A stretch of DNA of 64,000 nt, taken from assembly GCF_000150955.2 (NCBI RefSeq), contig NC_011689.1:558001-622000 (forward strand), in the 5' to 3' direction. Positions 1 to 64,000 of the stretch are shown here, piece after piece. This stretch comes from Phaeodactylum tricornutum CCAP 1055/1. Its lineage: Eukaryota; Bacillariophyta; Bacillariophyceae; Surirellales; Neidiaceae. The notes beneath the pieces are model-generated. The model did no database searches. It was not told the DNA's origin and was given only the letters and a program-made list of their open reading frames with translations. Numbering within the stretch: position 1 is the stretch's first letter; the number at the start of each line of letters is the position of its first letter. The translations under genes and the position numbers were made by a program.

Positions 1-222
1 AACGGAACTGCCTTTGTTAAGTTGTTTCGGGCAAAGAGTTTTACGAGAGGCATTGTTCACGAAGATACAAGGCTGCCGTTGAAGGACCAATGAAGCTTTG
101 ATTTCAACCGGAACACTGGTAGATGGATCCGCTTGACTGTGGAACAGGAAACGCTGAAATGACAAAGGGTGCACAAGTCCCTGGTCAAGAACTTCAATTG
201 TCGCGCTGCAGTCAAACGTCAT
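1..222 (-). CDS. Partial open frame running off the left edge, unknown
   Basis: Reading leftwards from an ATG at 222, the minus strand stays open for 74 codons to the window edge. The peptide begins MTFDCSATIEVLDQGLVHPL and has ordinary composition without low complexity. The same frame is open for about 55 more codons upstream of that ATG, so the true start could also be an exon further right, which would overlap the 5' region of NDUFA5. I recognise no domain. It may be the first exon of a gene lying mostly outside the window, divergent from NDUFA5, or chance. An AT-rich TATA-like stretch at about 241-252 lies between the two starts. Confidence 0.35.
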   Translation of the reverse strand, partial: MTFDCSATIEVLDQGLVHPLSFQRFLFHSQADPSTSVPVEIKASLVLQRQPCIFVNNASRKTLCPKQLNKGSSV

Positions 223-477
223 CAGTGGCTGTCCTGAACATATATAAATATATCCCAGGACATTTTGATTGTTCCAGAAAGTGAGAGTCAGCAGCAGCGC
301 ACAGACAGACCCATGCTTATTTATGATAGGTGCGAGAGACTCAAACGAACTACGGGTACCAAGTGTGTTACAAGCCGTGCAGAATCATCCAACCCACCAA
401 AGCACGATACCGGGAGGAGCAACACTCTGCCCACCGGACTCTTTCATCGGCTCCATTGTGTTTGGCTTTGCTTTATC

Positions 478-1167
478 ATGAACGCTCTCCGACTGTTGCG
501 CGGCGCGTGTCGTCCGGCTTTGGCCTCACGATTTCGTATCGTCGCTCCCCGAACTGTACCGGTCCGTTTCTTCTCCGACGCCTCGTCGACGCAATCCAAA
601 CCCATCATCCCGGGTATCGGAAAAGGCAAGACATCCACGGGAATCGTACGTACGGCTGGAGTGTCAACGCTGCATCTTCCCAATAGAATAGCTGTGACCC
701 TACGGAAATCTTACTCTTTGTACCGTATTTGCAACACTAAACCGCCACAGGTCGGATTGAAGGTGGAACCCGACTGGTACAACGTAATGCTCAATCGCTT
801 CCAAGCTCTTCTCGATAAAATGGAAGCCTCGGATATGCCCGAAACGGCACAATACCGCATCGACGTCACCAAGTGGTGCAATTTCGTAATCAGGGCTGTC
901 AAATCGAATCCTGAAGACCCCGAAGCTGTTGAGGAAACGGTGCAAATGGGGCAAGTAGAAGAGCTGATTGAGATGGCGGAAGACGAAATGATTGCTTTGG
1001 ATACTTATCTGCGAACACGTATGTGGGAGTTAGTGGAAGCGACCAATACAGTCTATGATTTTGAACATGACCCCATGAAGGACCCCATGGGTAAAGACGG
1101 AGACCCCGATCTCGCGGAAGCAATTCGCCGTGGGGTGGACGCCATGAAAACCCAGAAAGAAAATTAA
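478..1167 (+). CDS. NDUFA5: NADH:ubiquinone oxidoreductase subunit NDUFA5 (B13), mitochondrial
   Basis: Accessory subunit of respiratory complex I, on the matrix arm in the mitochondrion. The ATG at 478 opens a presequence-like N terminus (MNALRLLRGACRPALASRFR, then VRFFSDA), rich in Arg and lacking acidic residues. The rest matches the NDUFA5/ETC complex I family: a TGIVGL start, a helical middle, and a C-terminal GQVEELIEMAEDEM block followed by a conserved W. To obtain the TGIVGL start I infer one intron at 646-750 (GTACGT...CACAG, 105 nt, phase 0). Exons are 478-645 and 751-1167, giving 194 aa. The intron is a multiple of three and has no stop, so the unspliced frame also reads through. 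An alternative donor at 661 fits the family less well. The family call is firm; the exact donor is inferred. Confidence 0.85.
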   Translation: MNALRLLRGACRPALASRFRIVAPRTVPVRFFSDASSTQSKPIIPGIGKGKTSTGIVRTAGVSTLHLPNRIAVTLRKSYSLYRICNTKPPQVGLKVEPDWYNVMLNRFQALLDKMEASDMPETAQYRIDVTKWCNFVIRAVKSNPEDPEAVEETVQMGQVEELIEMAEDEMIALDTYLRTRMWELVEATNTVYDFEHDPMKDPMGKDGDPDLAEAIRRGVDAMKTQKEN

Positions 1168-1948
1168 GATCATTTCCAACACCCATAGCAAATTTGCAGC
1201 ATGTTTTTAACACTATTGATTGACATTGGCCTACTCTAAGGAGGATAATCGCCTCGTAGATTCGAAACGAATGCCATCGTAGGAAGACGGCTTTCACAGC
1301 CAAAAATCACTGTTTTTTTTTGACACCCGAAGGAGTTTCCAATCCAAACCTATCTGTGCGTAATGAAAGTTTGGTCAGCTTCTGCCTCAACCTTGTTAAG
1401 ACGACTTTAGCAATATTTCCAAAACGTTGCCACTTCTTGTCCCCCTTTCGGCATGCTGCAGTGACGAGGTGTCGGGTTTGCCCTACTTATGGTGGAGCGT
1501 GTTTTGCCAATTTGTCACTATCAGTCGCGATCGACAGGATTACGTACTTTTGGATCCTTCTTGTCCGACGAACGAGACTTGCATTGACTAAGAGTGGTCC
1601 TCTGGTCAGTCTATGCTTCTTGGCGTGGTAGATTGCCAGTGAGAAGCATTGCCCCGAGAAGTAAAGGGCGCAGTGACAAGTGCAAATGGACATCGTTAAC
1701 TTGAGATTTTGCTGAATTTGGAAAGGGTACCCTATCTTGTGCGGTGGGATGAAAACCGTGCAGAAAACAAATGGACCGCCGTGAAAGTCGGTTGTCGACA
1801 CTTAATTGCTACGTCTCAAGAACTTGAGGATCGCCCCTCAGGATTGTCAACCGCCCTCTTTGTAGCAAATTTACTTGTGCTTAAATTACAGCTCACGACG
1901 AAACCACTTATCTCATTCGCTTAGTGTACCGTCTGCAAACAAATCCAC
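1168..1948. other. Intergenic, no gene seen
   Basis: About 780 bp between NDUFA5 and the convergent prolyl hydroxylase. Short open frames exist on both strands but start at non-ATG codons or show no family resemblance. I see no repeat or RNA gene. Confidence 0.5.
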
Positions 1949-3412
1949 TTACAATTCCATGTATCGATTCAAGTTTTGACTTCGAGATGCCCACATAGAA
2001 TCAATTGTACCGTCAACGTCGATATTGAGTCCTTGCCCCCGAAACCAGGACGCCTTCTGCTGGGAATGGCTTTTTTTGCCGTTACCTGCCAATTTTGCTT
2101 GCTGGGCGTCCGCGTGGTCGTCTAGTGCTCGCAAATAGGCAGTCGCGTTGCTTTCGTGGACCAAGTTGACTACCCCGTGCGTTGCCAAAACATCGCCTGT
2201 CTGCATTAATAGGTTGCGCATGTCCAAAAATAACGCTTTAACATACGGATGGTCCTTCCAGGATTGTACAGGCGGTTCCCCTGCTTCTGCTCGTTTAGCC
2301 GCTGCCTTTGATTGACGACTCATACTCAGCTGGTAGCCTTCCTTGAATTTGACATTCATCCACGGTAGACTTAACCAGGAACTAAACACACTCATTCCAG
2401 TCGGTTGGTATGTCCAGGGATCCATCCGATCAATCGACAAGAATCCAACGAGAATCATACGAAGCCCCTGTGAAATGTGGTAGCCTTCGTGATTGATAAG
2501 TGCCGAGTGCGTAAGAAGCTGGCCTACTCGCGTCGGCTGCACGTGGGCAAAGGGTGTTTTGAGGATGCGATTCCAGAATCGAGTTCCACCTCCTCGAAAT
2601 TCGTCATTTAAGAGAATGTTAATGGAAATGTCACCGTCATCTGTGTGGTTGGTCAAATGCGCTCGCTTTCCAGCGTCGTAACGCACCACGAACATGTCGT
2701 TGGCGCGGATGGATGTGACCGGGATACCAAAGATACGGGCCAGTTGCGGGGCCAACCTCCTGTCCAACAAATTTTGTAGGTAAGTGCGGTCCTCAACAGT
2801 GAAGTGGTCGGTGACGATATTCAGATCCGTAGTGGGGTAATTGTAGTGCCGTGTTTTTTGCCAACCGATCGGCTCCTGCAGAAGTCCTTCTAGCGAACGG
2901 TTCGAATGACGTTCCAGTATTGGGGACGACTCGCTAACAGGAATCGGTGGAGCAATGAGTGCCGACTCGTAGGAGCGCTGGGCGGCACGCTGTGACATGT
3001 CAATAATATATTGACATTCCTCTTTTGTGAAGACCGGAGATTGAAAGACCATTCTGGATGTGTAGTAGTTGTTGGGAGACAGCTTCATGAGCATCAGAAA
3101 GAGAGTTAAAATGCATCCGATGGCCGACGTCCAAGTCGCTCGCAACCGCTTCCTAGTCTTTCCTTGCAAGGGATCGCTTCCTTCTCCTACAGTCCGTGTT
3201 TCCACCGCGACAGTGCCGTCTCTACGAGTCTTTTTGAGCACGATGATCTTTTTCGCCGCTTCCGGTGCGGGAGAAGCCAAGAGGGTAGGCATAACAAAGA
3301 TCCATGCGAATGCGGCTGCGACCATCCACAGAGTGAGTCTAAACCGCTCTTGCTCGTAGTTCGGCAGAACCGCTTGTAGAAACTTTTCCCCAGCAAAGTC
3401 AGTCGACGACAT
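1949..3412 (-). CDS. Prolyl 4-hydroxylase-like 2-oxoglutarate/Fe(II) dioxygenase, membrane-anchored
   Basis: Predicted Fe(II)/2-oxoglutarate dioxygenase of the P4Hc type, which hydroxylates prolyl residues of secretory proteins. The catalytic core is in the second half: the first iron ligands sit in HTDDGD (about residues 256-261), followed by SINILLND and GGGTRFW. The distal His lies in the HEGYHISQGLR stretch, whose Arg is the expected 2-oxoglutarate contact. Two hydrophobic segments near residues 26-47 and 91-112 suggest an ER or Golgi membrane anchor with a short charged loop between them. The ATG at 3412 opens the frame; length is 487 aa, longer than minimal P4Hs because of the N-terminal anchor and a C-terminal extension of about 140 aa with no domain I know. 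Substrate is not predictable. A second P4H-like gene lies at 32503-33585. Confidence 0.85.
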   Translation of the reverse strand: MSSTDFAGEKFLQAVLPNYEQERFRLTLWMVAAAFAWIFVMPTLLASPAPEAAKKIIVLKKTRRDGTVAVETRTVGEGSDPLQGKTRKRLRATWTSAIGCILTLFLMLMKLSPNNYYTSRMVFQSPVFTKEECQYIIDMSQRAAQRSYESALIAPPIPVSESSPILERHSNRSLEGLLQEPIGWQKTRHYNYPTTDLNIVTDHFTVEDRTYLQNLLDRRLAPQLARIFGIPVTSIRANDMFVVRYDAGKRAHLTNHTDDGDISINILLNDEFRGGGTRFWNRILKTPFAHVQPTRVGQLLTHSALINHEGYHISQGLRMILVGFLSIDRMDPWTYQPTGMSVFSSWLSLPWMNVKFKEGYQLSMSRQSKAAAKRAEAGEPPVQSWKDHPYVKALFLDMRNLLMQTGDVLATHGVVNLVHESNATAYLRALDDHADAQQAKLAGNGKKSHSQQKASWFRGQGLNIDVDGTIDSMWASRSQNLNRYMEL

Positions 3413-3800
3413 TAGGATAGCGGAACTTTCAACAGGAAGTAAGCGTTCTGGTGGGACCTACGTGAACATTGATGATGAAACTCAACGTTGCAGCATGAAT
3501 GTACAAAACTGTAACTGGGATTGATTCTCGGTGGAAGTGTCACGCCGCGACGGGAACCGCACAAGGAAAATGACCGTCACAGTGAGCGAGATTCATTGGG
3601 GAATCTTAAACAATTCCGGGTGTGTTGGAATGAGAGCAAAAAGACCTTTAGGTATCCCGAAACAAACACAGTTAGATAGATAACATAAATACTCTATTGA
3701 TAGGCTCCTCCCTAGCTCCGAAATAGTTTCTAGCTCATAAACAGTACCCACAGCGTTCCATTTCATCTTTCTTATCAACCCATACATTCATGTATTCAAT
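3413..3800. other. Intergenic between two minus-strand genes
   Basis: About 390 bp upstream of the prolyl hydroxylase and downstream of the DUF1349 gene. It contains one copy of the recurring core ACAGTGAGC at 3579-3587. No gene seen. Confidence 0.45.
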
Positions 3801-6224
3801 CTAGATGTTCTTACAGCGGTACATGTCAAAATTCACTTTGAAGGGATCACCCATCGGACACGCGCAAACTATTCCCACCTTCAGCACGGGAGCTGAACTG
3901 AACAGCCCCTGTCTTGTTTGGATCCACTTTTTGCCCTCGATCGAATAAAACGTTTCAATGGCGTCTCCGAGGCGCTTGATGGCGAACCAGATTCCCACTT
4001 TCTCGGAATTTTCAGGAAGCGGAGCAAGTGACCAATCTGTGTAGTCTCGAGTGATGCAGGTGGAATGATTCATTTGATCGTTGAAACATTCCATGCCGCT
4101 CATTATCCAATTCTCTTCATCTTGCCGAATCATTAGACCGGCCTTGTCGTACATTTTTTCGAAGCCGCCTGAAATTTTGCACACCACTTCGAAATCGCCG
4201 GCAATCTTGTGCCAATAAAAAGGTGCGTTGTCCATAATGAAATTGTGCCGCGTTTTTCGCCAGCAGTCGGTTTTTTCGGGGACGCGTACGTTGATTCGGG
4301 CACCTTCAATTTTGACCTTTTTCGGCTTATTCATCCATGCCTTGAAAGGGTCCTTCCAATTCGTGCCGTCCGGGTTGAGTGCTGCGACTGGTATTTCTAG
4401 CTTCTCCACGGTGCCGAGTTCCACCGAAGGTGCCTTTTCTTTGTTTTTCTTTTTTACTTCCTTGTTCTTTCGCTTTTGAGTCTCATTGTCACTGTTATCT
4501 TCTTTTGTCACCTTTGTCTTTTTGCTTTTGCTCTCAGTCTCCTTTTTCTTTTTGGAGTCCTTGTCCTTTTTCTTCTTTTCTTTGTCTTTTTCCTTATTTT
4601 TCTTTTTTTTCAACTTTTTGTCTCCGGCGTTTGGGGCTTCACTATCATCGTCGCTTTCGTCGTCAATTTTTGACTTTGAATTTGTCTTTGCTAACCACTG
4701 GCTCGACTCCTTATCGCTGGGAAGGTCACGTGTCTTGAATTTGCTAAAGCTTTTGCTCATTCCGAGACTCTCGTCTTCGGTCTCTTCATCGCTGCTGTCC
4801 AAGAATGCGGAAGGGCTCCCTTTCTTCGTTTGCTTCAAAGAATTTGAGGAGGGTTCTTCTGCAGCATCGCTGTCACTGTCCGTGTCGCTCAAGACCAACT
4901 TGTCTTTTTGTGATCCTAGCGTCGATAGACTTTCTTGGTTGTTGCGTACTTTGTGCTTTACAAAAGACTTGTTCATACCCAACCGGTCATCGTCAGCCTC
5001 GTCGCCACTCTTGTCATTCAGATACGCGGTTGGGTCTTTCTTCTCGCGTTCTAGTTCTCCAGCGATATCGCCAATCGACTCCTCGTCGGCAGACACTTCT
5101 TCTACATCTTTGACTGCTGCATTTTTTGTGGCTTTTGCTTTCAATTGACGCGCAGCTTCAATTATGTCAGCATCTTCACTTTCCAACATTTTCTGATGCT
5201 CCTCACGTCGTTTTCGACGGTCTTCCTTCTTTTGGGCATTTGCCCGCAACTCCTTTTCCAGTTTGAGACGCTTTGCTTCCGCTATCCACTGTGCCAGGTC
5301 GTGGTCTTCATCACTACTATCACTTTCGCTGTTCTCTTGGACCTCTTCGACGATCTTTTCGGCAAAGTCAGTCCAGGCATCCGCGACGTCTGCCTCGCGC
5401 TTTTTAATTTCTTCGGCAATTTCCGATGGAATTGCAGGCTTGTCCTGCGCTGCAGCCTCGTACTCGATCCACTGCTTTTTAAGATCTTCATAGCGAGTCA
5501 TTTTGTCGGCTTCTTCTCGAAGCTTCTCCTTCTTACTTCGCTTTGCCTCCTCCTTGTTCTCGCTACCCTGCATGAGGGTATGATCAACAGGCTCGGGTCG
5601 GAGTTGTTCAATAGCGGTAAGGTAGCGATCTTTCATGGCTGTAAAGCCAGTTACTTGCATATCCTCTGGACTGTCTCCTGAATCTCTAGCGAACTGGTTC
5701 AATATATCGAGAACATGTTCCTTGGCTTTGGATTCTTCCTCGTCTTTGACTTCCTTCGGTTTATCGTCATCAAAGGACGATCCACGGAATGATCCGGGGC
5801 GAAGACTGAGGTCCGCGTCGGGGCGATATCCACCACGGCGGACCGATGTTCCGTAAACGTCACTCATATCCGGCTCGGCACCATCGAATGAGTTACCTCG
5901 CATCATTCCGGGTCGGAGCGAGCTCACCATTGAAGAACGGTGCGAAGATTCCAAAGCGTTATCATCGTCATCGACGTGTGCAGAGGACTCAAAATCAAAC
6001 AGCAGCGACTCGGAGAGTCTCCCAGGGTTGATGACGACTTTTGTTATTGGTGTCTTGGATGGCGTGGTCATAAATTTTTGGATGTCTGTCTTGTCGGGTT
6101 CAAGGGCTCCGACTGGCTTTTCTTCTCTCCTAGGCATGTCTTTTTTCTTCTTGCATTCCTCCTGATACATGGCAAGTCGTTCCCGCACGCCTGCGGCCGC
6201 AATTTCCTCCGTTCCATGGTTCAT
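3801..6224 (-). CDS. Long disordered, highly charged protein with C-terminal DUF1349 lectin-like domain
   Basis: 807 aa from the ATG at 6224 (MNHGTEEIAAAGVRERL). The frame is open for 28 more codons upstream but without an ATG. The first three quarters are low-complexity and charged: Lys/Glu-rich coiled-coil-like stretches, Ser/Asp-rich acidic runs and a long Lys-rich block. Two internal repeats are visible: SLRPGMMRGNSFD / SLRPGSFRGSSFD near the N terminus, and LGMNKSFVKHKVR / LGMSKSFSKFKTR in the middle. The last 190 residues or so match DUF1349, a concanavalin-like beta-sandwich (FYWHKIAGDFEVVCKISG, then AGLMIRQDEENWI, and a final KVGIVCACPMGDPF). There is no signal peptide, so a nuclear or cytosolic location is more likely. 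DUF1349 function is poorly defined, and no reaction can be assigned. Confidence 0.8.
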   Translation of the reverse strand: MNHGTEEIAAAGVRERLAMYQEECKKKKDMPRREEKPVGALEPDKTDIQKFMTTPSKTPITKVVINPGRLSESLLFDFESSAHVDDDDNALESSHRSSMVSSLRPGMMRGNSFDGAEPDMSDVYGTSVRRGGYRPDADLSLRPGSFRGSSFDDDKPKEVKDEEESKAKEHVLDILNQFARDSGDSPEDMQVTGFTAMKDRYLTAIEQLRPEPVDHTLMQGSENKEEAKRSKKEKLREEADKMTRYEDLKKQWIEYEAAAQDKPAIPSEIAEEIKKREADVADAWTDFAEKIVEEVQENSESDSSDEDHDLAQWIAEAKRLKLEKELRANAQKKEDRRKRREEHQKMLESEDADIIEAARQLKAKATKNAAVKDVEEVSADEESIGDIAGELEREKKDPTAYLNDKSGDEADDDRLGMNKSFVKHKVRNNQESLSTLGSQKDKLVLSDTDSDSDAAEEPSSNSLKQTKKGSPSAFLDSSDEETEDESLGMSKSFSKFKTRDLPSDKESSQWLAKTNSKSKIDDESDDDSEAPNAGDKKLKKKKNKEKDKEKKKKDKDSKKKKETESKSKKTKVTKEDNSDNETQKRKNKEVKKKNKEKAPSVELGTVEKLEIPVAALNPDGTNWKDPFKAWMNKPKKVKIEGARINVRVPEKTDCWRKTRHNFIMDNAPFYWHKIAGDFEVVCKISGGFEKMYDKAGLMIRQDEENWIMSGMECFNDQMNHSTCITRDYTDWSLAPLPENSEKVGIWFAIKRLGDAIETFYSIEGKKWIQTRQGLFSSAPVLKVGIVCACPMGDPFKVNFDMYRCKNI

Positions 6225-6865
6225 GGTACGGTCGAACAGAAAGACCTCAACTGTGCTATAGCTTTTCCGAACGCAGGTTGTGTGACAAAAAAGGGAAAAG
6301 CTTCCCACGATGACCCGACAAGAGAGGATGGCCCGGTATGGGTTGCAAGTCCCTTGGGTGCGACGAATTTGTTCACGTCAACAGCCTACTTTCTTCGTTT
6401 TACATCGGAAGTACGGTTGTTGGACCCTTTATTGACATCGAGCTATTTATTAGTGGGACAAATATGCTTTTATTGGAAGCATAGAAAATCCTCCTAAACA
6501 GACATTATGACCAAAACATTTACCTTAAAGTTGTATTTTTCTTCTATGTAATATTCCGGTGAAAACAGGTATTATATCAATTTGACATTACTGTTAGAGG
6601 ATGGTCGATTTTGCTTCCATTAGGATGGATTTTTCAGCTCTACAGCTTTTAGGTTAAAGCTGTATGACTGTGAGGAAATTCCCGCTGAAGACACCCGGAT
6701 ATCATGAGAAAGAACTTTGGGTAGACTGTGAGTGAAACTCTCTATCAATAATGAGAGCAATATCCAGTATATCCCATTCAACGAAAGTCTCATACCAATC
6801 TCCTGCGTCTGTGTGAAGTCCATGCATTCGCATTCATCACTTTGCCGTATGCAGCACTTACACTC
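6225..6865. other. Divergent intergenic region
   Basis: About 640 bp between the DUF1349 gene (minus) and the S28 peptidase (plus), so it probably holds both promoters. It is AT-rich near 6490-6600 and has one TTACTGTTAG match at 6588-6597, a relative of the recurring motif seen elsewhere in the window. No gene seen. Confidence 0.45.
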
Positions 6866-8446
6866 ATGAATACCTGTCGTTTTCTTTCCGTCGTTGTGCT
6901 TTTGGGGACCTTCTTTCTCTTTCGAAAGGTTCAAGGTGGCGTGCCCGCACCGCCCAACTACTTCGATGATCAGCTTGTCGATCACGTCGCTTCCAGCCAC
7001 CGCCACGGTCATGAGCGCTGGTCCCAACGCTTTTATCTCTCGCACGAATATTTTAAAGGTCCCGGCTCTCCTATTTTCGTCATTATGGGCGGCGAGGGAG
7101 CCATCGAACCGTCTACAGGTTTCATGTATCCCTTCATTCTGCAATTGGCCCAAACTTTTGGAGCCATGGTCCTGCAACCGGAACACCGCTTTTACGGACA
7201 GTCACAGCCCGTAACACCGGCCGAGATTGAGAGGGCGCGTGACGACGGAAAGCCGGATCCCCGACTCAAGCTACTCACGGTGGAACAAGCCTTGCACGAT
7301 GCAGTGCGGTTGATACATTTCGTCCGGGATCGTGTACGGTGCAGTCGGGATCGCTTCTCACCCCGTTATTGTCCCGTTATTACCGTCGGTGGATCGTATC
7401 CCGGATTCTTATCCGCCATGGCGCGTCTGCGCTTTCCAGGAGTTGTGGATATGGCGTACGCCGCGAGTGCACCAATGAAGTTCTACGCTCAGCAGGTGGA
7501 TCAGTACGCCTACTACAATCACATTGGTACTGTCGCGGAGCAAGCATTCACCGGATGTTCCCAGGACGTGCGGCGCGCGTTGGACGATTTTCGGACGGTC
7601 TACGAATCGGGCCAATCCAAAATCAACGAGACAGCGATTGGCATCTGCTCCGGCACGGTCCCAGCATATATTAAGGATCCCGCAACCTTCGTACAAGAGG
7701 TGCTCATGATGGTCGGTTACACCTTTGCCAATCATAACATGGCGTTTTATCCACCTTCGAACCAAACGCACTTAGGGCGGGCCTGTCAAACGTTTGCATC
7801 GCCTTCCTTATCGACACTCGATCAACTCAAAACGTTCCTCGTCGCATCGCTGGCACCTCGTTCCACCGAGAATCAACCGGACGAAGAAACGTGCTTTGAC
7901 ATGCGAAAGCAATTGCCATCGGGACGCAACGCCACCATCAGTGCTGGCGATTGGAGCGGTGTAGGCACGGGAGCATCGGGCGAAAGTTGGGACTTTCAGA
8001 CCTGCACGTCACTCGTGGAATCGATCGGCTTTGCGGGTGGTGACGGTAACCAAGATGCGTATGGTATCAGCATGTTTCCCCGTCGCGACTGGAACATTTC
8101 CTGGTTGACCTCTCACTGTCAACAGCGCTTTGGCGACGCGGTGACGCCGATGCCAAACACCCTGGTAAACGCCTGGAACTTTGACGACCTTGTCGCGGCC
8201 GGGGCGACCCGGATTGTTTTTACGAACGGTGCCTTGGACGGTTGGTCCGTCTCGGGAATCTCCCATGACTTGTCGGACACGCTGTTAGCGTTGACCTTCC
8301 CGAATGGCGCGCACCACAGTGACCTGGCCGGTCACTTTCCGTCCGTGGAGACCGACACGGTCGATATATGTGGAGGGACAGGCAAAAGTGCAAACAATTC
8401 TGGCCACCTGGCTGGCCGGCTTGCCGAGTGCGCGCACCGACCATAA
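6866..8446 (+). CDS. Serine carboxypeptidase S28 family peptidase, secreted
   Basis: Secretory serine peptidase related to lysosomal Pro-X carboxypeptidase and DPP7 (family S28), which cleave next to proline. The ATG at 6866 begins a clean signal peptide (MNTCRFLSVVVLLGTFFLF) and is preferred over upstream in-frame non-ATG codons. Family motifs follow: YFDDQLVDH, then FVIMGGEGAIEP and QPEHRFYGQSQPV. The nucleophile lies in TVGGSYPGF (Ser177), the acid in TNGALDGWS (Asp458), and the catalytic His in GAHHSDL (His483/484). Several N-glycosylation sequons are present. Length is 526 aa, normal for the family. The gene converges on the LRR-RING gene with a 121 bp gap. The likely site of action is the vacuole or outside the cell. 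Confidence 0.9.
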   Translation: MNTCRFLSVVVLLGTFFLFRKVQGGVPAPPNYFDDQLVDHVASSHRHGHERWSQRFYLSHEYFKGPGSPIFVIMGGEGAIEPSTGFMYPFILQLAQTFGAMVLQPEHRFYGQSQPVTPAEIERARDDGKPDPRLKLLTVEQALHDAVRLIHFVRDRVRCSRDRFSPRYCPVITVGGSYPGFLSAMARLRFPGVVDMAYAASAPMKFYAQQVDQYAYYNHIGTVAEQAFTGCSQDVRRALDDFRTVYESGQSKINETAIGICSGTVPAYIKDPATFVQEVLMMVGYTFANHNMAFYPPSNQTHLGRACQTFASPSLSTLDQLKTFLVASLAPRSTENQPDEETCFDMRKQLPSGRNATISAGDWSGVGTGASGESWDFQTCTSLVESIGFAGGDGNQDAYGISMFPRRDWNISWLTSHCQQRFGDAVTPMPNTLVNAWNFDDLVAAGATRIVFTNGALDGWSVSGISHDLSDTLLALTFPNGAHHSDLAGHFPSVETDTVDICGGTGKSANNSGHLAGRLAECAHRP

Positions 8447-8567
8447 CTCACCAGCAGCTAATATTTCTACAAAATTACAGTAATTGCCCCTTCCATAGCA
8501 TTGTGAGGATTGCATAAAAACCAGTGGACTCAAGTGATGCAGTTGTCTTTGTATTATTGGCTGAAAG

Positions 8568-10309
8568 TTAGGTGGTTGCGGTTGTCCGGCGCCATCGGAA
8601 GTTGCCACGATCGGGTGCTGCAGTGGCGGCAGTTACGACGGACGTTTCTTTGCGTGATTGTCGCCCATTCGATGATGGTTGGTACGCACGCAATCTTTCG
8701 TGCGAGGACACGAATATTTTAACAATGGGAGAACGGCACATGTGACAGGTTCGTAATTTTCGTGCGCAAAACTCACAGGCGTTATCGTGCCCGCAGGGTA
8801 GCAAAGTGCAGGACCGTCGGCTGTCCCGGGAGTCCGATCGCTCCGATATAAATTCGCAGCAAATATCGCAAGCCAGCGCAGGCCTTTCGACGTCGACGTG
8901 CTCGGGGAAGTCCGTGTTTCTTCGGTTGACGTTGTCGGTTTCTTTCAAGGTAAGAATTGAATCTTCCGACCACTCACTATCGTCCGAGAGTTCCAGTAAA
9001 TCGGGTAGAGATGGTCGTCGACCGCTACGGGACGGTGTCTTGGTACAAGCGGTATCGCTGTAGCGTGGCGACGCGTTCGTTGCGGCCGTCCCGTTGTTGT
9101 TCTCGAGACAGCGTAACAATTGCCGGTAGACCGTTTTAGTTTGTGCGGCCAAGATTGGGCCGTGTGTATTCATGACGAGCAAGTCCAACAGAGAATGTCG
9201 GGTGGCGTAGGCGAGTCCCCCACGCGGCGGACGTTCCTGCTCGGGAAGCTTCAGTTTGACCAAGACGTGGTTGTGGTGTTGCAGTGTGTCGTGGAAGGCT
9301 CGGGCCACGATTAGTTCGTCGTCGGCGGCAGTTTGGATATCGTCCACGAGAGGAAAGCGAACGTCGAGTAGACGCAGATGCGTATTGTTCCGGAGCGATT
9401 TTGCCAAAGCGAGAGCCCCTTCCGTACGTAAGGGATTGTGTGCCAGGTACAGTGCATCCAGGGTTGCCCTGGACAATGAGCGTGCCAGCCGCACAGTAAA
9501 GGAGTCTGTCAGGCCACAATCGCGGAGATCCAATCGAGACAATGGGCAAGGATTATGGTTATGTAGAGCCCGATGTTGGTATTTCATGTAGCGACACAGT
9601 GCATCCACTCCTCTTTCCGCAAAAGGCTGTTTGCCCAATCGTAGCGAAACAAGTGAGGGTAGCCTGCGTTGTTGAAGGACGTCTCGTAGTAGAATTTCGA
9701 GGCCTTTGTCTCCAATACAATTTTGCGTGAGGTTCAGTTTGCGGAGTGGACAGGGTAGTATCGTCATCTCGGAAATGTCCAATCGCCCACTGGGTTGCGT
9801 TGGACTCGTGGAGGTCACCAGTGCGGCTCGTTGGCGCGAGGCCCGGGCCAGGGATCGACAGACGTCGGTGGTGAGCTTGTTGCGGGAAAGATCAAGTTCT
9901 ACCAAGACGGGAGCATACAGTAAGCACCGTTCTAGAGCAAGCAACCAATCGTCGCTGACACTGAGACCGACGCGGACGAGTTGGAGTTTGCGGACGTAGT
10001 CGTTCGCCGCAATCCCTTCCAACAAGGCTTGCACGTACAAGGGTGGCAGTGGACGGTTGGCGATGCTGACAACTTGCACGTTGGGGTCGTTGGCACAGAC
10101 AGCCTTGAGAATTTGCAGGAGCTTCTTTACGGCGGGATCTTCCGGTGGCGATGGCAATGATGAGGCGCACGACGCTGTCGTCGTTACTCCGATGGGCTTG
10201 GTCGTCGGCACGGTGACGCTGCGGGGAACGTGCGCACTTTCTGCGATCCCACTTGGACCTCTCCCGTCACGACCATTGCGCTCGTGTCTCTTCCTTTGAA
10301 TCATTCTCA

Positions 10310-10310
<1 letters not shown>
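8568..10310 (-). CDS. Leucine-rich repeat protein with C-terminal RING finger, probable E3 ubiquitin ligase
   Basis: 580 aa from the ATG at 10310. The N-terminal 80 residues are basic and low in complexity. Ribonuclease-inhibitor-type leucine-rich repeats cover roughly residues 110-330, for example VELDLSRNKLTTD, RKLNLTQNCIGDKGLE and SRLDLRDCGLTD. After an acidic linker, a C3HC4 RING starts near residue 480: CDICCEF...CTLLPCGHDNACEFCARKL...CHMCRSPI. This RING type, with CGH and CxMCR, is common in ubiquitin ligases; the LRRs would bind substrate. Immediately 5' of the ATG is a (GTT)20 tract that reads as poly-Asn in this frame. A stop lies just before a TTG at 10400, with no ATG between, so the Asn run is coding only if an upstream exon or non-ATG start is used. 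Confidence 0.82.

Positions 10311-10370
<60 letters not shown>
10311..10370. repeat. (GTT)20 trinucleotide microsatellite
   Basis: Twenty perfect GTT units (AAC on the minus strand) directly adjoin the start codon of the LRR-RING gene. As transcribed, the RNA would carry an (AAC)20 leader ending at the AUG. Perfect arrays this long are usually polymorphic between strains. Confidence 0.95.
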
Positions 10371-10372
<2 letters not shown>

Positions 10373-10814
10373 AGAAGTTACGAGACTTCCAAAGTGTCAA
10401 TTATCAACGGTCAGCGTTGGTGAGGAAAAAGGAACGAAACGAATAATGAAGGAAGAATAGGAAAACGAGATCTCGGGGGATCAGTGACAAATTCCGTAGT
10501 ATCGTTCGACGGTATCGATTGGTGGAACGATTCACGGGTACGGCGCCTTCCCGTTGCGGGATTCCGCAAATCTATCACACATACCCCCAACGAAACATCC
10601 GCGTTCCCCGAATCCCGCTGGGAAGCCAGGCTCGCGGCCGGGGCTTAGTCCTAACTCGGACGCCACTTCACTGACATATAAAGTTCTATTTATACACGTA
10701 CCCAAAATCACCTTCTCCGGAAATTCCCATACTCTTTCCTAACCGCGAGATAGGTACCCCCTCCCTCCCCGCTTCGAGCTGTGCACTGTTAATGAACACT
10801 GACTGTAACTACAT

Positions 10815-10834
10815 ACCTACCTACCTACCTACCT
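10815..10834. repeat. (ACCT)5 tetranucleotide microsatellite
   Basis: Five perfect ACCT units in an intergenic stretch. Short and probably without function. Confidence 0.9.
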
Positions 10835-12384
10835 CTTCACTCGAGGCCAGAGTCGACTCTACCTATCATAAGCCTATAGATCGCTGACACCGACCGGGCC
10901 ACGCTACAATCTGTGCTCCGTTAGTCACTGCGGCACCAAATTGACTCCCAAAGCTTTGTTGGCTAACATAAGCGACACGGCCTTGACCTTTCTGACTCTT
11001 ATCACAGTCGAGAACGGGACAGCTTGTCGATATCACACAGTAAAGGACAAGGGGTGATTCTACCCACCCGAGCCCTCCCCACTTCTTCTGCGGAAATGAT
11101 TGACATTGCATACGATGGAACGAGAGATGGAGTGATTCCATTCCACTCGATTTGATTTAATTCACAGTCAATTCACACGACTATCTGACGAACCCTTGTG
11201 TTGGAAGCAAAGAATTCCGGTATATGTTTAGATTTGAAGACTCGGCCACAAGACCATCGAGTTGTCGAGACACATTCCCTCGTCTGTCCAGGCCGTGATT
11301 ATAATTTCTTCAACGTCAGTACGTTGAGGAGATCAGCTCACTTTCCATTAAATCAACGTTACATGGGGGTTAATTGCCTTCTTTGCATGGGGCCACCGTA
11401 ACGAAATAACTTTGCTGCATTCTTCGGGTTCCGAACAGGGCCGCCGTTTTGGCATCGATCGTTTCGGCTGAACGCACGGCCTAATACTTGGTGAGCTTTT
11501 CAATGCCACGGCCTGGGAACTCAGCAGAGTGGAAAGAAATTGATTCGTCAGTCCAGTCAGGTCTGGTGTTGTACAGGTGACTCGTCCGTCGCGGATGGAT
11601 CGCTGGTCGAGTTTCAGCGCTGCTTCTGCCGAAAACACCAGCTTTGCTCGACTAATCTTAGGAAGAGGAACGCACCGTGACGAAGTAGGGATTTTGACAG
11701 TAAGTGCAGACTTTCCGACAAATATTTGACATCTTGGGACATAGGTCCATAGTTTCAACCATCTATTCCCAGATTTGCAATTTGAGCACCGTGGGTTTTG
11801 GGTAAGCGAGGTGGACCGAACCGGATCAGCGGCAAACCTCCCGCCGTCTTTCCGGCATCACGATGAAAGTGCGTGGCCTCCCAGGACGAAAATGTGATGC
11901 CGTTACCAATTGGCTTAGAACGGGCAACAGACTGGACCCACCGGCCTTACTCCATCAAAATGATATTGGCTCAAGAATAAATAAGGCTACTTTTGAAAAA
12001 AGACTGTCTTTTACTTATGAATTCATTTTTTCCCAAAAAAGCCAGGGAAACAGTTGTAGCCTTCGTATTATCTTTCTGCTTTATGCGCCATCTCGTAAAC
12101 TGTCTATTCCTGTTGATGTGAACACTTTGTCGGTTTACAAATAGACGTCATTCTGCTCCAGTCTATTTCCAGGTGTCAAATCACATTGGCCCGCGAGGTG
12201 AGTTTCTTATCACCATTCCTCCTGCGGACAAATAGTCGCCACTAGCGAAATTTGATGCACTCTCGCAATATCTAGTGCACCATGACACAGTTCACGGAAG
12301 ATTCGATCGAGGGGCGCTTACACGAACACACCGTCATGTCTTTTCCTTGAACTCTCCTCAACAGGCTCTACTGCTTCTGTTCCG

Positions 12385-12609
12385 TTACAGCGGCGTCACA
12401 GTTGCTCGTTTCCAACGACGGGCTGTATTGGCTGGAGAGATAGCCTGAACGCGATGGATACGTTTGGCTTCGCGAAGAAGGGCGCGATCAAGATCCCGGT
12501 CATTCGCCCCGAAGCGAACACCAAGACATTGACGGGCCCTGGCGACCAACGTCGTTGCGTCGGGATAAGTTATCTGTAGCGTTTCCATCAAGCGAGTTTC
12601 CACAAACAT
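12385..12609 (-). CDS. Small hypothetical protein or exon, 74 aa
   Basis: An ATG at 12609 opens a 74-codon frame (MFVETRLMETLQITYPDATT...) ending in a basic tail with ARRWKR. Composition is helix-forming and Arg-rich, unlike the AT-rich flanks. I recognise no family. An intron-like 3' end (ACATTAG) lies just upstream of the ATG, so this could be the last exon of a spliced minus-strand gene that also uses the open stretch at 12774-13019. It may equally be spurious. Confidence 0.25.
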   Translation of the reverse strand: MFVETRLMETLQITYPDATTLVARARQCLGVRFGANDRDLDRALLREAKRIHRVQAISPANTARRWKRATVTPL

Positions 12610-13499
12610 AATGCCTAATGTATTTCAGTGAGAAATAATGAACTCACAGTCAGTAGGATACCGAAGGCGATTGACAGTGAATGAATGGATACGGGAAGCA
12701 AGTTAGGTATGTCTTCGATCCATCAACGAGATTCGTTGGTGCAGCCGTTTTTGCATTTGTACCGGCTTTGTGATTAGGTGACCTGCTTGTCACATTTCGT
12801 TGATCGTGTCCCACGAGGACGAAAGTCTTTCTTCGCGAAGCGCAAAAGACCAGTCCAGAAAGTTCTGGAAGCTTTGACTGTGAGTAGTCGAACTAGCTTT
12901 CTTTCTGAGTCAGTCACGCTTCCATTGCTTACTGGTATGTCCTTGTTTGCTTCTTCGGATGCCGAAGCAAGCTGAAAAGCCTCGTCGTGCACAGTCGGTA
13001 AATTTGGGGGCAATTCCAATTTACATAAAGACGATTTAGAACGGTCAGACCTCCATCAGAAGAGAAACCCGGACTTGCTGTTATGGCGTGCTGCACTCGT
13101 CGTACAGTCTGTTCCTCACGACCAAAGTCATCTTGAAAGATGATTGACTTGTTTTATCTCAGCATTAGTACCCAGCTGTAGTCATTATGACTAGACTTTC
13201 AAACCTTTCTTGAATTGTTACCTGAAAGAAATAGAAAGTATAGGCTCTGATTGTCCTCATCTCGGAGCGCGTGCTTGGACTTATAGAAATCCAACGTATC
13301 CGACAGCCATGTTCAACAAAAAGACCGCTTTCGTGATATATCACGCGAGGCTTAAAGGAAACTTTGGATAGTGCCCTGGGCATGATTTCAGGAGTGGCTT
13401 CACAGTCAAACCGCTATACAGTTCCAACGCCGATCTACCACATTTTTCTCCCCGAAGACAAGTAGGTGAAAACGTGCTACCTGCCGAAGTAAAGCTACA

Positions 13500-14909
13500 A
13501 TGAACGCTTTGCTTCGGAGTAGTCGCCTAAACGAAGACCATGGTACAAGCGATCCCCCGTCGAAGACTCGGAGTCTAAGGGAAGCGTTGTCCATTGGCAG
13601 CAGTAGTAGTCATCACGGCCGCCGTAATATTTTATCCTTTAGCCGGCATGGCAAGAAAGGCAAGGCATTTGATCAGTTCGAAGACAACAACGATGGCGAT
13701 GATGACGATGCTGTGGGACTGATGGAGGAAAGTCATATAGAATTCGGTGAGGATTCCTTGGAAGGCACCACCGCCGACTGGCTGCAATGCGATTACAGAT
13801 TGCAAAGCCGAGAAAACTTAGACAAGCGTCTCTTTCCTGACAATAACTTACCACAACAACTCGACTTTCCCGACAATATCAAGGTAGAGAAGAGATCAAT
13901 CACAAAAAAAATCCTTAGACGGGTTCGTCGATCGAAAACAAACGGGGAGGCCGAATCTGATGATCCAGGCGAAGGAGAAAAGTCTTTGGAGACTACGTCT
14001 CCTGGTACAGAAGAAAAATGGGACCATTCACCCCGACGAAAGCTCTTCTTCAATCTAAGACCCAAGAACGCGAAGGCCATTCTTTTGGATTCATGTGGAA
14101 ACTTCAGCTTTGATTTTTGCGAGGAAGATCTCGCCGGGCAGGATGATGCCGCTGACGAGCACGTCAGCGATTCGGAAAATGATGAATCCGACGAGAACTC
14201 CAACACCTATTCAGAAACTAGTGACACGGAGCACGATGATAGCAAAGATCGTCCGGGTTCTATTAGGGAGAGGCGAAATGCTACCGATGAAGCAGATCCT
14301 ACCACCGATGTCAAAGGTACAATTATTTCGGGAAAGCCGAGTCTCGCCAAACAGCGTCGAAAGTCAACCCGATCCCGGAATGTCGACACTGAAAGGCAAG
14401 TAGTAAGCAATGAGATGCGAAGAAGTCGTCAAAGGCGCTTCAAAACGACGAGTACGACGGAGGGAAATCCTCGGAATTTGAAATCGGAAAACGAAAAAAA
14501 GAATGCGACTTTCGAGGGACCAGACGAAAATCTCGCTTTAGCGAGCGTTGAAACGCATTTGGCAAATGAGGAGGAATCGATCCATTCTTCAGACTTGTGT
14601 GGTGGCCGTCCAAGGACGCAAGGCTCCCGAAGATTTACACCAGTCCGATGCAAGCCAACCGGTGCGAATGATACTCGTCGGTCTAAGCCTGTTCGAGCTT
14701 CAACTCGCCGGCGTACGCTACCTCCAAAGCCTGACCGAGGCTTCCCCAGACCTGCTGCCGCAGACAACACTGGAGAAAATGGGGGCCTAAAGCAAAATGA
14801 TTCTCGCGGCGTCACGGATGGAAACGTCAATTGGATTGGCGAGGGCGAAAAATCAGGTGAAGACAGGCATCTGGAACTTGACATTGTGGCGCTAACAACA
14901 TCGGAGTAG
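13500..14909 (+). CDS. Hypothetical acidic, disordered protein
   Basis: 469 aa from the ATG at 13500. It has no recognisable domain, signal peptide or membrane segment. Composition is strongly biased to Asp, Glu, Ser, Arg and Lys, with acidic runs (NNDGDDDDAV; DSENDESDENSN) alternating with basic clusters (KKILRRVRRSK; RSRQRRFK). A short more ordered block reads RKLFFNLRPKNAKAILLD, followed by SCGNFSFDF. The alternation of charge blocks is typical of nuclear scaffold, chromatin or RNA-binding proteins, but that is only an inference. The continuous frame of 1.4 kb makes it a likely real gene. Nothing in the neighbours suggests a role. Confidence 0.7.
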   Translation: MNALLRSSRLNEDHGTSDPPSKTRSLREALSIGSSSSHHGRRNILSFSRHGKKGKAFDQFEDNNDGDDDDAVGLMEESHIEFGEDSLEGTTADWLQCDYRLQSRENLDKRLFPDNNLPQQLDFPDNIKVEKRSITKKILRRVRRSKTNGEAESDDPGEGEKSLETTSPGTEEKWDHSPRRKLFFNLRPKNAKAILLDSCGNFSFDFCEEDLAGQDDAADEHVSDSENDESDENSNTYSETSDTEHDDSKDRPGSIRERRNATDEADPTTDVKGTIISGKPSLAKQRRKSTRSRNVDTERQVVSNEMRRSRQRRFKTTSTTEGNPRNLKSENEKKNATFEGPDENLALASVETHLANEEESIHSSDLCGGRPRTQGSRRFTPVRCKPTGANDTRRSKPVRASTRRRTLPPKPDRGFPRPAAADNTGENGGLKQNDSRGVTDGNVNWIGEGEKSGEDRHLELDIVALTTSE

Positions 14910-15195
14910 GATTATACATCTGAACTCTGGTATTCACCATTGGATGCGAACTCGCGCATTTGACGACACCGAGAAATTATGTTTAATTCCGCGATTTTGC
15001 AACACAATATCATCACTTTTTTATCACCTTTGGTTGCTACAACCAGAAGTTTTGCAAAAAAGGTAGATTGTCAGGTGACCTCATTATCAATCGTAAAATT
15101 TAGCTTAATGGTATGAATGGACTTGGTTAGAATATCTATTTGCTAAAAGAGCATTGGACGGAGCTCAATTACACCTGCATCGATATGTCCAAAAA

Positions 15196-16158
15196 TCACT
15201 CCCTATCCTGTTCACGTTCCTGTTTTCGTCTTCGTCGATTTTGAATTTCGTCACGAGCAATCAGAAAATCCGTGGCAATATCGCAATCCTGCACCTTGAC
15301 CATTGATGATTTTTCTCCACGAGGGGCGGATCGTAGCTCAACTACATCGAACCAATAGCGCTTCTTGTTATAGTCGAATGCAATTGTCGAGCCTTGCGTC
15401 AGAGAGCTGTAATGCCGGAGCTCGGTCTCCAGAACGGCCTGTGGATTGGCAATTTCCTTGCCAAAATCGGATGAGTGAGGTCGAAGCTTGGCCAAAGAAC
15501 CGGCAGGTACTGTCTCAAACAATTCCACTTCCACGATGTCTCGCGGTTTGACACCAAGTGCTCGCATCATCCACCACGGCAAAAAGATGTAACAGGCTGG
15601 TGCGCGAAAGTCCAAAGGTCCACCCACCACTTTGTCCAGTTGCGCCAAGGGTTTATGTGGAGTAATTATATCATCGTCCGAAAACTCGACCCGTTCACCA
15701 GTAACGCCGTCAATTCGCTTAACGGAAAACAACCAGGGAACTTCGGCGTGATTCAGCTGAATGGCTTGCCAAAAGTTTGCCGGGAGACTCATTTTATCCC
15801 CCGTCTGTACGTGTTTATGAGAAAACGAGCCCATCGGTGGATCGAACCTATCCGATAAAGGTAAACAGATCAAGCGACGATGACGAGTCGACTGTGCCTG
15901 TCCGTTGGAGGTCGCAATCCATTCGGCATTGTAGTCTTCCACTTGTTGTTCTAGCTCACTGAGCTCGTTAGCCTTTTGCCAGCGCGCGGACACAAACTTA
16001 TTCAGCCCGTGTTTCAAAGAAATAGGAGGAGCCAAAAGCGAGCTGCGGCTAGTGGTACTGGCTCTAGTGGAGAGCGTCAGCTCTACCAGTAAAAGCAAGT
16101 ACACGACTGCCAACTTTCTCACGGATAGTGATGTCCTTACATGACGTCGAACAGCCAT
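15196..16158 (-). CDS. sUFD1: UFD1-domain protein with signal peptide, probable symbiont-derived sUFD1 of the periplastidal SELMA machinery
   Basis: The body matches the UFD1 N-terminal double-psi barrel: DKMSLPANFWQAIQLNH, IFLPWWMMRALGVKPRD, then VPAGSLAKLRPHSSDF, PQAVLETELRHYSSLT and STIAFDYNKKRYWFDVVE. Cytosolic UFD1 works with NPL4 and CDC48 to extract ubiquitylated proteins in ERAD. This copy starts with a hydrophobic signal peptide (KLAVVYLLLLVELTLSTRA) followed by a Ser/Arg-rich stretch with no Phe at +1. In diatoms that pattern marks proteins sent to the periplastidal compartment rather than the stroma. Known symbiont-derived UFD1 proteins act there in preprotein import (SELMA). The usual NPL4-binding C-terminal tail of UFD1 is short here and ends in a basic RRRRKQEREQDRE. 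Length is 320 aa. Family is certain; the sUFD1 identity is inferred from the targeting signal. Confidence 0.85.
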   Translation of the reverse strand: MAVRRHVRTSLSVRKLAVVYLLLLVELTLSTRASTTSRSSLLAPPISLKHGLNKFVSARWQKANELSELEQQVEDYNAEWIATSNGQAQSTRHRRLICLPLSDRFDPPMGSFSHKHVQTGDKMSLPANFWQAIQLNHAEVPWLFSVKRIDGVTGERVEFSDDDIITPHKPLAQLDKVVGGPLDFRAPACYIFLPWWMMRALGVKPRDIVEVELFETVPAGSLAKLRPHSSDFGKEIANPQAVLETELRHYSSLTQGSTIAFDYNKKRYWFDVVELRSAPRGEKSSMVKVQDCDIATDFLIARDEIQNRRRRKQEREQDRE

Positions 16159-16835
16159 GTTTTTGAGGTGCTTCGAATGTGCTATGCTCGCATCGGAAAG
16201 TAATGCTAGGAGGCTCTCACCATGGGAGGACCACCTCTAGTATTCTAGAGCGACTGTCGTAATGCAAGCGAATGCAAGCGAAATGTTCATTTTTCCCGAA
16301 CACGTGGAAGTCTAAAAGCATGATCACCTAATGTAAGTAGTCCTCTGCACACACAAAAGATGTTATCTCAGTCGATGGCATCACGACAGACAAAAAAATG
16401 CAACGCGCGGAAGCTGGAATGAAAGCCACAATGTATTCTGTCGATGGTTCATACTAATAGCAGATGTTGGAACCACCGGTGTTTAGTTAACTGCTGGGAC
16501 GGCAATGATGACATAAAGCTTTACTATCCAAGGTTAAGTTGGATTCTCTCATTGACTTGTAGAATACCTAGCACAAGTGTGCCAGTTGCGCGCAATGGAG
16601 TTACACCACTCCAATTCATCGACAAGATTCGTCACATTTTGTAACATCTTTTATCATGTGATCATGCCAAAGAGAACATGAGCATTTCTTTCTTTTTGGA
16701 AACCATCTTCCCTCGCTTCCAAGTCGAGTATTGTTAGGGGGGAGTCTCGGTGAAGAGCACGAAAACCCAAGAGCAAGTGAAAGGTCACACCAATGCTGAC
16801 TCTGCGTATAGGTTCCTTTGGCATCTGTTTCGTCA
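16159..16835. other. Intergenic, no gene seen
   Basis: About 680 bp between sUFD1 and the cyclophilin gene. It contains a short direct repeat (AATGCAAGCG twice near 16262-16280) and short frames without family resemblance. Confidence 0.45.
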
Positions 16836-17782
16836 TTAAGTGCGACGCAGCACAATGTACGCGAACATAGCTTCAAGGGCGCAACAAATGACCCAAATAA
16901 CCCGTAGGTGGCCTCCTTTCTGTACAGTCGAATCAGTCGGTCGATTAATCGGTGTCTCGGGGACCGCTAGACTGGTGGTCAAGATCATGTCAATGTCGGG
17001 ATACTCTTCCAGAATCCATTGATTGCCACCAATCTCGTAGTCGTCTTGACTCGCCCCGTCCGTCGATCCGGGCGTTGGATTCGTAATGCGTGACACCACG
17101 TCCATACCTTGTACGATTCTTCCAAACGGACTAAAACCCTGTTCATCCAATCCTGCATTATCATCCAGGTTGATGAACATTTGGGAGGTCCGGGTACCCG
17201 GTCCAGCGGTAGCGTAGGAAACGTAGGATCGCAAATTGGACTGCAGAGTCGGATCGTCCGGGATTGTCGTATCCCAATGGGAGGTTTCGTTTGGTTCCGC
17301 GGCGATACCGAACTGGACGACGAAATCAGGGACTACCCGGAAGAACGCGGCGCAATTGTAGAAGTTGTCGAGCACTAGCTGGTAAAAGCGATCGGCTCCG
17401 ATTCTGGAGTATTTCTCAAGCAAAAGAGAAAAAGGAAATAAACAGTCAGCTAGGATTCGGAACAGGATTCGACGAGATCATTTCGTACATTGCGTGTGAC
17501 TCGACACTGGGGCGTTTCCCTTCCCACAGAATGCGGAATGTTTTAGACTTACGGACTCCACGCACGAATGACTTCTAGAACGATCGGCTCATCCGACACG
17601 GTGGAGGTAAAGGTAACCGTAAAGGCATCGGGTGCTGACGGGTCGGAATCCGGGAAGCGATTTTCTACGGTGTGAGCTCCCGCTCGACATTCCCGACGAG
17701 GATCCTGTGCCCAACAACTAACACGACAGTGATAGCAAGCTATCCATACAACTAGCGCTGTAACACGTGGTGTAGGCAACAT
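16836..17782 (-). CDS. Secretory-pathway cyclophilin-type peptidyl-prolyl isomerase with C-terminal membrane anchor
   Basis: Two exons: 17782-17553 and 17403-16836, joined across a 149 nt intron with a GTAAGT donor and a CTCCAG acceptor. The splice joins ...EVIRAWSP to IGADRFYQLVLDNFYNC, which restores the usual cyclophilin order. Core features are FFRVVPDFVVQFGIA, then ATAGPGTRTSQMFINLDDN (the catalytic-site region) and FSPFGRIVQGMDVV. Catalytic-region residues resemble active cyclophilins (FFRVVP with its Arg, and QMFINL), so activity is plausible. The ATG at 17782 starts a signal peptide (MLPTPRVTALVVWIACY), and a hydrophobic helix near the C terminus (IWVICCALEAMFAYIVL) precedes a short RRT tail. 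The isomerase domain would face the ER/Golgi lumen or the cell exterior. Length is 265 aa. Confidence 0.85.
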
Positions 17783-18087
17783 GGCAACCCGATTACAGAC
17801 TGAACACCACGCCACCGGTGCCGTCTTTGGTAGTCGAGTTGGACTGTGTACGACCGTCGTTCCCTTTGCGTACGGTGCGATCCGTTTCCTCATGGTCGCA
17901 CAATCCTATCTCTGATTCTGTGAGTGCCGCGACGACACTACTAGGATACAATTGCGACATGCACACCGCCTACTTAACTATTTTCTTGACAAGGTTCAAC
18001 GTGTCCCACCGATGGTTTTCAAAATCGAAACCTTGCGCTCCGATCGTTCCAACGTTGTTGCCAATCATTGACATCTCGATTGTCAAG

Positions 18088-19782
18088 ATGAGGAGCACAA
18101 TATGGCTTTTCCAGTTCGGCGGACTCTGTCTTGGTCTTGTCTGTGTCTCCTCGGTGGTAGCGAAACCTAGAATATGGGGAAGCCCGAACACTCGCCAGGG
18201 AATTCCCCTCCGTGGTGGTGATACCGATACCGATATTACTGTCAGTGAAATCAATCGACACGTTGCCGTCACCGATGGGGACAACACCACGCTGCCGGTA
18301 CGGACACCTTCCCAAACTGCGTCCGATCCGACCCTCTCCAGCTACGTGGCGGTCTCTCTGCTAGTTATGGACAACGACACGGGTCCCTCGTCATCAAACT
18401 TATCGTCGGGTTGTATGCTCTTCCCTCGGCACACGGCGGACAGTGTAACGGAATACAATGATGACGTTCCGTACGAACCGTTCTGGTCCCAACGCTTGGC
18501 CTTTGACACTTCGAGCAACAACGAAAGTACGAATCTGGCTGCACTGTACGAAAGTGTAGCAGCGACGAGTGATATTGTACTTCTCGTTCTCCGATGGGAC
18601 TCTCCCATCGATCCAATACTGGTCCAAGCCTTGCGAAAGGGCTGGCACCGACGCACCGTCCCCGATGCGGGTTTACCAAAAGCACAACTCTTGGTGATAT
18701 GCACATCCTCCGGAGAATTTGACACTGTCGCAATGACAGCCTGGCGGGAACGAATGGCTTTGCATGATCTAGCCTCACTTAGTCCTAGTCTCTTGCAATC
18801 CATGGAACTCATTCTTCCGTCCGATACACCACGAATACTCCAACAAGCGATACGAGACGCCAACAGTGGTGTTACCGATTGGCTTGCACCCGAGGGGTTT
18901 CCACAACTGCTACAACAAGCGTACAACAATCTAGGAGGCTCCGTCCAATCTTTGTTTGCGGACGACGTCGGTATGCCGCGCATTCTATCCAACACCGCAA
19001 TGCTGGAATCGTCCAGGCCGTCGTCAGGACACCCACCACCCGCTACGGACCGCCACGAACAAAGTGCTCCTTCGGTCCAGCAAATCAAAAGTCAAATAGA
19101 CGGGCAGCTCCAAACTGCGTTGATTGCGGAGGCGTATCAAGAGCTCGAGGTCATTCAAACCGCTCAGGAGGAACACTTGTTGGATACCAACACCATACCG
19201 TTCGACTTCGGTGGAAAGTGTGGTCCTTTTCTGGAGCGATTACGCGACGGTCTCGAAGCGCTGCCGGACGAAGCTTCCCGCAGCACTGTCCAGCAGGAGG
19301 TCGGCGAGCGACTACGTGAACTCTTTCACCAGCAACTACAGGCCTGGCGTGATCATTACGGGCGGGTCTACGAAGCCTTATTGGATCGGCACGCTCCGGA
19401 AACGTGGTCGATGCACGCGTCCCACGTGACGCAAAGTTTTCGCAACGCTGCACAAGAAAGTGTTCCCGTCTTGGCTCGGGCGAACGAAGTCTTTCGGGAT
19501 ATGGATCTGGAGTACATCCCGGCGTTGCAGGGACTCGTGTCGGATATGATGGAGGCCACGACCTTGCGACAGTCGGAAGTGGAGGAGGACGGTGACGAAG
19601 AGAACGGGAACGATACGGACGTGGAGGCCCGACCAAAACGCGTTGCCCGGTGGTACGAGAAACTTGCGGCGCGGGCGCTCGTCTTGGGCGTCAATTACCT
19701 ACAGGGCTGGCTGGCCTGGCAAGGCATTCAACGAGCCGCACTACAGCGGGAGCGGAACATGCCCAAATTTCCGCTCTTTTAA
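18088..19782 (+). CDS. Unknown secretory-pathway protein, 564 aa
   Basis: The ATG at 18088 is chosen because it starts a good signal peptide (MRSTIWLFQFGGLCLGLVCV). The frame is open further upstream, with another ATG at 17959 that would bury this segment. The lumenal part has several N-glycosylation sequons (NNT, NES, NLS), a block with beta-strand/helix alternation (ATSDIVLLVLRWDSPID; PKAQLLVICTSSGEFD) reminiscent of a nucleotide-binding-like fold, and a long helical C-terminal half. Near the end is an amphipathic or weakly hydrophobic segment (ALVLGVNYLQGWLAW). No GTPase motif (GxxxxGKS) is present, which argues against an atlastin/RHD3 relative. I cannot assign a family. It is divergent from the cyclophilin gene, with 305 bp between starts. 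Confidence 0.7.
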   Translation: MRSTIWLFQFGGLCLGLVCVSSVVAKPRIWGSPNTRQGIPLRGGDTDTDITVSEINRHVAVTDGDNTTLPVRTPSQTASDPTLSSYVAVSLLVMDNDTGPSSSNLSSGCMLFPRHTADSVTEYNDDVPYEPFWSQRLAFDTSSNNESTNLAALYESVAATSDIVLLVLRWDSPIDPILVQALRKGWHRRTVPDAGLPKAQLLVICTSSGEFDTVAMTAWRERMALHDLASLSPSLLQSMELILPSDTPRILQQAIRDANSGVTDWLAPEGFPQLLQQAYNNLGGSVQSLFADDVGMPRILSNTAMLESSRPSSGHPPPATDRHEQSAPSVQQIKSQIDGQLQTALIAEAYQELEVIQTAQEEHLLDTNTIPFDFGGKCGPFLERLRDGLEALPDEASRSTVQQEVGERLRELFHQQLQAWRDHYGRVYEALLDRHAPETWSMHASHVTQSFRNAAQESVPVLARANEVFRDMDLEYIPALQGLVSDMMEATTLRQSEVEEDGDEENGNDTDVEARPKRVARWYEKLAARALVLGVNYLQGWLAWQGIQRAALQRERNMPKFPLF

Positions 19783-19902
19783 ACCTACATGGATTCCATC
19801 CTCGCACGGACAGATGTGGCTAATTTTGGTAGAGTCGTGGAGTAGCATGTTATAAAACCAAGTACAGTTCCTACAAATATAGGTGCAACCGTGTGTGCAC
19901 TC

Positions 19903-21021
19903 CTATAGCAAATCCCGAAAACTGTCGTAGGCGACCAGAAGTACGGCGCCGCCCACAGATCGGATAACGTTGGGTCCGAGACCGAGGAAAAAGCCACGAA
20001 TTCCTTCCGTGCGCAAGACTACGGTAATACAGTGCCAACTGGACCGGTACCGCCGCGTCTCCATTGCTTGTCCTGCTTGCATCATCATACGGCGACGGAC
20101 CGAATCAAAGGGATAGCTCAAGGTCCCGGCCGATAAGGAAATAGCCTGGGCGGCCCCGATTCGTTCACCCCAGGACAATTCGTTGGTGGAGAACGTGGGG
20201 GTGCGCGTGTTGTTGGATACGGATACGGGTACTACGGGTACCGTACCAGTGTTTCCTACTACCATGGCGGCTCGTTTTCGATGTTTGAGTTCGTTTTTGA
20301 GGGCATCGTAACCGCCGAGGAAGAGGACGCGATAAAAGATGCCTCCCGCCAGGGCAATCCCGTAGCCTTGAAACAGCCCCCCAACGCCGTCTGATCGCAC
20401 AATACGGCGGAGAACGTCCAGGGCGCCCTGATACTGTCGCGATTCGTTTTTTCCCAGATCCATTGCGAGTCTCGTGCGCAGGAATTCAAAGGGGTACATG
20501 AGTGTCGTGGCCGTCCCTCCGGCCAATCCTCCCGAAATGAGACTGGACCAGAACTGCCGTTGACGGGTCAAACTCAGTTCGTCCGCCACGGTGGGGGCGT
20601 GTGTGGTGGTACGGTGAAGGATGGTTCGGGCGAGCAATGGTTGGACCGCGACCCGCTTGTAATAATCCATGCAGGTAAAGTTGACGGCTGCGGTTCCGGC
20701 AGTCCGCCAAACACTCGGCAGATTTCCCCGCCAGAACGATCGGAACCCCTGTGTTTGGTAGACTTCCCGTGCAACGTGCCAGGCCGATGGCGAGGCCAAC
20801 GGTGTCGTCGTCGTCGTCGCTAGTGGTGCGGTTGCTACGGGAGGCGGGTATACACTGTGCCGTAGTTGTAGGAGGAGCTTGACGCGTTCGACGGGAGCCA
20901 TGGCCGTCTTGGAAAAGGCACCCGCCGCGGCTCCCGCAACGGCTTCGCGCCATTGAGGTGTCGCTCGTGGTGTAGCGTGTGACGGCGGCGGATTCCCACG
21001 CGTCGTCGCACTGGAACTCAT
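19903..21021 (-). CDS. Mitochondrial carrier, ADP/ATP translocase-like
   Basis: Mitochondrial carrier family protein with three repeats, each with its P-x-[DE]-x-x-[KR] signature: APVERVKLLLQ, YPFEFLRTRLAMD and YPFDSVRRRMMMQAG. The RRRMMM hexapeptide in the third repeat is the hallmark of ADP/ATP carriers, so exchange of ADP for ATP across the inner mitochondrial membrane is the best guess. Length is 372 aa from the ATG at 21021 (MSSSATTRGN), longer than the usual 300 or so. The extra length comes from an N-terminal Ser/Thr/Pro-rich stretch and two loop insertions, including a Thr-rich one after the first helix and a Val/Thr-rich one after the fourth. The insertions suggest a divergent paralogue rather than the main translocase. 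It is convergent with the preceding gene, 120 bp away. Confidence 0.85.
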   Translation of the reverse strand: MSSSATTRGNPPPSHATPRATPQWREAVAGAAAGAFSKTAMAPVERVKLLLQLRHSVYPPPVATAPLATTTTTPLASPSAWHVAREVYQTQGFRSFWRGNLPSVWRTAGTAAVNFTCMDYYKRVAVQPLLARTILHRTTTHAPTVADELSLTRQRQFWSSLISGGLAGGTATTLMYPFEFLRTRLAMDLGKNESRQYQGALDVLRRIVRSDGVGGLFQGYGIALAGGIFYRVLFLGGYDALKNELKHRKRAAMVVGNTGTVPVVPVSVSNNTRTPTFSTNELSWGERIGAAQAISLSAGTLSYPFDSVRRRMMMQAGQAMETRRYRSSWHCITVVLRTEGIRGFFLGLGPNVIRSVGGAVLLVAYDSFRDLL

Positions 21022-21642
21022 CGCGTGACGTGACGTGACTTTGATGGACTCTTCCGACGAATGTCGCGCTGTCTGTCTCCAACGATTCACGCACAACTAC
21101 AAACTAAGCGCAATGTAGAACGGATGGCACCAACACAAATGAAAGGGTGTGACAAATGGGGTTTCGTTGGAGAGGAGAGATGACACAAGACGACACCGAA
21201 GGCAAGGATGATGGCAAAACATGCCGTGTGACGCCTGACTGCGATTTTACATCACAATTTATTCGAGTGGTCCGACGATTCGTTCCCGCTGCGGACGTCA
21301 AACTAACTGTAAAGCATGACTCACGTTTCTAACTTGCCACGTCATCGCTAGTTTCCTATTATGAATTCTGCTACCAATATGCTTGTCCTTTGCTTAACTG
21401 TAGTAATTCTCAGACACTTTCTGCACTCACCCACTGCGTCCAAAACATACATGAGGAGCGACCATGAAGTATATTTTGGTCCAGGCCGGAGGTTTGTCGC
21501 GTGCACGGTCTCTCGTTTCGCCCCTTTAGTAGTTGAGGCTGTACGTATAGAGTAGCTACTTTAGCGTTAGTAGCAATAATAGGGTGAACAGTTTTGCATT
21601 GCTGTTTGTGTTTATCACTGCCTCTCTTGTCCTTGGTTACAG
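21022..21642. other. Intergenic between two minus-strand genes
   Basis: About 620 bp upstream of the carrier gene. No gene seen. TAACTGTAAAG near 21305 is a relative of the recurring motif. Confidence 0.4.
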
Positions 21643-23007
21643 CTAGTAGTTTGCCATACAGGCTGCGGCTTGTTGCATAGCAGGTTGCGAAGCTTCCAAG
21701 GTCAATGCCACTTCCATGACTAGAGGCGGTGACAAGCCCATGACTAGATGGAAGACCGCGTGCGACCAACCACCAATGGGATACCGCGTAAACAACCAGA
21801 ACCCTATCATGCCCAGGCACAGTAGCTTTACAAAACAAAGCACGAGTCCACGGTGCAGAATCGGTATCAAGTAGGCCAGGATGGAAATAGTAATACGCAT
21901 TTGGTTGCGACGGGGTTCCACCACCGGCATACACTGACGGTATACACAGTCGGCATTGAACAGCACGTTGGCTACCAAAAAGTCCCACGATCCGCTCGAG
22001 GCGTACGTCAATGCGGTTGAAGCTACGTGAATCATGATCTGATCCAGCCGACGGCTCCAGTGTGTGGTCCGTGCCAGACCGCTTAAACGGTGAGCATACC
22101 TCCAGTGGTACAGAATGGAAAAGGGGGCGTGTAGAGTTATTCCAAGTGCCACACAAACCACCGGGATGGGAGGTAAAGAAGGCATGTTATGCCACCACGA
22201 GGACGATGGAAGCAAACACTTGGTCAAGTCGATGTCATCAAACGAGTTAGCGGTGTACGGAGCCTCGTAATTCCGAATCCATGCGCCGGAAAGTAGATAG
22301 AACATACAAAAGCAGGGACTCGGGAGCATGGTCAAGGCATTCCAGCGTTCTTGTGTTGCTGTCATCTGGCGTTGAGCTGAGTAGGTCTCCAGATCGCCGA
22401 CTTCTGGGAGGATCCGCGATCGACGACGGAGAAGAACGGATTTCCGTAATTCCTCTACGGTGGGACTTTCAATGAGCAGGTGCGTATCATCATTGTCTTC
22501 CGATGAAGCCAAACTCTCTTCCGACGCCAAGTCAACGTCGTCGTAACCGAAGAAATTCTCGGAAGCACTGGTATTGGCAACATTGCGGGTATCGGTATCG
22601 GCATTGCACCTGGCTTTCTGCAAGATTTCGAGAGAGACTCTGTCAATGTCGATGCCGCTGCTTTCGATGCCTTGCTCCATTGCCACTAGTTCCAACACAT
22701 CCCGATGCGCTTTACTTTGTCGAGTCACAGTTGCAGCGGGCGAGGGCAAAAGCGATTGGGGGCGAGAATACCATCCGAACAAAGTAGACCAGAGAGGGGA
22801 GGAACGAGCCTCAAAAGTCTCGCTACCAACTCGATCGATCGCGTTGCTCGTGTACGAAAGTCTTTGGTTCGTCCAGCTTCCCGTGTCTACCGGATGTTCC
22901 CATCCGTTAGCAGGACTACCGATAGTCGAAGTCGTGGTAGCATCCGGAACCGACAAACTACTGCTGCTGGGTCGTGCTTTTCGACGATCCAACGATTGTC
23001 CCTTCAT
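21643..23007 (-). CDS. Multi-pass membrane protein, possible CREST-superfamily hydrolase
   Basis: 454 aa from the ATG at 23007. The first 220 residues are Ser/Asp-rich and probably disordered. The rest holds about seven hydrophobic helices. Within them are spaced polar residues: SILYHWRYAHRL in an early helix, RRLDQIMIHVAS in the middle, and GGWSHAVFHLVMG in the last part. A Ser/His in one helix, an Asp in a later one and an HxxxH in the last is the pattern of the CREST superfamily (alkaline ceramidases, PAQR receptors, Per1, TMEM8), metal-dependent membrane hydrolases. This assignment is from motif spacing only and needs a profile search. No signal peptide is seen. Confidence 0.65.
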   Translation of the reverse strand: MKGQSLDRRKARPSSSSLSVPDATTTSTIGSPANGWEHPVDTGSWTNQRLSYTSNAIDRVGSETFEARSSPLWSTLFGWYSRPQSLLPSPAATVTRQSKAHRDVLELVAMEQGIESSGIDIDRVSLEILQKARCNADTDTRNVANTSASENFFGYDDVDLASEESLASSEDNDDTHLLIESPTVEELRKSVLLRRRSRILPEVGDLETYSAQRQMTATQERWNALTMLPSPCFCMFYLLSGAWIRNYEAPYTANSFDDIDLTKCLLPSSSWWHNMPSLPPIPVVCVALGITLHAPFSILYHWRYAHRLSGLARTTHWSRRLDQIMIHVASTALTYASSGSWDFLVANVLFNADCVYRQCMPVVEPRRNQMRITISILAYLIPILHRGLVLCFVKLLCLGMIGFWLFTRYPIGGWSHAVFHLVMGLSPPLVMEVALTLEASQPAMQQAAACMANY

Positions 23008-23755
23008 TTAGCTACCTTGTTTCTTCCCTCGGAATGGCGTAGAACCGAAACAAGACCTAGACTGTATGTTGACAAAGACTACAGCACAGTCAAAAAAAGA
23101 TGGAGAATCGAACTGTAAACGTGTGAAAAACAATGAAGGTTAACAACAGTGAGCGAACGACCGAAAATGCCCCAGGTTCTTTGCTGTGAGAAAAAAAGCA
23201 AAACTTGCTCGAGTTTTTTCGTCGCGGTGTATTTCTCTCGCTGTCAGTCACGCAATTTCGTGTTCGCAGACAACGGATCGGAACGCAAAACTGTACGGAC
23301 AAATCTCTACGGTATTCTACGGTGACGGCATTCCTGCTCGACTCCGTGTTTGGTTCTGGCGTGGTAACTGTCAATTGAAACGGAAGTACAAGGGACAGTA
23401 AGCACAACCGTAACGTGGGCAACGACTGCCACTGGAAGGGTGAACAGACGGTAGGTCGTGCCGAGCTTCGTGGATGACGACATACACAGACCGGTTGCTC
23501 ACACCGGAAATTGAACAGTTGTGGCGACTCATGTTATATTTACCTCTGTTGCATCATACCCACAAAAAAGACTTGGATAATCCCAATAGGTAGTCGTGTG
23601 TATTATCCTCTTTGGTTGCCCTAGATCTGAAAATGCAATCCCCCATTGACCTTACCATATTGCCTCTTATTTGAGGGGAACAACGAACACTAGTTACTAC
23701 AGAGAAACAAGAAAGGATAAGATTAACAGAGATAAATGAAGCTTTCATTATACAT
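23008..23755. other. Intergenic, no gene seen
   Basis: About 750 bp. Contains relatives of the recurring motif (AACTGTAAA near 23111, ACAGTGAGC near 23150). No open frame looks coding. Confidence 0.4.
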
Positions 23756-23766
23756 TTACAGTTAGC
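23756..23766 (+). promoter_or_regulatory. Recurring 11-mer TTACAGTTAGC, copy 1
   Basis: Exact copy of an intergenic motif found four times in this window. It lies just past the 3' end of the farnesyl-diphosphate synthase relic. Function is unknown. Confidence 0.4.
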
Positions 23767-23807
23767 AGTGTCATTGATATGCTGTGGTGCATATCCGTCA
23801 ACTGCAA

Positions 23808-24195
23808 CTACTTGTAGCTCTTATTGAAGAGCAAGTCGATGACTGGCTATTGCTTGGCGTAGACTCGTTCCAGCCTTGGTTTGAAGCTCCTCTTCGGAGG
23901 CGGCATTGTAAACATGAAAGACTTGGCAAACTTGGCAAAGTTAAAATACCCTAATGTCACTCTTGCCAACATGGACCAATGGAATATATGGTTGTTGAGC
24001 TGTCCGGAGTGACATGCAAGGCGTCACATTGGGTGCAGGCCAATACGCGAGGGCCTGGGCCACCTTTACGCTGGATTGGTTCTCCATATTGTTCCCAACT
24101 TGGCCTGAGACGGCAGGGTCACCAAAGCACGGCAAGAGTTTTACTCTATTTGACAGCACTCTCCCACCATTCAGCATCTTTGCGGTCAACCTCAT
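23808..24195 (-). pseudogene. 5'-truncated, frameshifted farnesyl-diphosphate synthase copy
   Basis: The minus strand carries a decayed copy of the C-terminal third of the farnesyl-diphosphate synthase encoded intact at 26833-27957. In order: PCFGDPAVSGQVGNNMENQS matches CFGDPAVIGKVGTDIQDNK of the parent, and KVAQALAY matches LVVQALAR. In a shifted frame ACTQCDALHV matches RCTPAQRDVLQNH; in another frame QVFHVYNAASEEEL matches EVFHAYEEDSYAQI; finally LLFNKSYK and a stop match the parent end FLNKIYKRSK. At least three frame changes and an internal stop are needed to follow the homology. The parent's second Asp-rich motif DDYLD is eroded. Sequence upstream of about 24195 shows no convincing match to the first two thirds. 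It is in the same orientation as the parent, with the carbonic anhydrase gene between them. Confidence 0.85.
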
Positions 24196-25095
24196 TTGTC
24201 ATCCCAATTTGGACCTTGCACCCTGCGAGCGCTCGCAGTCTCCCGTTGCAGCCTCTATTTCCTCCGTGTCAATTCTACAGGATTGCAGCAGCCGTCGGAC
24301 TTACAGTTCACAAGATTTCGCTCTCGAAATTGATCCAGTTTGTGTTCACTTGTAATAAATGCTTGTATGGACATCCTTGAGGACAATTTTTTTTACAAAT
24401 GCTTGTTGTTTTGTCAAGTATGCTGCTCTGGTCAAGATTCCGCCCCGGATACAGTTAAAAAAGCTGGTGGCATTTTTTGATCCATATCCACGTCACATGT
24501 TGACTTTTAGAAAAGGAAGCAGATCGCAAGTGCTTGTATTACCTCACGAGAAGCCACATATTATTTGATGCATCAGACTGTCGCAAACGTTTGATATGTC
24601 GTGACACGAAATGGGAAGACTTTAAGTTTCCCGATGTAATTTTTTCGAAATCCTGCTTCTAAAATGTCGATTACCATATGATAAAAATATTTCACTCTCT
24701 TTGTTTCCCACACAATTTTGGTCTGGTCGTCTATTTTTTTGGTAGCATGAGTGCCGTTCGTCGATCCGATGAAATAAATAGTGCCTATGTCCTGGAGCAT
24801 GCGACTTCGTTCAGGTGCACGTTGGAACACGCTCGGTAATGATTGATGCTTCCTTCAGGAACAGTTCTCAATTGAATAGTCGGATTTGTTTGCTATTTCC
24901 AACGAAACGATTTTTTTGCTTAACCACGATCCTCTTTTGGGAAATGAAAAAGGATATCCAGGCTCCAGAGAATACGCTGGAACCTTGTTTGAGCACACAG
25001 GAGCACTGTGCAAATTGCTCTCAATCTTTCTGGTAGACTTGAAACAGAGCAAGCCTCCCTTGACTTGCTCTCCGTGCGTTACACAAAACGAAACA
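24196..25095. other. Intergenic upstream of carbonic anhydrase
   Basis: About 900 bp, AT-rich around 24360-24780. It may contain eroded sequence from the farnesyl-diphosphate synthase relic near 24196-24260, but I cannot align it with confidence. No gene seen. Confidence 0.4.
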
Positions 25096-26263
25096 ATGTC
25101 ACTGTCAGGTATCGTTTGCTCCCGCGCGAAATGGTTTTTGCTATCCATTGCTCTTCCTACATTAGGTTTGGGTCTGAACAAGACTGCCTTTTCCTACAAT
25201 AAGAAAGACGAGTATTCTCCCGACAACTGGTATAGGCTAGACATTGCAGGAAACGTCTGCCGAGGGCCACGCAATAGTCCTATAGCTTTGGAGTCCACGC
25301 CCTGCGATGCGTACGAAGGCTATGGACTCTATGTGAGTATACAAAAGCTGGAGTGAGGAGTAGGTCAAAGGTGTCGATCACCGCGGATTCAGGTAGAACT
25401 GCCTCTGTTCCACCTTGGTTGGTCAACGACTGTGGATGTTTGGCACAGCTTGACTCCATCTGTTTCTCACATTCTGAATTCTACTGTATGCCTTTTTTCT
25501 GTACTTTCTCCTTTGTTTCTGATAGTCTGGAACGTGCACCCTCAATGACCTTGACTTCCAGTTGACCGAACTCGGTGTGAAGATCAAATACCCCAAGGAT
25601 GGATCTTGCGACATCAACACGCTTACAGTTCCAGGTGTATCGGGTAACTTTCGTCTATTGGAGGTTACCATTCACGGAGGTTCCGAGCACAGCATTGACG
25701 GCAATTTCTCGGGAGCCGAAATTCAGCTCGTCCACGAGAAGATAAATAGCCAAGAGGGACATCTGGCTGTCTTGGCCATTTTGGTAGAGCCTGAAGGTCC
25801 CAAAGACAACTTATTCTTTGGAACGCTGTTGGACGAATGGCGGGCAGTCCGCGCCGACTCCACCGCTTCTTGTGCAAAGGCCGGCTACGACGTACCCACG
25901 TTGTATTGGTTGGCTTCCGGGACTCCAGTCAACACCCGTCACAGCTACGTCCGCTCGTACTTCACCTCACCACGTTTCAACGCTTATTCACTACTTCCTA
26001 CCAATACTTCATTCTACCGGTACTATGGAGGCCTCACGACACCTCCCTGTTCAGAGATTGTGTGGTGGAGTGTGGCGGACACAGTGATGCGCATTTCTAC
26101 CGGCCAATACGCCGAGCTGATGACAATGATCACGACGGGATACGTCAATGTGACGGACGAAGCAGGGTGTGAACCGTGGAGTGTGGCGTCGCCCAGTGGC
26201 TCGACCAGCCGGCCGCTTCAAGCCCGAAATGGTCGTCCCGTTGACCGCATTTGTCCCGTCTAA
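25096..26263 (+). CDS. Alpha-type carbonic anhydrase, secretory/complex-plastid targeted, altered zinc site
   Basis: Alpha-carbonic anhydrases interconvert CO2 and bicarbonate; in diatoms several sit in the membranes around the plastid and support carbon concentration. Two exons, 25096-25332 and 25526-26263, flank a 193 nt intron (GTGAGT...GATAG, phase 0); joining them gives GYGLYSGTCTLNDLDFQL and a 324 aa protein. The N terminus is a signal peptide or anchor (KWFLLSIALPTLGLG). Family motifs: NSPIALE, RLLEVTIHGGSEHSIDG, AEIQLVHEK and GGLTTPPCSEIVWW. The canonical zinc ligands are two His in FHFH and one in LVH. Here the first is Thr127, while His129 and His149 remain, as do the SEH Glu and the TTPP Thr. 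The protein may therefore be weakly active or a non-catalytic carbonic-anhydrase-related protein. The C-terminal 35 residues or so are Ser/Pro/Arg-rich. Family assignment is firm. Confidence 0.9.
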
Positions 26264-26832
26264 GGAAGTGTCTTTGCGAACGCAAAAAGAGGAGTTTTTG
26301 GTGAGGGAATAAAGAGTGGTGATGGAGTGGGGAGAATGCAAAATAAAAAAGAAAATGAGGGAACGACATGTTTTTGCTTATTGTCTGGCTAATACAATGA
26401 GTTACAAAGGGACTGTTTACGGCCAAGGTAGTTGTGGTGTGTCTCACCCAACGGTAATCCAAATTGTAGCCCCCCGAGTCTCTCCTCCCTTTTGTTTTCT
26501 ACACTAAAGCGGGAGCCCCTTTCGGAACATTCACTGAGCGAAACGCCAGGAAGGATTTGCCCAACGAGAAGGGGAAAGGCTGGTGTCCAAACCGCCGCAA
26601 CGGTAGATGTAGACTCAACATCGCAACGAAGCCGCCGACTTTAGCGTTAGTCGCGAAGGGGCCACGATACGTACACTCCGTGATGGCACGGCTCTACAGG
26701 ATGTGGCGCTGTAATCCCGTACGAGCAGTAGAGTAACGTTTAGTTTTTGTTATTCCTTTACGCTACGAGTCGTTTTGGATGCGGTATCCCGGTTGTCCCG
26801 CACGTACCAATACCACACAGGCACACTCTGGT
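26264..26832. other. Intergenic, convergent 3' ends
   Basis: About 570 bp between the carbonic anhydrase (plus) and the farnesyl-diphosphate synthase (minus). No gene seen. Confidence 0.45.
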
Positions 26833-27957
26833 TTACTTGGAGCGTTTGTATATCTTGTTGAGAAAGAGGACAAAGACTTGTTTGGGCACCGCATGGACTT
26901 GTTCCAGTTGGGCTTGAATCTGCGCGTAGGAGTCTTCTTCGTAGGCGTGAAAGACTTCAACCAGTTGGAGTTCTCGGTAGAGACTCTTGACGGTTTCGAC
27001 TTTCTGGTCGTCGCTTTGTCCGTAGTGGTTCTGGAGGACGTCCCGTTGGGCAGGGGTGCAGCGCGCGAGGGCCTGTACTACGAGCCAGCTGCACTTGTTG
27101 TCCTGAATATCGGTTCCGACTTTGCCAATGACGGCGGGGTCGCCAAAGCAGTCCAAGTAATCGTCCTGAATTTGGAAGTACTCGCCCATGAGGCAGCATA
27201 TCGTGCGGGCCTGGGCCAAGGCGGGGGCGTCCGTGACGCCGCTGAGGATCATGCCCATGGCGACGGGCAGGTAGAAGCTGTAAAAGGCGGTCTTGTACTT
27301 GACGATTTGCTGATAACGTGTGAGCGTGAATCGGTCCAAATCCACGTGGTGGGGTTGATCGTGGTGCTGCGGTGGTTGGGAGGTGAGATCGAGCAACTGT
27401 CCGAGTTCGGTCTTGTGCGTGACGTCGAGCATGAGCTCGAGGAGATGTAGATAGAACGGTTCGTGTCCAAAGTGTCGACGAAGGATGGCAAAGACGAAAC
27501 TCTCCAGGAGGAAGGAGTCGTTGATGGCTACGAGTTGAACGTCGGGGAGTTTGTACCAACAGGGTTGTCCCCGACGAGTTTGTGAATCGTCCATGACGTC
27601 GTCCGCTACAAGAAAGAAGGCTTGGAGGAATTCAATGGCCCAACCGAGGACGGCGGCCCGCGCCGTTTCGGTAGGGGTCAAGGTGGCTTTACCCAGCAGG
27701 ACGCGGTAAACGTCAATGACGGTGGTGCCGCGATTGAGCTTCCCGCCGGGGACGTTGTAGTCCATCATGCGCCGGAGGTAGTCGATCGCCTCGGGCTGCA
27801 TTTCGTTGGCGTCTCGCATGTCCTGGAGGAGTTCGTCCCGCAAGGTCGGGTAGAGGGCCTGAAAGGCGAGCTTGTCGTCGTCGCCGGCGGCTTCGATTTC
27901 GGCCAGCGGGTACGTGGGACTGTGCGGGAGGGAACTACTACGGTTGTTGCTCGTCAT
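26833..27957 (-). CDS. FPS: Farnesyl diphosphate synthase
   Basis: Condenses isopentenyl diphosphate with dimethylallyl and geranyl diphosphate to give farnesyl diphosphate, precursor of sterols, prenyl groups and dolichol. Both Asp-rich motifs are present: DDVMDDSQTRRG (DDVMD at 119-123) and DDYLD (265-269). The two Phe at 114-115, four to five residues before the first motif, set chain length at C15 in type I farnesyl synthases. Further support: GKLNRG near residue 72, KYKTAFYSFYLP, and GDPAVIGKVGTDIQDNKCSW, typical of eukaryotic enzymes. The C terminus ends KIYKRSK as usual. 374 aa from the ATG at 27957, with an N-terminal extension of 20-25 Ser/Pro-rich residues that is not a clear targeting signal, so it is probably cytosolic. 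No intron. A decayed partial copy lies at 23808-24195. Confidence 0.95.
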   Translation of the reverse strand: MTSNNRSSSLPHSPTYPLAEIEAAGDDDKLAFQALYPTLRDELLQDMRDANEMQPEAIDYLRRMMDYNVPGGKLNRGTTVIDVYRVLLGKATLTPTETARAAVLGWAIEFLQAFFLVADDVMDDSQTRRGQPCWYKLPDVQLVAINDSFLLESFVFAILRRHFGHEPFYLHLLELMLDVTHKTELGQLLDLTSQPPQHHDQPHHVDLDRFTLTRYQQIVKYKTAFYSFYLPVAMGMILSGVTDAPALAQARTICCLMGEYFQIQDDYLDCFGDPAVIGKVGTDIQDNKCSWLVVQALARCTPAQRDVLQNHYGQSDDQKVETVKSLYRELQLVEVFHAYEEDSYAQIQAQLEQVHAVPKQVFVLFLNKIYKRSK

Positions 27958-28672
27958 GGCTCGTGTACATTTACGTTGGTGTCAATACTACTACTGCTAC
28001 TACTCCTACTGGTACGATGGAAGCGTGGGAGAGTTGGACGAGATACCGGTACTGCAGTGTCATTGTCCGCAAACAATGGCGTGTGAGTACCACCGGTAGG
28101 GACAAGTGATGCTCGGCCAGGAACGTCCGCACACCAACCGACCGACGACGTGTCGTGTCGTGCGTAGCTCGCCCTACCCTACCCTAATCTACCGACCATC
28201 ACACTGCCGATGGCGGATTGGACCGCATCCGCCGAGACTCGGGTACCTACCTAATCGGTAGAATCCGTACTTTGGTACACTCTGGGATTGGTTGTTCCCG
28301 GACTGTGTGATCTACCGTGCAACACCAACGACCGTAAGTCGACGGTATCTGTACCCCTACTAGGTATTAGCCTCCAACCTTATTGTAGGTTGCTTTCCGG
28401 TCGCGTTCGGAAAGCCGAAAACCTCACGCCACGTTTGGAGTTGGACCTGGGACCATGGAATTGCACCAACGGTAACGAAAGTTCGATCGACAACACAGTA
28501 CACACATTCCTCAATGTTGTCTGTAACACGACGTGATCGATCCTGATCTCTCGTCGGTCCTCCGACTTTGTCACGACAAACAACAGACCAATTCATCAAC
28601 TACAATCCAGCTATCTGCAGAGCTGCACCTACACACACACACACACACACACACACATATCCCTTAACCGAC
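27958..28672. other. Divergent intergenic region with (AC)n tract
   Basis: About 715 bp between FPS (minus) and the coiled-coil gene (plus). It likely holds both promoters. It contains CCCTACCCTACCCTAAT at about 28172-28189, which resembles telomere repeat but is too short to mean much. Confidence 0.45.
28631..28657. repeat. (AC)13 dinucleotide microsatellite
   Basis: Thirteen AC units end about 16 bp before the predicted start codon of the coiled-coil gene. They would lie in its 5' untranslated region. Confidence 0.93.
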
Positions 28673-30990
28673 ATGGAGGAGGAGCTCCAAGCCTTACGCG
28701 AACAATTGGCGAGGCAGGAGGAAGAATGCTTCGACTTGCACGCGACCGTGGCGACCATTCAAGCCGAAGCCACGCATCAGGTACAGCAGGTTCAGGAAAC
28801 GACGACGCAAACGGTACGCTCGCTACAAGAACAACTACGGCGTGCACAGCACGAAGCCAACCTTGCCCGATCGCAACGGAAATCGCAGTCCACAGGAGCA
28901 TCCGCGATTGCACCACAACAACACGTACAACAAAACAACAACAACAACGCGTCACGGTATCTCCAGAAAACCATACGCTCGTACCGGGACCCACATTGGC
29001 ATTGTCAATCGAATCTGCGCGACCAACCAACACAACCTTGCCCGTAGAGTCCTCGGAGACGACTAGCCCTCCCGAGGCATCGCTTTCAACGACAGTCTCC
29101 ACAGCGTTTGCCTCCGGACTCGACCTCGCCCGCCACTTGCTACAAACCAACGATCCGTCCCCTCTGTATCAAACCACACGCGATCACCATCCACCCCCAC
29201 AAGCGGCTGCCAACAACACTGCAGCTACAACCATACCCACCGCAATTCCGAACACTAACAATTCCAACACATCATCCAACAACACCAACGCTATAACAAA
29301 CGATCCAATCCATCGATTTCTCACTTCCTTGACGACGGCACAACCCGACTACGACATTACCGAATTACAACTCGTATTGCTATTAGTCGAGCGCTGTTGT
29401 GCAGTGGATGTAGTTATGGCACCGTCAGCGACAGAAGCATCCACAACTACTCCTGTCACCTCTCCTGATCCCGCTACTACCGTTACCACACTCGTCACCC
29501 AGTGGAACTGGTTACGGAGGACTCTGGGGTACTGCTCGTTGGATACACGACGCGCACTCTGGTGGGCCATGCACACTGCTACCACTACTCAACCATCACT
29601 ACCACCGCAACGACGGCGTCGCCGTACATCGTCCAGCATTCGAATCGCATCGCGCAGCCACGACCACATTTTATCCCTGTCGACGGTCCCCCGAGACACA
29701 ACGACAACCATTACCCTTGTACAACAAAAGCTTTGCCACGCCTTTCGAAAACGTCTACTCACCTGGACTATGCCTACCAGCGAAAACAGCAATTATGCAA
29801 CGGCACATACCGAGATGCTTTGGAACGCCTTGGCGGTGACGTGCTTACAGATTCTCCACTTGTTGCTTTCCAGCGATACCGTTGTTGTCGACCGAATAGG
29901 TACGGATGCCCGCAACGACGACAGGGACACCGAACTCACAATCAGCAACACTGACAACAACTCCATCGACCAGGCCTGGATGACCGAATGGGTGACATCC
30001 TTGACGAGCGTCTTTCAGACCAACGTCGACACCTGGCTACAACAGACACACCCTACCGCACCCCGACGATTCATCACACACCATACCGAAGACGACACGG
30101 TCGATGAGAAAACCGCCGCCAAAGGCACAAAAACTTCCACAGCTGCGTCCAAGTGGACACCCGACGCGACGGTGATGGCGTGGATGGCGGAAGCCCTACA
30201 TGTATTTCGCGTGGCTGTTTTACCGAACCTTGATCGACTACAATCAGAGGTAGCGCCAAACCAGGTACGGTGGGAGCGCGTCTGGTTGGCCACGACCTTG
30301 GATCTAACGCAATATGTACTGCTACCCCAATCCGAACTGTTTTGGACCGCCCCAATTACGCTGGAAGTCGCGCACTTGTGGATCGCCTTTTGGGACACGG
30401 TTTCGGATGGCCCTCAACTGTTGCGAACCTTACTAGCCACGTCCGCCTCCACACACACAAAGTGGCATCGTGGTCCCTCGGCTATTGGCTTGGCGGTGCA
30501 GTTCCTGCACGACATTGTTGTGGCGCAGCACTTGGCCGATCATTTGGCCACATCCGTCCCCATTTACGTGCCGTGGAATGCGTTGCGGGATACGTGGATT
30601 CGGTTCGTCTACGCCATGTTGCGATTTATAGAAGCTCAACGCACACGATCGGATTCGACTGCCACGTGCTTGACCTTGACCGCCATTGTGGCGGAACGCC
30701 CTGACGAACTCAAGTCGGCGCTCGCTTTATTATTGACGGTAGACGGGTATGACGACGAGGACGAGGAACCAAAGTGGACGAGTGCCTGTCGTGTGAATGT
30801 CGACATCCAAGCCTTGTTGCAGCGGGTCCTGGATGAACTGGATGCGGATGAAAACGATCTCATGGATTGGGCGGGAATGCTGGACGCGTGTTTTCCCGCA
30901 CCGACGCCACATGACGCTGCCCAGACGGCTGCCGGTGACAATGGCGGCAGCCACGACAAGGAGGACGATGATGCCATGACGAACGTGTAA
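28673..30990 (+). CDS. Coiled-coil protein of unknown function
   Basis: The ATG at 28673 starts a clear coiled coil (MEEELQALREQLARQEEE, then TQTVRSLQEQLRRAQHEANL), in a different frame from the rest of the gene. I infer one intron at 28957-29066 (GTATCT...GACTAG, 110 nt), joining ...NNNNNASR to PPEASLSTTV. This gives 735 aa. The alternative is that the frame change is a sequencing or strain indel in the CAA-rich stretch just before. After a Thr/Asn-rich linker, about 500 residues are helical and ordered, with patches such as ELQLVLLLVERCCAVD, WRTLGYCSLDTRRALWWAM and WIRFVYAMLRFIEAQR. The end is acidic (ELDADENDLMDWAGML). I know no matching family; a helical-repeat adaptor with a dimerising N terminus is one possibility. 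Confidence 0.7.
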
Positions 30991-31419
30991 TTACTACAGG
31001 CAGTTGTGGGTATGTGTACAAATAAAGAATGGAAGCTTTTGGCAAAGTGTCTTTACAGTTAGTTGTGAGCCAAGACAGCAAACATGGGTACACAGATAAC
31101 AGTAAGCAACAGCAACAACAACCATCAAAAAGGCACTTTGCGGGTGGCCTCGCCAAGGACATTGCTTCTAGTCCATAGTCGAGTCGGCTTTCGTCGCCGT
31201 CGATGGGCTGGATTTCTGGGACGGACGAGGAATTGTAGGACTGTTTCGAGTGAGCGACTCGGGGGGAGAGAAAAAGAAAAAGATGACGTTTCGGCTCCAC
31301 CTCTCAGACTGGCCCACATTTTGGTACAACATGAGTATAGGACGCGGGGCATTGACAGTGAAAGAAATTGCAATATTTTGGCAGCGGAGTTTTACAGTGA
31401 GAAGGAATCGTTGGGGCTG
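30991..31419. other. Intergenic, convergent 3' ends with motif copies
   Basis: About 430 bp. It holds TTACAGTTAG at 31053-31062, TTGACAGTGAA at 31352-31362 and TTTACAGTGAG at 31391-31401, all relatives of the recurring motif. An AATAAA-like signal (AATAAAGAAT) at 31021 suits the 3' end of the upstream gene. No gene seen. Confidence 0.45.
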
Positions 31420-32016
31420 TCACCGAAGGGAAGTATTGGTGCCGGGTAGGGATCGTTGTGGTTGTGGGTGTAATTGCTGTGTTTGACTCTCGCCTACTTT
31501 GGATACCAGCGTAACGGAATTGTCAAGGTGTAGGAATGTACGTCGACGCACGAACCAGGAAAGGAGCCAGACTGCCGCGAGGAGAAAGATCCATCCGGAG
31601 ACGGTACGTGACACTCGCCGACAGGCCGTGCGTCGTTCGCGTTTCCGTCGTTGTATTTGCTGTGCCCGCAATGCTACGTGGTAAGGATCACCACTATAGG
31701 ATCGCGTGTGACTGGCGGCACGTTGATTGGAAGACAACGCGGCACAGGACTCCGCCATGGACGACGACGAGAGGATGGGGAGTGTCGCGACGCCGGGCGC
31801 GGCATGCGACGACACGGATTCATCCCGTGCCTGATGTGATGGTGGAGGCCGTCGGCGGGTGACGGCCGATACGGCACTGGATGTTGCCTGCAAAGCGTGC
31901 GTCAGAAACCTCATTTCGGAAGAAGAAAACGGGGCGGACACAAGCGGCGTGCCGTGTCCTTCCTCATGGTCGCTCTGTGTCGAATCTGACAGGGAAAGTC
32001 CCACTAACGGTCTCAT
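31420..32016 (-). CDS. Single-pass membrane protein of unknown function
   Basis: 198 aa from the ATG at 32016 (MRPLVGLSLSDSTQ); upstream in-frame sequence is open but starts at GTG. The N-terminal 125 residues are Ser/Thr-rich and probably disordered. A basic block (QQIQRRKRERRTACRRV) immediately precedes one strong membrane helix (GWIFLLAAVWLLSWFV). A tail of about 45 residues follows, rich in Gln, Pro and Ser. The positive-inside rule places the N terminus in the cytosol. The layout is that of a type II or tail-proximal anchored protein. No family recognised. Confidence 0.55.
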   Translation of the reverse strand: MRPLVGLSLSDSTQSDHEEGHGTPLVSAPFSSSEMRFLTHALQATSSAVSAVTRRRPPPSHQARDESVSSHAAPGVATLPILSSSSMAESCAALSSNQRAASHTRSYSGDPYHVALRAQQIQRRKRERRTACRRVSRTVSGWIFLLAAVWLLSWFVRRRTFLHLDNSVTLVSKVGESQTQQLHPQPQRSLPGTNTSLR

Positions 32017-32502
32017 TTTCGGGCGACTCTTCTGAGAGATGGGAACCAAACCCAACTGGGGGTGACAGACACACCAACAGACAGACACACACACAATCCA
32101 ACAATCAATATCGAACAAACCAACAAAAACCAACAAACCAAAGGATTCCACAAAATGATTAACTGTAAACCCGAGTTGGACAAAGAGTTTTTCGATAGAC
32201 GAGACTATCCGTTACTACAGCAGCCATAAACCAGAAACCAGCAAATAGCAAACACTTACAGTTAGCTATAGAGCCAACAACGGGAATGACCCAGGTTGTA
32301 TAGATGCTACATTGGCTGCATGCCAGTGCACGGTCTGTGGGTGCCGTACCGGTGCTGGTCAATCCATTCCGTTCAATTTACCCTTATCTAGTCAAATGCC
32401 AAGCCAAACGTAGCGAGAACTGGTATGAAAGCGTTCCCTAGACGCATGGCCGCCCACCAGAGATGGTATCACTCCCATTCACAGTCAAATGTATCGGTAC
32501 CA
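32017..32502. other. Intergenic with one motif copy
   Basis: About 490 bp between two minus-strand genes. It is A/C-rich in the first 130 bp. It contains an exact TTACAGTTAGC (32256-32266) and a TAACTGTAAAC (about 32160). No gene seen. Confidence 0.45.
32256..32266 (+). promoter_or_regulatory. Recurring 11-mer TTACAGTTAGC, copy 2
   Basis: Exact copy of the intergenic motif, 240 bp upstream of the minus-strand gene starting at 32016. Confidence 0.4.
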
Positions 32503-33585
32503 TTAGATAGTATCCCACGAGACACGACCGTACGGAATACTATCGTCCGGGAGACTCCATTCGGTACAAGACGCGACGAATTGCTGCGCAACGTACTTGT
32601 CTTGTCCGTCCAGTGGTGCTTCCGCAACGTGTAGTACGTTGCCGTCACAGATGCCTCCGTATTCGGGCAACACGCTGCAAAAGTGCAGGACCGCCAGCCC
32701 TTGCGTCGGGGCGATTTGGACGGAATCAGCCTCGTCGCGATACTCCCAATCCCACGCACTCCCGTCCACGCGTGCGTGCGTGTCCAACGGTGTCGGGTTT
32801 CGGTAGAAACTGCCACCGTCCCGACTTTGGTGGAGACCAATATTGGGAAAAGTCGTATATCCAGAACCGTGCACGGTGTTGAGATAGACAAAGCAGGTCA
32901 AGAGAGTGTTGTGGTTCGGCTGATTCCGCGCGGGGTAACATCCGCGGGTTGGTCGGGATTCGTCGCCAAAGAAATCCCGTTCCTGCACCCACCCTCGCGT
33001 GACGGGAGCCTCTTCGGTGGGCCACGCATCCGTGTGTTTCGAAAAGACTTGTCCCGGTCGGTATTTGGAAATTTTGAGGGGTTGCAGTTGTGCCATGTCC
33101 GACACACCGGTGAGGGTTTGCAGCTTCGTCCGCAGTGTGGGGACTTCGTCGTTCACGCACACGACGCCGGACGAAGTTCGTTCCACCGCACCTCCACCAA
33201 ATTGGGGACGCAAGGTGCCCGTGTCGGCCTTGCGGCGTAAGCGAGCGCACTCGTCGGCGGTCAAGAAATCGTGCACCAGAAAGAGAAAGGGCTCTTCGTG
33301 AATCAGTTGCAACCCGGGGTAATCGGTACGGATTTTCGCAAAGTAAGGATTGGCGAGATACTTGTCCAACGGTAGATCCGGATAGGCCGGGTTGATTGTG
33401 CGATGGGTTGTGGTGGCTGGAGTAGGCAGTGTTCGTGTGGCCGTAGCGGCATCCGCAAGGCGTGCACGACCATAGGGACTGTGAGGCAATCGGCAACGAG
33501 TCGGATTGGGTGCCGCCAAACGTGAGAATCCACTCGTTTCGGGGACGAAATAGAGGAAAACAGAAAGAAATGACAATTTTGGCAT
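32503..33585 (-). CDS. Prolyl 4-hydroxylase-like 2-oxoglutarate/Fe(II) dioxygenase, probably plastid-targeted
   Basis: 360 aa from the ATG at 33585. The N terminus is a bipartite diatom-type leader: a hydrophobic signal (MPKLSFLSVFLYFVPETSG) followed directly by Phe (FSRLAAP) and then an Arg/Ser/Pro-rich stretch without acids. Phe at +1 of the signal cleavage site is the key to stromal import in diatoms. The enzyme domain has the P4Hc pattern: PFLFLVHDFLTADECARLR at its start, KISKYRPGQVFSKHTDAW with the HxD iron ligands, FVYLNTVHGSGYTTFPN, and a late GLAVLHFC...NVLHVAEAP...K region with the distal His and basic residue. A 35-residue insertion sits after the HxD motif. Location is inferred from the leader; substrate is unknown. 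Confidence 0.82.
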   Translation of the reverse strand: MPKLSFLSVFLYFVPETSGFSRLAAPNPTRCRLPHSPYGRARLADAATATRTLPTPATTTHRTINPAYPDLPLDKYLANPYFAKIRTDYPGLQLIHEEPFLFLVHDFLTADECARLRRKADTGTLRPQFGGGAVERTSSGVVCVNDEVPTLRTKLQTLTGVSDMAQLQPLKISKYRPGQVFSKHTDAWPTEEAPVTRGWVQERDFFGDESRPTRGCYPARNQPNHNTLLTCFVYLNTVHGSGYTTFPNIGLHQSRDGGSFYRNPTPLDTHARVDGSAWDWEYRDEADSVQIAPTQGLAVLHFCSVLPEYGGICDGNVLHVAEAPLDGQDKYVAQQFVASCTEWSLPDDSIPYGRVSWDTI

Positions 33586-34335
33586 GTTGGTTGGAAACTT
33601 CCCCTTTGTACGTGTACGTGAGTCACATTCGAGCAACAGAAAGAGTCTTCACAAAAGATACCACTCGCTGAAACTGGTTGCCGCCGACGCGGGGGCTTCC
33701 GTCCCCAGACACGGATGGATGTGTCGGACGGATTGATTGTGTCTGCTGCGAACATAGCATACGTACGTACGTAGGCAGGTTTAGGACTCGGATTGACGGT
33801 GAGGATCGAAAATTCGATCGATCGGAATGCAGTCACGTCGTTCGTCAATATCCGGGTACTCGGAAAGGACGGAATGTGACTGTGGTGAGCGGTCTTTCCA
33901 GTCCCCCCCTCTCTCATTGGATGTGAGTCCCGTACGACACGTCCAACCGACAACGACCCGAACCAGCGCAATCCCAGAGAAGAAACCGACGCAACTTTTT
34001 GGGGGTAGACCAGACGACCAGAAAACTCCCGTGGCAAACATTTGGACCAAGCATCGGTCCAGAAGGTGTGTTCTGTTACAGTTACAGTAACAGTTATTAC
34101 CCCTAACTTCTCTAGTATTGATCCGCCATTGCCTTACCGTAACAACCTCTGCAGGTGGATAGGTGTGTGTTTGTGTGGGTCTGTATCTACTACCTTCAAG
34201 GGGAACCAAGAGCGTCGGGTGTCTCGTTCACTGTACGCCCCCCGATTGACTTATTGTGAGCGAAGATCTATCTCGACATCTCGACAATTTCGGTAGTTGC
34301 TATCCGAGCGCACGATCGTAGAGCAATTTTCCGTC
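33586..34335. other. Divergent intergenic region
   Basis: About 750 bp between the plastid-type prolyl hydroxylase and the small membrane protein; both promoters probably lie here. A TACGTACGTACGTA run sits near 33759. Near 34075-34095 is a GTTACAGTTACAGTAACAGTTATTAC stretch, in which the recurring core ACAGT occurs three times. No gene seen. Confidence 0.45.
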
Positions 34336-34836
34336 ATGGGTGGATCCCAGGCCTTACGCAAACTGTCTCCGGAAGTGGTACGGGAACTCCGTAGGCACGT
34401 GAGTCCCCGACCGTTACCGTCGCCCTTTGCCGCCTCCGCTGCGCCGCCAGCCAAGAATAGCAGTTTGCAAAAAGTACTCTACGGGTGTATCGCCTTGACT
34501 GCAACGGCAGCGTCTTTCCCACTCGTCGCCTACTGGTGGGTGGGTGACGGATTGGTCGAAAAGGACGATCCCCTCACGACGGCTCAGAATCGACGTGGGG
34601 CCTTTCTTAATTCCGGTAGTCGCGACGTGGGCAAGGATCCCAATTGGGATTTTCGCAACGGGGTATATACCGGCCAACTGTCGGGATACGCGGCCATATC
34701 GGAAGACGGAAAAGCCAAGTCTTTGCCTCCACAGTATCTGGCGTTGCCGACGTCCGAGACGAAATCGCACGAGCAGAATTTGGAAGACTTTGCTAAGGGC
34801 AAACGTAAAATTGATGGCCGACCAATCGAACGATAA
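34336..34836 (+). CDS. Small single-pass membrane protein, unknown
   Basis: 166 aa from the ATG at 34336. It starts MGGSQALRKLSPEVVRELRR, where Gly2 followed by Ser4 would allow N-myristoylation. A hydrophobic helix lies near residues 50-72 (LYGCIALTATAASFPLVAYW). The remainder is polar and contains NWDFRNGVYTGQLSGY, then a Lys-rich C terminus (FAKGKRKIDGRPIER). I do not recognise a family. It lies 120 bp from the convergent alcohol dehydrogenase gene. Confidence 0.6.
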   Translation: MGGSQALRKLSPEVVRELRRHVSPRPLPSPFAASAAPPAKNSSLQKVLYGCIALTATAASFPLVAYWWVGDGLVEKDDPLTTAQNRRGAFLNSGSRDVGKDPNWDFRNGVYTGQLSGYAAISEDGKAKSLPPQYLALPTSETKSHEQNLEDFAKGKRKIDGRPIER

Positions 34837-34956
34837 ATGCGTACGGTAGATTTATTCTTTTCAATGCTTCAATATTTTCTAAATAGTAGAGCGAGTGGCT
34901 GTGCCGAAACAGGACACTGGGACAGTGTCTAACGGTAAAGCCTAGAGTGTCTTACT

Positions 34957-36033
34957 TTAGACCAAATCATTCTTGAGTACGGCACGGAAGCGAATCGATC
35001 CATCACGGACCTTCTCCAACGCTTCTTTCGCGTGACTGTGGGGGAACTCTTCAATGATGGGCTTGATTCCATTCTCCGCGGAGAACTTGAGCATCAGAGC
35101 ACTGTCAACTTTACCACCGACCAGCGATCCCGACACGGTCAGGCGGTTCTGGATCAATCCGAATGCGTTAAACTTGAGGTCTTCGCCGGGGACACCGCAT
35201 AGATGAATGATGCCGTACGGCTTCATCAAACTCATGAGGTTGCCAATGTCCACAAAGCCACCAGCCGTGGTAATGAGCAAAATGTCCAAAGTACCGGCAG
35301 CACCGGCAAAGGCCTCTTCGCTCGTCGTGTCCACCAACGAAGTCGCACCCAGCTCTTTGGCAAAGTCCGTTTTCGACGTTCCGCGCGAAAACGCCACCGT
35401 TGTCGCACCCATCTTGGACGCGTACTGCAGGGCCAAATGGCCCAGTCCACCAATACCCATGACACCGATCGTCTTGCCCGTCGCGTCGAGACTATCTCCG
35501 AGTGCGTGGTGCAGCGGCTCAAAGACCGTCACACCCGCACACATGAGCGGTCCCACGTACTTTTCTTCCAATCCTTCCGGGACAACGAACAGCTTGCGAG
35601 CGTCCGTACGCATGTAGGAACCAAACCCACCGTAGTGACGGTGCTCACCAGTCTCGTCCGACGTGTTGCCCATGTACGTGAGTGTCTTGGAGGCACACAA
35701 GTTGTCGACGCCGCTTTCGCACTGGTCGCACGTCAAACAGGATTGGGCTACGCATCCCAAACACACGGCATCGCCGACCTTCAGATTCGTCACGGCGGAC
35801 CCAACGTTGATGACGTGTCCGACGATCTCGTGACCCGGCACCAACGGGTACACGGACATGCCCCAGTCGTTGTCGATCATGTGCACATCGCTGTGGCAAA
35901 CACCGTTGTAGGTGATGACAATGTCGGCGTCCGTGGCCGCCAAGGGCTTGACGGAATACGTGAGCGGAGAAGGGTCAGCCTTGGCTTCGGCAAAGCCCAT
36001 GGCTTGAATTTCGTCAGGAATGGCAGGAGGCAT
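34957..36033 (-). CDS. Zinc-dependent alcohol dehydrogenase, cinnamyl-alcohol-dehydrogenase-like
   Basis: Medium-chain dehydrogenase/reductase that oxidises alcohols or reduces aldehydes with NADP(H). The catalytic zinc site is visible: GVCHSDVHM (Cys, with the following His/Ser), PGHEIVGHV (His-Glu) and a later Cys (MCAGVTVF). The structural zinc lobe has four Cys in CVAQSCLTCDQCESGVDNLC. The coenzyme fold is marked by GVMGIGGLGHLALQYA. 358 aa from the ATG at 36033 is the normal length for the CAD/YahK group. The frame also contains an upstream ATG at 36228, which would add 65 residues rich in Arg, Ser and Gln with no acidic cluster, resembling a mitochondrial presequence. I place the start at 36033 because family similarity begins there. 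The physiological substrate cannot be told from sequence. Confidence 0.9.
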   Translation of the reverse strand: MPPAIPDEIQAMGFAEAKADPSPLTYSVKPLAATDADIVITYNGVCHSDVHMIDNDWGMSVYPLVPGHEIVGHVINVGSAVTNLKVGDAVCLGCVAQSCLTCDQCESGVDNLCASKTLTYMGNTSDETGEHRHYGGFGSYMRTDARKLFVVPEGLEEKYVGPLMCAGVTVFEPLHHALGDSLDATGKTIGVMGIGGLGHLALQYASKMGATTVAFSRGTSKTDFAKELGATSLVDTTSEEAFAGAAGTLDILLITTAGGFVDIGNLMSLMKPYGIIHLCGVPGEDLKFNAFGLIQNRLTVSGSLVGGKVDSALMLKFSAENGIKPIIEEFPHSHAKEALEKVRDGSIRFRAVLKNDLV

Positions 36034-36840
36034 GGTGATGAAGTGATGCGAACGTTGGTGGAGTTGGTATTGTAGGTTTGATCTTGATCCGTGAATTCGT
36101 TGTGTGGAAATGCTTTTATTTGCACGCAACAGAGGAGAAAAAAATTGTGAGTAACCGTAAAAACTTATTTTACGTCGCGTCTCGGTTCTTCTACGACTGA
36201 TGTGGTTTTTTCTATGGTGCTGGTCCATGGGACGACTTTTGCAGTGTTCGTTCGTCCTCTAGCGCTATTAGTACAACCGGATGACGAAAAATGGTTTTTT
36301 CGGAGGGTCGGAGAAATAGCAAGGGTGTTCCTTCGGCTTCTTGGAAGATCCAGGAGCGATCTCCTCACGGGAAGGGGATGACGTCTTCTTATAGCGTCGG
36401 AATAACGCAAATCCGGGTTTATTTTCAAAATGCTACGACATGCATAGATGCCACTTCCAGCGAAAAGCAGTACATATACGTTGGTAGCTAAATGATAATT
36501 GTAACTGTAAACAACAGTCCTTGTAGTTTTGCAGTTAGAGCCGTGGCTGAGATAACGAACCATTTACCCTGTTGGAAGAAAAAGTAATGGACTCGATGTT
36601 CCAACCCTCTCCTGGACTTTTGACTGTACGTCCTGGAACTCTCTCTGTTGCTTGACAGTGAGCAAAGATACCTTGACTGTGAAAGACCGCCCGACTTCGA
36701 CTTTAACTACCAGAAAGTGGTATTACCATACATTTATATTGAAAGGAGGCCCGCTCGGCAAGTAATCGTTTACAGTTAGCTTTCCGTCGTGTTGACTGTT
36801 ACTTCCTACAACACTGCAAGAATTGACAGTGAGCGTTGCA
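36034..36840. promoter_or_regulatory. Divergent promoter region dense in the recurring ACWGT-type motif
   Basis: About 800 bp between alcohol dehydrogenase (minus) and AFG1 (plus). About nine motif relatives fall between 36500 and 36840: AACTGTAAAC (near 36505), GCAGTTAGAGC (near 36532), TTGACTGTACG (near 36620), TTGACAGTGAGC (36652-36663), TTGACTGTGAA (36673-36683), TTACAGTTAGC (36770-36780), TTGACTGTTAC (near 36792) and TTGACAGTGAGC (36823-36834, ending 6 bp before the AFG1 ATG). Another, TTCACTGTCAAC, is inside the AFG1 coding region near 36917. Both orientations occur. Function is unknown. Confidence 0.5.
36770..36780 (+). promoter_or_regulatory. Recurring 11-mer TTACAGTTAGC, copy 3
   Basis: Exact copy of the intergenic motif, 61 bp before the AFG1 start codon. 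Confidence 0.45.
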
Positions 36841-38412
36841 ATGCCGCTCCGGAGGATCCGCCAAGGGAACAGTTACGGAATCACGGTCAATACGGCACGT
36901 CGGAGAGGAATCATCCATTCACTGTCAACGTCGACCAGATCCCAAATCGCCTATTTTCAAAGCAACGAACATCGCTCCACAACCTTTTCCGGATTACGAT
37001 GTTTGACCTCGACGAGTCTGCGCACGGCATCGTACGCCACGCCCGAAAGTCTTCCGCCGGAGGATCTGCTGCTTCAGCGTTACCACAAACTCGTCCAGGA
37101 GAAAGATGTGCAAACCGATCCACATCAACTATACGCGCTGGAGGCTCTAGAGCGGCTGCGCAAGGATCTGTTGGAGACGGAACCATCGCATTCTTTGCCC
37201 AGTTTGACGAATTCCGAAACCAAACCAAGTCTTTTAGCTACCGGAGGCTTTCTGAGTAGTTGGTTGGGAGGGACCAACGCCACTCCTAGTACGAACAAAC
37301 ATATGCACAAGGCACAAAAGGCTATCCAGCAAGCCATGACGGGTATACCACATCCCCGCGGCGTCTACTTGCACGGTGGAGTCGGCTGTGGTAAGACCTT
37401 TCTCATGAATCTCTTTTACGATTCCATCGTTGAAGGACCCTGGGCCGAGCACAAGCAAAAAATTCATTTTCACAAATTCATGTTGCGCATTCATCAAGAC
37501 ATGCACGCGTCGCGCTACGATGCACTCGGTAAGGCCACACAGCAGGCGGACCTTATTTTACCCTCGGTTGTGGCCAAAACCTTGGAAAAAGGAAGGCTCT
37601 TGTGTTTGGACGAGTTTCAAGTGACAGACGTTGCCGACGCACTTATACTACAGCGGCTGTTTACCGGTCTATGGCAACACGGATGCGTTGTAGTGGCCAC
37701 GTCCAATCGGCCGCCGGACGGATTGTACTGGAACGGCATTCAGCGAGATCGGTTTCTGCCATTTATTGATCTACTCAAACTTGAAAACGACGTCGTGACT
37801 ATGGACGATTCGGGTACCGACTACCGACTGGTTCAAAAGGCTGAATCGGGAGCCACCACGCAAGTGAGCTTTGTAGGGAAAACAGGTAAAATGGAGCTGG
37901 ACGGACTCTTTTACCAACTCACGGCTGGTTCGCCAGTAACACCTACTTCGCTTCAAACGCAAGGTCGCAAAGTAAAGATTCCGCAAGCGGCCTTGAAAAA
38001 GGGGATAGCACGATTTTCGTTTGAGGACTTGTGTCAAAAAGCTCTCGGAGCTGCAGACTATTTAATTATTGGCAAGCACTTTCACACAGTGTTTGTAGAT
38101 CGGATTCCCGTTTTAACCCTGAACGAATTGAACTGGGTACGCCGGTTCATTACCTTTGTCGACAGCATGTACGAATCGGACGTCAAACTCATCCTACACG
38201 GCAAGACGATTCCATCGGAGATCTTTCAAAAGCCGTCACACGAGGACAATTCTCACGACGAAGTCTTTGCGTTTGATCGGACAGTCAGCCGGTTGGAAGA
38301 AATGGCGTCACGCAAATACCTAACGAAACGGTGGGCCGGATGCAAGCAGTCGGAAAGTATGGCCTCAATCTTGTCATCGAGCAAGGCCAAGGTGGATTTT
38401 GCGCCGAGCTAG
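36841..38412 (+). CDS. AFG1: AFG1/LACE1-type ATPase, mitochondrial
   Basis: AAA-like P-loop ATPase of the AFG1/ZapE family, which helps turn over mitochondrially encoded respiratory subunits. The ATG at 36841 starts an Arg/Ser-rich presequence (MPLRRIRQGNSYGITVNTAR) fitting mitochondrial import. Motifs: GVYLHGGVGCGKTFLMNLFYD with Walker A near residues 179-186; HFHKFMLRIHQDMH; LLCLDEFQVTDVADALIL with Walker B; VVVATSNRPPDGLYWNG as sensor; and RFSFEDLCQKALGAADYL, family-typical. Length is 523 aa, somewhat longer than yeast Afg1, with a Ser/Thr-rich stretch before Walker A. It is convergent with BUD32, 84 bp apart. Confidence 0.93.
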   Translation: MPLRRIRQGNSYGITVNTARRRGIIHSLSTSTRSQIAYFQSNEHRSTTFSGLRCLTSTSLRTASYATPESLPPEDLLLQRYHKLVQEKDVQTDPHQLYALEALERLRKDLLETEPSHSLPSLTNSETKPSLLATGGFLSSWLGGTNATPSTNKHMHKAQKAIQQAMTGIPHPRGVYLHGGVGCGKTFLMNLFYDSIVEGPWAEHKQKIHFHKFMLRIHQDMHASRYDALGKATQQADLILPSVVAKTLEKGRLLCLDEFQVTDVADALILQRLFTGLWQHGCVVVATSNRPPDGLYWNGIQRDRFLPFIDLLKLENDVVTMDDSGTDYRLVQKAESGATTQVSFVGKTGKMELDGLFYQLTAGSPVTPTSLQTQGRKVKIPQAALKKGIARFSFEDLCQKALGAADYLIIGKHFHTVFVDRIPVLTLNELNWVRRFITFVDSMYESDVKLILHGKTIPSEIFQKPSHEDNSHDEVFAFDRTVSRLEEMASRKYLTKRWAGCKQSESMASILSSSKAKVDFAPS

Positions 38413-38496
38413 AACGCCAGCAACTCTTATTATAATCAGTATGCTTCCTTTTCTAATTGGCAAAAATGGAGGTAGCGGTAGCCTTTGTGACCATCA

Positions 38497-39312
38497 CTAT
38501 CCGAAGCACTCTCGTTTTCTACCGCGCTGTCGGACCTGTTCGAGACGGGTCAAGGTTGCCTCGTGCTTTGTGCCAGCAGTTTCTGCATAGCTCGAAAGTA
38601 GCGTTTCTTCGTAAAAACCTTCCGGCAGCGACGGATGTGTGGACGTCAACGCTCGTTCCAGAACGTACAGGTCCACGGCTCTCTCTTCCGCAGACTCGGT
38701 ATTCTTCGAGAGTCCAAAATCAATTAACACTAGACGAATACCTGTTCTTTCTGTGTGGCTTTTGTTGGGCAAGTCGGTTGTACAATTGTCGCTGTCACGA
38801 CGTATCATCATGTTGGAGGTTGTCAAATCGCCGTGTACCATACCGAAAGAGTGCAATGTACCTATGATTGTTCCAATTTGCTTTGCGACGCTCAGCAGTG
38901 TTTTATATTTGCAGGCTTTGCGCGACGAATCCGTTTCTTCCGACAGCATGGATTCAATGAAATCCCGAACAGTGATCCCTTCAATCCATTCCAGGTACAA
39001 AACTGGTGCTTCCATTCTAATGACACTTGGTACATCGAGCTTCGCTTTGATTTGGCACTTTTCGAGAATGCGCGCTTCGGCTCGACATCGCTGTTTCGTT
39101 AACCGCTCATCCAAGACGGGGTGGCGGTAGGCTTTTGAGAAGCGTTCCTTGGCAACCACAATTTTTTCCGTAGAGGAAGAAGTTCCATCGACGGTATCCG
39201 AGGTTGTTGTCGAGGGATATCGATATCGAGGGATCTTCCAAACGCGGGCCTCGGCCCCTTGCGATATCAATGTCCAATCTTCTTGCGGAGTGAACGGCGA
39301 CGCTTCGGACAT
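38497..39312 (-). CDS. BUD32: BUD32/TP53RK atypical kinase, KEOPS complex subunit
   Basis: Small atypical kinase/ATPase of the KEOPS complex, which makes the N6-threonylcarbamoyl-adenosine modification of tRNA in cytosol and nucleus. The 271 aa chain is compact, as expected. Motifs: ISQGAEARVWKI (the gapped glycine loop of the family), ERFSKAYRHPVLDERLTKQR (BUD32 signature), PVLYLEWIEG, HGDLTTSNMMI (catalytic loop with HGD instead of HRD) and LVLIDFGLSKNTESAEERAVDLYVLERAL. A low-complexity insert of about 15 Ser/Thr residues lies after the first strand. The C terminus RLEQVRQRGRKRECFG matches the family's Arg-rich tail. The ATG at 39312 is the first in frame. Confidence 0.95.
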   Translation of the reverse strand: MSEASPFTPQEDWTLISQGAEARVWKIPRYRYPSTTTSDTVDGTSSSTEKIVVAKERFSKAYRHPVLDERLTKQRCRAEARILEKCQIKAKLDVPSVIRMEAPVLYLEWIEGITVRDFIESMLSEETDSSRKACKYKTLLSVAKQIGTIIGTLHSFGMVHGDLTTSNMMIRRDSDNCTTDLPNKSHTERTGIRLVLIDFGLSKNTESAEERAVDLYVLERALTSTHPSLPEGFYEETLLSSYAETAGTKHEATLTRLEQVRQRGRKRECFG

Positions 39313-39815
39313 ACTGGATAATGCTTTGTTTTGGCAGAGAGGCAGCGGTCTGTAATCTTTTTTGCAATAAACTGATTATTACTCGAGCACTAGCAGTCTT
39401 CCGTGTGCCATGTCAAATCCTATTGATGAGTAACTGTAAGAATGTAAGAATGTGCAGAGCTGATGTTGTTGATTTGTCATCATGGCGTACGGCAGCATAG
39501 GGCTTTGCTTGGTTTCTTCCGGTTGTCGAAGAAACTTTGAGTTCACCGATTGAGGTTCGGGATGATCGAAAGCCGTAATCCGTCTGAACGTGAAATGCAA
39601 ATCAAAAGTTACTGTTACTGAAATGGAAGTAAAATATTATATGGTAAGCTTTGAAAGTGAGTATTTACGATCCACATAACCATAGTCCGTCGTCGCGGTT
39701 AGATTCGTTCATAATTTCATGTTCATTAGGATTAGTCAGTCATACGAGAAAAGGTTATCTGTTACTTCGTTAAAACTTTTGGCGAAAAAATGGGGGCTCG
39801 CAACCAAAATTGCTT
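39313..39815. other. Intergenic, no gene seen
   Basis: About 500 bp between BUD32 and NSE4, both minus strand. Contains GTAACTGTAAG near 39430 and GTTACTGTTACTG near 39608. No gene seen. Confidence 0.4.
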
Positions 39816-41683
39816 TTAGGGGGCGCGGGTAAAGTGACTACAACGATGCGGTAAATCGCCTTTTTTGTGGCCGTACGTTTGGCAAAGCCACCGCCAGTCT
39901 CGCATTGAGAATTTGCACACTGCCTGCCTGCAAGGTAGGTCGGCCACTACTTTCCCATGTCGTTTCTTGACGTAAAGGCCTTGAATTTCAAAATCACCTC
40001 CGCACGGACGCACGCCGATTTCGCTTTGGCCTTGCTTTACTAGGTACGAAAAGTTGAAAATGTTCTCCACAGATTGAGTAAAGCTGTTGGGATTGATCAA
40101 GAATTGGATACCGTCGATCTCGGACCCATGTAGTTTCGCTTTCGCGAGAGCATGGGAGTCGTTGATACTCTCTGCTTTGATCCTATTGGCATTGTACATT
40201 TCGGCACAGCGCTCCTTGAGTCGTCTTTTCATGGTGGAAAGCATCTCCTTGTGAGGGTGCTCACCTTGCCTTTTACTCAGGTGAGTCCTTTCTGATGTGG
40301 TTTCGACATTCACGACCAAGGTTTTGTCCTCGGGGACCACTGTACGGCTTCTAGCTTGGCGCGATTTTGCTATTTTGGGTGCGTCGATATCTCCGGATAA
40401 GAAACGAACGTTGCTGGGAACGGCATTGAAGCATATGGAGGCTTCTCTCCCCAGGAAACCCCAGTCGAAACACCGTCCCTTCTTAAAGGTTTGCTGAACG
40501 CATTTCCCCCAAAGAGAATTGACAAAGCGATCCTCATCAAATCGATTCCTCTTGAAGAGCGAATTACCTTTGTTGTTAGACGTTCTAAAGATTTGACAAA
40601 CAAACGCAAGATACATTGGCAACTCACGTATCAACTTACCGCTTGCATTTTGGCGACAAAGTTGGCGGTCTTATCGGCAATTACGTACAGATTTTGAGCA
40701 TCCAGAAACCCTTCTCTGGCACGAACGACGGCATGGTGAAAGTAATGATTGTTTCGATACTGCTTGTGCGACAGAAAGTGCAGAGTGGGTTCGTCAGGAC
40801 TGCGACAATCACCTTCCACATCTGCGTACAAACGACGTTGCCGGACACGCAAGGCCAGGTATTTGTCCCGTGTCAACTTGTCGTGATGGAATTCGGGCGG
40901 AGGCAGGCCGTTGATGTTTTTCGGTGATTGCGCTGATTGTTGAAAATGGAAAAACGCTCGTGGCCGATTGTACGATTCGGTGATGGGAGCGTCCAGCTGA
41001 CCACAAAACTTATCCAGGGATACGTTCAGATTCATGGTGTCTTGGCGCTCCGCATCATCAAGCTGCTCAATAGAGCAAGTCACCTTCTTCAACGGATGGC
41101 GTTCCGTCGTCGGATTTACCAGTGGATGTCCCTCTCTCACTTGGTACGTATCAGGGCGCGGGAGCGGGCCGTAACTGGTGTCGTCAAGATCGAGTGCGGA
41201 CGTTTCGTGAGACACCAACTCAGCATGCCTGCCTCGAGACTGTGTGCTGCCTTTTTTCTGGCGGATGGTAACGGGTTGGCAATCTTCAGACTCATCCTTT
41301 TCGTCCAAGCAAGCGGAAGATTCGTGAAAGTGTAGACGTCTTCTTTTCTTACGGTTGCTTTCGTCCGTATTGCTATAAACCAGCGATGATGGGCTCGGGG
41401 TTCTGCTCCGTCGTCGATGCCGTTGACGCTTGTGGTAGCCTTCGTCTTCGTTGCGTGCTTCTTCCTGGAAATTCGGATCTCCATCTTCCTGCAGGGGCAA
41501 GCGACGAAGCTGCCGTCGAATTGCCGTTGGAGGCGATGGCGATACCAGCACTGTGTTGTTTAAACGAGGAGACGAGTCGGATACACAGCATGGTTCGAAT
41601 CGTTGATGTTCCGTGAGACCGTGTCGAGCGTGATATCGCTGCGAAGCAGGCGACATTCGCCCGTTGGATTCGTCGTCGTTCAT
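39816..41683 (-). CDS. NSE4: NSE4 kleisin subunit of the SMC5-SMC6 complex
   Basis: Kleisin that bridges the SMC5 and SMC6 heads in the DNA-repair complex, acting in the nucleus. Two exons: 41683-40640 and 40550-39816, with an 89 nt intron (GTAAGT...TTCAAG, phase 0). The splice joins FVAKMQA to RNRFDEDRFVNSLW, which matches the kleisin N-terminal block (an alpha-helical part with AREGFLDAQNLYVIADKTA before it). The C-terminal NSE4 domain is clear: GIQFLINPNSFTQSVENIFN, then FSYLVKQGQSEIGV. The first 230 residues are a disordered, basic extension (RQRHRRRSRTPSPSS; NRKKRRRLHFHE) with likely nuclear-localisation signals. The total of 592 aa is long for the family. The ATG at 41683 (MNDDESNGRMSP) is chosen; another follows at 41656. 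Neither half alone reads as a complete protein. Confidence 0.85.
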
Positions 41684-42147
41684 GTTTCGCGTGCGCGACT
41701 GCCAGACACTGTGCAAAAGGCGAACGACGAATCGGTGCGGGCCGATTGAAACTATCTCGAAGTAGCGCAGTGCCGAAACGTGCAAAACCTATCGCGGCTT
41801 TATCGACCAGGTAGGTCGGAGGGGAGAGGAAGAGTATACGTAAGTATATATACTGGCTTTGCTCTCTTCGTCGGTGTAAGGAGGTCCTTTCGGGTCAACA
41901 GAGGCACTGTCAGTCACGATGGAACGCATCCCAACGTGCCGTGCTCTACAGTTAGTACTACCATGGTATTTCCGAACTCCCTTGACCTGTGAAATCGAGG
42001 CGTTCGATTCGTGAACGAATTGAAAGTTGAATGTGCAAGTAATTTGATCCAATTTAAATATTTTGTACAGTACACGACTGACAGTGTCAAGACAGTAAAC
42101 GCTTACAGAAAAATTTGATCAAATCCAAAACACCAAAATTTGGTTTG
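41684..42147. other. Intergenic between NSE4 and TRAPPC8
   Basis: About 460 bp between two minus-strand genes. Contains CTACAGTTAGTAC near 41948 and GACTGACAGTGTCAAGACAGTAAAC near 42077, relatives of the recurring motif. No gene seen. Confidence 0.4.
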
Positions 42148-45100
42148 CTACTGTCCGATGCCTATGCCTGTAACGTGAACAATCCATTGCGACGATAAAA
42201 GGTAGGGAACCGAAACATCGTTCGACTTTACAATCAATCGAATACGCTGCAAGTTGTGAACGCCAGTCGACGAAATCAGAGCTTGCAGAGATACAGATAC
42301 TCTTTCGCCTTTGGTGAGACAGTATTTGAACATCTGGAGACCAGTAAAATCAATATCCGTCGTTGCCAGCAGATTAAATTCGAAGTCAATGGTCCCATCC
42401 GTGGCCGTGTTTTCCATCATTATTTCAACCGGAATAGAGGCAGGACCGTTCGAAAAGTCGTTCAAAATGTGCGAAGGGTACTCAGCGGTAACTGTAATAG
42501 GACACAGTTTCGTAGTCAATGTTTGTCTTACAGCGAGCTGGCGAATGTTGTGTTGTCCACAGACAAGTCCATCTTCGCTTGTCCAAGAGCAAAGCAAATG
42601 GACCATCTGATCGCTTTTGTCCAAAGAGAAAAGGCGAGCGATTGACGCAGGGTGTTCCCTTTTGTCTTCCAACTTTTCAGCGAAGGACTCTGCCCCATAG
42701 TCTGACAGTGCCCCTGTGTTCGCCCGGCGAATTTGCGCAATCGAGCGTGGATGCAGGTCTTCGCGGTCCTGTACAACGGATGCGCGAGCAACATCCTTTT
42801 GGTGTGACCTCCAGGTCTCTTCAAATGCTTCGAAAGTTCTTTCCAGGCATAAAAAGTCAAGCGACGATGAGGAGGTAGTGGCATCAGTTAAGGTTGACCG
42901 TGAGTCTTGATCTGACCCAGCGCTTAATAAATATTCGCTCAAAAGGCAAGTCTTGCTGACCTGGCTTGAAGCCATAATCCGGTAGTGAAGTGAAATTCGT
43001 TCTTGCCAATCCAACACAGGTTCAGAGTTTTCATCGCCTTCTTTCGTCAACTGACCATGAATTGGTTCCAATCGATAGAGCGGACTGGCTAGGGTAAGCT
43101 TTTTCAAACGAATGGTGAGTTTGTCAGGACGGTCGCTGCGGTTGTTTGTCAGCTCGACTGATAATATACTTTCACCTGGAGTCAAATGGGAAGGGGCGAC
43201 TTTCGCCGCCAGAGTAAGCGACGGATATACTGGAACCTCAAACATCTTTCGTAGCCATCGATGTTTCGTAGTCGTAGATCCGTCCTCGTCAGCAAGCATG
43301 TAACGGAACAATACGTAAAATTCTTGTCTTCCTGCACCTGACGTTCGAATGTCAATTGGCACTTCTATTATCTCCCCTGGTTGAATCTGCCCTTCGCAAT
43401 TCAATTCATCTCCTCGAATCGGTAGTTCCATTAATGTGCCAGTCGGCCCGACACACAGCGACTTCAGCTCGTCTCCGGAATCTACTTGCCGCCTTGCCCC
43501 AAGATTTATGCTCACCCACGGCATATTCGTCTTCATAAAGACGCTAGATGCGGCGGCTGTTCCGACGTTAGAAAGTCGAAGATTCCATCGGCTGATCTGT
43601 CCTTGCAAAGCAGGAGCACCAGAAGATGACAAAGTGCTTATCAATTCCGCCCTCAAGCATGGCATGCCGCCTTCAATTCTAGCTTTGAGAAGCAGAGACT
43701 CGGCTCGAATTCGATTTACACGATTTTGTCGAGTGTTCTGAAGCAGAGGTCCCTTTAAAATGAAATGATGGAAAATCCACACCTCATCAAACAGCCGGCA
43801 TCGTATACCAATAATTTCTAAACTCCCCCGTACCAGCGGGCAAATGCGTGCGGCAACTGTCAATTTCGCCCCAGCCTCAAGAGTCAGACTTGTTTTGGTA
43901 ACCACAAAGAACGGCTCAACTTCCTCGGCCGATTTCCAGCGCTGTTTCTCAGTGCTTCGTCCATTTAAAGACATTCGGCAAAAATCTGCAACGTTATACT
44001 CTATCGCGGTTTTATTGAACGACCAGCGCTGTTTCTCGTTGGAGGAAACCAAAGGGGTAATTTTGATAGCATCCTCGCTGGTGCAAACACGATTTCCATC
44101 TTCATCAGTCATGCGAGCCACAAGTTGCAAATCGTTCAAGTCTATTGGAATGCCCAAAGGGTTTGTCATTTCAAACTCAACCGTGATGGGCTCTTTCAGA
44201 GCCCGGGTGGGGGATTCTTCCGTGTGTGAGTGGGATCGCTTCGACCGTTCCTTCATAGTCAGATTCGCCTTTTCCTTGTCTATTTGAGCAATCACCGCCC
44301 GAACATCAGCATCGTGAATCTTGGCCACCCTTTTGGAAACCATCTCGTCGCTTTCTTTGGATTTGGAAATATCTACGGCTCGTAATTCGGCCGTGGCGCT
44401 CAGCGCCAGTTCGGCCCATACTTCTTCCGAACCTCGGCGCACTTGCCCAAATATCGACAAAGGGTCGTCATGCATCTCTGATGCTTCTTCAGTAATGAGT
44501 TTGACGGTTGTATCGTCAACGAGAGGGAGATCAATATTAGGAAGTTCCAAAACACGAGAAGCACTCTTTGTGTAACGAACCACTTGCACAATTCGATCTA
44601 GACGGTTCTTGCGTACCGCGTCCAGCTCGGCGCCGGAAAATTTCGATGAGGCGGCCATCCGGTCCGCTCCCACCAAGGCCTTTTTAGTATGCTCACTGCA
44701 TATTTCCAAAAGATGATTAATGTATTTTTGCTGTGATTTGACGGAGACTCGTCCTCCACCCGTAGAGCCGACTATCTTAGCGTACAACTGTAACGATAGT
44801 GCCATTCTTCCCATCGAAAACAGTTGCGCTGCCAACGCCGAACGTAAATGGCTATGCAACTCTTCCCACCTTCCGTCTCGGTAAATGTACAAAGCGGATA
44901 CGAAACAACGGAAAGCATGATGATCTTGCTGCGCAGCTCGGAACATGTGTCCACTCATAAGCATGTGAAAAGCGTACTTGCGAAAAAGGCGAGCATGAAA
45001 GTAATGAGCCGACGACTGTTCAAGCAAAACGGCCGCACCAAGCGCAGTCTCCGATGACGAGGCTGACGCCAGCAAGTCAGCAACCTCCAAATGTCGTCCC

Positions 45101-47487
45101 GTACAGACATGCCGTGTCGCAGTCAGCACTAAGCACAACCGTGTCGCCAGCCGAGTCGATGGTGTCGCCATCGTAGGCCGTCCGGGCTTTTCACCCCAGG
45201 CCATTGATCGTTCTTCTTGTCCCGCCCGACTGTACCCCAACAAAGCATTTTCCGCATGTGAAAATATCTCCCTCGCCCGTGTGTATGGGTCCATATAGTA
45301 TAGGCAAAGAGCCATCATTTCCTGTATACTAGCGTAATGGACATGTGCCTTGTCTTGTTTGAAATCGTCCTTGATCAGCCGGTACGTCGACAGCGCAGCC
45401 TCGTAGTCTTTCATGAGAAACAGCGTATCTGCCAAGAGTCGAGATTGACTTTCCACAGTGTCGTATCGGTATGCTACAGTAGACGCGACTTGCACACTTT
45501 TGGTCACCGCTGCTTCTTCGTCCGCCTTGCCACTCCGCCAAAAGCTCTTCAGTACGTTGCGTACACCTTTCTTGCGGTCGCTGACAATTCCATTAAGGGT
45601 AGCAATTCTTCGCTCCAATGCAGGTAACAAGCTACTCGTCAGGAGATTTGCGAGATAATATCTCAGGGCTACCCTATCTGAAAGTGACAGGCAATTGCCT
45701 CGTCGGCCTCGACCATTCCAAACATCTGACGTTTCTTCTCTCGCGAGTTGATCCGCTGTCTCCATCGGGATACTATTGACGCGAACCACGGACGCGCCCG
45801 GACCAAAAGCCTTTTGCAAGGAACTGCGTAACTCAGACTCGTCCCAGTTTTGCGGACCATCAACATTGTCGTGTAGTACGAGCACTTCCTGTCGAACACC
45901 TGCGGGGTCGTACCGTCCATCGTGATAACATGACGGCAGATAATGCGACGATTTTAGATTCTGGAGTGTTTCAATCGGATTGGTGACTTCTTGAGTAGAA
46001 CAAACGTATAAAATAAGCGGAGGGCAAGCAATTAAATCATGCTCGAGACCGTTGGTTGCTTCATCCAGTGCCTGGCGGTACCGCCATAGCCAGGGAATAG
46101 TCAGAGGAGACGTCAAACCAAAAGCATCTTTCGTCGCCTGATCCATACTTCGTTGACGGGCTGCAGTGACATCCATAATATCTTTAACATCTTCGTCGTG
46201 GTCTTGCTGTAATAGATTATCAACCTTGTCTTCCAACAAATTCAACTCTTGCTCCAGATTGCCGTCTTCTGGCGAAAGCTGACAGGCGGCTTGGAGAGCA
46301 ACCTGAGCATCTTGCAGAGAGAGCGTCACGTCGAGCGAAGATGCGTGTTGGAATCGAACTTGTAAGTCGTCCCAGTGCAGTGTCAAGGACCGCGTGACGG
46401 ACCGAAAGGGTGCTAATGTTGGTGAAGCGCTCTGAGTCGAAGCGTTTGGTGTACTAGAACCACTTGTTACCGACTGAATAAGCCCATTCAACATGTCTTC
46501 CAAACGAAGTTCGTTTTTCCAAGCCACAATGTTGGCCGTTTCCGTGGTGATAACAACAATTGGAATGTGAGACTGCCTTAGAGCCAAGACGTGCAACGAC
46601 TTGGACCGAAATGCTGTCGACGGTAATCTTTCTGGTTCTTTTGGAGTCCGACGGAAGTTGGTCTCGCTCGGATCCGAAGAAGCTTGCTTCACGTCCAGCA
46701 ATATCGCGGCTTCGTGTGGCTTGGAGGAGACACGCGAAGGCGACTGCGTGTCCAGTGTTGGTTTGAGTGCGGGCTTTATCGGTTTGCTGTGCATGACTGG
46801 AGGTGGAGGCAAGGGCGCCATTGTTGGTTTGGCCGACTGTCGAGGAGGCGGTGGTGGTGGCGGCAGCGACAGTTGAGCAGAAGTCAGCGTCGCCGCCGAA
46901 GGAGCGTCGGCATTCGTTCCGGGACGCATTGTGGCGAGAGCGGGTGGTCGTGGGGGAGGAGGGGGTAGTGATGCAAGGGTTGGGGTGGTGAAAGAGGACG
47001 ATGCAGCAATCGAAGGAATCCGGTCCTGGGGAAGCTCCTCTGGTTCCTCGCGATCGTACAAATCGTCAAAGTTGACATTTCCCGAAGGTGGAGCACTGGC
47101 TAATGTTGGTATTTCGGCCAGACTCTGATGTGGGGGAAACGGAACCCCACTCCGAGGCGGAGACTTTGGTTGAGATGTCTTGCTCTGCCGAGTCTCTGGC
47201 ATTCGAAATGGCAAGGAATTCTTCGTCGTCTGCTGCTGTTGCGAACGACCCGACGACTGGTCTGTCTTGTTCGAGCTCATTCCTCGATCCGTCTCTCTAT
47301 TCTGAATTAATCCTAAAGAGCGATACAGACGGAAAAAGACGAGACCTTTACCAGCGTTTGATCTCCAACAACCGAAACGGGATAACCTTGGAGTATGCCT
47401 ATCTATTTTGCCTTTAGCTCTGCCGTTCCGAGTCGGTTCACCATTGCCGAGCGACCCACAAATATTTCGAGACATAGGCTGGCGCAT
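42148..47487 (-). CDS. TRAPPC8: TRAPPC8/Trs85-like TRAPP III subunit
   Basis: Subunit of the TRAPP III tethering complex, a Rab1/Ypt1 exchange factor acting in ER-Golgi traffic and autophagy. The family block is LADTLFLMKDYEAALSTYRL, continuing IKDDFKQDKAHVHYASIQEM, followed by helical repeats (FRCFVSALYIYRDGRWEELH) and a C-terminal half with beta-sandwich repeats, as in TRAPPC8. LANLLTSSLLPALERRIATL is also typical. The first 280 residues are a Pro/Ser-rich disordered region with two poly-proline runs (SLPPPPPRPP; LPPPPPPPRQ). One uninterrupted frame encodes 1779 aa from the ATG at 47487. An alternative ATG at 47280 (MSSNKTDQSSG) gives 1710 aa, and the 69 residues between show no family likeness. 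No intron is needed. Confidence 0.85.
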   Translation of the reverse strand: MRQPMSRNICGSLGNGEPTRNGRAKGKIDRHTPRLSRFGCWRSNAGKGLVFFRLYRSLGLIQNRETDRGMSSNKTDQSSGRSQQQQTTKNSLPFRMPETRQSKTSQPKSPPRSGVPFPPHQSLAEIPTLASAPPSGNVNFDDLYDREEPEELPQDRIPSIAASSSFTTPTLASLPPPPPRPPALATMRPGTNADAPSAATLTSAQLSLPPPPPPPRQSAKPTMAPLPPPPVMHSKPIKPALKPTLDTQSPSRVSSKPHEAAILLDVKQASSDPSETNFRRTPKEPERLPSTAFRSKSLHVLALRQSHIPIVVITTETANIVAWKNELRLEDMLNGLIQSVTSGSSTPNASTQSASPTLAPFRSVTRSLTLHWDDLQVRFQHASSLDVTLSLQDAQVALQAACQLSPEDGNLEQELNLLEDKVDNLLQQDHDEDVKDIMDVTAARQRSMDQATKDAFGLTSPLTIPWLWRYRQALDEATNGLEHDLIACPPLILYVCSTQEVTNPIETLQNLKSSHYLPSCYHDGRYDPAGVRQEVLVLHDNVDGPQNWDESELRSSLQKAFGPGASVVRVNSIPMETADQLAREETSDVWNGRGRRGNCLSLSDRVALRYYLANLLTSSLLPALERRIATLNGIVSDRKKGVRNVLKSFWRSGKADEEAAVTKSVQVASTVAYRYDTVESQSRLLADTLFLMKDYEAALSTYRLIKDDFKQDKAHVHYASIQEMMALCLYYMDPYTRAREIFSHAENALLGYSRAGQEERSMAWGEKPGRPTMATPSTRLATRLCLVLTATRHVCTGRHLEVADLLASASSSETALGAAVLLEQSSAHYFHARLFRKYAFHMLMSGHMFRAAQQDHHAFRCFVSALYIYRDGRWEELHSHLRSALAAQLFSMGRMALSLQLYAKIVGSTGGGRVSVKSQQKYINHLLEICSEHTKKALVGADRMAASSKFSGAELDAVRKNRLDRIVQVVRYTKSASRVLELPNIDLPLVDDTTVKLITEEASEMHDDPLSIFGQVRRGSEEVWAELALSATAELRAVDISKSKESDEMVSKRVAKIHDADVRAVIAQIDKEKANLTMKERSKRSHSHTEESPTRALKEPITVEFEMTNPLGIPIDLNDLQLVARMTDEDGNRVCTSEDAIKITPLVSSNEKQRWSFNKTAIEYNVADFCRMSLNGRSTEKQRWKSAEEVEPFFVVTKTSLTLEAGAKLTVAARICPLVRGSLEIIGIRCRLFDEVWIFHHFILKGPLLQNTRQNRVNRIRAESLLLKARIEGGMPCLRAELISTLSSSGAPALQGQISRWNLRLSNVGTAAASSVFMKTNMPWVSINLGARRQVDSGDELKSLCVGPTGTLMELPIRGDELNCEGQIQPGEIIEVPIDIRTSGAGRQEFYVLFRYMLADEDGSTTTKHRWLRKMFEVPVYPSLTLAAKVAPSHLTPGESILSVELTNNRSDRPDKLTIRLKKLTLASPLYRLEPIHGQLTKEGDENSEPVLDWQERISLHYRIMASSQVSKTCLLSEYLLSAGSDQDSRSTLTDATTSSSSLDFLCLERTFEAFEETWRSHQKDVARASVVQDREDLHPRSIAQIRRANTGALSDYGAESFAEKLEDKREHPASIARLFSLDKSDQMVHLLCSWTSEDGLVCGQHNIRQLAVRQTLTTKLCPITVTAEYPSHILNDFSNGPASIPVEIMMENTATDGTIDFEFNLLATTDIDFTGLQMFKYCLTKGERVSVSLQALISSTGVHNLQRIRLIVKSNDVSVPYLLSSQWIVHVTGIGIGQ

Positions 47488-47878
47488 GTACTAACTAACT
47501 ACACCTGGGATATCGAAGATCCCAACAAAAGCTCGGCGACCCAAAAGAAATAGATTTGAATGATGCCTCACAGTCAATAATGATGCCCACGCGCCCCTTG
47601 CGGTTTTTTTCTACATCGCGCTCACCGTCAGTCAGCAGCCTTGAGCCCCATACGAGACGTTTCGAGCCTGCCATACACATCCCATACGGTTTACTGTCAC
47701 AGAGTATATGATCATGATCTCTGTAACACTGAAAGCTCTATTTTGTTGACGTTTACAATTAATGATGACGTGAAATGCTGCTCCTCCCAGGAACTCTCTG
47801 CTTTTGTTTGCATATCTCTTCTCCTGGAGGCTTCCCATTCATTTCGGATTCTGGTTAGTTCCAGGACCCAGCTACTAA
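47488..47878. other. Intergenic, no gene seen
   Basis: About 390 bp between TRAPPC8 and the tyrosinase, both minus strand. One CACAGTCAATAATG stretch lies near 47570. Confidence 0.4.
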
Positions 47879-49534
47879 CTAGTCCACAACGAGTAGCACC
47901 AAGCAGCTGACCAACCCAATGCCAAAGTACGGTTGAGGTGCTCTTAGGGCGGTACTAGTCTGGTCATCATCCTCGTCGTCGCCTGCAAACTGGTCCCTGT
48001 TCTCAGAGGGCGCAGCCACAGGAGTCGAAGACGTGGGCAATTCCTCATTCGTAACGGACTCTGTTTCGGGAAGGAAAAAGGCGCAACGCGCTCTAATAAT
48101 CGCGTTGCCATTCAACACATCAACCAAGTACTCGCCCGGATCCTCTGTGTATACAGAGAGACTTGTCTCATCCTGCGTGACACAGGTGAAGTAAGACATG
48201 TATTGGGCAACGTATCCCGGGTGTGTTTCGGCAAACATTTCCTCGAGGCGCTGACGGATCCCAGCCAGCCATTCGCTACGAGCATCGGCATCGTTTGGTG
48301 ATCCTACCACGGGGGATGCCGTTGTCGGCGACGGAGTCGGAAAGGCTGTCCAGGATCCCGAGGACGGACATTGAGACGGATCTTGCAGGACATTCCAAAT
48401 CCGCTCCGTCACGTGATCGTAGGTGAAATCAAAGTCCTCTCCCAAGTCACGAATAGACGCCACATCCGAGAAAAGAATTCCAATATCGGCAAAATAGATT
48501 CCAATCAAGGGATCTTCAAGCACATGAAAGTCACCCCTCATAAGATATAGCTCGCTCGTGGCGTTGAGGATGGGGAACAGGACCTTACTGCGACCACTTC
48601 GGGAGCAGTTCGATCCGGCGCCCTCAAACGCCCAGTCTGCAGCAAGACGCGTACCGGAAGCTTGTTCCGATGGATCCAAGTAGCAAGCTTCCCACATGAA
48701 CAAAGCAAGATCGATAAAGCTGTGCCACGGCATAAAGAGTGGATCAGTGGGGCTTGAGTATGTGGGCATGAAGCCACCCAACGTGTCGTGAACATCGTCG
48801 TGAATGGTTTCCTGGATCCGACGTGTGTATTGAACGTAGGACGGACTAGTAACCAGGATATCGAGAACGCTATCGTACGCTGTACTCGCAGGCAGAGTGA
48901 CCCAGAATAAGTCATCGCGCACTATGCCAGTAGCGTTGTTGTCATCATGGAGATTGCGAATTGGACGACCGGTAATCAAATCTCCAGTAGCCTCAATGCC
49001 GGCATACAGACGGGTCGCTGCTGCCGCGACAGGACTACCACCAAGGTCTCCTACTATTCTGGAGCAGGTTCGATAGCTGGTGCACAAGCCTCTGGCTTGA
49101 TCACTAGAATGCTCCATCACATTCCAATAAGGGATAGTGAGACAAGCAAACCGTGGTGCCAGCGACCGCAACATGTTTTCGAAAGCTAACAGAAAGGTTC
49201 GATGCCACAATGCGAAACCACATGTTTCGTGCGATTGTACTAACGCTACAGAGTCCGCATGGTAGCCCAAGAAAGCCTGGTATAATTCTCGATCTATTGC
49301 TTCTTCGATCGCCTCGATGTAGAGGTCCTGGTCGTCACGAGAGATCAAGTCCCAGTCACGTCGAATCCTTGTCTTTTCCCCGTTTTTACAAAATGCGTTG
49401 GCGCCCAATGGTCGCACGGTATCGTTGGTTTGTGCACTTTCCTTTCTTGTTGTTGCAGCCATTGTCCTACCAGTCGTCGAATGGCATTCAAGGAAGAGTA
49501 CGAGAAGCATTGAGCACATGTTTCTCGAAATCAT
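47879..49534 (-). CDS. Tyrosinase family di-copper oxidase, secreted or membrane-anchored
   Basis: Di-copper protein of the tyrosinase family, which oxidises phenols to o-quinones. Both PROSITE-type signatures are readable: HETCGFALWHRTFLLAFE (CuA site, with FLGYH upstream supplying the first His) and DPLFMPWHSFID (CuB site, with IHDDVH before it). The ATG at 49534 gives a signal peptide (MISRNMCSMLLVLFLECHS); ATG 49588 in the same frame would prefix 18 polar residues. After the catalytic core (about residues 60-350) comes a Thr/Pro/Ser linker and a second, unrecognised domain, then an acidic stretch (GDDEDDDQ) and a short terminal hydrophobic segment (FGIGLVSCLVLLVV) that could be a GPI or membrane anchor. 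551 aa. Several N-glycosylation sequons support the secretory route. The physiological substrate is unknown. Confidence 0.88.
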   Translation of the reverse strand: MISRNMCSMLLVLFLECHSTTGRTMAATTRKESAQTNDTVRPLGANAFCKNGEKTRIRRDWDLISRDDQDLYIEAIEEAIDRELYQAFLGYHADSVALVQSHETCGFALWHRTFLLAFENMLRSLAPRFACLTIPYWNVMEHSSDQARGLCTSYRTCSRIVGDLGGSPVAAAATRLYAGIEATGDLITGRPIRNLHDDNNATGIVRDDLFWVTLPASTAYDSVLDILVTSPSYVQYTRRIQETIHDDVHDTLGGFMPTYSSPTDPLFMPWHSFIDLALFMWEACYLDPSEQASGTRLAADWAFEGAGSNCSRSGRSKVLFPILNATSELYLMRGDFHVLEDPLIGIYFADIGILFSDVASIRDLGEDFDFTYDHVTERIWNVLQDPSQCPSSGSWTAFPTPSPTTASPVVGSPNDADARSEWLAGIRQRLEEMFAETHPGYVAQYMSYFTCVTQDETSLSVYTEDPGEYLVDVLNGNAIIRARCAFFLPETESVTNEELPTSSTPVAAPSENRDQFAGDDEDDDQTSTALRAPQPYFGIGLVSCLVLLVVD

Positions 49535-50664
49535 TACTTTGAACCAGTAAAAACAACCGGAGCCTCTTTCATGTCTTGAGCTTTTCATTTGCAATCGTTC
49601 TATTCCTGGGCTATGCCAACGGGAGGAGCGCTCTGCTAGCTTCAATTCGCAATCCTCCGCTGTCTGTGCTGTCGACGGAGAGATTCACTACTCTGATGCC
49701 CTCTTTTTCTCTGAAACTGACAATCAGCAAGATCATCCCACACGCGTCCAGGAAGAAGAACTTGGAACTTGCCAAAAGTATCGGGACGCGTGGAAAGTAA
49801 TTGCTGTCGTTTGGATGAGAGAACAGCCCCGGTCCTGAGCACCACCCAAAATGACGAGACTGCGCATACTCAGAGATTGGATAGAAAGCCAATCCGAGTT
49901 AGTAGATGCGGTGATCCTCCAGAGTACATGCAATGTGCTTTTGCGAGCGCGTGCCTATGCAGAAAAGCACACGCCGGAGATGATTGCAGAAGCAGAAGTA
50001 TCCGACACAACCCAAATCTGTCAAAAATTGAGGACACGGGACAACGGATCGACCGTCAGCAGATGGCGAGGGATCAAGGAAAGGCATAAGCACCTTGAAG
50101 TTCACCGTTGACGTCTCCTAAGCCATGGCTAGTCTCGTGTGGTCATGGGTTGTTCCCGTCAGATATCTTGTTGATGGATTCGTACTTTCTAGCTAATTGG
50201 GTTGTCTCTGAACGATTTTGCGGTTGACTTCACCTAACATTTAGTATTTATGTTATTCGTAACGTCAATTGATAAATCTTTGACTACGGTGAATATTTTC
50301 ATTATAAGAGAAGAAGTATCAGCCATCGATCCTGACACATAACTAGATTTTAAAGAAAGAAACGGGCGACTAACTCGTTAATAGTTTTCCCAACTTTATC
50401 GTAGAAACACAATATGAGCTTACATAATTGTTGGTCCTGGATAGGATGGTGGGTTCTATAAACAATTACATTACTGAAAACATTGGAATCAGTATCCATC
50501 AAGCTTTGAAGCCGCATGTCAGCACGTGTCCACGTCCTGCGAAGCTGAGAATCCATAAAAAGATCTCAGAAATGTCATGTCCACTCGGTAGTTTTCGATT
50601 TTTTGTGTGGAGCTCCCTAATCACTTCGTCTCACAAAAAATTGAAGTGAACAAAATTCGAAAAA
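49535..50664. other. Intergenic, one small doubtful ORF
   Basis: About 1.1 kb between the divergent tyrosinase and beta-propeller genes. AT-rich from 50150 to 50640. Apart from the frame at 49851-50111 I see no gene. Confidence 0.4.
49851..50111 (+). CDS. Small hypothetical protein, 86 aa
   Basis: An ATG at 49851 starts a short, strongly helical and charged frame (MTRLRILRDWIESQSELVDA...) ending in a basic tail (VSRWRGIKERHKHLEVHR). No domain is recognised and no intron signals are needed. It faintly recalls the small minus-strand frame at 12385-12609: both have LxRAR near the middle and an RW pair close to the end. This could be chance. The chance of an 86-codon frame arising in a kilobase of noncoding DNA is not negligible. 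Confidence 0.3.
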   Translation: MTRLRILRDWIESQSELVDAVILQSTCNVLLRARAYAEKHTPEMIAEAEVSDTTQICQKLRTRDNGSTVSRWRGIKERHKHLEVHR

Positions 50665-52846
50665 ATGAAACTCCTCTTGTCGGCTTTTTCCTTTTTCCTC
50701 GCTCCGGCTCTCGGTAAGTACCTTAACAAGTGATGGTGATTCTTGAGCTTTCTTCATGCCCGTGAGTCTGCTAGAATTTGACCTGAATGGCTTAAAACAC
50801 GCCCCGATCGTTTCGGCATTGTTGGATACGAAATCGCATCATCTCTAACACTTCATACCTTCGAAAACAGCCGTCACCGCAAATACCAAGGATCAATACC
50901 ACCTTCGTGACGATGACCACATCGGGCCTGCCATGTGGGTCTTCGGAGATGAAGGCCTGAAAATTTACTCACCGGATGGCAAGAGTTTGCGCAAGTCCAC
51001 CTCGGCTGAACGAGTCTGCCACGAAACGTCAGGATATCGAGGAAGCACCGAAGTAACCTTGAGCTGCTCTTTCTACGACGTTGTTTCTGATGGAAAGAAG
51101 TTCGTCTGGGCCGCTGTCTCTCGTGGATCCTCTAAAATCGATGTGTTTTCCATCGATACGGGCGACATCGTTGGTTCATTCGAGACTTGCAACACCCCTC
51201 GTGACCTCGAGTACCATCCTCTACGGGATGAGATGTGGGTCCGCTGCCTCGGAGTAACGGAAAACGAAGTTAGTTACATGGACGTCTTTTCTGTCCAGTC
51301 TCCTACTGTCGACTCCACCACACGAATCCTGATGTCTGACAACACTACTGACAACTCGTACGGTTACATGGCCATCGATAACACTATGGGTGATGTGGGC
51401 TATACCACAATGTGGGGAAGTCCCTTCTTGTACAAAATTGGGCTGAGCGAAAAAGTTGTTCTTGAAAAATTTGATATTGAACTCGCTCACGGAGGTTACG
51501 AACTCGCTTACTCACCCGTGAACCAACACATCTTCGTTCGTGCCCTTACTTGTTGCACATGCGGTTTTGAAGGAGCCGATCTTGGTGTTGATTGCGGTCG
51601 GTACGGAACGGAACTGGTGAATATAACCACAGGCCCCTCTGCGTAAGTTGCCGGACCTTCCAAGCACTGGCTAAACCATTTTGATATCGGCCAGACAAAG
51701 CCTGTAGAACGAACCTGATTGACTTTGTTTCATTTCTTTATTTCCTCAGTGGACAGAATAACGTTGATGGGCAATGCGGGCGCTGTGATGGGAGCGTGGC
51801 TGATACGCTTGGTGTGTACGAGTTTGACACTAATGCAGAGACTTTTGTTGGAAAGCACTTGATGGAAGACGGACTTGGTGGGGACCCGTTTGCCTCCCCC
51901 GATGGAAGTAAGTACCTTAGAGTATTTGGGCCACAGTGAGCCGTGTCTCTTCCTGAATTTTCCTTCCTCTGACACTCATATATCCGACAACAAAACAGAG
52001 TATATAGTCATGTTTGGCCGCAATGGAGGGCGATCAGTTCGCGTTTTGGAGGCTGGAAACCCCGGCAAAGTATCGGTAAGGACGAGGTCAAAGCGATCAC
52101 GGGATACAGCGACGTGTACAATGGTGCAACAGTTATTGATAGATCACTGATTGATTTCTTACCCACGCGTCAATTTTCGCTTTGTGTCGTAGACCGTTGC
52201 CTTTGATATCAAACTGGATTTCAATACAACCAGTGTCGAGGACGATGCCGTCTTCAATGACTTTGCTTTTATTCAAGACGGTGAGCGCGAGATGATTGTC
52301 CTTGCTTCGGGAAACGAAAACAAGCTTGTGCTGATCGACCCCAAGTCTAGCAATCCTAGCACTAGCTACATCTCTTTCCGTGACGGTGACATTTCTTCCG
52401 ACGGCACCCGGCGCCAAGTTGAGTGGGCGGTGGGTACCAACTATGTGTGGGTCGATGGGGCTGATGCGTCTGAAGTGTACATTATCGACGTTGGCACGAA
52501 ACAGGTTGTCGAGACCCTAACCAATGTCAACAGTACCAAGATGGTTTTTGTTCAAAACTACGAGCGCACCCGTCTTCAGAACATGATCACCGGTGAATCT
52601 GGTTTTGGATCCGATTCTTCGTCGACGGAGCGCGCCTTTGGCGCCAACTACGAGGACGACAACGATATTGACGCAGTAGGAATCATCAGTCTAATCCTCG
52701 CTACTGTTGCTTTGGCCGTCGGCGTGGTGAACTTGGTGGTCATGAAGAACCGAAAGCCGCAGTCTCATGGCCAGCCTACATCTTCCATCAACACGTCCTC
52801 CAAGATGGATGAAGAAGTGTCGCTCGGCAGCAAGAACGTTGCGTAA
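50665..52846 (+). CDS. Type I membrane protein with beta-propeller-like ectodomain, five exons
   Basis: Five exons: 50665-50713, 50871-51642, 51750-51907, 51999-52075 and 52193-52846. Introns have GTAAGT or GTAAGG donors and AG acceptors; joined, they keep one frame and give 569 aa. The first exon is almost only a signal peptide (MKLLLSAFSFFLAPAL). The ectodomain repeats strand-rich units ending in YDVVSDGKKFVWAAV, YMAIDNTMGDVGYT, VEWAVGTNYVWVDGADASEV and similar, with the xVWVxD pattern seen in YVTN/WD-like propellers. Cys-rich parts (TCCTCGF; GQCGRCDG) are likely disulfide-bonded. One membrane helix (AVGIISLILATVALAVGVVN) precedes a short cytosolic tail. No enzymatic motif is seen; a cell-surface receptor or adhesion role is a guess. 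This is the most intron-rich gene of the window. Confidence 0.85.
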
Positions 52847-53373
52847 TGCGAGATCTGCTTGCTTTATCTTTGCGTATTAATGCATGTTGAAAGGTGTAAG
52901 CGTTTCTGGTAAGATAGCATCATTTCATGAATAAGAATAGCGGTTGCGGCAAGCAGACCGTTGCCAAATAGTAGAGGATTCGTAGATTGCTATACAACAA
53001 AGTCCATCCAGAGATTCCAAATTCAAAAATTCGTCCCTTCACTGTCAGAACGAAAATGAAAAGTTTGGCAGTTAGGTTGTTTGAGAACAGTGTGGAATGT
53101 TATGTTCAGTTACTTCCAGTTAGGTCGTTTTTATCGTCACGACAGGAATGAGGAGCGTGTACCCTACCCTATTCCGCGAATGCAAACTGGTCTACCAGAA
53201 AATTTCACCCACCCAAAATGGTACGGGTCTACCGCGACAATGAATTCGAATCCCAGTTTTGGGAAACGAACTGTGATGTGACACATGAAACAAAGTCTGG
53301 ATCATTTTTTTTTGGCTTGTCCTTGCTTACAGGGAAATCTTGATTGGATATTGTGGTAGTTGGACAATCCACT
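52847..53373. other. Intergenic, no gene seen
   Basis: About 530 bp between two plus-strand genes. TTCACTGTCAGAAC near 53040 and GGCAGTTAGG near 53070 are relatives of the recurring motif. Confidence 0.4.
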
Positions 53374-56049
53374 ATGGCGAACGGAGGTACGATTGCGGGC
53401 GACACCAAGTGGAAAATCTTGCTATTCGGTGCCATTCCCGACACACAAGTGTTGCTGGAGAAGCTCCACGAAATTCACGATGGACCCGCTGGCCCTTTCC
53501 ATGTTGCCTTTGTTACAGGCTTTGTCGAGAATGTGCGAGTTTTGGAGAAGGCGAATGCGCCGATTCCAGTTTACTTGTATCCATTTGCTCAATATCGGAA
53601 TGCTGGAATCGACTGCGACTGGCCATCGAACTCCGCGAGGCCATCGGATCCATTGTCGCTCTCATCGCAGTTATCTACTCCAGAGACCACACATGGGAAA
53701 CCTCCCTGTGCGACTCGCCTTTACGATGCACTCCGTATTGCGAACAATTTTTTCATCCTTGGTGATTGTAGCCGTACGTCTTCTGCCTTATTGTACCGTC
53801 TACCGCTTTCCGCTGGAAGCGGCGCCGCCAGCTGCGGTAGTCCCATATGCGAAACAAGCCAAGGCTCACCACATTCCACATCACCTACTTCCCCAAAGAC
53901 ACCGCTCATTGTTTTGGTCTGCCCCGGAATTGTCTCAAATATCCCGCTAATTATGAATCAGCTGGCGTTGACCACCACCAATCACGGTTGTGATTTGTTT
54001 TTCAGTACACAGGCTGCCGTCGGGGTTCAGGATGTTTTGGACGAGGATCCTAAAGATATCACGCTCGACTACACAACCACAGTTTCCCGTCTCGTACAAG
54101 CTTATCAGCCACGCTACCATGTCATCGCGGCCAATAAGTATTGCTCCTCCCATTCTTTTTCGTACTCAATGGATGATGTCACCCAAAGACTGAGCGCCAG
54201 AAATTCCCGCGTTGGTCGTTTCTTAACCCTAGCACCTTGTCGTGACGGACCCTCACGAGGGTCGGACAAGTTTGTTCATGCGCTAAGTCTACAGCCATCT
54301 TTCACTATGACAAGTCTCGATTGGCAACGCGAGCGACCTGGTTTTGTTTTGGCGAATCCATTCCAGCACTTGGCCTTGGAAGCGTCAACTGAAGCAGAGG
54401 AGAGTGACAACTATGTCAGTGGCACGACTCCTCGTCGCTTGTTTCCTCCTACGTCTCCTCTGACGATTCGAGAATACGATGACGATCCCCGAACGGGCAG
54501 AAATGGTTTTCATAACGACGGCGCTCAACTGCAAAGCCAATCACAATTCTTTCGAGAATATCGTGTGTCCATAGATGAATCCAATCGAGTACACGTTAGT
54601 TCGCACACGTTCTACAGCAATCTTTCCTCTATTTCATTTTGGCAGCATCTCAGTCAAACACCAATCCGTTTCGCCACTGAACTGTTCATGCCGGTCGGCT
54701 ATCCGTATTCTGTTAGAGAAGGATACCTTTCCTATCAGATTTACGATAGTATTCAGGGTCTATCGAGCTATTTGAGAGCCGTCCTTTGTTCTGCTCAAGT
54801 CTTACAGGCAGCCGGTGTCGGCGATGCAAACGCGACGGCTATCATGGCGGCCCTCACGTGGGCGTTAAAAGACGGACTCGGGATGATAGGTGGACTGATT
54901 TTTTCCTATGGAGTTGCTTCTCATTTGGATGCATACGTCAAAGAGTTTCGGCTCTTTGCCGACGTCATTAACGATGTCGGTATGCTACTCGACATGCTGG
55001 CTCCGTATGTTCCACGCGCCGACTTGATTTGGATATCGTCTGCTGCAACTCTCTGCAAAGTCATGTGTGGGATTGCCGCGGGTGCGACGAAAAGCAGTAT
55101 TACCCAGCATTTCGCTTTGCAAGGTAATATGGCCGACCTTAACGCGAAAGAAGCAACCCAGGAGACGCTGGTTAATTTGATTGGTATGGTTTGTGGTGTC
55201 ACGCTAGCCCGGTATTTGTCGCAATTGGAAGCGGGTAACGAGGAAGGCGACACTGACCGCATAGGTTACAGATCCTGGATTCCATGCATCTCCCACGATT
55301 CGATTCAATGGATGGTATTTACCATCCTTACCTTATTACACATTTGGTCCAACTGGAAGGGTGTCAGCTTATTACGCCTAGAAACATTAAATCGGGAACG
55401 AACCAAGGTTGTGCTTTGTGCGGCTGGGCTGTGGAGGGCACTCGTCCCAGATTGTGAAGCGTTGCGCAGTGAAAAGTACGCTGAATTGGGCTTGCTACGG
55501 CAAGAAATGCTGCTCGAGACACTTCAAAAATGTATTGAGAATATCCCAAGACCAAACGACATGCGCGAGTCGCTGGCATCGTCCACGTGGGATTTGCTGA
55601 TGCCGACTCGTTTGGTTTTGCACGCGCGACTAAAAGACATGATTGCTATTGACTGGACTGCAACAAAAGATTTTGTCAACGAAAAGTACGTTGTTGTTTT
55701 AAGCGATCGAGGACGAGCTCTTGTCTGCCTACTGACGGGGGCAGCGCCGATGGATGAGTTGAAAGCTTTTATGCACGGTCTATTAATTCTCAAATGCCTA
55801 GACTCGATTGGAAGAAAATTAAATTTGGGTGACGTTGGTCAGCGAAGTGAGCTGGTCCGTCAAACTCAACAACAAATCAATATGCTGTTTAATCCAAGCT
55901 GGGCATCACAGTCAGCTCAAAGTGAGAACACCTCTGAGCCTCTCTCGTTTTCGAAGGAGCTGCGAGCCAAGGGGTGGGATGTGGATGGCCGATTATATTT
56001 GGGCTTTCCCCGTCGACGAAGCCAGTGGATGCCAGAAAAGGCCGATTGA
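53374..56049 (+). CDS. Fusion of CWF19L1/Drn1-like N-terminal domain with RUS (DUF647) domain
   Basis: One uninterrupted frame of 891 aa from the ATG at 53374 (MANGGTIAGDTKWKILL). Residues 10 to about 310 resemble the N-terminal metallophosphoesterase-like domain of CWF19L1/Drn1 proteins: WKILLFGAIPDTQVLLEKL, then GPFHVAFVTGFV, YLYPF, and particularly PRYHVIAANKYCS followed by RVGRFLTLAPC and DKFVHALSLQPSFTM, which track CWF19L1 'PRYHFAALE...TRFIALANVGN...KYLYAFSIVPM'. After a linker, residues from about 420 on match the RUS/DUF647 family: TELFMPVGYPYSVREGYLSY, YDSIQGLSSYLRAVLCSAQV, AALTWALKDGLGMIGGLIFS and GMLLDMLAPYVP. RUS proteins are plant and eukaryote membrane-associated proteins (RUS1/RUS2 in UV-B and auxin responses). 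CWF19L1 relatives act in lariat debranching. I know of no such fusion from memory, but cannot check. Confidence 0.82.
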   Translation: MANGGTIAGDTKWKILLFGAIPDTQVLLEKLHEIHDGPAGPFHVAFVTGFVENVRVLEKANAPIPVYLYPFAQYRNAGIDCDWPSNSARPSDPLSLSSQLSTPETTHGKPPCATRLYDALRIANNFFILGDCSRTSSALLYRLPLSAGSGAASCGSPICETSQGSPHSTSPTSPKTPLIVLVCPGIVSNIPLIMNQLALTTTNHGCDLFFSTQAAVGVQDVLDEDPKDITLDYTTTVSRLVQAYQPRYHVIAANKYCSSHSFSYSMDDVTQRLSARNSRVGRFLTLAPCRDGPSRGSDKFVHALSLQPSFTMTSLDWQRERPGFVLANPFQHLALEASTEAEESDNYVSGTTPRRLFPPTSPLTIREYDDDPRTGRNGFHNDGAQLQSQSQFFREYRVSIDESNRVHVSSHTFYSNLSSISFWQHLSQTPIRFATELFMPVGYPYSVREGYLSYQIYDSIQGLSSYLRAVLCSAQVLQAAGVGDANATAIMAALTWALKDGLGMIGGLIFSYGVASHLDAYVKEFRLFADVINDVGMLLDMLAPYVPRADLIWISSAATLCKVMCGIAAGATKSSITQHFALQGNMADLNAKEATQETLVNLIGMVCGVTLARYLSQLEAGNEEGDTDRIGYRSWIPCISHDSIQWMVFTILTLLHIWSNWKGVSLLRLETLNRERTKVVLCAAGLWRALVPDCEALRSEKYAELGLLRQEMLLETLQKCIENIPRPNDMRESLASSTWDLLMPTRLVLHARLKDMIAIDWTATKDFVNEKYVVVLSDRGRALVCLLTGAAPMDELKAFMHGLLILKCLDSIGRKLNLGDVGQRSELVRQTQQQINMLFNPSWASQSAQSENTSEPLSFSKELRAKGWDVDGRLYLGFPRRRSQWMPEKAD

Positions 56050-56238
56050 ATTCAGAAAACGTGCTTATTGTTAGATATCCAGCTTTTGTACAATTGATAA
56101 GGCCTGTATAGAACAAAAAAATTTAATTACTTGTATTGCATGCATTTGAGTTCACATCAGATACACGCAAGGTCGAGTAAAGTATTTGCCAAAGTTTCTT
56201 TGAAACAGAGAACAACACCGACCTCAGCTCAACGTCAA

Positions 56239-57261
56239 CTATTGCTCACCCATACACGTAGGAAGATCCAGATGCAAAGATTCGGCACAGAGCGTTTTGT
56301 TGACGTTGCGACCTAAGCACTCTGGGCCAATAGCTGGCAGCAAGAATTTGAGTTCTGCACATTTGAAAGCTTGAGGATCAACTTGCTGTACGTTGATCAA
56401 TACCGCCAGGGGACAATGGTCCGAATCATCGTCAATGGCTTGTGAATTATTCACAGTTTTGTATTGAGTGATTCCCCCAAACCAGTTTGTCTCTTCTGGA
56501 GAAGCGACGCTAAAGTTAGTGCCAATTTGTCGATTCATTTCCAATAGGGTGGCCACCATGGCTTGTTCAGTCGCCATGTTTAGGTTGTTTTGCTGCCAGT
56601 TGTACTCCATAGCTTGTAGTATTGCCCGTCGATTCTGTATAGAAAAGCTAGTTGCCGAACCCCCACGACCATCCAATTTGTTCCACGGTATGGCAACGTA
56701 ATCTAGATGGTCAAAGTCGTGGACGTAGTGTTGCGCATTAGAACATAATACACCATGTCCCTGGAAGGTGAGAACGCGATCGGCTGCCGCCTGCTGCCAC
56801 ACCCAAGGATCATTCCAAACGGCGGCGGCTTCCACGTAATGCAAACGTGGTGGAAGGCTTTTGAGTTCTACTCGAGGATGCTCTCTAATCATTCTCTTGA
56901 CGCCCCGATGATATTCCAGCACTAGGGACTCGAACCATTCGATGTCATTCACCAGAATCTGTACGACCCAATCGTGCGGTATCCGAGTCAAGATATTACT
57001 GATGTAAACGTCGTACGGTACGGCTGTCCAATCTTCCCTTTGGAAGAATAGTCCAATGGCGGCGCCGCTCCATACTTGTCCGTAAGGGGACCTTTCGCCG
57101 GGACAGTGGACGGCAAAGGAGCTGGAGTCCCGTGTGGTCGAAGACAAATTACTGTTGGATCCGATCCTGGCAAAAAGTACCCATTGTGCGACGATCACAG
57201 CAATAAGAAGACGTGTGGTCCAGACCTTTGTTGTCTGTATGGAGTACACGGTGGCCATCAT
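56239..57261 (-). CDS. DUF5672 glycosyltransferase-like type II membrane protein
   Basis: 340 aa from the ATG at 57261, which is followed by a second ATG. A short cytosolic tail and one signal-anchor helix (RLLIAVIVAQWVLFARIG) place the body in the Golgi lumen. The body matches DUF5672 (PF18922-like): WVVQILVNDIEWFESLV, then DRVLTFQGHGVLC, DHLDYVAIPWNKLDGRGGSA and SFSIQNRRAIL. These proteins have a GT-A-like layout and are thought to be glycosyltransferases; donor and acceptor are unknown. Several N-x-S/T sequons are present, and a Cys-rich end (CAELKFLLPAIGPECLG; LCAESLHLDLPTCM) suggests disulfides. It is near the GT31 genes but not adjacent. Confidence 0.8.
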   Translation of the reverse strand: MMATVYSIQTTKVWTTRLLIAVIVAQWVLFARIGSNSNLSSTTRDSSSFAVHCPGERSPYGQVWSGAAIGLFFQREDWTAVPYDVYISNILTRIPHDWVVQILVNDIEWFESLVLEYHRGVKRMIREHPRVELKSLPPRLHYVEAAAVWNDPWVWQQAAADRVLTFQGHGVLCSNAQHYVHDFDHLDYVAIPWNKLDGRGGSATSFSIQNRRAILQAMEYNWQQNNLNMATEQAMVATLLEMNRQIGTNFSVASPEETNWFGGITQYKTVNNSQAIDDDSDHCPLAVLINVQQVDPQAFKCAELKFLLPAIGPECLGRNVNKTLCAESLHLDLPTCMGEQ

Positions 57262-57851
57262 GGGTGGGATGAAAATCTTGCTCTTTTATCTGTAGTAGTG
57301 CGTCGAAATCATGGTGTGACGACAGATTGACTCGGCTGTGAACATCAAAACAAAATGACCATCGTTTCCCCAGAGGAATATCAACTGGCACTTTGGGAAT
57401 CAGCCAACACGAGTAATATCTAACTGCCTACCTGCCTAGCTGCCTACATACTTTTTATAAACATCCGGGTTGTAGTCTTTCTAATTCTAAACAAATCGAA
57501 TCGGGTACTGGACTGACCGAGCAAAACCTCAAAAAAAATGTGGACGAATTTCTTTGTTTATTATTCATGCCAGCCGTGGATCGCAATACTCTCTACGATT
57601 CCGCTTTACAGTAATTGTAAATTCGGTGTTTACCCCAAATAAAGCGGTGATTGGGGAGTGTAGCTCGTGCATTTGCTACGTACTTTGATGTAAACGGCGA
57701 AGGAAGATGTAGCTAGACAAGTGAGTCTTTCAAATTAGCACTTACAGTAAGTAGGAGGTTTGAGTTGATCATCGTTTCTTTCATTTTTATTGACTGTGAG
57801 AAAGGGACGCTTACAGTCCGCCAACATACTCATGCCGTGGTAAGCCAACAG
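57262..57851. other. Intergenic with motif relatives
   Basis: About 590 bp. Contains TTTACAGTAATTGTAAAT near 57605, CTTACAGTAAG near 57744 and TTGACTGTGAG at 57790-57800. No gene seen. Confidence 0.45.
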
Positions 57852-58476
57852 CTACTCCCAGACCAACTCGCTCTTCACGTGACCAAGATAATTAACGAGG
57901 CGGATTTTCCATTTGCCATCCGGATCAACGTCCATCACATTAACGCAAGTACTTCCCTGGTTGCCCACCAGCTGGTCGTGCCGACCGAGCAATGAAGTCA
58001 GCAATATTTTGTTGAAGTGACTGTGACCGAGAATACACAAATGATCACAGGCAGGGAAATCTCTCAGTAACTGCTCCAGTCCTTTCATGGCACGATTCTC
58101 CACGTCGGCCACACTCTCACCGTAGCCTGGCCACGGAATGTCCTTGTTGCTACGTATGATACTTTCAAAGGAGAACAAAAACGCCAAACAGAAATTCTTG
58201 TCCGCAAGCCGACCAGTTTGCGAGCTGACACGTAACTCCAATAGAAAAACCCTACAGCAAGCATATCGGGGTTCATTATCCTTTTCATCTTGGGTTTATG
58301 CTTATAAGTCTTTGTTTTACGTCTTTTTATCGTATCTACAATCCTTTGGTCCCACAGACACGTTTTAGCCCGTTATCGTTGCAGTTTTCTACCAACAAAG
58401 GTTGACCAGTGATCCGATTGTGATTGACGGTGATGTCTTGGACGGCGAAGGCACAGAATGACATAGTGTACGACAT
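57852..58476 (-). pseudogene. Histidine phosphatase (phosphoglycerate-mutase superfamily) remnant or incomplete gene
   Basis: The minus frame 58241-57852 carries the second half of a phosphoglycerate-mutase-type domain: PWPGYGESVADVENRAMKGL with the conserved Glu-Ser/Asp/Arg, LLRDFPACDHLCILGHSHF with the second catalytic His, and KILLTSLLG. This frame starts at a TTG with no upstream ATG. A further piece from ATG 58476 reads MSYTMSFCAFAVQDITVNHN and GQPLLVENCNDNG, which could be the middle of the domain. The first catalytic RHG motif is not found in good form upstream. Either 5' exons are spliced in a way I cannot resolve, or the gene is decayed. I favour decay because the pieces are short and separated by an AT-rich stretch without clear splice sites. 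No substrate can be inferred. Confidence 0.5.
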
Positions 58477-59000
58477 CTTGTGGTATGTTAGAATAATTCA
58501 ACTATCTAATTAAAAATATTCGAGACACTGCATCAAGAACTGTGAGCATCATTCACCCAACTTAAAAGCCAACAAAACAATGAACTGACGCAAAGCGATG
58601 TCCCAAATTCCAGAATAATATTTGTTCGCCTCATTCACAATCAAGCATAAATTCAACAGAACCATTGTCAGGTACCGCGACCCTTAAAAATAGACAGTTG
58701 TGTCTTCAGAGACATTTCGCGTACGCAACGCCCCTCTTCTGAAGGCCCAGCAGCAGTGAGCTACTGGATAGATAAGTTGAGAGCAGGATTGGAAAACAAT
58801 GCTGGATTGCTATTACCAATGTCTACCACATGCGCTTCCGATGCCAATCGCAATGACAGTCCTATTGACAGCAATGAATATAGGCCTTGTAAAGTAATGC
58901 AAAATTTGCAGCCAATTTGTGGGAGAATGTTGGCCAACAAAAATGACGGTCGCATATTGCAAAAAATAAGCCGTCTTGTGATACGAAAAACTCCGAACCT
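58477..59000. other. Intergenic, AT-rich
   Basis: About 520 bp. May hold the eroded first part of the histidine-phosphatase locus near 58640-58670, but nothing is firm. Confidence 0.35.
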
Positions 59001-59657
59001 TTACTCTATCCATTCCGAAGGAATCCATTCCACGCGGTACAGCGTCCCGTCCTTTTGTGTAATTTCGGCACCTATCCGATCGTAAAACTGCATGCCCCGC
59101 TCATTGCGTTCGTCAACTTTCCAAGCCATATGTGTACACGAAAAGGACTGCGCCACATCCACCAATGCTTCCATGAGCGCTTGTCCGGCCCCCCTGGAGC
59201 GCTTGGTTTGATCGACGTAAATATCATCCATCCACAGCATAGGTGGACCAAAACCGGAATACTTGAGATTATAGGAGCAAAATCCTGTCACTTCTCCTTC
59301 AGCTGGCTCAACAAAGAGAACGTTGCCGTTTGGTAAATCGGGAAGGATAGAAGCCAACGTTTGGCCGATTTTAGGCTTCAATTTGGATGGTGGATTCCCA
59401 CTTAGTGACAAGTCAAAAGCTCCTTTTCGCTCAAACCAACCGTACACTTCCAAAACATCGTTGTCTTGTGCTTTCCGGACTTGCCAATCTACCGAGGGAG
59501 GAACCGCTACAACGGAAGACGCCAACGCTGTCTTGGAAGGCGACAGCAGCGTCATCGGTGTGGAAAAGTGAGTGGAGATAGGATGTATAGCGATAAATGA
59601 TGCGCCGAGAACGGGTGCTGAGAGCAAGAGAGTTAAAGTCATCAGGTAGGTCTTCAT
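59001..59657 (-). CDS. GNAT-family N-acetyltransferase, probably plastid-targeted
   Basis: 218 aa from the ATG at 59657. The leader is bipartite: a signal peptide (MKTYLMTLTLLLSAPVLGAS) then Phe (FIAIHPIST) and a Ser/Thr/Pro-rich basic stretch of about 25 residues. The S|F junction is the diatom ASAFAP-like plastid import signal. The rest is an acetyl-CoA-binding GNAT domain: WQVRKAQDNDVLEVYGWFE, then NVLFVEPAEGEVTGFCSYNL, MDDIYVDQTKRSRGAGQALM (motif A, R-x-x-G-x-G/A) and HMAWKVDERNERGMQFYDRIGAE (motif B). It resembles the diamine/polyamine-like acetyltransferase subgroup in its end region. Acceptor substrate is unknown. Confidence 0.85.
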   Translation of the reverse strand: MKTYLMTLTLLLSAPVLGASFIAIHPISTHFSTPMTLLSPSKTALASSVVAVPPSVDWQVRKAQDNDVLEVYGWFERKGAFDLSLSGNPPSKLKPKIGQTLASILPDLPNGNVLFVEPAEGEVTGFCSYNLKYSGFGPPMLWMDDIYVDQTKRSRGAGQALMEALVDVAQSFSCTHMAWKVDERNERGMQFYDRIGAEITQKDGTLYRVEWIPSEWIE

Positions 59658-60368
59658 TTTCGAATTATGAACAACTAGCTTTCCCTTTGTCTATTTCTTT
59701 TGTATCGTCGAGAAGGTAAAAAGTTGTGTTTGGGGAATAGCCGGGCAGATGGGGGTGTTTCGGTTTGGGAAAGAGAAATCGATGGACTTTGTCGCAGTCG
59801 TACGCAGCCTTCGATTATTCCAATCGACGTGTTCTGAGAAAGACCCCACACCACGTTGCAAAGCTTATTAAATAAAATGACGTCAAGGTGTCTCCCTGCC
59901 AGAAGGCGAATTCTGCAATATTGTGGAGAGCTATGAACGTAAATTCGGAAACGGGCGAGGACAAGGCGGGCATACAATGACGCAACTGCTGTACGTCACT
60001 TGTGTTTAGAAATTGGAAAAAGGGATTTATCGAAGCGGTACTCACAAACGGTATGGACATTCGTTGACCCTGAAATTATATATTTCATGGCAAACCGACG
60101 TTGTCACGTGCACGAAGAACCTTCGAACCATGGGCCAAACAAAAATATTGGATTCTGAAGGCCACAACTTTCTCGTCCCTTCCTTTACAGCAGTCGCTGT
60201 ACGACGTATCATCACAGCCTACCTCATCGGAGTTGGTGGACATTTTTTTTTGTCCGTCGCTCAAAGATGGATTCGCTTGTCAATATTCCAATATTATTGG
60301 TTAACGAAACACGAACAAGTGCGAATCCAAAAGTCTCAGTAGTTTGCAACGACTTTTCTAGCTTTGAC
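59658..60368. other. Intergenic, one doubtful small ORF
   Basis: About 710 bp. A plus-strand ATG at 60130 opens a 70-codon frame ending at 60342 (MGQTKILDSEGHNFLV...) with one hydrophobic stretch (RRIITAYLIGVGGHFFLSVA). It overlaps no known family and I do not call it a gene. Confidence 0.35.
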
Positions 60369-62003
60369 TTATATACGTCTATTGCTTACACTTGCATCCA
60401 TTACCTGCGAGAGGATATTGCCCATTACTGTACCCACAGGACATGTACAATAAAGTAGAGCGTGCACCCGCTTCATCCAAGTCGCCCCCCTTATGATATG
60501 AAACGTTATGGTTTGTGTCGAAACTAAGTCAATGCCCCACTTGAGGCCGTACATCTCTCCCCACAATTTGTACTGCCGTTTCCAGAAGCCTCTCTGCGGA
60601 TTCCTTGAAGCCAAATCGTATGGATCGAAACTGTGAAATCGTTGTCGATTGAAACCATCAACTGTGTCCGTGTGATGAATACCCAATTCTCTCAAGCAAT
60701 ATCCTAGCCAGCGATCTTCGGCAGGGTCTTCTCTGTCGGCCTCACACGTTGGCAGTGCTTCTTTGACGAAACGGTCCAAAGCCAGTCGGTTCAAAATGTG
60801 ACCCCCTCCTCCACAAACAAATGCGAAACCAGCCCCCGCAACAATTCTCTGACCCAAGTATAATGGTATTTTGTCTCGACCATGTTTTGCCTCTACCGTA
60901 AACTCCAAGTAATTTCTCAAATTTTCCACAATCACGTACGTGTCGTCTCCTGCCACATGCACATAATCGTACTCCGCAATATAGTGTTCGTGCACGTACG
61001 CCAATATAGAACGCGTCTTTTGCCACATATTGCCGTAAGCTTCGGGTCCAACGTGGGGCAAATCTACAGCCCCAAGCTCCGGAATAGTTCGGTTGGAGGC
61101 GGCCAAAAAGCCGTCACAGCGCCAACCCCAGGTATCACCAATCGCCGCAACTCGATCGTGATGAGCATCATACGTGTAGACGACACAAAGAATTTTGGGT
61201 GCTACTGTTTCTGTGTGGTGGCTTACTGAGATGGAGGACGAGTTGGTGACGATGACTGGAGACTCGTTGGTGACGATGACTGGAGACTCGTTGGTGACGA
61301 TGACTGCAGATTCGTTGGCGACAATGACTGCAGACTCGTTGGCGTACCTCGGCTCGGGCGCATTGACGACAACACGCTGCATCAGTTTCCAGCCCAATTC
61401 TTGCTCCGGTCCGCTTCCGGGTGGCTTTTGGCATATTTCTTCTTGTTCAGATTCCGTCATGGGTATGAAACTGGTGACATTGTTGTGCAGTGTATGGTTT
61501 GAGGGTAGAAGCGCCAGGACTCGACTCCTCACCTGGGTTGCGTCGGCGATGTACCCCCAGGAACCATCTTCGTCGCGAGCATCTGCGTATGGAAGATCAG
61601 TGACGGAGCGATTGCCCCTAACGGTTGAGCTGGTAGCGATAGGTGTAAGTCGCTGAGATTCTAGTGACGTTTGCAAAGACTGAAAAGGCGATTCTGCTGT
61701 TTTGCTGTGTCTCGAATGATTTTGTCCGGTCGCTGTGCCATACTGAAGTCCACTGCGTGTGATGTTTTCGATCTTCACCGACTGCTTAATCACAACGTGT
61801 TCAGTACCGTCCATTATAGGAAACTGGGAGATCACCAGATCCTGCACTTGTGAATTAATATATTGCTTCCATTGATTGGAGAAAGACGCATTAGTGCAAA
61901 AGGTGTAGAGCAACGAGGAACCCAATAAGAAACCAAGATAAAAAGACACTGGTTGTCGACGTCCAAAGCTTCGTGTCTTCCCTGCACTTTGCATGCCTTT
62001 CAT
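60369..62003 (-). CDS. GT31-type beta-1,3-galactosyltransferase-like protein (copy A)
   Basis: 544 aa type II membrane glycosyltransferase of the GT31/core-1 (C1GALT1, fringe-like) group, expected in the Golgi. The ATG at 62003 is followed by a signal anchor (VSFYLGFLLGSSLLYTF). The lumenal stem spans about residues 40-265 and includes N-glycosylation sequons and a 24 bp tandem repeat that encodes NES-containing octapeptides. The catalytic domain starts at PKILCVVYTYDAHHDRV, with GDTWGWRCDGFLAASN, then AEYDYVHVAGDDTYVIVENL containing the metal-binding DDT (353-355), and GQRIVAGAGFAFVCGGGGHI. The later EDRWLGYCLRELGI holds the ED pair typical of the family. The next upstream gene on this strand is a close paralogue (copy B). 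Confidence 0.9.
   Translation of the reverse strand: MKGMQSAGKTRSFGRRQPVSFYLGFLLGSSLLYTFCTNASFSNQWKQYINSQVQDLVISQFPIMDGTEHVVIKQSVKIENITRSGLQYGTATGQNHSRHSKTAESPFQSLQTSLESQRLTPIATSSTVRGNRSVTDLPYADARDEDGSWGYIADATQVRSRVLALLPSNHTLHNNVTSFIPMTESEQEEICQKPPGSGPEQELGWKLMQRVVVNAPEPRYANESAVIVANESAVIVTNESPVIVTNESPVIVTNSSSISVSHHTETVAPKILCVVYTYDAHHDRVAAIGDTWGWRCDGFLAASNRTIPELGAVDLPHVGPEAYGNMWQKTRSILAYVHEHYIAEYDYVHVAGDDTYVIVENLRNYLEFTVEAKHGRDKIPLYLGQRIVAGAGFAFVCGGGGHILNRLALDRFVKEALPTCEADREDPAEDRWLGYCLRELGIHHTDTVDGFNRQRFHSFDPYDLASRNPQRGFWKRQYKLWGEMYGLKWGIDLVSTQTITFHIIRGATWMKRVHALLYCTCPVGTVMGNILSQVMDASVSNRRI
60883..61495. repeat. Segment near-identical to GT31 copy B (63410-64000)
   Basis: Direct repeat of at least 613 bp, continuing beyond the window edge in copy B. 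I see only four or so substitutions over about 350 bp outside the minisatellite. The corresponding repeat is 591 bp in copy B; the 22 bp difference is all in the minisatellite. On the other side of 60883 the two copies diverge abruptly. Confidence 0.9.
61237..61344. repeat. 24 bp minisatellite in GT31 copy A stem
   Basis: About four and a half tandem copies of a 24 bp unit (forward GACTCGTTGGTGACGATGAC plus four bases, with small variants). Each unit encodes eight residues of the pattern NES[AP]VIV[AT] on the minus strand, so each adds one N-glycosylation sequon (N-E-S) to the stem. The count keeps the frame open in copy A. Confidence 0.93.
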
Positions 62004-62904
62004 TTGATGCGAAAAGGACGGCAGCGGCAGTCTTCGCTTGAAACAATCTCACAAACAACGCTAGCTAGATTATTAGGGACTCTCGTTCTCAAATTCTCTC
62101 ACAGCCAGTAACGTTCTTTCAAGACGTTCCCGAGCTCGAGACTCATGTGGCACGCGCTCTTTCATTGCGAACTCGATGGTTTTTCCGTCTACATTTACAT
62201 ACGTAAATTTTATATCCAATAGGCAGTCGTTTAATTTTATTCCCATTTACATTTGGACCCCACAGTAAAAATTTAATCCTCTGTAAGTACAGCGAAAAAT
62301 ATACATCGGTCTCAGCGTCGATTGTTGCCCCAATTATACATTTACATTTAATTGTTTTTAGACTTTTTGATCTCCTTTTGATGCAAACGAACGAAAAAAT
62401 CATTTACAGTACATTATATACTTCATGGTCTTTTTCATATTATTGTTTCCAGTTGGGAGTCTTACAGTTAGCATACCCACAGGGTTTCAATCTCCTTGGC
62501 GGACAAACGTGTTACAATCAAGACAGCCGAAGTCAGCGTAGCCTATAGATCATGTCAATTTATTAATGTAAGCCAAGTGAGTGCGGGCGACGCCTTTCGT
62601 TGAAAAATGTGGCATTTGATGGAAAGGAAATATCAAGTCAAAAGTCTTGAACGGAATGCCAAAATTTAGTTGTTGATCGCGCTGCGACGACGAGCATGTC
62701 GTTTTCACGGCAATGATATACCATCAAACCTTTCGGCTCTCACTGTTTCGCGAGAAAGCCAGAGGATTGAACTCCTCGTAAGGAGAACTCAAAACACGGT
62801 AAGCCCGGCCAAGAAGCATTGGTGGATTCGACAAATTCCGGCACGGCATGGAGCCCTCTTGAGAATCCATGTTCTTGATTTTTACGTTTTAAAAGAGCTG
62901 CGGA
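62004..62904. other. Intergenic between the two GT31 copies
   Basis: About 900 bp, AT-rich at 62170-62460. Contains an exact TTACAGTTAGC at 62462-62472. A plus-strand frame at 62670-62930 (non-ATG start) resembles nothing known. No gene or mobile element recognised. Confidence 0.4.
62462..62472 (+). promoter_or_regulatory. Recurring 11-mer TTACAGTTAGC, copy 4
   Basis: Exact copy of the intergenic motif, 459 bp upstream of the minus-strand GT31 copy A start. Confidence 0.4.
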
Positions 62905-64000
62905 TCAGGAAATATTCGCCAGCTTCGTAGGTCTGGGAAGGAGATCACCCATTGCCGTACCCGTCGGACAGGCATGGTAGAGCATAGCATGCATGCGCTT
63001 CATCCAAATCGGCGACTTTATGAGATGAAAAGTTACAGTTTGTGGTGACACCAAGCCAATGCCCCATTTGTACCCATGTTCGCGGGCCCAAAACTTGTAT
63101 AACCGTTTCCAGAAGCCTTTCTGTGGATTCTTTGTCGCCAAAAAGTATGGATCCACACCGTGAAATCTTTGCCGATGAAATGCATCCGCCGTATCTTCCG
63201 TAGTAATTTCCAAGGTTTTGAAGCAATATCCAAGCGAACGGTCTTCGGCTGCTTCCTGCTGATTAGCCAGACATGCTGACAGAGCCTCTTTAATGAAACG
63301 CTGCAAGGCCAAGCGATTTAAAATATACCCCGGCCCGCCGCCAACAAATGTATAACCACCTCCAGAAAAAACACGCTGACCCAAATACAATGGTACTTTG
63401 CCACGACCGTGTTTTGCCTCTACCGTAAACTCCAAGTAATTTCTCAAATTTTCCACAATCACGTACGTGTCGTCTCCTGCCACATGCACATAGTCGTACT
63501 CCGCAATGTAGTGTTCGTGCACGTACGCCAATATAGAACGCGTCTTTTGCCACATATTGCCGTAAGCTTCGGGTCCAACGTGGGGCAAATCTACAGCCCC
63601 AAGCTCCGGAACAGTTCGGTTGGAGGCGGCCAAAAAGCCGTCACAGCGCCAACCCCAGGTATCACCAATCGCCGCAACTCGATCGTGATGAGCATCATAC
63701 GTGTAGACGACACAAAGAATTTTGGGTGCTGCTGTTTCTGTGTGGTGGCTTACTGAGATGGAGGACGAGTTGGTGACGATGACTGCTTGGAGACTCTTTG
63801 GTGACGATGACTGCAGATTGTGGCGACAATGACTGCAGACTCGTTGGCGTACCTCGGCTCGGGCGCATTGACGACAACACGCTGCATCAGTTTCCAGCCC
63901 AATTCTTGCTCCGGTCCGCTTCCGGGTGGCTTTTGGCATATTTCTTCTTGTTCAGATTCCGTCATGGGTATGAAACTGGTGACATTGTTGTGCAGTGTAT
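62905..64000 (-). pseudogene. GT31-type glycosyltransferase copy B, partial at window edge, frame-disrupted in the stem repeat
   Basis: Tandem paralogue of the GT31 gene at 60369-62003, same strand. Its N terminus is beyond the window. The catalytic domain (63750-62905) is intact: PKILCVVYTYDAHHDRV, VAGDDTYVIVENLRNYLEFT, GQRVFSGGGYTFVGGGPGYI, AEDRSLGYCFKTLEI and WGIGLVSPQTVTFHLI. The stem, however, reads in two frames. Upstream of the minisatellite the frame with MTESEQEEICQKPPGSGPEQ is right, but it ends early after SPTRPPSQ; the catalytic domain lies in another frame. Compared with copy A, the minisatellite here has lost one 24 bp unit, gained about 4 bp and lost 2 bp, so the net shift is not a multiple of three. 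Either it is a pseudogene or this is a strain or assembly variant in a slippery repeat. The catalytic part remains open, which suggests a recent break. Confidence 0.8.
63410..64000. repeat. Segment near-identical to GT31 copy A (60883-61495)
   Basis: Second member of the direct repeat described for copy A, including the shortened and indel-bearing minisatellite at about 63764-63852. The identity continues to the window edge. Confidence 0.9.

Follow-up and report, generated by a model that had tools for sequence, protein, structure and literature searches.

We are highly confident that the window (the whole stretch of 64,000 nucleotides analysed here) contains a real fusion of a CWF19L1-type N-terminal domain and a RUS protein. 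We propose, with less assurance, that the fused domain serves as a docking module and not as an enzyme. The parts of the gene are as follows, in window coordinates:

53374..56049, + strand: the fusion ORF (891 aa), a single open frame ending in the stop codon TGA at 56047-56049, by translation
53407..54390, + strand: CWF19L1/Drn1-type N-terminal domain (residues 12-339), metallophosphoesterase-like by homology, from BLASTP and hhalign
54391..54654, + strand: polar linker (residues 340-427), in frame and without Met
54655..55416, + strand: RUS/DUF647 domain PF04884 (residues 428-681), E 1e-76, with a match to PDB 9sdh at E 8.3e-46
55678..55989, + strand: RUS C-terminal domain PF24160, UVB_sens_C (residues 769-872), E 1.3e-5

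The initial annotation had described a single unbroken frame of 891 residues, and translation bears this out. From the ATG at 53374 to the TGA, the frame runs for 891 codons with no internal stop, compared with 30 and 34 stops in the remaining two forward frames over the same stretch. Among 1000 base-shuffled versions of the ORF, no open run exceeded 251 codons. Codon scoring used a small table derived from four other ORFs of the genome, one CWF19L1 and three RUS paralogues, which are homologous to parts of the fusion. With the ORF divided into 15 blocks of 60 codons, this table ranked the fusion frame first of six in 13 blocks. The two exceptions were residues 61-120 and 121-180. Codon score was uninformative across linker residues 337-395, with values of 0.02, -0.01, and -0.40 in three frames.

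The linker region is strongly polar, with D/E/S/T/P/N/Q/G/R/K making up 68% of residues 336-428. Consecutive in-frame methionines occur at residue 312, inside the CWF19 domain, and residue 439, inside the RUS domain. None falls between them, so the RUS part could start separately only from within one of the two domains. A motif scan of the ORF found no AATAAA, and ATTAAA was present just at 55386 and 55818, both in the RUS half. A simple pattern returned six in-frame intron-like candidates, all of which were within the two halves and none of which spanned residues 336-428. Given the absence of a stop, of AATAAA in the ORF, and of a Met from 312 to 439, either half alone would not easily be made. 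From the methionine gap, the missing AATAAA, and the lack of an intron candidate across the linker, we infer a single transcript and take its product to be one translated chain. Although 53837-53898 is bounded by GT..AG, its length of 62 nt is not divisible by three, and we discarded it as an intron for that reason. Residues 144-167 (53803-53874) constitute an insert without counterpart in the alignment to the genome's own CWF19L1, located inside the weakly coding stretch 121-180, and could conceal an unrecognised intron.

Assigning the N-terminal half depended chiefly on using the genome's own CWF19L1 as a stepping stone. This 856 aa protein (L007:3295-5865, C21:56.3-58.9 kb) was identified via its CwfJ_C domains (CwfJ_C_1, E 8.2e-25; CwfJ_C_2, E 8.4e-8), and its best PDB matches were worm (E 6.4e-29) and human (E 1.4e-28) CWF19L1. 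These matches were carried by the C-terminal part, with the N-domain stretch contributing no more than 11.0 bits to the worm match and 1.5 and 4.5 bits to the human ones. Two RRM stretches (PF00076) lie between its N-domain and its CwfJ_C domains. When residues 1-400 of the fusion were searched against the genome, the three matching rows corresponded to two loci, the fusion itself and a second gene located at C21:56.3-57.2 kb. BLASTP aligned residues 12-350 with the N-domain of the genome's own CWF19L1 at E 7e-22, with 93/358 identical positions (26%), and MAFFT gave 33% identity. The Smith-Waterman score of the fused domain was 234, far above 300 shuffles (mean 36, maximum 56). Three sub-blocks individually scored 110, 72, and 108, relative to maxima of 47, 49, and 47 in 300 shuffles. 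Neither the linker (49 versus a shuffle maximum of 50) nor the RUS half (33) scored above every shuffle against the same protein.

Direct searches with the N-terminal half gave little signal. There was no Pfam match for this half at E ≤ 10 when searching with the whole protein, and residues 1-400 alone had none to any Pfam family at E ≤ 1, a range in which HMMER filters remove most matches above about 0.1. Residues 1-400 alone also had no PDB match at E ≤ 10. A two-row profile of the diatom N-domains had worm CWF19L1 as its sole PDB match at E ≤ 10, which was not significant (E 0.45). In a single hhalign comparison, the diatom profile aligned with human CWF19L1 145-317 at 77% probability and E 2e-5. 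The alignment to human CWF19L1 stops at about human residue 275, such that the copied piece corresponds approximately to human CWF19L1 1-275. Hence, a CWF19-like match does exist in the form of the genome's own CWF19L1, although Pfam profiles are blind to the domain. The N-terminal block had been said to follow CWF19L1 closely: the homology held, but at 26% (BLASTP) or 33% (MAFFT) identity the closeness did not.

The fusion and both homologies stood as annotated, whereas the implied extent of CWF19L1 did not. Only the N-domain is present, with both CwfJ_C_1 and CwfJ_C_2 absent from the fusion protein at E ≤ 10 in Pfam, so a full CWF19L1 identity was rejected. For the same reason, the predicted protein is not a member of the CWF19L1 family and should not be filed as a spliceosome-recycling factor. 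It has in common with human and yeast CWF19L1/Drn1 (PDB 8ro1 and 8ro2, chains L1) a non-catalytic N-domain ending in PRYH, RF-x-x-LA, and V-x-x-NP(F/Y) blocks, but CwfJ_C_1 and CwfJ_C_2 are replaced by a RUS protein.

We compared the fused domain with the genome's own copy of DBR1, the lariat-debranching enzyme, at eight metal-ligand positions, which we take to be the Dbr1-family motifs of metal binding and the catalytic His. Seven of the eight were substituted in the fusion, and the one shared residue, the His at column 170, falls where the alignment is gapped and doubtful. The genome's own CWF19L1 was substituted at six of eight positions relative to DBR1, and the two that were kept are in the same poorly aligned stretch. 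Moreover, the fusion protein had no PF00149 match at E ≤ 10 in Pfam. We rejected an active phosphoesterase on the basis of the seven substituted ligands, and the fused N-domain is predicted to be non-catalytic, that is, catalytically dead. The substitutions agree with the status of Drn1, which is called a homologous, non-catalytic partner of Dbr1 in the excerpted text of PMC10470207. Relative to DBR1 itself, the fusion differs in its changed ligands, its lack of the DBR1 C-terminal domain, and its lack of a PF00149 match.

The genome encodes separate copies of the related factors. CwfJ_C_1 and CwfJ_C_2 each occur at two genome sites, C21:58 kb and C5:83 kb. CWF19L2 is present (best PDB match CWF19L2, E 7.6e-38), as is DBR1 at C7:832 kb (PF05011, E 7.1e-22; PF00149, E 3.1e-10), including its C-terminal domain. 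Since a complete CWF19L1 exists separately, as do CWF19L2 and DBR1 genes, the domain in the fusion is an additional copy that has diverged, and the ordinary functions of these genes look covered. The fusion and the genome's own CWF19L1 are about 555 kb apart on the same contig, and this distance together with 26% identity led us to reject a recent copy.

The full RUS/DUF647 block claimed for the C-terminal half was confirmed, with PF04884 scoring 258.2 bits (cut-off 28.3) at residues 428-681 and PF24160 scoring 26.0 bits (cut-off 20.7) at residues 769-872. The sole significant match of the fusion to a solved structure in the PDB was RUS family member 1 (9sdh). The fusion shares a complete RUS plus C-terminal domain (PF04884 and PF24160) with human RUSF1 (9sdh) and plant RUS1-6, but has about 400 extra N-terminal residues with a CWF19L1-type domain. 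The genome's three remaining RUS loci have ORFs without likeness to residues 1-395, with all three comparisons scoring below the shuffle mean.

Searching the genome (27.45 Mb in 88 contigs) revealed four RUS loci. In comparisons with the printed piece of human RUSF1, the fusion's copy scored highest at 423 (41.0% identity over 227 residues), followed by copies C27a (395; 37.9% of 227), C9 (278; 40.4% of 213), and C27b (231; 27.4% of 219). The order was the same for matches to 9sdh, with E of 8.3e-46, 1.1e-44, 2.4e-35, and 1.6e-21, respectively. The window copy is therefore nominally the nearest to animal-type RUS among the four loci, by a narrow margin over C27a. Plant RUS3 is taken as the ortholog of animal RUS in the part of PMC8146622 consulted, and excerpts of PMC10289200 describe RUSF1 as predicted to reside in the ER membrane, with its function unknown. 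The fusion had hydropathy peaks of at least 1.4 in a 19-residue window only at residues 176-194 and 551-569, so that the RUS half contains just one of them, and a membrane seat for the protein is putative. One RUS paralogue (L003:934-2547, - strand, C27:236-238 kb) has an N terminus that, by eye, looks like a secretory signal leading into an A-F motif, a feature of diatom plastid proteins. This paralogue is possibly a plastid RUS.

How might the two halves work together? We propose that a RUSF1-like RUS protein gained an N-terminal duplicated, diverged copy of the non-catalytic domain of CWF19L1/Drn1. The fused domain would be a docking module inherited from a DBR1 partner rather than an enzyme, holding DBR1 or a similar partner beside the membrane that seats the RUS part. 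The RUS part would thereby be joined with the handling of branched RNA or DBR1. With ordinary functions apparently covered by DBR1, CWF19L1, and CWF19L2, the fused copy may have been free to take on a docking role. RUS proteins are reported to work via protein contacts, such as that of AtRUS2 with the DUF647 domain of AtRUS1 (PMC13115044, in part). Some kind of docking role for the fused domain is probable, whereas DBR1 being the docking partner is a guess that we regard as rather unlikely. The model as a whole, namely a membrane-associated RUSF1-like chain with a non-catalytic domain that docks DBR1, is put forward tentatively, at somewhat less than even confidence.

Several observations motivate the choice of DBR1. 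Excerpts of PMC4346921 report that DBR1 is bound by human CWF19L1 aa 1-268, that the DBR1 C-terminal region (aa 241-544) accounts for most CWF19L1 binding, and that the C-terminal half of CWF19L1 binds DBR1 very weakly. The fusion retains nearly this human DBR1-binding piece, as its alignment ends at about residue 275 versus the boundary at aa 1-268 (PMC4346921). Also, the genome encodes DBR1 together with its C-terminal domain, to which Drn1 is reported to bind. Drn1-Dbr1 binding is reported to fail between yeast and human (PMC4346921, in part), so binding to DBR1 is not to be assumed for the fusion. In the text available from PMC10470207, human Drn1 gave no gain in DBR1 kinetics in vitro. 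Localization also counts against the model, as human DBR1 and CWF19L1 are described as chiefly nucleoplasmic, with CWF19L1 shuttling to the cytoplasm (PMC4346921, in part), whereas RUS is considered a membrane protein. Among 249 columns aligned with human and worm CWF19L1 pieces, agreement with the animal proteins was confined to the fusion in 22 and to the genome's own CWF19L1 in 40, with both agreeing in 34. The fused domain has diverged further by this measure, such that its DBR1-binding surface may be lost. AlphaFold2 single-sequence models of the fusion had a mean pLDDT of 31.2 for residues 1-345 and 39.0 for residues 396-891.

The same divergence bears on a different possibility, in which the N-domain was kept to dock or stabilise some non-DBR1 partner. 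It could, for instance, dimerise the RUS part or act as its regulatory cap, with no link to lariats. We consider this a credible alternative with about a third of our confidence. Low identity to the genome's own CWF19L1 (26%; 22 versus 40 animal-only columns) and loss of the CwfJ_C domains are both in keeping with it, as is precedent for additions specific to particular RUS proteins, since Chlamydomonas RUS1 has a C-terminal domain of low conservation (PMC13115044, in part). However, a non-DBR1 partner would not predict that the copied piece stops near where the human DBR1-binding fragment ends.

It is fairly improbable that the fusion arose by chance and is nearly neutral, with the RUS half acting as RUSF1 and the N-domain as a passenger. 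No second species bearing the fusion was found in viral and prokaryote collections, and residues 61-180 are weak in coding signal and contain segments that the genome's own CWF19L1 lacks, as a passenger might. Nevertheless, the 891-codon frame has stayed open despite about 26% identity between the CWF19 copies, and residues 1-140 and 240-345 are well above chance, which together suggest a fold under constraint. Finally, it is very improbable that two adjacent genes or an assembly join were misread as one. The linker's codon signal at 337-395, by itself uninformative, leaves some room for this. Against it stand the lack of a stop, of AATAAA in the ORF (with ATTAAA confined to the RUS half), and of an in-frame Met from 312 to 439, and two pieces joined by accident would be unlikely to share a frame.

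We also looked for relatives of the fusion beyond its own genome. All four scans of viral contigs (using the whole protein, the N-domain pair, the RUS alignment, or the window/human RUS pair) confirmed none, and neither did two of two scans of a genome-contig collection (window/human RUS pair and N-domain pair). The fusion had no match to phage records by tblastn. These scans used a few short patterns on viral or prokaryotic collections, and their misses are uninformative about diatoms. In open-licence literature, we found no report linking RUS/DUF647 to CWF19L1 and none of CwfJ in diatoms. Among the papers listed as matching at least two of the family names, the only one with DUF647 (PMC9966272) has no mention of CWF19, CwfJ, or Drn1. 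The domains are known, but their architecture appears to be new insofar as we did not find it described in the open-licence literature.

RUS proteins occur in most eukaryotes and are described as having a largely unknown molecular role in excerpts of PMC13115044 and PMC10289200. Because nature has fused one of them to the CWF19L1 domain that binds DBR1, there is now a specific candidate partner for RUS proteins and a testable hint at their role. Taken to its extreme, the fusion might be a "Rosetta stone" wherein RUS acts with DBR1 or CWF19L1, at the ER or nuclear envelope, to handle branched RNA or splicing factors being recycled, and the alga has joined both, although we consider this reading improbable.

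Two further ORFs flank the fusion gene in the window. Upstream, a 184-aa ORF (52292-52846, + strand) has a hydrophobic stretch near its C terminus, as judged by eye, and no Pfam match at E ≤ 0.01. Adjoining the fusion gene downstream is a convergent 340-aa ORF (56239-57261, - strand), which likewise had no Pfam match at E ≤ 0.01.
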